Assembly (NCBI GenBank): GCA_016218495.1
Contig: JACRDU010000035.1
Span: forward strand, 1-36,598
Reading direction: 5' to 3'
Length of the DNA: 36,598 nucleotides
Source: Elusimicrobiota bacterium
GTDB lineage: Bacteria > Elusimicrobiota > Elusimicrobia > UBA1565
Of the stretch, positions 1-36,598 are shown piece after piece. A program made the position numbers and the translations under genes. The notes under the pieces are model-generated. The model saw only the letters and a list, made by a program, of their open reading frames with translations, was not told the origin of the DNA and ran no database searches. Every line of letters starts with the position of its first letter. Positions within the stretch are counted from its first letter, which is position 1.

Positions 1-479
1 CCCGAGGCGTCCACCTTCACGGCCGCCCCGACGGCCGCGTCGAGCGCGCCGGCCGCCGCCCACGCCGGGGAAGCCTCGGCTCGGGCGCCTTTGCCGTCGC
101 GCCGCCAGAGCTGCAGATAGTTCTCCTCGCGCGGCGAGGGCACGACGAGGGCATAACGCCCCTGCGCCTTATCTGCCAGCGCGGGAGCGCAGGCCTCGAA
201 GCGGGTCAGGCCGACGGCCGGGATGCCCCGGCTCCGGGCCAGCATGTCGCAGAAGGTGACGCCGAGCCTCACGGCGGTGAAGCGCCCGGGGCCCACGACG
301 CAGGCCACCCCGCCCAGGTCGCCCAGCTTCTTCCCGGCCTTCTTGAGGAGGGCTTCCAGCGCCGGCCAGAGGACGGCCTCCGCCGAACGCGCCCTGCGGC
401 GCAGCGCCCAGACGCGCGACCCGTCGCCCAGCGCCAGGGATACGCCTTCGCCCGCCGTGTCCACGCCGAGGATGAGCAC
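1..479 (-). CDS. tsaB: TsaB, t6A tRNA-modification protein (3' part lies outside the window)
   Basis: TsaB is the ASKHA-fold partner of TsaD and TsaE in making N6-threonylcarbamoyl-adenosine at A37 of ANN-decoding tRNAs in the cytoplasm. The minus-strand reading frame starts LILGVDTAGEGVSLALGDG, the usual TsaB opening, and continues with VVGPGRFTAVRLGV (the GPGSFTGLR-like signature) around residue 65 and VGLTRFEA further on. About 159 codons are present, so the C-terminal third or so is missing. The start is a GTG at 479; an in-frame TAG lies two codons upstream, so no earlier start exists. There is no clear Shine-Dalgarno, and the gene begins 7 nt after the stop of the Fic gene. It belongs to the same operon as tsaE, from which the inserted mobile-mystery pair now separates it. 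Confidence 0.9.
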   Translation of the reverse strand, partial: MLILGVDTAGEGVSLALGDGSRVWALRRRARSAEAVLWPALEALLKKAGKKLGDLGGVACVVGPGRFTAVRLGVTFCDMLARSRGIPAVGLTRFEACAPALADKAQGRYALVVPSPREENYLQLWRRDGKGARAEASPAWAAAGALDAAVGAAVKVDAS

Positions 480-486
480 GGGCTAT

Positions 487-1098
487 TTAACCAGTTTGAG
501 GAAGGAACCGGACCGTGTACGCTACCAACGGCCCGAAATCGCCGCCATCGGCTCGGCGCAGCGCCTCAAGATACGCCGTGCGTGCCTCCCCGGCGCCGCT
601 CATCGCTCCGCTCGGCCAGACCGGCAGCGGGTGCCCCTTTACGAAGAGATAGATGTCCGCCATCAGCCGGGCGTGCCGGCCGTTGCCGTTGGAGAACGGA
701 TGGATCCAGGCAAGCCTGTGGTGCAGGCGGGCGGCACGCTCGAGGATCTGCAGGGCGTCGTGCTCTTGCGCGTCCCAGAAGGCGACGTCTCGGCAGAGCT
801 TCTCCACCTCCTCGCGGATCAGGGACGCATCAATCCCGATCGTGAGCGCGCTGTCCCGATAACGGCCCGCCCAGTCCCAGACGCCGTCGAACATGTCCCG
901 GTGCACGCGACGGACGTATTCCTCGCGCAGCCAGGCGGGGGCGCGCCGTTTGCCGCTGCGCAGATGCTTGTTGACCGCCGCGAGGATATTCTCGGTCTCC
1001 GCCGCGTTCAAGTCCCCATAGGTGAGGACGCCGTCGAGCAGCAGGCCGGAGGCCTCCTCTATCGGAGTCGCGCCCTCCGGCACGTCGAAACGGACCAT
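487..1098 (-). CDS. Mobile mystery protein B, Fic/DOC-family protein
   Basis: A 203-residue Fic-fold protein. The Fic core motif HPFSNGNGRHAR lies near residues 137-148, with the upstream helix HRDMFDGVWDWAGRYR typical of this family. Classical Fic enzymes (HxFx[D/E]GNGR) transfer AMP or other nucleotides to a hydroxyl side chain. Here the metal-binding acid of the motif is Asn, so the chemistry may differ. Family knowledge: it is nearly always encoded directly after an HTH 'mystery protein A', as here, in a toxin-antitoxin-like pair found on mobile DNA. I start it at the ATG at 1098, which overlaps the upstream stop as TGATG and has GGAGGA just before it; a GTG at 1101 would add one residue. 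It lacks the long N-terminal inhibitory helix region of the other Fic protein in this window. Its target cannot be told from sequence. Confidence 0.87.
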   Translation of the reverse strand: MVRFDVPEGATPIEEASGLLLDGVLTYGDLNAAETENILAAVNKHLRSGKRRAPAWLREEYVRRVHRDMFDGVWDWAGRYRDSALTIGIDASLIREEVEKLCRDVAFWDAQEHDALQILERAARLHHRLAWIHPFSNGNGRHARLMADIYLFVKGHPLPVWPSGAMSGAGEARTAYLEALRRADGGDFGPLVAYTVRFLPQTG

Positions 1099-1565
1099 CA
1101 CTCCTCCCAGATTTCGGAGGAAGGTTCGCGAAGCATGCGTTCTTCCTCCGCCCTGATGAGGCGGTCGATCATCGCGGTTTCCGGGATCTGTTTCTCCAAC
1201 GCCATCGTACCCGCCACACGCGCCACCTTCTTGCGCGCGGCCATCGCGATGCGCTCCGCCACGATGGCTGAAGGCGTTTTCGGGAAACGAGGGACGACCA
1301 GCAAGCCCCCCCCCAGCGCATTGAATATCTTGCGCAGGGTTTTCACCTTCAAGTCCACTTTTCCCATCTCGATGACCGCCACATGGGATTGCGGCAAGCC
1401 CGCGCGCCGGGCAAGTTGGGCCTGGGTCATGCGCAACGCATGGCGGAGCAGGCGTATGAGTGCTGAAATCTCAAAATTCTCTATATTTTCAGGCGCTTTT
1501 TTACCGTAAGAAACGATTTTCTCTAAGAGGAGCTCGCTGGAAACGGGCAATCGATTTCTTTTCAT
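1098..1565 (-). CDS. Mobile mystery protein A, HTH regulator paired with the Fic gene
   Basis: A 155-residue protein with an Xre/Cro-type helix-turn-helix at about residues 40-75 (MTQAQLARRAGLPQSHVAVI, then GKVDLKVKTLRKIFNALGG). The C-terminal signature ARKKVARVAGTMALEKQ is diagnostic of mobile mystery protein A. By family knowledge it is the presumed antidote and autorepressor for the Fic partner; by inference it binds the 12-bp inverted repeat over its own promoter. A GTG at 1589 would give 163 residues, but the promoter's predicted transcription start (about 1586) lies downstream of that GTG. The ATG at 1565, preceded by AGCAGG, is therefore the better start. The gene and its upstream region are visibly more AT-rich than tsaE or tsaB, fitting horizontal arrival. 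Confidence 0.87.
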   Translation of the reverse strand: MKRNRLPVSSELLLEKIVSYGKKAPENIENFEISALIRLLRHALRMTQAQLARRAGLPQSHVAVIEMGKVDLKVKTLRKIFNALGGGLLVVPRFPKTPSAIVAERIAMAARKKVARVAGTMALEKQIPETAMIDRLIRAEEERMLREPSSEIWEE

Positions 1566-1592
1566 CTGGGGCCTGCTGCCAAGCGACACCTT

Positions 1593-1621
1593 ATTTTAAT
1601 ATGTCAAACAATATTTGTCAA
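1593..1621 (-). promoter_or_regulatory. Near-consensus sigma-70 promoter of the mystery A/B pair
   Basis: On the minus strand, TTGACA (1621-1616), a 17-nt spacer and TAAAAT (1598-1593) form an almost perfect housekeeping promoter. Predicted transcription starts near 1586, giving a leader of about 20 nt before the ATG at 1565. It lies in a strongly AT-rich patch unlike the rest of the operon, so it probably came in with the cassette. Confidence 0.75.
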
Positions 1622-1647
1622 TACATATAAAATCGTGTTTGACATAT
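1599..1647. promoter_or_regulatory. 12-bp inverted repeat, probable operator of mystery protein A
   Basis: ATATGTCAAACA at 1599-1610 and its exact reverse complement TGTTTGACATAT at 1636-1647 face each other across 25 bp. A third partial copy of the half-site, TGTCAA, at 1616-1621 is the -35 box itself. The left arm fills most of the -10/-35 spacer, so a protein bound here would block the promoter. Autoregulation by the HTH protein is the inferred role. Confidence 0.6.
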
Positions 1648-1661
1648 ATTATTGCCACGGC

Positions 1662-2117
1662 TCACCGCAGCCTGGCTAGCAGCGCCGCCGCGCGGGGACC
1701 ATGGGCCCGGGCGCTCAGGCTGCGCCCGTCGGGACGGTGTCCGAGGACGACGTCGAGGCGGTCCGACGGCAGCAGGGCGCCCGCGTTCTCGGCCCACTCG
1801 ACGACGCAGACGGCCGCTTCGTCGGCGAAGTAATCCTCCAGGGCCAGGCCGGGAAGGTCCTCGGGGCCGGCGCGGTAGAGGTCCATGTGGTAGACCGGCG
1901 GGACCAGCCGCCGGTATTCGTTGACCATGGCGAAGGTCGGGCTGGGCACGGCCCCGCGATGTCCCAGGGCGCGAATGACGCCGCCCGCCAGCGTGGTCTT
2001 GCCCGCGCCGAGCGGGCCGTGCAGGGCGACCGTCATCGGGGCGCGCAGGGCCCTTCCCAGGCGGGAGGCGAAGGCCAGCGTCGCCGCCTCATCGGGCAGG
2101 GTCAGATGGACCGTCAT
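1662..2117 (-). CDS. tsaE: TsaE, ATPase of the t6A tRNA-modification complex
   Basis: A 151-residue P-loop protein, normal length for TsaE. The Walker A motif is GPLGAGKTT (about residues 34-42), followed by PSPTFAMVNEY and the conserved YHMDLYR segment, with VVEWAEN near residue 106 as the C-terminal TsaE signature. It binds TsaB-TsaD and hydrolyses ATP to reset the threonylcarbamoyl transferase after each cycle. The ATG at 2117 follows the nnrD stop by 6 nt, so it is co-transcribed. In many bacteria tsaE is directly followed by tsaB; here about 1.2 kb of foreign DNA lies between them. Confidence 0.93.
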   Translation of the reverse strand: MTVHLTLPDEAATLAFASRLGRALRAPMTVALHGPLGAGKTTLAGGVIRALGHRGAVPSPTFAMVNEYRRLVPPVYHMDLYRAGPEDLPGLALEDYFADEAAVCVVEWAENAGALLPSDRLDVVLGHRPDGRSLSARAHGPRAAALLARLR

Positions 2118-2123
2118 GGGCCG

Positions 2124-3032
2124 CTACGCCCCCAGGCGGCGGAAGGCCTGAGGCAGGGATTCGAGCACGTCCGAGGCCAGCAGGCAGCGCGTGGTCCAGC
2201 GCTTGACGGCCTCGTCGGCGGCATAGCCGTGCAGATAGGCGCCCAGACAGGCCGCCTCGAAGCCGGAGTCCTGCGCGTCGACGGCCAGGCGCTGGGACCA
2301 CAGCCCCGTGATGAGGCCGGTCAGCAGGTCGCCGGTCCCCCCCTTGGCCAACCCCTCGTTGCCCGTGGGGTTGAGCCAGGCGCGCGCGCCGTCGGTGACG
2401 ACGGTCTTGCGCCCCTTGAGCAGGCAGACTCCGCCCAGCTCGCCGACCAGCTCCCGCGCCGAGCCGGAGCGGTCGGCCTCGACCTTCTCCACCTTGGTCT
2501 TGAGGAGCCGGGCCGCCTCGCCCGGGTGCGGCGTGAAGAGCACCGGGGCCTGGCGGGTCTTGAGGAGGGTCCGGACCTCCGCGCGCGGGTGGAGCGCCAG
2601 GAGGTTCAGCGCGTCGGCGTCCAGGACGGCAGGGACCTTGATGCTGGCCAATACGCCCAGCACGGCGCGCCCGGTCTCCTGGGTGGCTCCCAGCCCGGGA
2701 CCCATGGCGACGGCGGTGAAGCCGCGCTTCTCGTGGGCGGAGAGCAGGAGGGCGACGGCGTCGGCGCGCAGCGACCCGACCGAGGTCTCCGGGAGCCCCA
2801 AGGTCATGGCCTCCGGGAACAGCCCGGCGACCACATGCTGCTGGGAGGACGGCACCGCCACGGTGACGAGGCCGGCCCCGGCGCGCAGCACGCCGCGCGC
2901 GCACAGGACGGCCGCCCCGGTCATCCCGCGCGAACCGGCCACGACCAGGGCGTGGCCGAAGTCCCCCTTGTGCGAGTCCCGCGGCCTCTTCGGGAGCCAG
3001 CCGCGCAGCTCGGACATCGAGAAGTCGGTCAT
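2124..3032 (-). CDS. nnrD: ADP-dependent (S)-NAD(P)H-hydrate dehydratase
   Basis: A 302-residue ribokinase-fold enzyme (YjeF C-terminal/CARKD family) that dehydrates damaged NADHX and NADPHX back to NAD(P)H using ADP. Visible signatures: GDFGHALVVAGSRGMTGAA near residue 23, AMGPGLG, LDADALN, FTPHPGEAARL, LLKG and the C-terminal NPTGNEGLAKGGTGDLLTG loop. The YjeF N-terminal epimerase domain (NnrE) of the common fused form is absent, so this is the stand-alone dehydratase. The ATG at 3032 overlaps the acpS stop (ATGA). A longer open frame runs upstream to 3239, but that is acpS sequence read in another frame. Confidence 0.92.
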   Translation of the reverse strand: MTDFSMSELRGWLPKRPRDSHKGDFGHALVVAGSRGMTGAAVLCARGVLRAGAGLVTVAVPSSQQHVVAGLFPEAMTLGLPETSVGSLRADAVALLLSAHEKRGFTAVAMGPGLGATQETGRAVLGVLASIKVPAVLDADALNLLALHPRAEVRTLLKTRQAPVLFTPHPGEAARLLKTKVEKVEADRSGSARELVGELGGVCLLKGRKTVVTDGARAWLNPTGNEGLAKGGTGDLLTGLITGLWSQRLAVDAQDSGFEAACLGAYLHGYAADEAVKRWTTRCLLASDVLESLPQAFRRLGA

Positions 3033-3358
3033 TTCCAGCGCACCGCCACGGCGGCGGCGTAATGCTCGCTGTGCGTCAGGGAGAGGGCGATGCCCGGCGC
3101 GGGCTTGCCCGACACGATGGCCGACGGACGGCCCGTCGCGTCGCGCGCGACGGAGATGTCCGGCAGGGTCACTCCCGCCATGCCCAGGGCCTTGAAGATG
3201 GCCTCCTTCGCGGCGAAGCGCACGGCGAAGTGCTGCCACGGGCTCTTCTTGCCCATGCAGTAGCGGATTTCGGCCCGGGAGAAGACCCTCTTGAGGAAGC
3301 GGGGCGTGGAGAGGGCCGCCTTCTTGACCCGGGCGATTTCCACGATATCCAGGCCCAC
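3029..3358 (-). CDS. acpS: Holo-[acyl-carrier-protein] synthase
   Basis: AcpS transfers 4'-phosphopantetheine from CoA to the active serine of apo-ACP, using Mg2+. Motifs: GLDIVEIARV at the N-terminus (metal-binding Asp), FAVRFAAKEAIFKAL (catalytic FxxKEA-like segment) and IALSLTHSEHYAAAVAV (C-terminal SLTHS signature). I chose the GTG at 3358, just after the glmS stop at 3372, giving 109 residues that begin at the conserved GLDIVEI. An in-frame TTG at 3397, inside glmS, would add 13 residues with no family similarity. Neither has a clear ribosome site, so translation is probably coupled to glmS. Confidence 0.9.
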   Translation of the reverse strand: MGLDIVEIARVKKAALSTPRFLKRVFSRAEIRYCMGKKSPWQHFAVRFAAKEAIFKALGMAGVTLPDISVARDATGRPSAIVSGKPAPGIALSLTHSEHYAAAVAVRWK

Positions 3359-3371
3359 CGAAGGGCCGGGC

Positions 3372-5249
<1,878 letters not shown>

Positions 5250-5259
5250 GGGAGGCTCC

Positions 5260-5991
5260 CTACGGCTGCTGCTGTATGAGGCGCTTCATCTCCGCCACGG
5301 CCGGCTTGAGCCCCATGAAGATCGAGCGGGAGATGATGGCGAAGCCGATGTTGAGGCAGCGCATCCCCGCGATCTGGGCGACCGGCACGACGTTGGAGTA
5401 GTCGAGGGCGTGGCCCGCATGGAGCTCGAGCTTGAGCTCGTGGGCGAGATAGCCCGCCAGCTCCAGCCTCTCGAGCTCGGTGCCCTGCGTGCGCCGGCCG
5501 GTCGAGCGCGCGTACTCCGCGGTGCAAAGCTCGACCGCGTCGGCGCCCAGGTTGTGGGCCATGCGCACGGCCACGGCCTCCGGGTCGACGAAGAGGCTCA
5601 CGCCGATGCCGGCGCCCTGGAGCTTCTTGATGGTCTTCCCGATCCCCGAGGGCTTCGAGCCTTTGAGGTCCAAGCCGCCCTCCGTGGTGACCTCGTCGGG
5701 GGTCTCGGGCACCAGGCAGACCCAGTCCGGCTTGACCGCCAGGGCGATCTTGACCATCTCCGGGCGGTCGGCCATCTCCACATGGAGCCCCGACTTGAGC
5801 ACCTTGCGCAGCGCGAGGAGGTCGCGGTCCTGGATGTGGCGCCGGTCCTGGCGCAGGTGGCAGACGATCAGGTCCGCCCCGGCCGAGCGGGCGACGCGCG
5901 CCGCGCTGACGGGATCGGGGTCCACCTCGCGGCGAGCCTGCCGCAGCGTGGCCACATGGTCGATGTTGACGCCCAATTTGACGTTCGGCAT
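5260..5991 (-). CDS. pdxJ: Pyridoxine 5'-phosphate synthase
   Basis: A 243-residue TIM-barrel enzyme that condenses 3-amino-2-oxopropyl phosphate with 1-deoxyxylulose-5-phosphate to pyridoxine phosphate, the last ring-forming step of the DXP-dependent vitamin B6 route. Signatures: VNIDHVATLRQARR at the N-terminus (phosphate and His/Arg active site), DPDPVSAA, HLRQDRRHIQDRD, VCLVPETPDEVTTEGG and HAGHALDYSNV near residue 197. The ATG at 5991 comes 1 nt after the glmM stop. pdxA, whose product feeds PdxJ, is at the other end of this window in a separate operon. Confidence 0.97.
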   Translation of the reverse strand: MPNVKLGVNIDHVATLRQARREVDPDPVSAARVARSAGADLIVCHLRQDRRHIQDRDLLALRKVLKSGLHVEMADRPEMVKIALAVKPDWVCLVPETPDEVTTEGGLDLKGSKPSGIGKTIKKLQGAGIGVSLFVDPEAVAVRMAHNLGADAVELCTAEYARSTGRRTQGTELERLELAGYLAHELKLELHAGHALDYSNVVPVAQIAGMRCLNIGFAIISRSIFMGLKPAVAEMKRLIQQQP

Positions 5992-5992
5992 G

Positions 5993-7339
5993 TTAGATCC
6001 CCTCGGCCTCGCGCTTGAACACCTCCGCGAGGCGGCTCGAAAGCGACCGGGTCAGCTTCTGGTCCTTGGCTTCGACCAGGATGCGCAAGAGCGGCTCGGT
6101 CCCCGAATATCTTACGAAAACGCGGCCCGAATCCCTCAGCGACCGCTGCGCCCTCTCCAGCTCGGACTGGAAGCCGGCCAGGTCCTCCAGCGGCACCCGA
6201 CGGGCGACCCGGACGTTGGTCAGGACCTGCGGGAAGACCTTGTAGAGGCGCCGCACCGCGGAGAGCTTGCCGCCCCGGACCCGCCAGGCGGCCAAGGTCT
6301 GCAGGGCGGTCAGCAGGCCGTCGCCGGTCGGGGCGAAGCGCCGGAACACGACATGCCCGGAATTCTCGCCGCCCAAGGCCAGGTCGTAGCGGTCCAGGGC
6401 CTCTGTGACGTTGCGGTCGCCGACCGGCACCTGGACCGAGGAGATGCCGCGCCCGCGCAGGAACTCCACCAGCCCTAGGTTCGACATCACGGTCACGACG
6501 ACGCCGTCGCCGCGCAGCAGGCCTTCGTCCTTGAGATGGATGGCCGAGAGCGCGATCAGGGAGTCGCCGTCGAGCAGGCGGCCAACCTCGTCGGAGAGCA
6601 CGCAGCGGTCCGCGTCGCCGTCGACGGCGATGCCGCAGTCGGCCCCGCGCCGGACGACCTCGCGGCGCAGCGCCCCGGTCTCCATCGCGCCGCAGGCCCG
6701 GTTGATGTTGCCGCCGTCGGGCCGGCAGCCGATGACCGCCACCTCGCAGCCCAGGCTGCGCAGCAGGTCCGGGCCGATGCGCGACGCCGCGCCGTTGGCC
6801 CCGTCGAAGACGACCTTGAGGCCCGAGAGGTCCTCGTGCGGAGGGACGGTGGAGCGGACGAAGTCCGAGTATTCGCGCGCCCCCGCCGGGTCCTTCTCGG
6901 CGCGCGCGCCCCGCGGCCCGGGGTCGGCCGTCCGGGGCAGACGCTTCTCGAGCTCCGCTTCGAACTCCGGGGTCGCCTTGCGCCCGCAGTCCGAGAAGAA
7001 CTTTATGCCGTTGAACTCCGGGGGGTTGTGGCTGGCCGAGACCACGACGCCGCACAGGGCCCCGCGCCGGGGAGTCAGGTAGGAGACGGCCGGAGTCGGG
7101 ACGACCCCCAGGTCGACGGTCCGGACCCCGGCCGCGGCGAAGCCGTCGGTCAGCGCCCGGGCGAGGCCGGGGCCGGAGGAGCGGGTATCGCGTCCGAGCA
7201 ATACGAAGGGCGTGCGCCGCTCGCGGCGGGACAAGAGCAGGGTTCCGGCCAACCGGGCGAGCCGCCGCACGGTGGGGGCCGTCAGCGGCTCGGTCCCCGG
7301 GATGCCGCGCACCCCGTCGGTGCCGAAGAGGTGGCTCAC
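5993..7339 (-). CDS. glmM: Phosphoglucosamine mutase
   Basis: A 448-residue alpha-D-phosphohexomutase that converts glucosamine-6-phosphate from GlmS to glucosamine-1-phosphate. It starts LFGTDGVRG (sugar-binding signature), has the phosphoserine loop VVSASHNPPEFNGIKFF near residue 100, the metal-binding DGDADRC near 245, the GENSGH sugar loop and the C-terminal phosphate loop RYSGTEPLLRI. Length and motif order are normal. The start is a GTG at 7339 that overlaps the folP stop as GTGA, so translation is likely coupled. Confidence 0.97.
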   Translation of the reverse strand: MSHLFGTDGVRGIPGTEPLTAPTVRRLARLAGTLLLSRRERRTPFVLLGRDTRSSGPGLARALTDGFAAAGVRTVDLGVVPTPAVSYLTPRRGALCGVVVSASHNPPEFNGIKFFSDCGRKATPEFEAELEKRLPRTADPGPRGARAEKDPAGAREYSDFVRSTVPPHEDLSGLKVVFDGANGAASRIGPDLLRSLGCEVAVIGCRPDGGNINRACGAMETGALRREVVRRGADCGIAVDGDADRCVLSDEVGRLLDGDSLIALSAIHLKDEGLLRGDGVVVTVMSNLGLVEFLRGRGISSVQVPVGDRNVTEALDRYDLALGGENSGHVVFRRFAPTGDGLLTALQTLAAWRVRGGKLSAVRRLYKVFPQVLTNVRVARRVPLEDLAGFQSELERAQRSLRDSGRVFVRYSGTEPLLRILVEAKDQKLTRSLSSRLAEVFKREAEGI

Positions 7340-8190
7340 GCCATCCGTCCCCAGGCGTCGAGCGCCCGGACCGTGGCCCGCACGTCATGGACCCGCACGC
7401 AGGCCACGCCGGCCTGGGCGGCGCGGCAGGCGGCCGCCAGCGAGGCCTCGAGGCGGTCCTCGGCGGGCAGAGGGGCCTCCTCGGAGCCGAGGATCTTCCC
7501 CAAGAACGACTTGCGCGACGCGCCGACCAGGACCGGCGCCAGGCCGGCGAGGTCCGAGAGGCCGCGCATCAGCTCGATGTTGTGGGCGACGGTCTTGCCG
7601 AACCCGAGGCCGGGGTCCACCCAGGCCGCGGAGGCCTCGCCGCCCGCGGCACGGAACGCCTCGAGCCGCCCGGCGAGGAAGGCCTGGACCTCCTCGGAGA
7701 CGTCGGTATAGCGAGGCTGCTCCTGCATGGTCTTCGGGCTCTCTCCCAGCATGTGCATCAGGACCACCAGCGGGAAGCGGACGGCGGCGTCCAGCATCCC
7801 GGGGCCGCGCAGGGCCAGCACGTCGTTGAGGACGCGCGCGCCGGCGTCATGGGCCCGGCGGGCCGTCTCGGCCTTGGAGGTGTCCACGGAGACCGGGACG
7901 CTCAGGCGCCGCGCCAGCTCCGACACGACGGGCAGGACCCGGCCCGCCTCGACCTCGGCCGAGACGGGGGCAGAGCCCGGGCGCGTCGATTCCCCGCCGA
8001 CGTCCACCAGGTCCGCCCCCTCCTCGGCCAGCCGCAGCCCCAGGGCCACGGCGTCCTCGGAGGCTGCTCGGCTGGGGGCGAAGAAGGAGTCCGCGGTGAC
8101 GTTGACGATGCCCATCACCAGGGGACGGCCGAGCCGGCGCCGGCGCTGCAGGAGCGCTGGACCCAGCTCGGCGGTCGGGGTGGCGGGCAT
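7336..8190 (-). CDS. folP: Dihydropteroate synthase
   Basis: A 284-residue TIM-barrel enzyme joining p-aminobenzoate to 6-hydroxymethyl-dihydropterin pyrophosphate in folate synthesis; the sulfonamide target. Motifs in order: VMGIVNVTADSFF, DVGGESTRPGS, VSVDTSKAETA, VLNDV, MHMLGESPKTMQ, WVDPGLGFGKT, VGASRKSFLGK and VRVHDV. The start is the ATG at 8190, overlapping the ftsH stop as TGATG; the open frame extends to 8337 only as a shadow of ftsH. The metal-loop segment reads VTADSFF where VTPDSFSD is common, a modest departure. Confidence 0.95.
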   Translation of the reverse strand: MPATPTAELGPALLQRRRRLGRPLVMGIVNVTADSFFAPSRAASEDAVALGLRLAEEGADLVDVGGESTRPGSAPVSAEVEAGRVLPVVSELARRLSVPVSVDTSKAETARRAHDAGARVLNDVLALRGPGMLDAAVRFPLVVLMHMLGESPKTMQEQPRYTDVSEEVQAFLAGRLEAFRAAGGEASAAWVDPGLGFGKTVAHNIELMRGLSDLAGLAPVLVGASRKSFLGKILGSEEAPLPAEDRLEASLAAACRAAQAGVACVRVHDVRATVRALDAWGRMA

Positions 8191-10019
8191 CAGGCCGAGG
8201 CTTTCTGCAGGGTCGCCTGGGAGAACAGGACGTCGAGCTCCTCGGCCTCGACCACTTCCTTCTCCAGGAGCCGCGTGGCTATCGACTCGAGCAGGGCCTT
8301 GTTCTTCGTCAGCAGGCCGCGGGTCTTCTGGTAGCACTCCTCGAGGATCCGCTTGATCTCGCCGTCGATCTCCTGCGCGGTCGAGTCGGAGTAGCCCGGG
8401 CCGCGCGCGATGTCGCGGCCCAAGAAGACCTCCCCCTCGTCCTTGCGGAAGGTGATGTGCCCGAGCTTCTCCGACATCCCGAACTCCGTGACCATCCGCC
8501 GCACGTACGCCGTCGCCTTGTTCAGGTCGTCGGTGGCGCCGGTGGTGATCTCGGAGAAGATCAGCTCCTCGGCGCAGCGCCCCCCGAGGAGGACGCAGAG
8601 GCGGTTGAGGATGTCGGTCCGCGAGGTCAGGTAGCGGTCTTCGGTCGGCAGCTGCAGGGTGTAGCCCAGCGCGGGGCCGCGCGGGATGATCGAGACCTTG
8701 TGGACCGGGTCCGTGCCGGGCAGCAGCTTCGCAATCAGGGTGTGGCCGGACTCGTGGTAGGCGACGATCTTCTTCTCCTTCTCGGAGATCATGCGGCTCT
8801 TGCGCGACGGGCCGGCCATCACGCGGTCGATGGCCTCCTCGAGCTCCAGCATGGCGACCGACTCCTTGTCGCGGCGGGCGGAGAGCAGGGCCGCCTCGTT
8901 GACCAGGTTCGCCAGGTCCGCCCCGACGAAGCCCGGGGTGCGCCGGGCCAGCACCATCAGGTCGACGGCCGGGTCGATCTTGACGCCCTTGGAGTGGATC
9001 TGCAGGATTTGCTCGCGCCCCCTTAGGTCCGGGGCCGACACGGGTATGTGGCGGTCGAAGCGCCCCGGCCGGAGCAGGGCGGGGTCGAGGACGTCGGGGC
9101 GGTTGGTGGCCGCGATCAGGATGACGCCCTCCTTGGTGTCGAAGCCGTCGAGCTCTATCAGAATCTGGTTCAGGGTCTGTTCGCGCTCGTCGTGGCCGCC
9201 GCCGATGCCGGCGAAGCGGGCGCGGCCGACGGCGTCGAGCTCATCGACGAAGATGACGGCCGGGGCGGCCTTCTTGGCCTGCTCGAAGAGGTCGCGCACG
9301 CGCGAGGCCCCCACGCCGACGAACATCTCGACGAACTCGGAGCCCGAGGCGGAGAAGAACGGGACCGAGGCCTCGCCCGCCACCGCCTTGGCCAGCAGGG
9401 TCTTGCCGGTGCCGGGAGGCCCGAACAGCAGGACCCCCTTCGGGATGCGGCCGCCGAGCTTGGTGAACTTGGCCGGGTCCTTGAGGAAGGAGACGATCTC
9501 CTGGAGCTCCTCCTTGGCCTCGTCGCAGCCGGCGACGTCCACGAAGGTGATCTTCTTCTTCTTGTCGGGCTCGTTGCGCTTGGCGCGGGACTTGCCGAAG
9601 GAGAGGGCCTGCTTGCCCCCGACCTGCACCTGGCGGATGACGAAGATCCACCACAGGCCGAAGAACAGGACCACCCAGCCGAGGTTGATGACCACGGCGG
9701 TGATCCAGGACTTGTCCGGCTCTCCCTGATAGAGGGCGACCTTGGCGGAGGACATCTCCTTGACGAGGTCGGGGTCCGGCAGCGGGAAGGTCCGGAAGGC
9801 GACGAGCTTGCCGCCCTCGGCCCCGTAGCGGCCCCGGATGAGGTCGGGGCGCATGGTGACCTCGGTGACGGTGCCGCTCGTCAGCTTCTCCTTGAAGGTG
9901 GAGTAGGGGATCTCCTCCTCGTGCTGGACCGCCTTCATGTTCTGGAACGCCGCGAACAGGAGGGTCAGGCCGACGAGCCAGAAGACGAGCTGCTTGGCGC
10001 TGCGCTGAAGAGGATTCAA
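8190..10019 (-). CDS. ftsH: ATP-dependent zinc metalloprotease FtsH
   Basis: A 609-residue membrane AAA+ protease that degrades membrane and regulatory proteins. A transmembrane helix is at about residues 11-27 and a second at about 112-130 ([13 protein letters not shown]), with a small periplasmic domain between. The AAA module has Walker A GPPGTGKT, Walker [13 protein letters not shown], the pore loop [15 protein letters not shown] and the second region of homology [18 protein letters not shown]. The zinc site is HESGH with the distal acid in TTGATDDL. It starts [10 protein letters not shown]. In many bacteria hpt precedes and folP follows ftsH, exactly the order seen here. Confidence 0.97.
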
Positions 10020-10034
10020 ATCGGTTCTCCTGGG

Positions 10035-10574
10035 CTAAGCCTTCACGGCGGACTTCTTGAGCACCCCGATGTAGGGCAGGTGCCGGTACGCCTCGTTGTA
10101 ATCCAACCCGTAGCCGACCACGAATTCGTTGGGGATCTTGAACCCGCAGTAGCGGGGGCTGATGCTGACCTTGCGGCAGTCCGGCTTGTCGAGCAGAGTG
10201 ACCAGCTCCAGCGTGCGCGGTCCCCGGGTGAGCAGGTTCTGGCGCAGGTAGCTCAGGGTCAGGCCTGTGTCCACGATGTCCTCGACCACCAGGACGTCGC
10301 GGTCCTGGATGCTCTCGCGCAGGTCCAGGATGAGCCGGACCACCCCGGTCGAGGAATCCCCGCTATAAGAGGATAGGCACATGAAATCCACGGTATGGTC
10401 CACGCCCAGATTCCTCATCAGGTCGGCCATGAAAGGGACGCTCCCCTTGAGGATGCCGATCAGCACCGGCTTGCGGCCGGCATAGTCGGCCGTGAGCTGA
10501 CGCCCCAGCTCCGCTATGCGGGACCGGATGACGCCTTCGTCAAGGAGGACGCGTTCGATGTCTGGATGGACCAT
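10035..10574 (-). CDS. hpt: Hypoxanthine phosphoribosyltransferase
   Basis: A 179-residue type I PRTase salvaging hypoxanthine (and usually guanine) to IMP/GMP with PRPP. The PRPP-binding motif VLVVEDIVDTGLTL is near residue 97, with ILKGSVPFMADL (PPi loop), the flexible-loop segment LSSYSGDSSTGVVR and the base-binding KIPNEFVVGYGLDYNEAYRHLPYIGVL near the C-terminus. It is the first gene of the long minus-strand operon. The ATG at 10574 has no Shine-Dalgarno. A fair promoter ends about 17 nt upstream, so the mRNA leader may be only about 10 nt. Confidence 0.95.
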   Translation of the reverse strand: MVHPDIERVLLDEGVIRSRIAELGRQLTADYAGRKPVLIGILKGSVPFMADLMRNLGVDHTVDFMCLSSYSGDSSTGVVRLILDLRESIQDRDVLVVEDIVDTGLTLSYLRQNLLTRGPRTLELVTLLDKPDCRKVSISPRYCGFKIPNEFVVGYGLDYNEAYRHLPYIGVLKKSAVKA

Positions 10575-10590
10575 GGGCGGGAAGGGAGCA

Positions 10591-10620
10591 AGGATATGAT
10601 TTCTGGGCGGGCCCTGTCCA
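10591..10620 (-). promoter_or_regulatory. Candidate promoter of the hpt-to-tsaB operon
   Basis: On the minus strand TGGACA (10620-10615), an 18-nt spacer and TATCCT (10596-10591) resemble a sigma-70 promoter (5/6 and 4/6 matches). The predicted start near 10584 lies 10 nt before the hpt ATG. It is the only convincing promoter upstream of the operon within the narrow gap to the divergent kinase gene. Confidence 0.45.
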
Positions 10621-10639
10621 TAATGGCCGGGCGGCCATT

Positions 10640-10648
10640 TGCTAGAAT
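10640..10648 (+). promoter_or_regulatory. Extended -10 element before the hybrid kinase gene
   Basis: TGCTAGAAT fits the extended -10 pattern TGnTAnnnT. No -35 box is seen at 16-18 nt, which extended -10 promoters tolerate. Transcription would start near 10655, immediately before the GTG at 10656, implying a leaderless message. It lies back to back with the candidate hpt promoter. Confidence 0.4.
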
Positions 10649-10655
10649 CGCGGCG

Positions 10656-12215
10656 GTGGCGAACCCCAAGCTGCGCATCCTGGTCGTGGACGACGACGCG
10701 TCGAACCGCGAGGTCCTGTCCCAGCGCCTGGGGGCCGAGCCGGGCTGGGACCTCTCTGTCTCGGCCGCGGCCGACGCCTCCGAGGCCCTTCTGGCCCTGC
10801 GCGGGGACTTCTTCGACCTCGCCTTCCTAGACTACCGGCTCCCCGACATGGACGGGGTGAAGCTGCTCGACCAGGTGCGCCAGCTCCACCCCAAGACCGC
10901 GGTCGTGATGGTCTCAGCGATGGGCTCCGAGCGGCTGGCCGTCGAGGCGATGAAGCGGGGCGCCATCGACTACCTGGCCGCGGCCGACCTGCGCACGGCC
11001 GACCTGGGGCGGCTGCTGCGCCGGGGGCTGGAGATGCAGGTCCTGCAGCGCGAGAACCTGGAGCTCCGCCAGGTCAACCGGATGAAGGATGAGTTCATCT
11101 CCTCGGTCAGCCACGAGCTGCGCACCCCGCTGGCCGTCATCCTCGGCTACGCGAAGACCCTCGAGGACGACGAGCTCGGCTCCCTGACCACGCCCCAGAA
11201 GACCGCGGTGAGGGCCATCCGGCGGCGGGGCGACTCCCTGCTCGACATGGTCAACCGGCTGCTGGCGTTCAAGGAGTCCTCCTTCGGGACGCAAGAGGTC
11301 CTGCTGCGGCCGACCGAACTGACCGCCTTCCTCAAGGAGTCCCTTCTGCCCCCGCCGGCGGAGGCCGCCGCCCGCGGAGTGGCCCTCGCCACCGACCTGG
11401 CCCAAGGCCCGGTCTGGGTGCTGGCCGACCCCGCCAAGTTCAAAGAGGCGGTCGACAACCTCCTCTCGAACGCCTACAAGTTCTCGCCCGACGGGGGCGT
11501 GGTGACGGTGATCCTCAGCGTCCATGCCGGGCGCGAGGCCTGGCTGCGCGTACAGGACACCGGCCGCGGGGTCCCGCCCGAGATCATCCCCCACCTCTTC
11601 GAGGCCTTCGGGCACTCGGACTCCGAGCTCACCCGGGAGATCTCGGGGCTGGGGCTCGGCCTGCCGATGGCCAAGCAGACGGTAGACCTGCACGGGGGCA
11701 GGATCTGGATCGAGTCGGAGGGCGCCGGGCGCGGCTCGGTGGCCACCATCGCGCTGAGCCTCTCGGAGCCCGATACGCCGCACCTGGTCGTCGAGCAGCC
11801 GAGCAAGTCCGACAAGAAGCGCCTGCTCGTCGTCGAAGACAACGCCGACATCGTCGAGATCGTCCGCCTGTTCCTCGCGGGATTCTCCGAGAACGTGGAG
11901 CTCACCACGACCCTCAAGGGCCAGGAGGCCCTGGAGCTGATGAGCCACCGCCGCTTCGACCTGCTCGTCCTCGACATCATGCTGCCGGACATGAACGGCC
12001 TCGAGCTGCTCGAGCGCCTGCAGCGCCTCCCCCCCGACAAGCGCATCCCCATCCTGATGCTCTCGGGACACTCCGAGGCGGCGCGCAAGGCGCTGACCCT
12101 CGGCGCCATCGACTACCTGCTCAAACCGTTCACCAAGCAGGCGTTCCTGGAGAAGGTGCTCAAGGGCCTGGGCCTGGAGCGCCGCGGCCGCGGCCGCGGC
12201 CGCTCCGCCCCTTGA
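10656..12215 (+). CDS. Hybrid sensor kinase: receiver - HisKA - HATPase - receiver
   Basis: About 519 residues, with no membrane segment or signal peptide, so cytoplasmic. REC1 (about 6-120) has the acid pocket VVDDD and phospho-acceptor D59 in FLDYRLPDMDG, but the conserved switch Lys is missing (DYLAAAD where DYLxKP is usual). A short coiled linker leads to HisKA with phospho-His near 153 (VSHELRTPLA). HATPase_c has N-box DNLLSNAYKF, G1 VQDTGRGVP and G2 SGLGLGLPMAK. REC2 (about 400-505) is complete, with VVEDN, VLDIMLPDMNG and DYLLKPF. The basic tail RRGRGRGRSAP is encoded by a GC hexamer repeat. I start at the GTG at 10656 because of the -10 element just upstream. An ATG at 10596 with AAGGGAG 7 nt upstream, or one at 10623, would add 20 or 9-11 non-homologous residues. 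Input signal and target are unknown. Confidence 0.85.
   Translation: MANPKLRILVVDDDASNREVLSQRLGAEPGWDLSVSAAADASEALLALRGDFFDLAFLDYRLPDMDGVKLLDQVRQLHPKTAVVMVSAMGSERLAVEAMKRGAIDYLAAADLRTADLGRLLRRGLEMQVLQRENLELRQVNRMKDEFISSVSHELRTPLAVILGYAKTLEDDELGSLTTPQKTAVRAIRRRGDSLLDMVNRLLAFKESSFGTQEVLLRPTELTAFLKESLLPPPAEAAARGVALATDLAQGPVWVLADPAKFKEAVDNLLSNAYKFSPDGGVVTVILSVHAGREAWLRVQDTGRGVPPEIIPHLFEAFGHSDSELTREISGLGLGLPMAKQTVDLHGGRIWIESEGAGRGSVATIALSLSEPDTPHLVVEQPSKSDKKRLLVVEDNADIVEIVRLFLAGFSENVELTTTLKGQEALELMSHRRFDLLVLDIMLPDMNGLELLERLQRLPPDKRIPILMLSGHSEAARKALTLGAIDYLLKPFTKQAFLEKVLKGLGLERRGRGRGRSAP
12181..12203 (+). repeat. GC hexamer microsatellite at the 3' end of the kinase gene
   Basis: GCCGCG is repeated almost four times in tandem and encodes the Arg-Gly tail of the hybrid kinase. 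Such a repeat can slip during replication; because the unit is 6 bp, slippage changes the tail length without a frameshift. Confidence 0.7.
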
Positions 12216-12241
12216 TTCCCCGCCGAGCATCTTGATATAGT
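12212..12241 (+). promoter_or_regulatory. Promoter of the infC-rpmI-rplT operon
   Basis: TTGATT (12212-12217), an 18-nt spacer and TATAGT (12236-12241) preceded by TGA (extended -10, 12233-12235) make a strong-looking sigma-70 promoter. The -35 box overlaps the stop codon of the upstream kinase gene. The predicted start is near 12247-12249, only 2-4 nt before the infC ATG at 12251. Confidence 0.6.
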
Positions 12242-12250
12242 CTCCTCTCG

Positions 12251-12805
12251 ATGGCATTTCCTCCCCGACGGTCAGGCGGGTTCCCGCCTCCCGGCTCCAA
12301 AATCACGACCCGCATCAACGAACAGATCCGGGTCCCCCAGGTGCGCCTGATCGACGCCGACGGCGCGCAGCTGGGCATCAAGAGCACGGCCGAGGCCCTC
12401 TCGATCGCCCGCGCCAAGTCGCTCGACCTCGTCGAGGTCGCCCCGAAGGGCGTCCCGCCGGTCTGCAAGCTCCTGCTCTACTCCAAGTTCAAATACGAGC
12501 AGGACAAGAAGGAGCGCGAGGCCCGCAAGCACCAGAAGGCCGGCCTGCTCAAGGAAGTCCGCTTCTCGCCCGTCATCGGCCAGCACGACCTCGACGTCAA
12601 GATCAAGCACGCCGAAGAGTTCCTCAAAGAGAACGACAAGGTGCGCTTCACGGTCGTCTTCCGCGGCCGCCAGAACCAGCACAAGGACCTGGGGTTCCAG
12701 CTGCTCAAGTCCGTCGCGGAGCGCCTCAACGAGCTCGCCGCCATCGAGCAGCAGCCCGTGACGGACAAGAACAGGCTATCGATGACGCTCGCACCCCGGC
12801 GCTGA
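12251..12805 (+). CDS. infC: Translation initiation factor IF-3
   Basis: A 184-residue IF3, which binds the 30S subunit, prevents premature 50S joining and proofreads start-codon pairing. The N-domain begins TRINEQIRVPQVRLID near residue 20 and contains LDLVEVAPKGVPPVCKLLLYSKF. The linker is Lys/Arg-rich. The C-domain has LKEVRFSPVIGQHDLDVKIKHAEEFL and VVFRGRQNQHKDLG. The ATG at 12251 gives a 19-residue Pro/Gly/Arg-rich extension. No Shine-Dalgarno precedes it, and the promoter's -10 box ends only 9 nt upstream. Non-canonical ATC codons at 12302 and 12314 (infC uses AUU or AUC starts in some bacteria) are alternatives without a ribosome site. A 7-bp inverted repeat (12274-12289) lies in the early coding region. 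Confidence 0.95.
   Translation: MAFPPRRSGGFPPPGSKITTRINEQIRVPQVRLIDADGAQLGIKSTAEALSIARAKSLDLVEVAPKGVPPVCKLLLYSKFKYEQDKKEREARKHQKAGLLKEVRFSPVIGQHDLDVKIKHAEEFLKENDKVRFTVVFRGRQNQHKDLGFQLLKSVAERLNELAAIEQQPVTDKNRLSMTLAPRR
12274..12289 (+). repeat. Short GC hairpin in the infC start region
   Basis: AGGCGGG and CCCGCCT are exact inverted repeats separated by TT, so RNA could form a five- or six-pair stem about 25 nt after the infC start codon. It could slow or modulate initiation. No function is demonstrated, and GC-rich coding DNA produces such hairpins by chance. Confidence 0.3.
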
Positions 12806-12844
12806 GGGCGCCGGACACGGACGGTTTCCGAAGGAGAACCAGAC

Positions 12845-13042
12845 ATGCCGAAGCTCAAAAGCCATAGCGGAGCAAAGAAGCGCTTCCGGCGCACCGCCTC
12901 GGGCAAGTTCAAGCACGAGCGCGCCAACCAGCGCCACCTGATGACCCCGATGTCCGGGAAGCGCGCGCGCTTCCTGCGCAAATCCGACATGCTCAACACC
13001 AAGGACAGCGCGACCATCAGCCGCTTCCTCCCGAACGCTTAA
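12845..13042 (+). CDS. rpmI: 50S ribosomal protein L35
   Basis: A 65-residue, very basic protein starting MPKLKSHSGAKKRFRRTASGKFKH, the invariant L35 opening, with ANQRHLMTPMSGKRARFLRK in the middle. It is a late-assembling large-subunit protein. AAGGAGAA lies about 7 nt before the ATG, a strong ribosome site that contrasts with infC. It lies in the usual infC-rpmI-rplT order, with a 39-nt gap after infC. Confidence 0.97.
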   Translation: MPKLKSHSGAKKRFRRTASGKFKHERANQRHLMTPMSGKRARFLRKSDMLNTKDSATISRFLPNA

Positions 13043-13054
13043 GGAAGACCACCC

Positions 13055-13453
13055 ATGAGGATCAAAGCAGGCCAGACCACCCGCGCCGGCAAGAAGAAGA
13101 TTTTCCGCCTTGCCAAGGGCGCTTATTCGTCGAAGTCGAAGAACTGGCGCCATGTGCTCCAGCACGTCGAGAAGTCGCTCGACCGCTCCTACACGGGCCG
13201 CAAGGACCGCAAGGGCGAGTTCCGCTCCCTGTGGATCGGCCGCATCAACGCGGCCTGCCGCGAGCAGCAGCTGACCTACGGCAAGTTCATCGCGGGCCTC
13301 AAGAAGGCGGGCGTCGCCCTCAACCGCAAGATGCTGGCCGAGATGGCCATGCGCGACGAGGCGTCCTTCAAGAAGCTCGTCTCCCTCGCTCAGGCCGCCC
13401 CCAAGGCTACCGCCGCGGCACTTCCTCGGGTCAACCCTCGGTCGGCCTCCTAG
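13055..13453 (+). CDS. rplT: 50S ribosomal protein L20
   Basis: A 132-residue L20, which binds 23S rRNA early in assembly and in some bacteria represses its own operon. It begins MRIKAGQTTRAGKKKIFRLAKGAYSS and has the family core KGEFRSLWIGRINAACRE and GLKKAGVALNRKMLAEMA. It is somewhat longer than the common 115-120 residues because of an Ala/Pro/Ser tail (about the last 17 residues) with no family similarity. GGAAGA precedes the ATG. pheS follows after 9 nt. Confidence 0.96.
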   Translation: MRIKAGQTTRAGKKKIFRLAKGAYSSKSKNWRHVLQHVEKSLDRSYTGRKDRKGEFRSLWIGRINAACREQQLTYGKFIAGLKKAGVALNRKMLAEMAMRDEASFKKLVSLAQAAPKATAAALPRVNPRSAS

Positions 13454-13462
13454 GCCTCCGCC

Positions 13463-14509
13463 GTGCCCGAGCCTCGGGACTGGGACCGCGAGTGGCTTGA
13501 GCTCTCGGCCGGGGCGCTTGACGCCGTGTCGCGCGCCGACACGCTCGAGGCCGTGGAAGCCGCGCGCGTGGACCTGCTCGGTCGCGAGCGCGGCCGCCTG
13601 AGCGCCCTGCTCAAATCCCTCAAGGACCTGCCCATCGAGGAGCGCAAGCGCCTCGGGCCGCAAGCCAACGCGCTCAAGGACGCGATTGAGAAGGGCCTGG
13701 AGTCGCGCCGCAAGGCCCTCGATGCCAAGGCGCTCGACGCCGGCCTGGCCGCGGCCCGCATCGACCTCTCCCTGCCCCCGCCCCCCTGGCCGCGCGGCCG
13801 GCGGCATCCGGTCTCCGAGACCCTCCGGGAGATGACGGACATCCTCTCGCGCCTGGGCTTCGCCCTGGCCGAAGGCCCGCTCGTCGAGAACGACCGCAAC
13901 AATTTCGAAGGGCTGAACATACCGGCCGACCATCCCGCCCGGGACGTACAGGACACCTTCTACCTGAGGGACCTTCCCCTCCTTCTGCGCACACACACCA
14001 GCCCGGTGCAGATCCGGCACATGGAGGCCAACAAGCCGCCCATCCGCATCATGGCGCCGGGCCGCGTCTTCCGGCACGAGGCCGTCGACGCCAGCCATTC
14101 CGCGGTCTTCCACCAGGTCGAGGGCCTCTACATCGACCGCCGGGTGACGATGGCGGACCTCAAGGGCACGCTGTCGCTGTTCATGCGCGGCCTGCTCGGG
14201 CCCAAGGCGGCCATCCGCTTCCGCCCGTCCTTCTTCCCGTTCACCGAACCGTCGACCGAGGTCGACGTGCGCTGCCTGCTCTGCGCGGGCGCGGGCTGCG
14301 CTGCCTGCAAGCGCTCCGGCTGGATGGAGCTGCTCGGCGCCGGGCTCGTCCACCCCAACGTGCTGCGCTTCTGCGGCATCGACCCGGCGCAGTGGTCCGG
14401 CTTCGCCTTCGGCGTCGGCGTCGAGCGCTTGACCCTGCTGCGCCTGGGGGTCCCCGACATCCGCATGCTCTACGAGAACGACGTGCGCGTGCTGGAGAAG
14501 CTCTCATGA
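13463..14509 (+). CDS. pheS: Phenylalanine--tRNA ligase alpha subunit
   Basis: A 348-residue class II aminoacyl-tRNA synthetase subunit; with PheT it forms the alpha2beta2 enzyme. The N-terminal coiled-coil arm (about 1-95) is followed by motif 2 (RIMAPGRVFRHEAVDASHSAVFHQVEGL) and motif 3 (GFAFGVGVERLTLLRLGVPDIR). The CLLCAGAGCAACKRSGWMELLGAG segment carries the four Cys often seen in bacterial PheS. The start is a GTG at 13463. The stop overlaps the pheT start as ATGA. Confidence 0.97.
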   Translation: MPEPRDWDREWLELSAGALDAVSRADTLEAVEAARVDLLGRERGRLSALLKSLKDLPIEERKRLGPQANALKDAIEKGLESRRKALDAKALDAGLAAARIDLSLPPPPWPRGRRHPVSETLREMTDILSRLGFALAEGPLVENDRNNFEGLNIPADHPARDVQDTFYLRDLPLLLRTHTSPVQIRHMEANKPPIRIMAPGRVFRHEAVDASHSAVFHQVEGLYIDRRVTMADLKGTLSLFMRGLLGPKAAIRFRPSFFPFTEPSTEVDVRCLLCAGAGCAACKRSGWMELLGAGLVHPNVLRFCGIDPAQWSGFAFGVGVERLTLLRLGVPDIRMLYENDVRVLEKLS

Positions 14510-16920
14510 GGGTCTCCTACGCCTGGCTCAAGGAGCTGCTCCCCGGGCTGACCCTGACCCCCGAGGCCCTCAGCGAGCGCCTGCTCAACCTGGGGCTCGA
14601 GGTCGCTTCCCTCGAACGGACCGGGCCGGCCTTCACCGGCGTCGTCATCGGCACGGTCGTCACCAAGGACAAGCATCCCAACGCCGACCGCCTCTCCGTA
14701 TGCACGGTCTCCGACGGTACCGCCTCCTTCCCGGTCGTCTGCGGAGCGCCGAACGTGGCGGCCGGCCAGCGCGTCGCCTTCGCGAAGGCCGGCGCGCGCC
14801 TCCCCGGAGACTTCCATATAAAGAAGTCGAAGATACGCGGTGCCGTTTCGGAAGGCATGATCTGCTCCACCAAGGAGCTGGGCCTGCCCGACACCGGCCT
14901 GGACGGCATCATGGTGCTGGCGCCGGACGCCCCGCTGGGGACGGACTTCGCCTCGACCCTGGGGCCGGGGGACACGTTTCTCGACGTGGAAATCCCCTCC
15001 AACCGCGCCGACTGCCTCTCGCATCTGGGCCTGGCCCGCGAATTGGCGGTGAACCTCGCCCTTACGGTGCGGCCTCCCGCGGCCGCCGCCCTCTCCGAGA
15101 CCGGGCCCGCACCCCTGCCCGTGACGGTCGCCGACCCCGCCGCCTGCCCCCGCTACACCGGGCGCCTGGTCGAGGGAGTGACGGTCGGCCCGTCGCCGGA
15201 CTGGCTCAAGCTCCGGCTCGAGGGCCTGGGCCTGCGCTCCATCAACAATGTGGTCGACGTCACGAACCTGGTCCTGATGGAGCTCGGCCAGCCCCTGCAC
15301 GCCTTCGACGCCGACAAGCTCTCCGGCGGCCGTCTCGAGGTGCGCAACGCCCGGCCCGGGGAGACCCTCAAGGCCCTCGACGGCAAGGAGCGCGCGCTGA
15401 CGGCCGAAGACCTCGTCATCGCGGACGGGTCGGCCCCCGTGGCGCTGGCGGGGGTCATCGGCGGCGAGCCCACCGGCGTCACCGAAGCCACCACGCGCGT
15501 CTTCATCGAATGCGCCCGCTTCTCCCCCAGCCGCGTGCGCCGCGCCGCCAAGCACCACGGGCTGCGCACCGACTCCTCCTTCCGCTTCGAGCGCGGGCTG
15601 GACCCCGCCGGCCAGGCCGGCGCCGCCGGCCGCGCCGCCGCGCTCATCGTCGCCACGGCCGGCGGCCGCTGCGGCCCCCTTTCGGACACCGCCCCGGCGG
15701 CGCCGGCGCGGCCTCTGGTGATGGTCTCCGCCGCCCGTATCAACGAGATCCTCGGCACCGCCCATCCGGCCGAGGCCGTGGAGGGCGTGCTGCGGCGCCT
15801 GGCCTCCGACGTGCGCGACGCCGGACCCGAGATGGGGTTCGTCCCTCCCTCCTGGCGCCTGGACCTGGCCACCCCGCAGGACTTGGCCGAAGAGGCGGCC
15901 CGCCACCTGGGCTACGACGCCATCCCCGAGGAGATCTCCCCGGCCCGCATGCCGGTGCCCTCCGTCCATGGGCCAGCCGACCTGCGCGAGCGGCTCGCCG
16001 ACGCCCTGGCGGGCCTGGGCTTCACGGAGGCGATGACCTACGACATGGTTTCGGACAAGGAGGTCGACCTCCTGCTCGGCCCGGCCTCCGCCGTTGACGC
16101 GCTCGACCGCCCCGTGCGGCGCGACGACCTGGCCCGCCTGCTCAACCCCCTTTCCGAGGACTGGGCGGCGATGCGCCCCACCCTGCTCTTGGGCCTGCTC
16201 AAGTCCGCCCGCCTCAACCAGAACCGCGGCGTCCACGCCGTGCGGCTCTTTGAAGAAGGCCGGGTCTACGCGAAGGACGGGCCCGCCCTGGCCGAGCGGG
16301 CGCGCCTGAGCGGGCTGTGGGCCGGCCCCTGGCCGGAACGCGCGCATTGGCGGCGACCCGCGCAGGCCCCCGACGCCCACGAGGTCCAGGGGCTGCTGGC
16401 CGCCCTGCTGCGCCGCTGGCCGGTGTCGTTCAGGCCCGCCGGCCCCTCCGACGGCCTCTTCCACCCGAAGGCCTCCGTGCAGGTCCTCGTAGGCGGCCGG
16501 CTCGCGGGCCGGGCCGGAGAGCTGCATCCCGAGACCCTGCGGCGCTGGGACCTGCGCGGGGCGGGGTCCGCCTTCGAACTGGACCTCGAGGCCCTGCTGG
16601 CCTCCCCCGCGGCCCCGGCGCGCTACTCCCCCGTCTCCCCGTTCCCGGCGGTGGAGCGCGACCTGTCGCTCTATGTCGACGAAGGGCTCGAGTACGGAGG
16701 CCTGGAAGCCGTCGTCCGCGCGCTGGGGCTGCCCGCGCTCGCCCGCGTCGAGCTCATCGACGTCTATTCCGGCTCGGGCGTGCCCGCCGGGCGCAAGTCG
16801 TGGACCCTGCGCTTCACCTTCTCGCTGGCCGACCGGACGCTGGCCGACGCCGACATCAAGGCCGCCATGGACGCCGTGATGGCCGCCGACATCGTCAAGG
16901 ACTCCATCCCGCGGACATGA
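14506..16920 (+). CDS. pheT: Phenylalanine--tRNA ligase beta subunit
   Basis: An 804-residue PheT of normal length. In order it has the N-terminal MRVSYAWLKELLPGL, the EMAP/tRNA-binding OB fold (FTGVVIGTVVTKDKHPNADRL), the B3/B4 editing domain (NNVVDVTNLVLMELGQPLHAFD, then FSPSRVRRAAKHHGLRTDSSFRFERG), the B5 domain, a catalytic-like core and the C-terminal anticodon-binding FDX-ACB domain (SPFPAVERDLSLYVDEG to FTFSLADRTLADADI). It hydrolyses Tyr-tRNA(Phe) in the editing site. The ATG at 14506 overlaps the pheS stop, and its own stop overlaps the next small gene. Confidence 0.97.
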   Translation: MRVSYAWLKELLPGLTLTPEALSERLLNLGLEVASLERTGPAFTGVVIGTVVTKDKHPNADRLSVCTVSDGTASFPVVCGAPNVAAGQRVAFAKAGARLPGDFHIKKSKIRGAVSEGMICSTKELGLPDTGLDGIMVLAPDAPLGTDFASTLGPGDTFLDVEIPSNRADCLSHLGLARELAVNLALTVRPPAAAALSETGPAPLPVTVADPAACPRYTGRLVEGVTVGPSPDWLKLRLEGLGLRSINNVVDVTNLVLMELGQPLHAFDADKLSGGRLEVRNARPGETLKALDGKERALTAEDLVIADGSAPVALAGVIGGEPTGVTEATTRVFIECARFSPSRVRRAAKHHGLRTDSSFRFERGLDPAGQAGAAGRAAALIVATAGGRCGPLSDTAPAAPARPLVMVSAARINEILGTAHPAEAVEGVLRRLASDVRDAGPEMGFVPPSWRLDLATPQDLAEEAARHLGYDAIPEEISPARMPVPSVHGPADLRERLADALAGLGFTEAMTYDMVSDKEVDLLLGPASAVDALDRPVRRDDLARLLNPLSEDWAAMRPTLLLGLLKSARLNQNRGVHAVRLFEEGRVYAKDGPALAERARLSGLWAGPWPERAHWRRPAQAPDAHEVQGLLAALLRRWPVSFRPAGPSDGLFHPKASVQVLVGGRLAGRAGELHPETLRRWDLRGAGSAFELDLEALLASPAAPARYSPVSPFPAVERDLSLYVDEGLEYGGLEAVVRALGLPALARVELIDVYSGSGVPAGRKSWTLRFTFSLADRTLADADIKAAMDAVMAADIVKDSIPRT

Positions 16921-17174
16921 GCGAGGGCACCCTCGAGAAGCGGCTCAAGCACCTCGAGGAGCTGGTGCGCGACTCGGCCAAGCTCGTCGAAGAGCTGCGC
17001 CGCGAGAACGCGAAGCTCAAGAGCGACGCCCAGCGCTTCGCCGAGAAGAATTCGGCCCTGGAAGGCGAGTTCCGGCGCTTCAAGGCGATGAGCCAACGCC
17101 AGGAGGCCGTGCGGGAGCGGCTCGAGAAGACGGTCAGGCGCCTCGACAAGGCCCTGGACCTGGCGGGCGGCTAG
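16917..17174 (+). CDS. Small coiled-coil protein next to zapA (ZapB-like by context)
   Basis: An 85-residue, highly charged protein (MSEGTLEKRLKHLEELVRD to KTVRRLDKALDLAGG) with heptad-like Leu spacing over almost its whole length and no membrane segment. It is predicted to be one long coiled coil. The ATG overlaps the pheT stop (ATGA), and zapA begins 1 nt after its stop. Position and build recall ZapB-type division proteins or other short coiled coils encoded beside zapA, but sequence alone does not place it in a named family. A role at the division ring with ZapA is an inference from context. Confidence 0.8.
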   Translation: MSEGTLEKRLKHLEELVRDSAKLVEELRRENAKLKSDAQRFAEKNSALEGEFRRFKAMSQRQEAVRERLEKTVRRLDKALDLAGG

Positions 17175-17175
17175 C

Positions 17176-17478
17176 GTGGCCAAAGAATCCGTCACCGTCG
17201 AGGTCTACCGGCGCAAGTTCACCGTCGAACGCCCCGACATCGACCCCCTCATCATCTCCGCCGTGGCCAAGAAGCTCGAGGAGCGCATGCGCGAGATAGA
17301 GCACTCCACCGGCACCTTCGACTCCTCCCGGCTGGCCATCATGACGGCCCTGGACCTGGCCTGCGACCTCGAGAAGGCCCAGCTGCGCCTGGATTCCGCC
17401 GACCAGGGCCAGGAGCGGCGCCTCGAGGAGATGATCATGGCCCTGGAGCGGGCCCTGGCGCCTGCCAAGAAGCCGTGA
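17176..17478 (+). CDS. zapA: Cell division protein ZapA
   Basis: A 100-residue ZapA-family protein that cross-links FtsZ filaments at the division ring. The globular head VTVEVYRRKFTVERPDIDPLIISAVAKKLEERMREI is followed by RLAIMTALDLACDLEKAQ and a C-terminal coiled coil that drives tetramer formation. The start is a GTG at 17176. The pheT-(coiled coil)-zapA order is common in bacteria. Its stop overlaps the GTG of rarA. Confidence 0.88.
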   Translation: MAKESVTVEVYRRKFTVERPDIDPLIISAVAKKLEERMREIEHSTGTFDSSRLAIMTALDLACDLEKAQLRLDSADQGQERRLEEMIMALERALAPAKKP

Positions 17479-18776
17479 GCGGCCTCTTCCCGGACGAAGC
17501 GGCCCCCGAAGCGCGGCCCCTGGCGGCCCGGATGGCCCCGAGGAACCTGGAGGAATTCGTCGGCCAGGACGGCATCCTCGGGCCCGGCCGCATGCTCCGC
17601 CGCCTCGTAGAGACGGGCACGCTGCGCTCAGCCGTCTTCTTCGGCCCTCCCGGGGTCGGCAAGACCGCGCTGGCGCGCATCGTCGCGGCCGGCGCCGACG
17701 CGGCCCTCGTGGAGATGAACGCCGTCGCCGCCGGCGTCGCCGACCTCAAGAAGGCCCTGGAGGCCGCGCGCTTCCGGCTGGGCAACGAGAAGAGGCGGAC
17801 CCTGCTCCTCGTCGACGAGATCCACCACTTCAACCGGTCCCAGCAGGACGTCCTGCTTCCGGCTGTCGAGCGCGGCGAGGCCATCCTCATCGGCATGACC
17901 ACGGAGAACCCTTCGTTCTATGTGAACGCGGCCCTGCTCTCCCGGGCCACGGCCTTCGAGTTCAAGCCGCTCGGCCCCGAGGCCCTCTCAGGCCTGCTCG
18001 ACCGCGCTCTGGCCGACCGCGAACGCGGCCTCGGCGCGTCATGCGCCGACCTCGCGCCGCAGGCCCGCGAGCACCTGACGCGCATGGCCGGGGGCGACGC
18101 GCGCCGGGCCCTGAACGCCCTCGAGCTGGCCGTCCTGTCGACCCCGCTGGGCATGGACGGGCGCCGGGCCGTGGGCCTGGCCGCCGCCGAGGAGTCCATC
18201 CGCCTGCGCGCGGTGCGCTACGACAAGGCCTCCGACGAGCACTACGACCACATCTCGGCCTTCATCAAGTCGATGCGGGGCTCCGACCCCGACGCCGCCC
18301 TCTATTGGATGGCAAAGATGCTGGAGGCCGGGGAGGACCCGCGCTTCATCGCGCGGCGCATCCTCATCTGCGCCTCCGAGGACGTGGGCAACGCGGATTT
18401 CCGGGCCCTGCTGGTGGCCGACGCGGCCTTCGACGCCGTCGAGAAGCTCGGGATGCCCGAGGCCCGCATCCCTCTGGCCCAGGCCGTGACCTTCGTCGCC
18501 GCCGCCCCCAAGTCCAACGCGGCCTACCTCGCCGTCGACAAGGCCTTCGCCGAGGTGCGCTCCGGCAAGACGCGCGAGGTCCCCGTGCATCTGCGCGACG
18601 CCACGGGCGACGCCAAGACCCGCGGGCACGGCGTCGGCTACAAGTACGCCCACGACTTCCCCGGCCACTGGGTGGACCAGGACTACATGCCCGACCCCGT
18701 CCGTTTCTACGAGCCCACCGACCAGGGCGACGAAGCCCGCATCAAGAAGCGCTTGGGCGAGCTCCGGCGCAAATGA
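17475..18776 (+). CDS. rarA: Replication-associated recombination protein A (RarA/MgsA)
   Basis: A 433-residue AAA+ ATPase of the RarA/Mgs1/WRNIP1 family, which acts at stalled forks and single-strand gaps. It starts LAARMAPRNLEEFVGQDGILGPGRML, has Walker A FFGPPGVGKTAL, Walker B LLLVDEIHHFNRSQQD, sensor 1 IGMTTENPSF and sensor 2 GDARRALNALEL. The C-terminal tetramerisation domain has YDHISAFIKSMRGSDPDAALYW, RRILICASEDVGNAD and the terminal KYAHDFPGHWVDQDYMPD. The GTG at 17475 overlaps the zapA stop (GTGA). Full length. Confidence 0.96.
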   Translation: MSGLFPDEAAPEARPLAARMAPRNLEEFVGQDGILGPGRMLRRLVETGTLRSAVFFGPPGVGKTALARIVAAGADAALVEMNAVAAGVADLKKALEAARFRLGNEKRRTLLLVDEIHHFNRSQQDVLLPAVERGEAILIGMTTENPSFYVNAALLSRATAFEFKPLGPEALSGLLDRALADRERGLGASCADLAPQAREHLTRMAGGDARRALNALELAVLSTPLGMDGRRAVGLAAAEESIRLRAVRYDKASDEHYDHISAFIKSMRGSDPDAALYWMAKMLEAGEDPRFIARRILICASEDVGNADFRALLVADAAFDAVEKLGMPEARIPLAQAVTFVAAAPKSNAAYLAVDKAFAEVRSGKTREVPVHLRDATGDAKTRGHGVGYKYAHDFPGHWVDQDYMPDPVRFYEPTDQGDEARIKKRLGELRRK

Positions 18777-20023
18777 GCGGCCCGTCGCCCCTCAGCGTCA
18801 CCCAGCTCAACCAGCGCATCCATGACGCGCTCGAGGACCTCTTCCCCCAGGTCTGGGTGGAGGGCGAGGTCTCCAAGGTCGTCGTGTCCCAGTCCGGGCA
18901 CGTCTACTTCGACCTCAAGGACGCCCAGTCCCTGGTCCCCGCCGTCATGTGGAAGGGCACGGCCGGGGCGCTGCGCTTCAAGGTCGAGCACGGGCAGTCC
19001 GTCCACGCCTGGGGGAGGGTCACCTCCTACGTCCCGCGCGGCCGCTACCAGCTCGTCGTGGACCGCCTCGCCCCCAAGGGCGCCGGGGAGCTCCAGCTGG
19101 CCTTCGAGCAGCTCAAGGCCAAGCTGGCGGCCGAGGGCCTCTTCGACGAGGGCCGCAAGAAGCCCCTGCCGGCCTTCCCCCGCGCCATCGGCGTCGTCAC
19201 CTCCGCGGCCGGCGCGGCCGTGCACGACATCATGACCGTCCTGTCGCGGCGCTGGCCGGGCATCCGTATACGTTTCATGCCCGTGCCGGTGCAGGGCCCG
19301 GAGGCGGCGCCGCGCATCGCCGAGGCCGTCAGGGACTTCAACGAGCACTTCCCCGACACCGAGGTCCTTCTGGTCGGCAGGGGCGGCGGGTCGCTGGAAG
19401 ACCTCTGGGCCTTCAACGAGGAGGCCGTGGCGCGGGCCATCGCCTCCTCGCGCATCCCCGTGGTCTCCTGCGTGGGCCACGAGACCGACTTCACCATAGC
19501 GGACTTCGTCGCCGACCTGCGGGCCGCCACCCCTTCGGCCGCCGCCGAGCTCGCCGTACCGGACAGGCAGGCGCTGGAGGAATCCCTGGCGCACCTCGCC
19601 GAGCGGCTGGGCGGCTCCATGTCGGGCCTGCTGCGCTCGGCCTCGGGCTCCCTCGACTCCCTGGCGCGCTCGCCCTGGCTGCGCGACCCCATGCGCATCG
19701 TCTCGGACCGCATCCAGCGGGTCGACGAGCTGGGCGCGCGCCTGCTGGCCGCCGGCCGCGTCCCGGCCGCCCGCGCCGCGGAGCGCCTCGCGCGCCTGCG
19801 CCCATCGATGGCCCGGGCCTTGGAGCGTGCGTCGCAGGACGTGCGCCGCCTGATGGCCCAGCTCGACGCGCTCTCCCCGCTACGCGTGCTCGAGCGGGGC
19901 TACGCCATCGCTTTCAAGGAAGACGGGCGCACCGTCGTGCGCTCGGCCCGCGCCGTACGCGCAGGGGACGCCGTCAGCGTCCGCCTCGCCGACGGGACCT
20001 TCGAGGCCACGGTGAACCCATGA
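18773..20023 (+). CDS. xseA: Exodeoxyribonuclease VII large subunit
   Basis: A 416-residue ExoVII catalytic subunit, which degrades single-stranded DNA from both ends. The N-terminal OB fold (SVTQLNQRIHDALEDLFPQVWVEGEVS, then SGHVYFDLKD) is followed by the nuclease domain with IGVVTSAAGAAVHDI, VLLVGRGGGSLEDLWAFNEE and VSCVGHETDFTIADFVADLRAATPSAAAE, then a coiled-coil region and the C-terminal SPLRVLERGYAI. The ATG at 18773 overlaps the rarA stop. XseB follows by ATGA overlap. Confidence 0.97.
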   Translation: MSGPSPLSVTQLNQRIHDALEDLFPQVWVEGEVSKVVVSQSGHVYFDLKDAQSLVPAVMWKGTAGALRFKVEHGQSVHAWGRVTSYVPRGRYQLVVDRLAPKGAGELQLAFEQLKAKLAAEGLFDEGRKKPLPAFPRAIGVVTSAAGAAVHDIMTVLSRRWPGIRIRFMPVPVQGPEAAPRIAEAVRDFNEHFPDTEVLLVGRGGGSLEDLWAFNEEAVARAIASSRIPVVSCVGHETDFTIADFVADLRAATPSAAAELAVPDRQALEESLAHLAERLGGSMSGLLRSASGSLDSLARSPWLRDPMRIVSDRIQRVDELGARLLAAGRVPAARAAERLARLRPSMARALERASQDVRRLMAQLDALSPLRVLERGYAIAFKEDGRTVVRSARAVRAGDAVSVRLADGTFEATVNP

Positions 20024-20268
20024 AAGGAAAAGAGAAGCCGGAAGCGTTCGAGAAGCAGCTCGAGAGGCTCGAGGAGATCGTCGCCGGGCTGGAGTCCGGG
20101 GACAAGGGCCTGGAAGAGTCGCTGACCCTCTTCGAGGAAGGCGTCGGCCTCTCCAAGCGCCTGTCGGCGCGCCTCGAGGACGTCAGAACGCGCGTCGAGG
20201 TCCTGACGAAGGAAGGCAAGGGAAAGTTCTCGGCGAAGGACGCCGACCCGGACGAGCTCGGCCGCTGA
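20020..20268 (+). CDS. xseB: Exodeoxyribonuclease VII small subunit
   Basis: An 82-residue XseB, the small subunit wrapping the coiled coil of XseA. It has the family core FEKQLERLEEIVAGLESGDKGLEESLTLFEEGVGLSKRL. It starts at the ATG at 20020, overlapping the xseA stop. Its own stop codon lies in one arm of a 26-bp perfect palindrome whose other arm carries the stop of the convergent gene. Confidence 0.94.
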   Translation: MKGKEKPEAFEKQLERLEEIVAGLESGDKGLEESLTLFEEGVGLSKRLSARLEDVRTRVEVLTKEGKGKFSAKDADPDELGR

Positions 20269-20284
20269 CGGGCGTCAGCGGCCG
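20259..20284. terminator. Perfect 12-bp palindrome between convergent genes, probable two-way terminator
   Basis: CGGCCGCTGACG (20259-20270) and its exact reverse complement (20273-20284) flank a central GG. Each arm contains a TGA stop codon, for xseB on the plus strand and for the secreted-protein gene on the minus strand, and both proteins end in Gly-Arg. No T-run follows on either side, so classical intrinsic termination is uncertain. Confidence 0.5.
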
Positions 20285-20976
20285 TTCATCTCCTTCCACT
20301 GCTTCTCTTCGAGCAGGAACTGCACGAAGGCGCGGTTCGCGGTCTCGTAGGCGGCCAGCTGGCGCCGGCGCTCGGAGATGAGCTCGGGGGTGGAGAAGGT
20401 CGTCTGTAGCCGGGCGCGCAGGGCGTCCTGCTGCGTGGGGATGTCGTCCACCCCGGCCGCCTGGCCCAGCTTGTAGAGGAGCATCTCCGGCTTCTCCTGG
20501 AGCCATTCCTTGTACTCGGAGGCCAGCGCGGCGTCCTTCGCCCCGGAGGTCGCGTCGATGACGGGGAGGTCCCGCGGCTCGCCGCCGAGCTCCAGCCAGA
20601 CCCGGACCTCGATGGAACGGGCCATGTAAAGCTTCTCGGCGGAATCCGGCATCCCGGTCAGCAGCATCTTCGAGGCCTCGCGCGCGATGCGCGGACCCAG
20701 GACGCGCGGCGTCATCGCCAGGGCCGAGTCCAACACTATGATGGGGGTCCCGTCCTTGCCGGTACGGATGGTCGAGCGCCCGCCCATCGGCTCGAAGGCC
20801 ACCATCGCGCCGCTCTGGAGGATGGCGTCGGCTACCAGCATCCCCACCGGGTTGCCGTCGTTCATGGCGACCAGGGCGGCCTGCACGGACGTGGCCTCCT
20901 TGCCCATCTTCGCGAAGTCGATGTTCTGGGCTGCGGCGGGCAGGGCCAAGGCGACGGCTAAGAGGATGCTGTTCAT
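20275..20976 (-). CDS. Secreted protein of unknown function
   Basis: A 233-residue protein with a signal peptide (MNSILLAVALALPAAAQ, cleavage probably after Ala16 or nearby) and no other membrane segment, so likely periplasmic or secreted. I chose the ATG at 20976 because GGAGGGA stands 2-5 nt upstream and the signal peptide begins there; the frame stays open to 21045. The segment TPIIVLDSALAMTPRVLGPRIAREASKMLL resembles the zinc-site region of secreted metalloproteases with REASK (residues 99-103) where HExxH would be, so it may be an inactive relative. That is a weak inference. The C-terminal half is helical and charged. It converges on xseB. Confidence 0.7.
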   Translation of the reverse strand: MNSILLAVALALPAAAQNIDFAKMGKEATSVQAALVAMNDGNPVGMLVADAILQSGAMVAFEPMGGRSTIRTGKDGTPIIVLDSALAMTPRVLGPRIAREASKMLLTGMPDSAEKLYMARSIEVRVWLELGGEPRDLPVIDATSGAKDAALASEYKEWLQEKPEMLLYKLGQAAGVDDIPTQQDALRARLQTTFSTPELISERRRQLAAYETANRAFVQFLLEEKQWKEMNGR

Positions 20977-21056
20977 GTTCCCTCCGGGCATATTCCAATG
21001 ATATCCCAGGGGGGCCGGTGGGAATGTGGGCCTCGGGGGCCACAACGGCCAGACAA

Positions 21057-21079
21057 GGGTCCTAGGGGTTTTGGGACCC
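21057..21079 (-). terminator. Weak hairpin at the end of the AAA_14 ATPase gene
   Basis: GGGTCC (21057-21062) pairs with GGACCC (21074-21079) across an 11-nt loop, and TTGTCT follows on the minus strand. The hairpin overlaps the stop codon of the ATPase gene. The stem is short and the T-tract poor, so terminator function is only possible. Confidence 0.3.
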
Positions 21080-22207
21080 GCCAGGCAGGCCGGAAGGGTC
21101 GCAGACGCTCACTTCAAGGCCGCGGAGCCGGCGCTTGTGCCCCTGGCCCGGGTTCGGGCAGACCAAGAAGTTCTCCCCCTCGGGATGAAGCTTGCGGAAC
21201 TCCGCCAAGGGCTCGGGGTCGAATTCGCGGCTGTCCCACTTGCATTCGACCGCATCGACCCGCTCGCGGCTCCGGGGGATGACGAAGTCCAGTTCTCGGC
21301 CGGCCTTGTCCCTCCAGAAATGGATGCGTTCGTCGGGGCTTTGCGCCTGCAGCCATTCCAAGACCATGTGTTCCCAGAGCAGTCCGAAGTCGGATGGGCG
21401 AAGCGTGTCCCAGCCGCGGAAGAAGCTCACGAAGCCGGTGTCGAAGCCGTAGATCTTCGGCGTCTTTACGAGCTCTTTCCGGGACCCGCCGGAATAGGGC
21501 CGCAAGACGGTCACGGCCTGGGTGATTTCCATCGCGCGCAGATACGCCCCGACGGTGGGACGGCTGATTCCGAGAGCGGAGGCGGTCTTGACCGATTCGT
21601 AGAGGCCCCCGCTCTGGCGCAGGAAATATTCGAATAGCGCCGTAAAGCGCTCCGGGCCCCGCACGGAGAAGAGGCGCTGGATGTCCCGAGCGAAGAACGA
21701 ATCCATCCACTCGCGGTAGAACGACGGCCTCTTTTGGGAATCCAGGAGCGCCGGCGGAAGCCCTCCGCGATGGAGCCGCTCCTTAAGGGACGCCCCGAAC
21801 GACGGGAGTTCGCTCCATAATACCGGGAACAGATGAACCTGCCGTTTTCTCCCGGTAAGGCTGTCGCGGAATTTCCGGGTGGCGGCCAGGGTCGAGGAGC
21901 CGGTTGCGAGCAGCCGCAGGCCGGGGAAGTGGTCGGCGGCGATCTTGAGAAGGCGGCTCGGGTCGGGAATCTGATGGATTTCGTCGAAGACGACGACCCG
22001 GCTGCCGCAGTTTCGGAAGAACATCTCCGGGTCCGCCACCAACGCCGCCGTGGAAGGAAGGTCGCAGTCCAAATGGAGCACGCCCTCGGACGCCAACCCG
22101 GCGGCAAGCGTAGTCTTGCCGGAACGCCGTACCCCGGACAACCAGACGATGGGGGCCTCTTGCCAGGCGCTCTGGATCCGGCTCTGCCAAAATGGGCGGT
22201 CTATCAA
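21062..22207 (-). CDS. AAA_14/DUF4143 stand-alone ATPase
   Basis: A 381-residue protein of the widespread bacterial and archaeal ATPase family with an N-terminal AAA_14 domain and a C-terminal DUF4143 domain. Walker A is GVRRSGKTTLA (about residues 25-35), Walker B VVVFDEIHQIPD, sensor LLATGSSTL. The winged-helix segment is SALGISRPTVGAYLRAME, and the C-terminal endonuclease-like part ends with the DUF4143 signature GRELDFVI and VDAVECKW. Members are often found on mobile or variable DNA and have no agreed function. The only start near the promoter is a TTG at 22207. The gene is lower in G+C than its neighbours and has its own AT-rich palindromic promoter, so it was probably acquired. Confidence 0.87.
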   Translation of the reverse strand: MIDRPFWQSRIQSAWQEAPIVWLSGVRRSGKTTLAAGLASEGVLHLDCDLPSTAALVADPEMFFRNCGSRVVVFDEIHQIPDPSRLLKIAADHFPGLRLLATGSSTLAATRKFRDSLTGRKRQVHLFPVLWSELPSFGASLKERLHRGGLPPALLDSQKRPSFYREWMDSFFARDIQRLFSVRGPERFTALFEYFLRQSGGLYESVKTASALGISRPTVGAYLRAMEITQAVTVLRPYSGGSRKELVKTPKIYGFDTGFVSFFRGWDTLRPSDFGLLWEHMVLEWLQAQSPDERIHFWRDKAGRELDFVIPRSRERVDAVECKWDSREFDPEPLAEFRKLHPEGENFLVCPNPGQGHKRRLRGLEVSVCDPSGLPGGSQNP

Positions 22208-22233
22208 TGTAATTATATTTTACATTTAGACCG
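22197..22233. promoter_or_regulatory. Two-part inverted repeat over the -10 box and start codon of the ATPase gene
   Basis: Outer arms CGGTCTA (22197-22203) and TAGACCG (22227-22233) and inner arms AATGTAA (22206-22212) and TTACATT (22220-22226) form a nearly continuous 14-bp palindrome with a 7-bp centre. The -10 box and the start codon both lie within it. It could be an operator or a translation-blocking hairpin; autoregulation is inferred. Confidence 0.5.
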
Positions 22234-22245
22234 TCTATTTGTCAA
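22217..22245 (-). promoter_or_regulatory. Near-consensus promoter of the AAA_14 ATPase gene
   Basis: TTGACA (22245-22240), 17 nt, TAAAAT (22222-22217) on the minus strand. The two hexamers and spacer length are identical to those of the mobile-mystery cassette. Predicted transcription starts near 22210, about 3 nt before the TTG start codon. Confidence 0.7.
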
Positions 22246-22273
22246 TCATGAATACAGTAAGAGGATTCCGGAA

Positions 22274-24730
22274 TCAGGCAGGCACGCCGACGGCGGCTTC
22301 GAGTTCCTTGTAGAGCTCGGCGGCGCTCTGCACGCGCGCCTCGGGCTTGGGGTCCAAGGCGCGGTCCACGAGGGAGTAAATGGCCGGAGGGAGGCCCGGG
22401 GTCCGGTTCTCCAGCGGCTCGTACTTGGCCTGCATCTTGGCCAGCAGGACGGCTCCGGCCGTGCCCTGGAAGGGCAGCACCCCGCACAGGGCCTCGTATA
22501 GGCAGACCCCCAGCGCGTAGACGTCCGACTGGGCGCAGACCACCCCCTGCTCCTGCTCCGGGGCCATGTAGGGGGGCGTGCCGATGACGGTATTGGTCAT
22601 CTGCTGGCGGGCCAGGACATCCACCGCCCGGGCCACGCCGAAATCCATCACCTTGACCGTGCCGTCCGTCTCGACGATGACGTTGGCGGGCTTGAGGTCC
22701 CGGTGCACGACCCCGCGCCGGTGCGCGTAGTCGACCCCGGCGCACAGGCCCCGGAAGACGTCGCGGGCCTCGGCGGGAGAGAGCCGTCCCTTGTCGGAGA
22801 TATGCTCATGGAGGGTCTTCCCTTCGACGAACTCGAAGACCAGGTAGGCGTCGTCGCCGTCCTCTTCGATGGAGTAAATCTCGACCAGGTTGGGATGGCG
22901 CATCTGCGCCACGGTCCGCGCCTCCTGCAGGAAGCGCTCGCGCTCGCGGCGGTCCTGGCGGATCTCGTCGCGCATGCGCTTGACCGCCACGCGCCGCTCG
23001 AGGTTCTTGTCCCAGGCCTCGTAGACCACGCCCATCCCGCCGGCGCCGATTTCGCGCATCACCTCGTAGCGCCGCCAGAAGCCGGAGGCCGGCAGGCCGT
23101 CGCCGGCCGCCTCGCCATCGGCGACGGCGGGGCCGCGGCGCAGCACGGTCGTCACATGGCGGCGGACCGACGGGAAGAGGACGGGCAGCATGCCGAGGAC
23201 GGCCAGGACCAGCCCCGCCGCCCACAGGGCGTAGCGCGGGGCGTGGGAAGACGCCGCCGGCGCGGCGCGGGACGGCTCGGAGCCCAGGTCGCCGAAGAGC
23301 AAAGTCGGGTCGACGTCCTCGGGGCCCTCGATGGCCCGCTTGATGTCCTCGGCGTAGCGGCGGTCGATGCGGGCGGCCGCGCGCAGGTCCTCGAGCATCG
23401 CCTCGCGCTTCTTCAAACCCCAGTTGGCGGCGGCCCGGCCCCGGTAGACGTAGGCGGAGTTCGGCGAGCTGCGCACGGCCTGGTCAGCGTCCTGAAACGC
23501 CTCCTGCCAGAGCTTCTGGCGGCCGTAGGCCACAGCCCGCGTATAAAGGAGAGGGGCGCTGTCCGGAACGAGGGCCAGCCCCGCCGAGGCCTCCTGGACG
23601 GCTAGGTCGTAGCGGCGGCCCTGGAGGAAGGCCGCGGCGCGCACGGAGCGCGCGTCCGCGTTGGACGGGTCGGCCTTGATTGCCTCCTGCGAGAGCCTCA
23701 GGGCCTTGGCCACGTCCTTCACGCGCAGCGCCAGCTTGGCATCCTCCGTGAGCTTCGCCGACTGCGCCGTCACCTCCCGGCCGTTGATGGCGGCGTTCTC
23801 CTGGGCGGCGATGGACTCCGCGGTGCGCTCCGGGGCGAAGGCGCCAGGGGCGGCCGTCGAGCGGCCGTCGAAGCGCGGCGTGGCGGGCGCGGCCCCGGCC
23901 GCGGCGAGGCGGCCGTCGTCGGCCGCCAGGGCCGAGGCGTCGAGCAGGCGGACCTTGGAGGGGCGGGAGCGGGTGAGCATGTAGAGCGACTCGGCCGCTT
24001 TGTCGCTCGGGTCCAGCTTGAGAAGGGCCTTGGCATCGGCGTGGGCCAGCTCGTGGTCGCCGAGACGGTCGGCCACCACGCCCCGTTTGAGCCGGACCTC
24101 CGGCGGGGCGCCCAGGTCCACCGCCTTCGACCAACTAGCGAAGGCGCCCGCATCGTCCTTCTTCGCGGCCGCGGCGTCGCCGACCCAGGCGGGACCGACG
24201 GGACTGGCGGGCTGGGTCTGCATCATCAGCCGGCCCATGTCCTCGGCCGCCGAGGCGTCCTGGGCCTTCAGCACAGGGGCCGTAGCGTGCAGCCCCCCGG
24301 CCAGGCCGATATTCCCCTGCCCCGGCCCCGAGCCGACCTCCCCGCCCGGGTCGCCCTGGGGGACCGGCGTGATCCCCTGCGGCCCAAGCCGGTGCAGCAG
24401 GCGCGCGGTGATGGCGTTCGCCTGCTCCTGGCTGAGCCCGTTGCGCGCGGCGAATAGGCTGGTGTTGGTCTGGATCAAATTGCCGAGTTCGTGGAGGGCG
24501 TTGGCCTTGGCCGCCGGGTCGGTGAGGGTCTGCAGATGCGCGATCTTCTCCTTGAAGGTCTTGGGCCCGCCCAAGCCGTTCAAGACCGCCTGCTCTTGGA
24601 CATGGCTCTGGCTGATGCCGCCCCCGCCCCCGGGGGTGCCGCCCAGCTCGCCGCCCTGCATCAGCGCGGCGGCGGGCAGGGCCAGGCAGAGGGACGCCGC
24701 GATGGACGCCAGCAGGGGCGAGGGGGTCAC
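22274..24730 (-). CDS. Receptor-type Ser/Thr protein kinase with periplasmic TPR domain
   Basis: 818 residues. A signal peptide (LLASIAASLCLALPAAAL) is followed by a Gly-rich stretch, a long TPR-like helical region (about 180-460, repeats such as AKALRLSQEAIKADPSNADA), one membrane helix (about 500-520) and a C-terminal Hanks-type kinase (about 555-805). The kinase is complete: G-loop GAGGMGVVY, K584 in VAVKRM, HRDLKPAN with D678, DFG at 696-698 and APE at 723-725. This topology puts the TPRs outside the inner membrane and the kinase inside, opposite in order to PknB-type receptors. It starts at a GTG (24730) with no ribosome site. A secreted protein is transcribed divergently from overlapping promoter boxes, a possible partner. 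Substrates are unknown. Confidence 0.88.
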   Translation of the reverse strand: MTPSPLLASIAASLCLALPAAALMQGGELGGTPGGGGGISQSHVQEQAVLNGLGGPKTFKEKIAHLQTLTDPAAKANALHELGNLIQTNTSLFAARNGLSQEQANAITARLLHRLGPQGITPVPQGDPGGEVGSGPGQGNIGLAGGLHATAPVLKAQDASAAEDMGRLMMQTQPASPVGPAWVGDAAAAKKDDAGAFASWSKAVDLGAPPEVRLKRGVVADRLGDHELAHADAKALLKLDPSDKAAESLYMLTRSRPSKVRLLDASALAADDGRLAAAGAAPATPRFDGRSTAAPGAFAPERTAESIAAQENAAINGREVTAQSAKLTEDAKLALRVKDVAKALRLSQEAIKADPSNADARSVRAAAFLQGRRYDLAVQEASAGLALVPDSAPLLYTRAVAYGRQKLWQEAFQDADQAVRSSPNSAYVYRGRAAANWGLKKREAMLEDLRAAARIDRRYAEDIKRAIEGPEDVDPTLLFGDLGSEPSRAAPAASSHAPRYALWAAGLVLAVLGMLPVLFPSVRRHVTTVLRRGPAVADGEAAGDGLPASGFWRRYEVMREIGAGGMGVVYEAWDKNLERRVAVKRMRDEIRQDRRERERFLQEARTVAQMRHPNLVEIYSIEEDGDDAYLVFEFVEGKTLHEHISDKGRLSPAEARDVFRGLCAGVDYAHRRGVVHRDLKPANVIVETDGTVKVMDFGVARAVDVLARQQMTNTVIGTPPYMAPEQEQGVVCAQSDVYALGVCLYEALCGVLPFQGTAGAVLLAKMQAKYEPLENRTPGLPPAIYSLVDRALDPKPEARVQSAAELYKELEAAVGVPA

Positions 24731-24736
24731 ACCATT

Positions 24737-24765
24737 AGTGTTGCCGAGGCCCCTTGCATTGTCAA
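24737..24765 (-). promoter_or_regulatory. Candidate promoter of the Ser/Thr kinase gene
   Basis: A perfect TTGACA (24765-24760) and, after 17 nt, AACACT (24742-24737), a poor -10 match. Predicted transcription would start at about the GTG start codon itself. The -35 box overlaps the spacer of the divergent promoter, so the two promoters probably compete for polymerase. Confidence 0.4.
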
Positions 24766-24782
24766 GGGGCTGGGGCTATACT
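24754..24782 (+). promoter_or_regulatory. Promoter of the secreted Cys-tailed protein gene
   Basis: TTGCAT (24754-24759), 17 nt, TATACT (24777-24782) is a good sigma-70 match. Transcription from about 24789 leaves a 12-nt leader containing GAGGG before the ATG at 24801. Confidence 0.55.
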
Positions 24783-24800
24783 GGCGCAGAGGGTACCCCG

Positions 24801-25424
24801 ATGATCACACCCCCCCTGTTGGCCTTCGGCTTGTTCGTCTCCGGCGTCTGCGCGCAGCCCGCGCCGGGCCCCCAGCCGCCCAAGGCGCTGTCGACCGAGC
24901 AGAGCACGGCGCTGAAGGACGCGGGCTTCGACGCGAAGTTCATGTCGCCCGCCGCCCTGCCGGCCGACCCCGCCAAACGCGCGGAATTCCTGCAGGCCCA
25001 CAGGGAAGAGTATGACCGCTTCGTCGCCTGGCGTCAGGACCCCGACCTGATGTTCGAGGCGGAGAGGAAGAAGCCCGGCTCCGCGGACGCGGCCCTGGCA
25101 CGGATGGAGGCCTTCGCCAAACCCGAGGAGGTCGGACTCCTGCGCGCCCGCCTGCGCCTGGCGCCGCGCGGCGTCAGCGCCGACGTCCCCGAGCGCGCCG
25201 GCTTCGAAGGCCGCCCGCCGGAATCCTCCTCAGTGAGCAGCGCGCCCCCCCAGACCCGTTCCGCCCATGCGGGCCCGGCCAGCGCGGCTCCGCCCCTCTT
25301 CACCCCCGGGTTCAAGACCAACGCGCCGCCCGGCCCCTTGGCCCCCAAGACCGAGCCGCCGAAAGGCGGGGATGCCATGGTCGACGACTGGGTCGCCGCC
25401 TGGTGCAAGGTCATCGGCTGCTGA
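24801..25424 (+). CDS. Secreted Pro/Ala-rich protein of unknown function
   Basis: 207 residues. A signal peptide (LLAFGLFVSGVCA) is likely cleaved before QPAPG; Val before the Cys argues against a lipoprotein. The middle (about 30-125) is a charged helical region containing SPAALPADPAKRAEFLQAH and FVAWRQDPDLMFEAERKK. A Pro-rich low-complexity stretch follows, then a short C-terminal DDWVAAWCKVIGC with two Cys that could form a disulfide. No family is recognised. It is divergent from the receptor kinase and shares its promoter region, so a link to kinase signalling is possible but unproven. A strong terminator follows. Confidence 0.75.
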   Translation: MITPPLLAFGLFVSGVCAQPAPGPQPPKALSTEQSTALKDAGFDAKFMSPAALPADPAKRAEFLQAHREEYDRFVAWRQDPDLMFEAERKKPGSADAALARMEAFAKPEEVGLLRARLRLAPRGVSADVPERAGFEGRPPESSSVSSAPPQTRSAHAGPASAAPPLFTPGFKTNAPPGPLAPKTEPPKGGDAMVDDWVAAWCKVIGC

Positions 25425-25440
25425 ACCGGCCCTAAAGCGG

Positions 25441-25467
25441 AAGGCCCCCGCCTGAAACGGGGGCCTT
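25441..25467. terminator. Strong intrinsic terminator between convergent genes
   Basis: A perfect 10-bp stem, AAGGCCCCCG (25441-25450) with CGGGGGCCTT (25458-25467), and a 7-nt loop CCTGAAA. CTCGTTT follows on the plus strand, and CCGCTTT on the minus strand. It lies between the ends of two convergent genes and probably serves both. Confidence 0.85.
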
Positions 25468-25488
25468 CTCGTTTAGGGACGCCCGGGC

Positions 25489-28400
25489 CTAGTAGACGTG
25501 CCCGGGGTTGTCCTTGTCGCCGTACTCGTCCTCGCCGGGCTTCTGCTTCTCGCCCGAAGCGTTCTTCACGCCGTCGAGGATGGACAGGATGAGGATGGCC
25601 GGCGCCCAGAAGACCAGGCGCGCCAGCCAGGCCAGCTGGGCCAGGCGCGCGACGAGGAAGGCGAAGCCCGCCTTCAGGGTCGGCCGTCCCGAGACCGGGT
25701 TGGCCTCGTTCATCGTGGGGATGAGCGCCGCCACCCAGCGGTCGAAGACGGCCTTCTTCGAGCCCTCGGCGCGCTCGAAGGTGGCGCGCGTGAAGCCCGC
25801 CGCGAAGCGGGTGAATTTGGACTCCGGGGCCAGCTCGTATGCCGCTCCCCAGACGAAGTTGAGCGGCGCCCGGAGCAGGCCCGTCGCCAGGCCCAGGACG
25901 GCCGAGGCCGCCCACTCGGCCAGCATCAAGGCCGCGGTGGGCACCCAGATGACGGACAGCCAGGAGCCGTTCCATACCGACTTGTCGAGCCAATAGGAGG
26001 CGTGCTTGCGCAGGTTCTTGTAGAAGTCCGTGTCGCGCTCCCAGAAGTTGGCGACGCGGGAGAAGGCCTTCGCGCTGGCGAAGACGCCCTCGGCCGAGGC
26101 CTTGAGGCCCCGCCCGACCCACTCGGGCAGGTGCATGAGGAGCAGGAGGCTGGTCAGGTAGCCTCCGACCTTGAAGGCCAGCGGCAGCCAGCCCGTCATG
26201 CCCATGAGCGAGACCCCGAGCCCGGTCAGCACGCCCAGCGCGCCGAAGAAGGCTCCGATGTACTCGGGGTCGTCCACCGAGTACCACTTCTGGCCCTCTT
26301 TCTGGCCCAGGGTGCCGATGTAGCGCACCATGCCCCAGCCCGAGAGCGCCGTGACGAGGCCCATCCAGAATGCGTTGTTCCCGGCCACGACCACCAGGCC
26401 GACCTCTCCGAAGATGAAGTAGGGGACGGCCAGCGAGGTGGCCAGCCCCAGGCCGATGAGGAGATAGCCCGGCAGCTGCTTGAGGTGCTTGGGCGTCGCC
26501 GCCGGCATGAAGGGCATGGCCAGCAGGGCCAGGCCGGTCAGGCCGAAGAGCTGTCCGACCAGCGGCGTCCCGAGCAGGGGCAGCGCCAGGAAGTAGAGCG
26601 GCAGCGCGGCGATGGCCGAGGCCACCAGGCGCGGGACCCACGTGCTCTTGCCGGGCTTGCCCGGGTCCACCGGCTCGTCCGGCCGCTCCACGTCGGGGCG
26701 GTCGTTGGTGTCGACCTTCAAGGCGTCCGGGCTGTGGCGCTTGTAGTCGTAGTCTCCCGAGGTCTTCCCGAAGGCCCGGAAGAAGCCGATGGCGGCCACG
26801 ACGGGGAAGCCGACGACGGCGTAGGCCAGCCAGGCCAGCTGCAGGGCGCGCAGGCCGAGGCTCGCCGCGATGGAGACCGCGCCGTGGTTCTTGTTGGCCA
26901 TGGCCACGAGAGGCTTCGCGGCCCGGTTGTAGACCGCGATCTTGGAGCCCTGCGCCCAGTCGAAGATGAAGTGGTTCCAGGCGCCGAGGAACTTGTTCGC
27001 CGACGACTTCTCCCAGAGCTTGTGGACGGCGCCCCAGGCGAACATCGTGGGCGCCATCGCGGCGCCGAAAGCCAAGCCGGCGGCCACCGACAGCAGGGCC
27101 ATGGCGGCCTCGCTGACCCAGACCGGTATCCACACGCCGCTGAGCCAGATGGCGTTCCACGGCGAGCCCTGCAGGTGGCGCTTGGTGAAGGCCGTCAGCC
27201 TGTCGTACATGACGGTGTCGCGCTTGAGCGAGCCCAGGACCCGGTGCACGGCGCGCCCGGAGCTGTAGGTCGCCCGCAGGGAAGCGGAGATGCCCTCGCC
27301 CACCCAGCCGGGCAGGTGCATGAAGAGCAGCGCCGTAAGCGGATAGGCGGCCCAGGTCGCGCCGACGACCAGCCAGGCCGGGGCGGCCAGCGGCGTCACC
27401 GCCGCGGCGGCGGCCAGGGCCAGGCCGGCGCCGAGGACGGCGCCCACCGAGCCGAAGTAGGCCGACAGGGCCTTCTCGCGGTCGTAGCGGTCCTTCTGCT
27501 CGGTCTTGAGGCCGTAACGCAGCAGGCCCCAGCCGCCCAAGGCCACGAAGGAGCCCATCCACAGGCTGGCCCCGCCGGTGAAGGCGGCGGCCAAGGTCAG
27601 GGCGCCCAGGCCGAGCACGGCGGCGCCGGGAAGCGCGCGCAGATAGGCGGGAGTGCGCTCGCCCATGAACGGCAGCGCCATCAGCACGACGCTGGCGGCG
27701 ATGACGGAGCCGCCCGCCAGCAAGGAGCCGGCGGCCAGCAGGGGCCAGCCGATGGCCAGGGCCGGGACCAAGGCCAGGCCGGCGGAGATGAGCTTGGGGA
27801 AGAACGGGGCCTTCTCGCCGCGCGGGGCGGTCGGTTCGTCCTGGGGCGCCGGCTCAGGAGTCTCGGCAGCGGCGGCGGACACGCGGGAGTTGTGCGCCTT
27901 CACCGCGCCGGCGATGGACTCATAGCCGGCCGGCTTGCCGAAATAGCGGTCGTGCGACAGGCCCTGCCAGTCGTTGTTCTCGGGGGCGACGGGGGAGGCC
28001 GACTGCGGGGCGCGGCGCGAGCCGTTGAGGACGGCCTCGAGGCGGCCGCCCAGGGCGTGGGCGTCGGAGGGGGCGGCTTCGGAGACGGGGCCGACGGCTT
28101 CGACGGCGGCCGAAACCTGCTTGGACATGGCGCCGACCGTGGCAGCGGCGGCGGCGCGGGTCTGAGCAGCGGAGGCTGCGGCGGCGACGGCCTTAGGCGA
28201 AGCCGTCAGAGACCGGGCCGAGGGAGCCTGAGCTGCGGCCGTCGGAAGGGCCAGGGCCGAAGCCTGGGCGGCTGAGGCCCGCAGGGCGGGCGTGGGGGCC
28301 AGGGTCGGGACGGGGCTCAGGAGGGACGGGGCCGAGAGGTTCGGCGCCGAAAGGTTGACCGAGGCCGAGGCTCCGGTGGGGGCGACGCCCGCGATGCCGG

Positions 28401-28536
28401 CGGGGACGGTCATGACGCCCAGCGCGGCGCCCTGGGCGGCGTTCGGCGCGATGACCTGAGCGAAGGCCTGGCCGGCCCGGAATCCGGGGCTTAAGAAGAT
28501 GAAGGTGGAGACGGTGGCGGCGACGAACTTCTTCAT
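25489..28536 (-). CDS. Large polytopic membrane protein built of two tandem copies of one unit
   Basis: 1015 residues. A signal-peptide-like N-terminus (MKKFVAATVSTFIFLSPGF) is followed by an Ala/Ser/Pro-rich, presumably disordered region to about residue 240. Two homologous membrane units follow at about 245-595 and 632-990. Matching landmarks: PFMGERTPAYLRALPG / PFMPAATPKHLKQLPG, LLFMHLPGWVGEGISAS / LLLMHLPEWVGRGLKAS, VWIPVWVSEAAMALL / IWVPTAALMLAEWAA, SKIAVYNR / SKKAVFDR, LQLAWLAYAVV / AQLAWLARLVF. A charged 35-residue linker joins them, and the tail GEDEYGDKDNPGHVY is acidic. Each unit has several hydrophobic helices. I recognise no known family; transport or an envelope scaffold role are only guesses. 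GGGAG lies 7 nt before the ATG. A hairpin is in the leader. Confidence 0.82.
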   Translation of the reverse strand: MKKFVAATVSTFIFLSPGFRAGQAFAQVIAPNAAQGAALGVMTVPAGIAGVAPTGASASVNLSAPNLSAPSLLSPVPTLAPTPALRASAAQASALALPTAAAQAPSARSLTASPKAVAAAASAAQTRAAAAATVGAMSKQVSAAVEAVGPVSEAAPSDAHALGGRLEAVLNGSRRAPQSASPVAPENNDWQGLSHDRYFGKPAGYESIAGAVKAHNSRVSAAAAETPEPAPQDEPTAPRGEKAPFFPKLISAGLALVPALAIGWPLLAAGSLLAGGSVIAASVVLMALPFMGERTPAYLRALPGAAVLGLGALTLAAAFTGGASLWMGSFVALGGWGLLRYGLKTEQKDRYDREKALSAYFGSVGAVLGAGLALAAAAAVTPLAAPAWLVVGATWAAYPLTALLFMHLPGWVGEGISASLRATYSSGRAVHRVLGSLKRDTVMYDRLTAFTKRHLQGSPWNAIWLSGVWIPVWVSEAAMALLSVAAGLAFGAAMAPTMFAWGAVHKLWEKSSANKFLGAWNHFIFDWAQGSKIAVYNRAAKPLVAMANKNHGAVSIAASLGLRALQLAWLAYAVVGFPVVAAIGFFRAFGKTSGDYDYKRHSPDALKVDTNDRPDVERPDEPVDPGKPGKSTWVPRLVASAIAALPLYFLALPLLGTPLVGQLFGLTGLALLAMPFMPAATPKHLKQLPGYLLIGLGLATSLAVPYFIFGEVGLVVVAGNNAFWMGLVTALSGWGMVRYIGTLGQKEGQKWYSVDDPEYIGAFFGALGVLTGLGVSLMGMTGWLPLAFKVGGYLTSLLLLMHLPEWVGRGLKASAEGVFASAKAFSRVANFWERDTDFYKNLRKHASYWLDKSVWNGSWLSVIWVPTAALMLAEWAASAVLGLATGLLRAPLNFVWGAAYELAPESKFTRFAAGFTRATFERAEGSKKAVFDRWVAALIPTMNEANPVSGRPTLKAGFAFLVARLAQLAWLARLVFWAPAILILSILDGVKNASGEKQKPGEDEYGDKDNPGHVY

Positions 28537-28551
28537 GGTGACTCCCGCACC

Positions 28552-28571
28552 GCTTCCGAATTCCCGGAAGC
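28552..28571 (-). repeat. 7-bp hairpin in the leader of the duplicated membrane protein gene
   Basis: GCTTCCG and CGGAAGC are exact inverted repeats around AATTCC, 16 nt upstream of the ATG at 28536. In RNA this gives a stable stem just before the ribosome site. A regulatory role is possible; no T-run is present, so it is not a terminator. Confidence 0.35.
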
Positions 28572-28718
28572 AGGCAGGGCCATGATAACGCAGGTCGCCC
28601 TTATTAAGGATAGGTCACCGGGGACTGCGGCCAGGGGATTATGGCCCAGGCCCCTTTAGGCCCTTTGCCGACGGAAGGCCTATGCGCGCAAGACGTCGAT
28701 CCCTCAAAATCGCACTCA

Positions 28719-28747
28719 TTGACGGGACCCCATCCAGGTGGTAAACT
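28719..28747 (+). promoter_or_regulatory. Good plus-strand promoter with no protein gene behind it
   Basis: TTGACG (28719-28724), a 17-nt spacer and TAAACT (28742-28747) match sigma-70 at 5/6 and 4/6. The predicted start (about 28754) is the first base of the long foldable segment that follows. No open frame of note starts behind it on this strand. Confidence 0.55.
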
Positions 28748-28753
28748 GTGGTT

Positions 28754-28841
28754 GTAGCCCGACCAAGCCGAATTCCGAGGCTTCTGCCTCGGCCGTAGTC
28801 CTACCTGGGACTGCTAGGCTGACGTTGGGCTATCTTGTTTT
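28754..28841 (+). ncRNA. Candidate structured small RNA, three-way junction
   Basis: Read as RNA, this folds by hand into an outer stem of 9 pairs (28755-28763 with 28824-28832, one G-U), continued by 4 pairs (28766-28769 with 28817-28820). It encloses two hairpins: 7 pairs closed by UUCU (28775-28781 with 28786-28792) and 7 pairs with a 6-nt loop (28795-28801 with 28808-28814, one G-U). A U-rich run, ending UUGUUUU, follows the outer stem like an intrinsic terminator. The promoter's predicted start is the first base of the stem. The last 28 nt or so are antisense to the 3' end of the DUF3800 gene. It is not a tRNA and matches no RNA family I recognise. Confidence 0.5.
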
Positions 28842-29521
28842 CTGGGCGGCTTCCAGAAATTCACCCGGAACTTCTCCTTTGTGTAGGCATTCCTCTCCCG
28901 GAAGTCCGAGATGCCCAGGCGGGCCTTTATGTGGTCTATGACCGTGCGCTTGGGGTAGCCCTGGACGCCGTTCAGGTCGCCATTCACGCAGCCGGCCAAC
29001 AGGTCAGCGACCCGCAGGAGGTTGTGGTTCTCCGAAACGACCTCTTGGAGGTCAACGACATTCTGGACGTTCTTCTTAAGGAACGAGTCGAATTCATCGG
29101 GCCGGGCTTTGTCCTTTCTATCTAGAAGGAGGACCTTCGGCAAAGGCACCTCCTCTGTGGTCGTGTGGAAGTTGATGGCGCTCTTATAGATGACGTTATA
29201 GGACATCTCCTCCGTAGACATGAATTTCAGATTGTCGCGGAAGCGGGTATGGTCGAAGATTCCCCCGGGGACGACGGTGCACCGGAACTCGGCGTCGGTC
29301 GCGCCGAAGTACCAGTCCACGACGGCTTTAGCGCAGTCTACCTTCAGCCGACTCAACTCCGAGTAGTGAAGCTCCTTGTGGGTGAACTTGTGCTCCAGCT
29401 TCAAACGCTGGAGCTGGCGCTCGTATTCGGAACGACTCCGGCTTGAGACAAATAGCAACCCAATCAGGAAATGTCGTCCGCCGACCTCCCCGCTCTCGTC
29501 TCCGTAGATATGAAGGGCCAT
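28814..29521 (-). CDS. DUF3800 protein, putative RNase H-like nuclease
   Basis: A 235-residue DUF3800 protein: the opening IYGDESGE supplies the first acidic pair, a second cluster is LLLDRKDKARPDEFD, and the C-terminal NHNLLRVADLLAGCVNGDL holds the conserved Asp of this family. DUF3800 proteins are predicted RNase H-fold nucleases, common on phages and defence or mobile DNA, with little experimental work. I start at the ATG at 29521, where the conserved domain begins and GGGAG lies 9 nt upstream. The gene sits 13 nt after the barrel gene but is clearly less GC-rich than it, so it looks acquired. Its stop codon lies within the foldable segment described as a candidate RNA. Confidence 0.85.
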   Translation of the reverse strand: MALHIYGDESGEVGGRHFLIGLLFVSSRSRSEYERQLQRLKLEHKFTHKELHYSELSRLKVDCAKAVVDWYFGATDAEFRCTVVPGGIFDHTRFRDNLKFMSTEEMSYNVIYKSAINFHTTTEEVPLPKVLLLDRKDKARPDEFDSFLKKNVQNVVDLQEVVSENHNLLRVADLLAGCVNGDLNGVQGYPKRTVIDHIKARLGISDFRERNAYTKEKFRVNFWKPPRKQDSPTSA

Positions 29522-29534
29522 GCGCGTTGCTCCC

Positions 29535-30707
29535 TCAGAAGAACCACTGGGCCTGGGCGAAGGCGGTGTTGGACAGTGGCCCATATTCGCTTTGGCGGGC
29601 CCCGGCGAAGGCCTGCCAGCCGGCGCTCAAATGCAGCTCGCCCCAGGGGTTCCAGGACACGGAAGGGACGATGAAGCGGCTGGCGTCATCGAGGTTCTGG
29701 AGCAGGCTCAACTCGGCGTTGAGCAGAGGATGAAACTCCTTCTTCAGGCTCAGGCCCAGGTAGGACTTGGCCAACGCCACCTCGCGTCCGCCGCGCAGGA
29801 GGCCGCGGTCGTAACGGCGCGCGTCCCTCCGGCCCCGGCCGTTGTGGAAGAACTCGGCGTTCAGCCAGAGGTCCTTGAGGCACCGCCAAGGCGGGTCGGA
29901 CGAGAACGAATACTCATAGCCCGCCATGGCCCGCCAGAACGGGGTGCGGGTCTCCAGCGCCGTATAGGTCCACTCGCCGTGCAGGTTCCCCTCGAAGAGG
30001 TCCCAGGCCGTCTCCCCGCCGGCCATCCAGGCCCCGGTGGAGCCGGCCACCTTCCCCCCCATGAGCGCCAGGTCGGCCCCGGCCGCGTTCGTGCGCGCGC
30101 GCGCCAAGAGGTCGGTCTCCACCCAGGACTCCCCCAGGCCGTACACGGCCTCCGCCCCGCCCACCGTCCCCAGGCCCCGGCGCACGACCAAGGCGTCCAC
30201 GCCGAAGCGCTCCTCGCGCTCCAGGTCGGTGGGCCGATAGGGGTTGAGCACGTCGACGGGGCTCCAGATCTTCCCCGTCCCCCAGGCCACGCGCTGGCGC
30301 CCGAAGCGCGCGCTCCAGCCCCCGGCCGCCGCCTCCACCCAGCCGCGGTAGAGCCGGTGGCGCCAGCCGGCGTCGGTCCCCGAGCTGATGGTCTGCTCCA
30401 TGGTCAAAATGCCCGCGGGCTCGGAGAGGCCGAACAGGCGGGATTCCGGCGAGCGCAGCTGGGAACCCGCCCGGACCTCATGGTCGTACTCCGCCGAGGC
30501 CCGCAGCGCCCAGGCCGGCGCGTCGCCCGCGCCCGTCCGCTCCCCCTTGAGCGCCAGCCGCGCGCGGGACAGGTCCAGCCACTGCTGGCGGCCGTTGAGG
30601 GGAGAGCGCGAGAAGGAATAGAGGGTCTTGAGGGAGCCGGAGGCCTCGAAAGGCGCGGCCCCGGACGGGGTTGCCGCGAACACGCAGGCGAGGAGGGCTC
30701 CCCTCAC
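29535..30707 (-). CDS. Outer-membrane beta-barrel protein (DUF1302-like) of the export operon
   Basis: 390 residues with a signal peptide (MRGALLACVFAATPSGA) and many alternating amphipathic strands. It ends AQAQWFF, the C-terminal aromatic signature for outer-membrane insertion by BAM. The segment RFGRQRVAWGTGKIWSPVDVLNPY resembles DUF1302/porin-like proteins found beside LolA-like proteins and lipid exporters. The start is a GTG at 30707, overlapping the ATPase stop (GTGA), so it is translated with the transporter. The inferred role is the outer-membrane partner of the ABC exporter. The exact family is uncertain. Confidence 0.78.
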   Translation of the reverse strand: MRGALLACVFAATPSGAAPFEASGSLKTLYSFSRSPLNGRQQWLDLSRARLALKGERTGAGDAPAWALRASAEYDHEVRAGSQLRSPESRLFGLSEPAGILTMEQTISSGTDAGWRHRLYRGWVEAAAGGWSARFGRQRVAWGTGKIWSPVDVLNPYRPTDLEREERFGVDALVVRRGLGTVGGAEAVYGLGESWVETDLLARARTNAAGADLALMGGKVAGSTGAWMAGGETAWDLFEGNLHGEWTYTALETRTPFWRAMAGYEYSFSSDPPWRCLKDLWLNAEFFHNGRGRRDARRYDRGLLRGGREVALAKSYLGLSLKKEFHPLLNAELSLLQNLDDASRFIVPSVSWNPWGELHLSAGWQAFAGARQSEYGPLSNTAFAQAQWFF

Positions 30708-31432
30708 GCCGGGGAGTCGGCCGCCAGGCGGCCGTCGAGGATGCTGACCACCCGGCGCGCCCGGGAGAGCACGCGCGGGTCGTGGCTGGAGAATACGAAG
30801 GTGACGCCGTGGTCGGCGTTGAGGCCCAGCATGAGCTCCAGCAGGGCCTCGGCGGTCTTGGAATCGAGGTTCGCCGTGGGCTCGTCGGCCAGGACCACCA
30901 TCGGGCGGTGCACGATGGCGCGCGCCACCGCCACGCGCTGCTGCTGGCCGCCTGAGAGGAGGTCCGGCCGCCGGTCGGCCTCTCTTTCAAGGCCCACCCA
31001 CTTGAGGGCCTCCTTGGCCCGGGCGCGGCGCTCGGCCTTGGGCACGCCCTGCAGGGCCAGCACGTACTCGACGTTCTCGACGGCGCTCAGCACCGGGATG
31101 AGGTTGTAGGCCTGGAAGACGAAGCCCAGCGAGCGCAACCGGAAGTCGGCCAGCTCGGCCTCGGAGAGCCCCGAGACCTTTCGGCCGTCATAGACGACCT
31201 CCCCCTTGCTGGCGGCGTCGAGGGTGCCAACGATGTTGAGGAGGGTCGACTTCCCGGAGCCCGAGGGGCCGGCGATGGCGGTGAACTCGCCGCGCGAGAT
31301 GGAGAAGCTGATGGAGTGCAGGGCCGTCACCGTCGGGATGGCCCGCGCGCCGCCGGGCGGCTCGTAGACCTTGGTGACGCTCTTGAGTTCGATCAGGGGA
31401 GAGGGGCTCACCGGACGGTCATGAGGCTGCAT
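30704..31432 (-). CDS. ABC transporter ATP-binding protein (LolD/MacB-type)
   Basis: About 242 residues. Walker A GPSGSGKST, Q-loop FVFQAYNLIP, signature LLSGGQQQRVAVARA, Walker B PMVVLADEP and switch His (FVFSSHDP) are all present, so the enzyme should be active. It resembles the LolD/FtsE/MacB group that energises FtsX-type permeases; two such permeases lie upstream in the same operon. The first codons were replaced by an insertion. The original start ([10 protein letters not shown]) is stranded at 32626 with the first 62-bp repeat, and this copy now starts at an ATG at 31432 ([17 protein letters not shown]) or the GTG at 31411 that aligns with the lost ATG. Neither has a clear ribosome site. 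Confidence 0.93.
   Translation of the reverse strand: MQPHDRPVSPSPLIELKSVTKVYEPPGGARAIPTVTALHSISFSISRGEFTAIAGPSGSGKSTLLNIVGTLDAASKGEVVYDGRKVSGLSEAELADFRLRSLGFVFQAYNLIPVLSAVENVEYVLALQGVPKAERRARAKEALKWVGLEREADRRPDLLSGGQQQRVAVARAIVHRPMVVLADEPTANLDSKTAEALLELMLGLNADHGVTFVFSSHDPRVLSRARRVVSILDGRLAADSPA
31344..31405. repeat. 62-bp perfect direct repeat, copy 1 (start of the intact ABC ATPase gene)
   Basis: Identical over 62 bp to 32559-32620. It encodes, on the minus strand, the ATPase residues from [11 protein letters not shown] to the GGAR segment. The two copies flank the fic gene, so a Fic-bearing segment entered the 5' end of the ATPase gene and left this sequence on both sides. Similarity stops at the start codon on one side and at the GC-rich GGCGCGCG on the other. 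Confidence 0.95.
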
Positions 31433-31440
31433 AGCGCGAG

Positions 31441-31486
31441 TTTTGACGCAAGTCCGCCGCAAGTCGTGTCGCAAGTTTGTCGCAAG
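31441..31486. repeat. Four tandem 11/12-bp repeats between fic and the ABC ATPase gene
   Basis: Units 31441-31452, 31453-31463, 31464-31475 and 31476-31486 each end in GCAAG, with consensus about TTTGTCGCAAG and lengths 12, 11, 12, 11. They fill the gap between the fic stop and the ATPase start. Regular spacing near one helical turn suggests protein binding sites (operator or iteron-like), but slippage duplication is also possible. Confidence 0.7.
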
Positions 31487-31487
31487 T

Positions 31488-32531
31488 TCATGCTTGTTTT
31501 TTCAACAGATACCTGAGCTGGTTGGTGGCACCCTCCGAAACCAATAGGCCCGCTGCCACAAGCTCTCTGAGCTCCCTCTGCAGCGTACGGCGGGTCACCC
31601 CTTTGCACATCCCCTCGATCTCATGGATCGTAAGGCTGCCCTTTTCCATAACATGCTGGAAAACCTTGCGCTGCCTGGCGTTGAGGGGATGCCGGCGCGT
31701 CAACAGGTCTGCCTTGATAATCCGCTCGCCATGCTCCTGGACCTCCCGCATCTGGGTGGCCAAGCCGTCCGTGAAGTATTCAAGCCAGCCGGTCATGTCC
31801 ATGCCCTTAGCCCGGTCGCCTTGGATGGCCTTGTAGAAAGAGGTCCGGTCACGGTCGTAGTATCCGCTGATTGTGAAAAGGCGCTTGAAGTCATAGCCCT
31901 TGCGGTAGAGGCAGAGGGTGGAGAGCAGACGCGAGGTCCGGCCGTTCCCGTCATCAAAGGGGTGGATGTGGACGAGCTGGAATTGCGCGATGCCCGCCTC
32001 CAGCACCGGATTTACGCCATGCTCCGATTGCAGCCACTTCACCAGGCCCCCCATCAGGCCGGGGACCTCGACCGGGGGCGGCGGGGTGTAGATGACCTGC
32101 TTGGTCTTGGAATTGACCACGAAGTTCTGGCCTCTGCGATACTGGCCGGGAGAGGCCTTGTCGCCGCGCACCCCCTTGACGAGGCGCTTGTGGATTTCGC
32201 GGACCAGCGCCTCGGTGATGGGCTCGCCGTTATCGAGGTATTCAGTCACGAGGTAGAACGCCTCGCGGTAATTGAGCAGTTCACGGGCATCGTCGGGGTC
32301 GGCTCCCGGGACCTTCTTCCCGGCGAGGAGCCTTTCGGACTCCTCGAGGGTCAGATGCGTGCCCTCGATGTGGGTGGTATGGTGGGCTTCCAGGACCAAG
32401 GCCCGGTTCTGCATCTCGGAGATCCAGTCCTCGGAGAGCTTGGCCGCTTCCAGGAATCCGCGCGCACGCTCGATTTTCGTCAGAGCGGCGGCGAGGGCGT
32501 TCGTAATCGCGAACTTCGGGGAGAAGCTCAT
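31488..32531 (-). CDS. Fic-family protein with class II inhibitory motif and C-terminal winged helix
   Basis: 347 residues. The N-terminal Fic_N part carries the auto-inhibitory motif TTHIEG ([S/T]xxxE[G/N]) near residue 52. The catalytic motif is [12 protein letters not shown] near residue 193, with all key residues (His, Asp, Asn, Arg) intact, so AMPylation activity is expected. The flap region is [19 protein letters not shown]. The C-terminal 80 residues form a winged helix ([31 protein letters not shown]), suggesting DNA binding and autoregulation. The ATG at 32531 overlaps the stop of a 32-codon stub of the ABC ATPase gene (ATGA). It lies inside an ABC exporter operon, flanked by 62-bp repeats, and is an evident insertion. 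The target is unknown. Confidence 0.92.
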
Positions 32532-32626
32532 TTGAACGTCCCGCCTTGTCCTCGACGGCGCGCGCCGCCGGGCGGCTCGTAGACCTTGGTGACGCTCTTG
32601 AGTTCGATCAGGGGAGAGGGACCCAT
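32528..32626 (-). pseudogene. Truncated 5' stub of the ABC ATPase gene, now a leader peptide before fic
   Basis: The ATG at 32626, 7 nt after the permease stop, opens [19 protein letters not shown] and so on, matching the ATPase N-terminus through GGAR. It then runs into insertion sequence (RRGQGGTFK) and stops after 32 codons in a TGA that overlaps the fic ATG. This is the original ATPase start, cut off by the insertion. As it still sits at the operon junction, it may be translated and may couple fic translation to the permease genes. Confidence 0.85.
32559..32620. repeat. 62-bp perfect direct repeat, copy 2 (ATPase stub upstream of fic)
   Basis: Exact copy of 31344-31405, in the same orientation, 1215 bp away. 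This copy keeps the ancestral junction with the permease gene, while copy 1 keeps the rest of the ATPase gene. Recombination between the two would remove fic precisely and restore an uninterrupted ATPase gene. Confidence 0.95.
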
Positions 32627-32633
32627 CGCTCGA

Positions 32634-33860
32634 TTATACGTGTCTGAGCGCCTCGCTGACGACCAGGCGCGCGGCGCGCACCGCCGGCCCGACGGCCGCG
32701 GCGACGCAGATGAGCCACAGGCCCAGGGCCGAGCGCAGGTGCAGGAACCACTGCGGGCGCATCATGATCATATTGTCGAACGGCATGAAGTAGCTCAAGG
32801 CCTTGCCCAGGGGCAGGTGCAGGCCGGTGATTCCGAACACCCAGATGGCCGTCCCCCCCACCGCCAAACCCGCCGCCACGCCGGCGGCCCCGAGCAGGGC
32901 CGCCTCCGCGAGGATGAGGGCCACCAGCGCCGACGGCCTCCCGCCCAGCGCGCGAATGACGCCGAACTCCCGGATGCGCTCGAAGAGCGACATCGAGATG
33001 GTGTTCACGATGCCCAATGCCACGATGGCGTAGATGACGCCCATGATGACGACGAGCAGGGCGTCTTGGAAGCGCTTGATGCCCACCACCTCCGAGCCGA
33101 TCTGCCGGTAGGTGACGAGCTCCGCGTCCGGCGCGTCCCAAGAGCCGGCGCGCTCCGCCACGAAGGCGTCGAGGCCGGAGAGTTCCTTGAGCTTCACCGC
33201 CACATGGCTGACCAGGCCCGGGCGGCCGCGCAGGCGCTGCGCGGAGGCCAGCGGGACATAGACGATCTGGCCGTCGTAGGCCACCGAGTTCGTGGTGAAA
33301 AGGCCGGCCACGCGGAAGAGCTCGGAGCCCATCTCGCCGTTGGGCCTCTGGGCCATCACCACGATGCGCTCGCCCAGGCGCACGTCGAGCTCGCGCGCCA
33401 GCTTGGCGCCCAGCACGGCGTCGCGCTCGCCCACGCCGAAGTAGGAGCCCTCGGTCAGGTAGCCCGGGATGATGGAGAGGCGGCGCTCGGCGGCCGGGTC
33501 GATGCCGGCCACCAGCACGCCGCGCGAGGCCGTCGGCGAGGTGATGAGCCCCGTGTAGAGCAGGCGCGGCCCCGCCGCCTCCACGCGGGGGTCCTTGGCG
33601 AACGCGTCGCTGAACCGCCCGGAGCGCTCCAGGAGCTTCTCGGGCACCTTGTGGTCCTTCACGCCCACGGCCTGGACCTGGATGTGCCCCAGCATCACCC
33701 CGGTGGCCTTCTCGATCATCTGGCCCTGGAAGGAGCGCAGCAGGCTCTGGCCGAACATCACGGCGGCCAAGCCCACGCCCACCGAGCCGGCCGACAGCAG
33801 GCTGCGCCGCAGGTTGCGGGTGGCGTTGCGCGAGGCCAGGGTCCACAGGGTGCCGTTCAT
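32634..33860 (-). CDS. ABC transporter permease, FtsX/LolC-E type (second of the pair)
   Basis: 408 residues. One N-terminal membrane helix (about 22-42) follows LASRNATRNLRRS. A large periplasmic MacB-PCD-like domain contains GHIQV, VLVAGIDPAAE and YDGQIVYVP. Three C-terminal helices (about 265-400) carry the FtsX signature NTISMSLFERIREFGVIRALG. It is a paralogue of the permease just upstream: both share GHIQV, the FQDALL/YQDALL segment and FMPFD near the end. It likely forms a heterodimer driven by the ATPase downstream. The ATG at 33860 overlaps the previous stop (ATGA). Its stop was originally 7 nt before the ATPase start. Confidence 0.92.
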   Translation of the reverse strand: MNGTLWTLASRNATRNLRRSLLSAGSVGVGLAAVMFGQSLLRSFQGQMIEKATGVMLGHIQVQAVGVKDHKVPEKLLERSGRFSDAFAKDPRVEAAGPRLLYTGLITSPTASRGVLVAGIDPAAERRLSIIPGYLTEGSYFGVGERDAVLGAKLARELDVRLGERIVVMAQRPNGEMGSELFRVAGLFTTNSVAYDGQIVYVPLASAQRLRGRPGLVSHVAVKLKELSGLDAFVAERAGSWDAPDAELVTYRQIGSEVVGIKRFQDALLVVIMGVIYAIVALGIVNTISMSLFERIREFGVIRALGGRPSALVALILAEAALLGAAGVAAGLAVGGTAIWVFGITGLHLPLGKALSYFMPFDNMIMMRPQWFLHLRSALGLWLICVAAAVGPAVRAARLVVSEALRHV

Positions 33861-35086
33861 ATCTGGCGCAGGGCCTCGGCCGGCCGCAGGCGCATCGCGC
33901 GCAGGGCCGGCGGGATGCCTGAGAGGACGCAGGTGGCGAAGACCGCCCCCAGGGCGACGAGGTGCCGGGACCAGTCGAAGCGCAGGTAGAGCACCGAGTC
34001 GAAGGGCATGAAGAAGCCCACGGCGTCGGCGATGGGCAGCTCCAGGCCCTGACGGGCGAAATAGACGATGAGGCCGGCTCCCGCCGCCAGGCCCAGCCCG
34101 GCCCCCAGCGTGCCTATGAGCACGGACTCGGCCAGCACCAGCTTCCCGACGAACTCCCGTCGGGCGCCCAGCGCCATCAGCAGGCCGAACTCGCGCAGGC
34201 GCTCGTACATCGACATCAGCAGGGTGTTGAGGATGCCCAGCGCGACGATGACGAACACGACGGCGAGCACGATGCGCAGCAGGGCGTCCTGGTACTCGCG
34301 CACCCCGACCAGCTCGTAGTCGATTTCCTCCCAGGTCGCCGCCCGGACCGGCTGGCCCTTGAGAGCCGCGGCCAAGAGCCCGCGGGTCTCGGACAGGCGC
34401 GAGGGGTCCTCGAGCCGGAGCACGAAGTCGTTGGCCTGGGCGTCGGCGGAGAGCAGGGTCTGGGCCTTGCCGATGTCCACATAGATGATGGAGGCGTCGA
34501 AGGTGTGCGAGCCGGTCTTGAAGATGCCCGTCACCGTCGCCAGCTCGGCCCCGAGCGAGCCGTCGACGCCGGTGGCCATCAGCACGACCTCGTCGCCCAG
34601 CTTCACCCCCAGCTGGGCGGCCAAGGTGTCGCCGACGAAGGCGCCGTCGCCCCCGGGCTCGAGGAAGGCCCCCTGGGAGAGGTAGGTGGAGATGGACAGC
34701 ACCTTGGGGTCCCGGCGCGGCTCCACGCCGCAGACCAGGACCCCCGCGGACTCCTTCTTGGAGGAGGCCAGCCCGGTCACGACCAGCCTGCGCTCGAAGG
34801 CCGACACGTTCGGGAGCCCGCGCACGGCCCGCTCGACGGCGTCGGCCCCCCGTATCCAGCGGTCGGGGAACTTGGGGTCGGCGGTGGCCTCGTCGAGCAC
34901 CTGGATGTGCCCGGTATGGATGCCGGTGGACTTCTCGACCAGCTGGACCTGGATGGTCTGCACCAGGCTCTGCCCGAAGAGGAGCCCGGTCAGGCCCGCC
35001 GCCACCGAGAGCACGGTCAGGGCGCTGCGGCGGCGGTTGCGCCAGAGGTTGCGCCAAGCCAAGGTCCAGACGGCCCACCCCGTCAT
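33857..35086 (-). CDS. ABC transporter permease, FtsX/LolC-E type (first of the pair)
   Basis: 409 residues with the same plan as its neighbour: LAWRNLWRNRRRSALT then a first helix, a large periplasmic domain (TGIHTGHIQV, GVLVCGVEP, ASIIYVDIGKAQ) and three C-terminal helices with LNTLLMSMYERLREFGLLMALGARR. The last loop holds FFMPFDSVLYLRFDW. MacB/LolC-like permeases use ATP binding in the cytoplasm to move substrates held in the periplasm rather than across the inner membrane. The ATG at 35086 overlaps the stop of the LolA-like gene, so substrate carrier and permease are translated together. Confidence 0.92.
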   Translation of the reverse strand: MTGWAVWTLAWRNLWRNRRRSALTVLSVAAGLTGLLFGQSLVQTIQVQLVEKSTGIHTGHIQVLDEATADPKFPDRWIRGADAVERAVRGLPNVSAFERRLVVTGLASSKKESAGVLVCGVEPRRDPKVLSISTYLSQGAFLEPGGDGAFVGDTLAAQLGVKLGDEVVLMATGVDGSLGAELATVTGIFKTGSHTFDASIIYVDIGKAQTLLSADAQANDFVLRLEDPSRLSETRGLLAAALKGQPVRAATWEEIDYELVGVREYQDALLRIVLAVVFVIVALGILNTLLMSMYERLREFGLLMALGARREFVGKLVLAESVLIGTLGAGLGLAAGAGLIVYFARQGLELPIADAVGFFMPFDSVLYLRFDWSRHLVALGAVFATCVLSGIPPALRAMRLRPAEALRQI

Positions 35087-35823
35087 TTCTGCAGGCGGCT
35101 GACGCTGAAGAACGAGTCGTCCAGGTCCAGGTCGAAGTCGATGAGCTTGTATTCGAGCACGGTCTTGCGCCCCGGGGTGCGCGTGGGCACGCACTCCAGG
35201 CGGGTGGGCACGCGCCGCCCGTCCATCTCCTTGACTAGGTCCAGCGCGATGGTGCGGATGAGCTCGCCGCGCTCGGAGTAGTCCTCCTCGCGCAGCGGGA
35301 TGACCCAGCCGTCCGGGAAGACGCCGGCGTCGAAGAGCACCTTCCCCCAGACGACCGGCGCGTCGGGTTTGGGGATGGCCTCGATCCGGTAACGGTCGTA
35401 GCCGTCCCCCGGCTTGACCTCGACGATCCTGTGCTCGTAGTCCTTGACGATCGAGTCGGCCTTGACGATGTCCTCGAAGTTGAAGTCCGATCCCTGCCAG
35501 GAGGAGTGCATCATCGTCGGCGGGATCTTGAGCAGCCGCTCGACGCGCGCCATCCACATCCACATCTCCTCGTCCCGGCGCAGCGTCCGGGTCCCCTTCT
35601 CCTTGGGCGGGGCGTGGATCGCGATCAGGGCCCGGGTCCTTCCCTTGTGCCAGGCCTCCAGCTCGAGCTCGCGGCTCCACTCCGGCGTCTCGATGCGCAT
35701 CGTGACCCGGGCGTGGGAGGAGTCGCCGCGCAGGACCTTGTTGGCCTTGTCGACGACCTCCTTGGCGGGCAGGCGGCCCTCGGCCGCGAGGGCCGAAAGG
35801 GCCATCGCCAGGAGAAGGCTCAC
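35083..35823 (-). CDS. Outer-membrane lipoprotein-sorting (LolA-like) periplasmic protein
   Basis: 246 residues with a short signal sequence (MSLLLAMALSALAAEG; weak, with no N-terminal Lys/Arg) and a LolA/LolB-like fold. The conserved pattern LRGDSSHARVTMRIETPEWSRELELEAW, KGTRTLRRDEEMWMWM, MMHSSWQGSDFNFEDIV and FDLDLDDSFFSVSRLQ matches the COG2834-type outer-membrane lipoprotein-sorting proteins. Such proteins carry a lipid or lipoprotein across the periplasm in a hydrophobic cavity. The start is a GTG at 35823 overlapping the pdxA stop (GTGA). It directly precedes the permease pair, so it is the likely soluble carrier of this exporter. Confidence 0.88.
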   Translation of the reverse strand: MSLLLAMALSALAAEGRLPAKEVVDKANKVLRGDSSHARVTMRIETPEWSRELELEAWHKGRTRALIAIHAPPKEKGTRTLRRDEEMWMWMARVERLLKIPPTMMHSSWQGSDFNFEDIVKADSIVKDYEHRIVEVKPGDGYDRYRIEAIPKPDAPVVWGKVLFDAGVFPDGWVIPLREEDYSERGELIRTIALDLVKEMDGRRVPTRLECVPTRTPGRKTVLEYKLIDFDLDLDDSFFSVSRLQK

Positions 35824-36598
35824 GACATCCTCCGTCGGCAGACTCGCGCCGCCCAGAGGGCCGCCGCGATCGTCGCGGTCGGATCGGCATTCCCCTTGCC
35901 GGCGACGTCGAAGGCGGTCCCGTGCCCGGGCGAGGTCCGCACCAGAGGCGCGCCGATCGTCCAGTTGACGACCCCGTAGCGGGAGCGCAGCTTGAGCGGG
36001 ATCAGGGCCTGGTCATGGTACAAGGCGATCAGCGCGTCGTAGCGGCCCTCGGCGTGCTCGGCCCAGGCCGTGTCGGCGGGGATCGGACCGGAGATCGCGA
36101 GGCCGCTTCGCAGCAGTTCCTTCACCGCAGGCTTGAGCAGCCGCTCCTCTTCCGAGCCGAGCAGCCCGCCTTCGCCGGCATGCGGGTTCAAGGCGCAAAG
36201 GCCCAGCTTGGGGCGGGATATCCCGAGCGACTCCCGAAGGGCTCGCGCCGCCTGCCTCCCGGTGGAGACGATCTCGCGAACGCTCAAGCGCGCGGGGACC
36301 TCCGAGAGGGGGATATGCCGGGTCGCCAGCACCGCGCGAAGCTCCCCCGCCATCAGCATCATCGTCGTCTCGGGGGCCCCCGCCATCTTCCCCAGGTACT
36401 CAGTGTGGTCGTGAAAGGGCACGGCGGCCGACTTCCACGCCTCCTTTGATATCGGCGCAGTGACTATGCCGTCGGCTAGACCCTTCCCCGCGAGGCGCAG
36501 GGCCGCCTCAAGGCTCTGGAAAGAGGCCCGCCCGCCGCGAGGGTTGGGTTTCCTCGACACCGGCCCGCAGCCCCCGGTGTCGAGAAGCGGCGCCAGGC
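35820..36598 (-). CDS. pdxA: 4-hydroxythreonine-4-phosphate dehydrogenase (5' end outside the window)
   Basis: PdxA oxidises 4-phosphohydroxythreonine with NAD+ to the ketone that becomes 3-amino-2-oxopropyl phosphate, substrate of PdxJ. About 259 C-terminal codons are present and the frame is open to the window edge; a GTG at 36560 is internal, not the start. Visible metal and substrate residues: TAPISKEAW, FHDHTEYL (His), CALNPHAGEGGLLGSEE, LYHDQALIPLK (His) and PLVRTSPGHGTAFDVAGKGNADP (His). It is the most upstream visible gene of the export operon and overlaps the LolA-like gene, a pairing without obvious metabolic sense. Confidence 0.95.
   Translation of the reverse strand, partial: LAPLLDTGGCGPVSRKPNPRGGRASFQSLEAALRLAGKGLADGIVTAPISKEAWKSAAVPFHDHTEYLGKMAGAPETTMMLMAGELRAVLATRHIPLSEVPARLSVREIVSTGRQAARALRESLGISRPKLGLCALNPHAGEGGLLGSEEERLLKPAVKELLRSGLAISGPIPADTAWAEHAEGRYDALIALYHDQALIPLKLRSRYGVVNWTIGAPLVRTSPGHGTAFDVAGKGNADPTATIAAALWAARVCRRRMS

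Follow-up and report, generated by a model that had tools for sequence, protein, structure and literature searches.

The window analyzed here is a stretch of 36,598 nucleotides from a 4.1-Mb Elusimicrobiota assembly of 165 contigs. At its beginning, the tRNA-modification (t6A) genes tsaE and tsaB lie on the minus strand, separated by two genes that encode a protein with a helix-turn-helix (HTH) domain and a Fic protein. In the order in which the minus strand is read, the features of this locus are as follows:

1662-2117, minus strand: tsaE (TIGR00150, 113.4 bits against a cut-off of 60.1; PF02367)
1662..1665, minus strand: GTGA at the tsaE stop, opening a 15-codon mini-ORF today (read from the sequence)
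1656..1662, plus strand: CACGGCT, proposed edge motif, copy 1 (present; match not above chance)
1630..1647, minus strand: outer arm of an inverted repeat, candidate mmA operator and left limit of the sequence in common with the G046 and G022 cassettes (18-nt arms, 89% complementary)
1593..1621, minus strand: sigma-70-like promoter, TTGACA-17-TAAAAT (11/12 matches; 1 found against 0.3 expected)
1599..1616, minus strand: inner arm of the same inverted repeat (18-nt arms, 89% complementary), within the promoter
1098..1565, minus strand: mmA, HTH antitoxin-like, 155 aa from the ATG at 1565 (TIGR02612, 56.6 bits; TIGR03070, 41 bits; start codon by alignment)
1098..1101, minus strand: GTGA in which the mmA stop overlaps the mmB start (read from the sequence)
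487..1101, minus strand: mmB, Fic protein with a HPFSNGNGRHAR motif (TIGR02613, 157.1 bits against a cut-off of 124.4; PF02661; fold match to VbhT, EcFicT and FICD)
477..484, plus strand: CACGGGCT, proposed edge motif, copy 2 (present; match not above chance)
3..479, minus strand: tsaB, N-terminal 159 aa, truncated at the contig end (TIGR03725, 93.4 bits; GTG start at 479)

Profile matches and the sequence itself bear out the gene order tsaE, HTH gene, Fic gene, tsaB given by the first-pass annotation, as well as its assignment of the two middle genes to the mobile mystery A/B type, a known and little-studied family. The product of mmB passes the curated cut-off of TIGR02613. TIGR02612 is the best family for mmA (E = 2.7e-15, model positions 29-150 of 150) and is matched at E ≤ 0.001 by 21 of the 21 members of our alignment A2; since the score lies below the curated cut-off of 122.6 bits, we refer to this gene as mmA-like. 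The GTGA overlap places mmA directly upstream of mmB, an order that is identical in the other listed pairs, and an alternative mmA start (GTG at 1589) precedes the expected transcription start. The GTG of tsaB lies 7 nt downstream of the mmB stop. A profile search of the same genome detected no further mmB match over the cut-off, and the tsaB at 3..479 is its sole tsaB-model match over the cut-off. The description of the pair as AT-rich did not hold: the flanks have a GC content of about 70-76% and mmB of 67-68%, while mmA drops from about 62 to 50% and values below 50% are confined to the promoter region.

We then compared the tsaE-tsaB junction across relatives. In a first set of 57 genomes, ours among them, a search detected tsaE in 54, and the N-terminus of tsaB was readable downstream in 42 of these (41 relatives plus our own), the other 12 having either no tsaB found or a contig end. 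The tsaB start overlaps the tsaE stop by a 4-nt NTGA in 28 of the 41 readable relatives, among them all six readable same-family relatives (G001, G002, G003, G005, G006 and G007). Among 80 further genomes of the class, tsaE was found in 73, and in every one of these tsaB lies nearby, with contig and strand shared (73/73) and gaps of up to 315 nt as estimated from profile coordinates. These counts confirm that the two genes are normally contiguous, as had been proposed. The mmA/mmB pair occurs in one of the 115 junctions examined in Elusimicrobiota, that of the window. As this is its sole occurrence, the pair is not ancestral at tsaE-tsaB; its insertion between the two genes is well supported and derived at that place. 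No empty site from the same species or a near strain was found for the window, whose nearest relatives are about 62-63% identical in tsaE. The end of tsaE reads CGGTGA, which contains a GTGA of the overlap kind usual in the family, and since an NTGA overlap is found at that spot in 6/6 same-family relatives, the GTGA at 1662..1665 is probably what remains of the tsaB start that once overlapped tsaE. An in-frame ancestor would then read GTGAGC followed by GTGCTCATC.

Inserts of at least 400 nt are present in four of the 115 junctions, and their content varies. Besides mmA/mmB in our genome, they comprise a Phd/YefM antitoxin gene with a ParE toxin gene, where the tsaB ATG follows directly after the ParE stop (G050, locus L060), a methyltransferase gene with other sequence (G041, locus L039) and 459 nt with no clear gene (G028). 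By eye, the G041 insert also has a fragment resembling the DNA-binding end of a response regulator. It should be noted that the control junction upstream of tsaE has unusual spacing in 11 of 42 genomes and is not a simple adjacency, so the presence of two toxin-antitoxin (TA) type pairs among 115 junctions is given as an observation only.

Across the phylum, mmB was detected over the cut-off in 20 of 340 genomes, with a patchy distribution. The mmB of the window is most similar to those of G022 (74% identity), G046 (71%), G027 (69%) and G234 (68%), and is less similar to those of the same-genus G002 (56%) and the same-family G004 (54%). G022 and G046 are members of another family than the window genome, and the tsaE identities run the other way (62-63% to G001 and G002; 43% to both G022 and G046). 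Judged from these identities, the pair is horizontally acquired, since mmB is closest to copies from another family, in the reverse of the tsaE order. As a separate observation, three pairs of genus g74 (L098, L113 and L114, in G264, G248 and G258) have truncated or broken mmB frames next to an intact mmA, which suggests repeated loss of the toxin gene.

The limits of the cassette were delineated by nucleotide similarity. Similarity to the G046 cassette covers only positions 1647 to 500 of the window, and the similarity to G022 spans a similar range in two pieces. Position 1647 is the outer operator arm, and position 500 is 13 nt short of where the mmB stop codon ends. No similarity between the window and the G046 and G022 cassettes was reported outside that range, so operator, mmA and mmB make up the common unit. 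The G032 pair adjoins an ABC transporter gene, and G055 has both flanks (93% and 86% identity) without the pair. Comparison of the two showed that the occupied site lacks about 30 nt of the empty one, among them the final codons of the ABC transporter gene, which are replaced; the left-flank identity stops in a GTTGCAT stretch and the right-flank identity restarts within the stop codon of mmB. The reading frame that follows the pair in G004 begins directly at the mmB stop, and no syntenic empty site for this pair was found among seven family genomes searched. The G046 pair comes to its end 1 nt short of the stop codon of a convergent gene, recognized from its sequence as an apparent Lrp/AsnC type. 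G046 was dropped as a second empty-site case, because its upstream neighbors vary between relatives and leave the empty site undefinable. Neither a transposase nor a terminal repeat nor a credible target duplication was observed for the cassette, which fits illegitimate or replacement-type recombination.

Two further observations concern the surroundings of these insertions. In G025 (L181), an mmA with no accompanying mmB is found close to an ABC transporter locus akin to the insertion site of G032, as either a solitary regulator or a decayed pair; with its rearranged neighborhood and missing mmB, it was rejected as an equivalent of that site. In addition, a short stretch around ACCATACGATCGAGGG...AAAAGTTGCAT recurs beside small reading frames in L107 (G032), L177 (G055) and L181 (G025) and matches many places in genus g10, possibly as a common promoter or repeat.

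The layout of promoter and inverted repeat upstream of mmA is kept in four other cassettes, and mmA is predicted to bind this repeat over its own promoter and thereby to regulate the pair. No terminator-like sites were found in positions 1-3000 of the window, so transcripts of tsaB probably have two origins, read-through out of the operon upstream and the promoter of the pair. The tsaB start has no evident ribosome site, which, together with the 7-nt spacing from the mmB stop, suggests that tsaB is translated by re-initiation after mmB. The strong promoter-like site, the spacing and the lack of terminator-like sites are thus consistent with the earlier proposal that tsaB now lies behind the promoter of the Fic pair, a coupling in which the autoregulatory part is a prediction.

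Structural models were obtained for both proteins. The model predicted for mmB, with a pLDDT of 88.7, matches Fic structures, among them those of the class I toxins VbhT, EcFicT and Fic-1; residues 1-26 are mostly coil, and a helix follows at 27-45. The Fic motif has the form HxFx(D/E)GNGRxxR, and in the class I scheme the inhibitory (S/T)xxxE(G/N) helix resides in the partner protein, not in the toxin. No conserved (S/T)xxxE(G/N) motif was seen in the mmB alignments. In the HPFSNGNGRHAR motif of mmB, an N replaces the D/E in 18/18 (alignment A1) and 13/13 (alignment A4) aligned members, with the rest of the motif kept. Because AMPylating Fic enzymes usually have D/E at this position, the type of reaction catalyzed by mmB is uncertain.

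The mmA model (pLDDT 88.3) consists of an HTH and a long helix ending just before E124. Beyond the HTH, residues A110, M121, E124, Q126 and W153 are invariant in 21/21 phylum members, and A110, M121, L123, E124, Q126 and W153 are invariant in 13/13 members of a set comprising six sequences of the phylum and seven plasmid-borne ones, with identities down to 17%. An invariant M-x-x-E-x-Q and a Trp thus lie outside the HTH. The segment T120-M-A-L-E124-K resembles the Fic-inhibitory motif; E124 in it is invariant, the S/T and G/N positions are variable, and the hits shown for mmA included no VbhA-type family. As a lead only, E124 is possibly a Fic-inhibiting glutamate. A second Fic gene in the window (31488-32531, minus strand) encodes HPFDDGNGR together with an IEG motif that resembles an inhibitory segment within the protein itself, and by eye lies between same-strand frames resembling an FtsX-type permease and an ABC ATPase.

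The locus shares with known mobile mystery A/B pairs (TIGR02612/TIGR02613; rhizobial and Agrobacterium plasmids) the A-then-B order of overlapping or abutting genes, the NGNGR Fic motif, the HTH partner and a patchy spread, and differs from them in its place within the tsaE-tsaB operon and in its diverged mmA. Class I FicTA systems (VbhTA, EcFicTA and Fic-1/AntF) likewise combine a Fic protein with a separate upstream partner gene, and their chains are matched by the mmB model; here, however, an HTH protein of about 155 aa takes the place of the partner, the motif carries N instead of D/E and no VbhA-type Pfam family appears among the hits shown. The HTH of mmA matches structures of HipB/HigA-type antitoxins, from which mmA differs by its long C-terminal part with the invariant M-x-x-E-x-Q and Trp; HipB/HigA-type antitoxins pair with other toxins. 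In the open-licence literature searched, we found neither a study of mobile mystery A/B function nor a report of TA genes between tsaE and tsaB.

Taken together, mmA/mmB is most likely a type II toxin-antitoxin unit, and we consider it likely that the locus arose when a horizontally acquired mmA/mmB cassette of this kind became established at the tsaE/tsaB overlap and coupled to tsaB. In this scenario, a minimal operator/promoter-mmA-mmB cassette would have landed at the overlap with the tsaE stop codon retained, leaving tsaB to be read from the GTG at 479, probably by re-initiation. Bound to the inverted repeat, mmA would also hold mmB, a putative Fic nucleotidyl-transferase, inactive, and loss of mmA would free it, while tsaB would probably draw its transcript from both sources. 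That the pair is instead vertical in this lineage at tsaE-tsaB and was lost from relatives appears extremely improbable: G002 and G004 do have the pair, yet at other genome positions and in copies less alike than those from another family, and it is absent from every other junction of the 115. The first-pass annotation had explained the edges by a short target duplication, and both words, CACGGCT and CACGGGCT, exist as written (AGCCGTG and AGCCCGTG when read on the coding strand). Removal of the cassette with one copy does put the tsaB GTG 3 nt past the tsaE stop, as read directly from the sequence, and thus yields a workable junction. The longest exact word that AGCCGTG and AGCCCGTG have in common is, however, 5 nt (CCGTG), and CACGG is found 72 times on one strand of the window and 53 times on the other. 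Random pairs of 28-mers from the window reached the observed edge score in 64% of cases (61% with a cheap gap), base shuffles in 37%, and windows narrowed to 16-18 nt around the edges in 19%, so the motif cannot be told from chance. The duplication would also leave 7 nt from the overlapping GTG to the tsaB GTG and thus put the two out of frame, so that a start without overlap, 3 nt past the stop of tsaE, would be required, a gap found in 0/6 same-family genomes, where the 4-nt overlap is usable in 6/6. Given that G032, compared with the empty site of G055, showed replacement without duplication, and that the cassettes have neither terminal repeats nor flanking sequence in common, a transposition-like insertion with target duplication is very unlikely, and neither the edge motif as a signal nor the duplication is retained.

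A harder alternative to set aside is a chance landing without consequence for tsaB, in which a selfish or decaying pair is tolerated only because tsaE and tsaB stay readable. The mixed content of the four large inserts and the mmA without mmB in G025 speak for it, whereas in the window neither reading frame is broken, and the Fic motif and the invariant residues of mmA are preserved; we regard this as possible, if somewhat doubtful. An extension of the coupled-cassette reading goes further: mmA/mmB would be a class I-like Fic TA in which a single protein would bind the operator and also insert the inhibitory glutamate (the invariant E of M-x-x-E-x-Q) into the active site of the Fic protein, carried as a recombinase-free operator-to-stop cassette that, independently of an unrelated Phd-ParE pair, settled in tsaE/tsaB, where translational coupling to tsaB, an essential gene, would make deletion costly. 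As a whole, this extension is speculative and on balance unlikely.

As it stands, the locus adds one unusual site to the places where a pair of this known type is found, and its residual interest lies in the candidate mechanism of the pair and in the second TA pair (Phd-ParE, in G050) at tsaE/tsaB. If the inhibitory-glutamate reading is true, a widely annotated gene pair would gain a concrete mechanism and a single-residue test; and if TA pairs repeatedly settle at the overlaps of essential genes, this would give them a simple route to becoming hard to delete without plasmids or integrases.

Follow-up and report, generated by a model that had tools for sequence, protein, structure and literature searches.

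Here, we describe a small structured RNA on the plus strand of the window (the whole analyzed stretch of 36,598 nucleotides) that is almost certainly a real DUF3800-associated sRNA, located at 28754-28841. Together with the convergent DUF3800 gene, the RNA makes up a mobile module of two parts. Computation established the conservation at the RNA level, the structure, strand, promoter, convergent pairing with the gene, match of RNA class to protein clade, and mobility; we infer that the RNA binds its cognate protein and inhibits it, with a role in defense or maintenance. This complete statement, a mobile module of sRNA and DUF3800 gene in which the RNA binds and controls the protein, is plausible, and we regard it as about evenly balanced. 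The coordinates of all features are collected in Table 1.

Table 1. Elements of the RNA locus and its partner gene; positions refer to the window.
Feature	Position	Strand	Remarks
-35 box TTGACG	28719-28724	+	position kept in 7 homologues (TTGACG in four, TTGAAA, TGGACA, TTCGCG)
-10 box TAAACT, spacer 17	28742-28747	+	6 bases ahead of first paired RNA base; 8-11 of 12 consensus bases in 7 of 7
Small RNA, three-way junction with U-rich 3' end	28754-28841	+	predicted length about 80-88 nt; 7 homologues; covariance model R1 92-107 bits
Closing stem, 10 pairs	28754-28763 with 28824-28833	+	97% of cells paired
Inner stem, 4 pairs	28766-28769 with 28817-28820	+	invariant
Hairpin 1, 7 pairs, loop variable	28775-28792	+	paired in 100% of cells; both sides changed in 1 pair
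Hairpin 2, 8 pairs, loop variable	28795-28814	+	3 pairs changed on both sides
U-rich tail CTTGTTTT	28834-28841	+	likely terminator jointly with closing stem; 3 tail columns invariant T in 7
DUF3800 gene, 235 aa, convergent with RNA	28814-29521	-	Pfam PF12686, 5.3e-8; start 29521 fixed by homologues
RNA and DUF3800 module	28713-29523		shared with G020 at 73% identity; sits between 390-aa and 1015-aa genes

Folding of positions 28719-28841 gave a z-score of -4.3 and none of 200 shuffled sequences folded as well. The T run behind the fold is found on the plus strand only, and a sequence search identified no second copy of the element in its own genome. Among 57 related genomes, a DNA search located it in six more (G005, G007, G020, G028, G033 and G046). 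When 341 genomes of the phylum were searched with the covariance model, the same seven loci and no others were returned. The mean identity among these seven Elusimicrobia copies is 83%, while the synonymous sites of the DUF3800 gene are near or beyond saturation. When 84,980 species genomes were scanned for the exact pattern, the matches were Elusimicrobia contigs, one further contig and two chance matches in coding sequence. The latter two, in Salibaculum and Roseovarius (L041, L042), were rejected; they lie inside a conserved protein-coding gene of 125-126 aa and their RNA-model score is at chance level. Among viral contigs we found no homologue of the RNA, nor of the close DUF3800 relatives.

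The fold of 29 pairs is maintained throughout the seven sequences. Standard pairs make up 98% of the 203 pair cells (169 Watson-Crick and 30 G-U, with 1 A-C), and this fraction falls to 22-49% when the partners are slid by 1-3 columns as a control. RNAalifold proposed the same structure unprompted. Four of the 29 pairs changed on both sides in a compensatory manner, a modest covariation (n = 7), and the two basal stems are supported mainly by invariant pairs and G-U changes. Because a G-U pair becomes an A-C mismatch when the opposite strand is read, selection acted on the plus strand RNA.

A sigma-70 promoter lies at the same place in all seven homologues and matches 8-11 of the 12 consensus bases; by chance, scores of at least 8 of 12 occur with a frequency of 0.9% and scores of at least 10 of 12 with 0.03%. 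In the window, TTGACG-17-TAAACT at 28719-28747 is the sole such site within 2.5 kb, with 0.2 expected in shuffled sequences. The copy in G005 has its -10 box 7 bases ahead of the first paired base, with a spacer of 16 as scored. Across the seven loci, identity amounts to 86% in the first 28 bases of the RNA, 29% in the spacer and 23% in the DNA further upstream, which is about background. Because spacer and upstream DNA have diverged while the boxes stay in place, the promoter is kept by selection, beyond recent common descent. These data bear out the preliminary description, which had seen here an autonomous small RNA. Its proposed promoter is conserved at a fixed distance in 7 of 7 homologues while the spacer has diverged, and the RNA opens, as it had suggested, directly behind it, 7 bases past the last -10 base. 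The pairing was held rather than broken in the homologues, the U-rich run does trail the closing stem, and the architecture was recognized correctly; only the lengths given for the closing stem (9 pairs) and one of the two hairpins (7 pairs) were slightly short.

The partner gene encodes a protein in which the DUF3800 profile residues D8, E9, E50, D134 and D173 are invariant in comparison with 9 relatives. Codon-position differences and a dN far below dS reveal purifying selection. The protein matches the PADLOC candidate defense family PDC-M04A (3.8e-24), and its acidic residues are as expected for an RNase H-like fold. An AlphaFold model from 4 sequences reached a mean pLDDT of 39 without a usable fold, and a search for solved structures with related sequence returned none. 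Since the predicted structure was not usable, we took the nuclease fold from the literature, where an RNase H-like fold has been reported for DUF3800 (PMC10910872). Toxicity of a DUF3800 protein is not documented in the literature surveyed. Positions 28814-28841 of the RNA lie opposite the last 28 bases of the gene, in agreement with the antisense arrangement described earlier; this overlap with the mRNA end varies among the homologues and is probably not the point.

Close homologues of the DUF3800 gene (64-77% identity) are present in G005, G020 and G033, each convergent with the RNA. Hence in 4 of 4 intact close genes the RNA is convergent at the stop codon, with an overlap of 6-27 bases, and no close homologue of the gene was found without the RNA. 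The other three of the seven RNA loci carry a C-terminal remnant of the gene, one of them weak. In G007 the last 26-34 residues of DUF3800 remain beside the RNA, in G046 about 15 and in G028 about 8 (the latter two being short, weak matches). RNA and promoter persist at all three remnant loci, somewhat eroded in G046, so that loss of the gene before the RNA counts three loci versus none. The flanking DNA is unrelated among the seven loci, except for one distant stretch common to G020 and G046. In the same-genus genome G001 the 390-aa and 1015-aa genes lie about 120 bp apart with nothing between them. Because the flanks differ and this gap is empty, the module must have arrived or left as a unit.

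Several further features were observed around these loci. The promoters in G028 and G007 are good although an intact gene is missing there. Judged from sequence reading only, the genes next to the RNA and gene remnant in G007 (L028, RNA at 6914) resemble a methylase of type I restriction-modification systems and an ATPase. In G002, of the same genus, the gap behind the 390-aa gene (L175:2360-2900) is occupied by a different small gene, with palindromes such as GTTCCATTTCGTGCCAGGCACGAAATGGAAC on its flanks. Outside the module, a GC-rich intergenic stretch of the window (28643-28680) has short matches of about 79% in G002 and G004. A Fic protein at 31488-32531 (PADLOC SoFic, 1.6e-66) is a candidate defense gene about 2 kb from the module.

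The arrangement at this locus recurs with other DUF3800 genes. Of the 341 genomes of the phylum, 66 contain PF12686, and an Rfam scan of 40 loci from the PF12686 search, a few of which were included twice, identified DUF3800-V, DUF3800-IX and one DUF3800-VI. Every copy of DUF3800-V and DUF3800-IX is convergent with its gene, from 9 bases past the stop codon to 23 bases overlapping. This full range is seen in DUF3800-V, with a gap of 3-9 bases in nearly all loci, and DUF3800-IX overlaps the stop codon by 2-17 bases. In most DUF3800-V copies TTGACA-17-TATAAT or a near variant precedes the Rfam model by 4-8 bases, and the DUF3800-V promoters match 10-12 of the 12 consensus bases. When the RNA class is mapped onto a tree of 57 DUF3800 proteins, 5 changes suffice, the fewest possible, versus a mean of 23.4 after shuffling, and the DUF3800 clade of the window together with its RNA forms one branch. 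A given RNA class accompanies a single DUF3800 clade. Since the types of RNA correspond one to one to those of the protein, the two probably work together. Among DUF3800 genes without a listed RNA, 17 of 32 have a convergent 3' promoter compared to 5 of 72 control genes (p = 4e-7), and from this enrichment it follows that further unlisted RNA classes probably exist. A search for DUF3800-I gave no match in 10 relatives, in one alphaproteobacterium or in 398 genomes of that phylum.

Individual loci of the survey deserve mention. A second unlisted DUF3800 RNA lies antisense and directly 3' of three genes (L202, about 1310-1425; L211, the same locus as L215; L223:1870-1975). It is 83-88% conserved, has a closing stem GCCGTCTC...GAGACGGC with hairpins, TAGAAT or TATAAT ahead and a T run behind, and gave no Rfam match in the loci scanned. 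At L170:2036-2230 the DUF3800 gene that the tree places nearest to the clade of the window is accompanied by a convergent promoter, TTGACA-18-TAGAAT, and by a strong antisense fold (z = -4.0) closed by GCCTAGG...CCTGGGC and followed by a T run. Mannheimia phage PHL101 (L171:3300-3400) and Escherichia phage Chuche (L179:2330-2425) contain behind DUF3800 what by eye seems to be the same H-type pseudoknot, with compensatory changes in both stems and no Rfam match. L214 (1235-5374) contains a tandem array of four DUF3800 plus DUF3800-V modules, of which the first three are spaced by about 1 kb; in the last one the gene is truncated to 114 aa and the RNA remains. RlfA of phage P1 (L178:1501-2205) is a DUF3800 protein with rlfB directly after it and no listed RNA nearby.

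How the two halves of the module might act together can be outlined as follows. Transcription of the RNA would start from its own sigma-70 promoter and stop at the closing stem and the U-run. The RNA would then fold and bind the cognate RNase H-like DUF3800 protein and, most likely, keep this nuclease inactive, in the manner of an RNA antitoxin or inhibitory cofactor. The nuclease might be freed by phage attack or when the module is lost, which would make this a small mobile defense or addiction module. Binding and restraint of its own DUF3800 protein by the RNA are suggested by the clade matching, the fixed convergence, the strong separate promoter, the mobility and the loss of the gene before the RNA. 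However, it is equally conceivable that the RNA activates or guides the protein, or serves as its substrate. The main rival holds that it is the activating or guiding part of a DUF3800 ribonucleoprotein, whose nuclease depends on the RNA for finding or cutting its target. Such a role would fit the RNase H-like motif and the presence of one RNA class per protein clade, as would the TPR-DUF3800 proteins carried by some Cas12a2 loci (PMC10910872). Yet nearly all of the RNA is paired, with two short hairpin loops and no free variable stretch that might serve as guide, and the RNA persists where the gene is gone, so we consider this role possible but doubtful.

Inhibitory binding also has to be weighed against readings in which no RNA acts on the protein itself. 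As in convergent type I toxin-antitoxin pairs, the RNA might overlap the 3' end of the DUF3800 mRNA and lower its level in cis. The convergent overlap at 28814-28841 exists, and relative to the stop codon all placements fall between -27 and +9 bases. The overlap ranges, however, from 27 bases to none, with the gap of 3-9 bases in nearly all DUF3800-V loci, and because it is variable or absent an antisense action is less likely. Moreover, compensatory changes keep a fold that antisense pairing alone would not require, and the partner is a 235-aa protein rather than a short peptide; altogether we think cis-antisense control unlikely. Quite improbable is a trans-acting sRNA with its own targets for which the DUF3800 gene is merely the carrier. 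Such an sRNA would explain the RNA loci with good promoter and no intact gene (G028, G007), but 4 of the 7 RNAs have an intact DUF3800 gene next to them and the other 3 a remnant (weak in G028), and other RNA classes hold the same spot next to other DUF3800 clades. The structure might finally be a recombination or insertion end, attC-like or from a transposon, and not an RNA, given that the module moves as a unit and that the hairpin ends resemble attC boxes on the minus strand. Against this stand the single copy in the genome, the promoter conserved in place, the bias for G-U over A-C that marks selection on the plus strand RNA, and the known sRNA families that occupy the same place. We rejected it as the main reading on account of promoter, strand bias and copy number, and regard it as very improbable.

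RNA motifs adjacent to DUF3800 sit in Rfam without a known function, and the locus described here adds a class with testable promoter, fold and strand. The survey leads to a simple rule: the RNA is convergent, at the stop codon, and of one class per protein clade. Placement and clade matching point to a direct partnership of RNA and protein and make the function of DUF3800 RNAs directly testable. Three things go beyond the existing list, namely this rule of placement, the one-to-one correspondence between RNA classes and protein clades, and the evidence that further classes are still unlisted; in our judgement the general rule itself is new. More tentatively, and with some doubt, DUF3800 may be a broad RNase H-like family that generally works with clade-specific structured RNAs from a convergent 3' promoter, many classes of which are unlisted. 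Together these could constitute a new type of RNA-controlled nuclease or toxin-antitoxin-like defense.

Comparison with known systems helps to place the module. Integron attC sites are repeated and occur with an array or integrase; a second copy of the element was not found by sequence, and strand bias and promoter favor an RNA. Convergent antisense type I toxin-antitoxin pairs have conserved complementarity to the toxin mRNA; here the overlap with the coding end is variable or absent, although the RNA may be complementary to a 3' UTR. In type III toxin-antitoxin systems an RNA antitoxin binds a nuclease. The proposed logic of the window module is similar, with a structured RNA and a nuclease-like partner in a compact mobile unit. 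In contrast to the tandem RNA repeats upstream of a type III toxin gene, there is here a single RNA without tandem repeats, convergent at the 3' end, and the protein family is unrelated. Much closer are the DUF3800 motifs. DUF3800-V (RF02964), from the same phylum, is likewise convergent and immediately 3' of its gene, with TTGACA-17-TATAAT a few bases upstream, closing ends GAAGAGCG...CGCTCTTC and a terminal U-run. It differs in its 96 model positions and its DUF3800 clade, with no sequence or covariance match either way. DUF3800-IX (RF02968) is also convergent, overlaps the stop codon, has a U-run behind and a -10 box ahead (TATACT in 3 of 4, TATAGT in the fourth), but has 67 positions, another consensus, another DUF3800 clade and weaker -35 boxes. 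DUF3800-I, DUF3800-VI and the other listed DUF3800 motifs are structured RNAs tied to DUF3800 genes that do not match the window RNA at E <= 10; the single DUF3800-VI match is typed as cis-regulatory and lies upstream on the same strand. Model R1, run on the DUF3800-V, DUF3800-IX and other DUF3800 loci, gave no credible match, and an Rfam search with the element gave none at the gathering score or at E <= 10. Thus, the earlier statement that no known family is recognized stands, but not the novelty of a stand-alone RNA. The RNA adjoins DUF3800, is convergent at the stop codon, and has its own promoter and a conserved structure, as DUF3800-associated sRNAs do. It is an unlisted, new class of these sRNAs and not a new kind of RNA.
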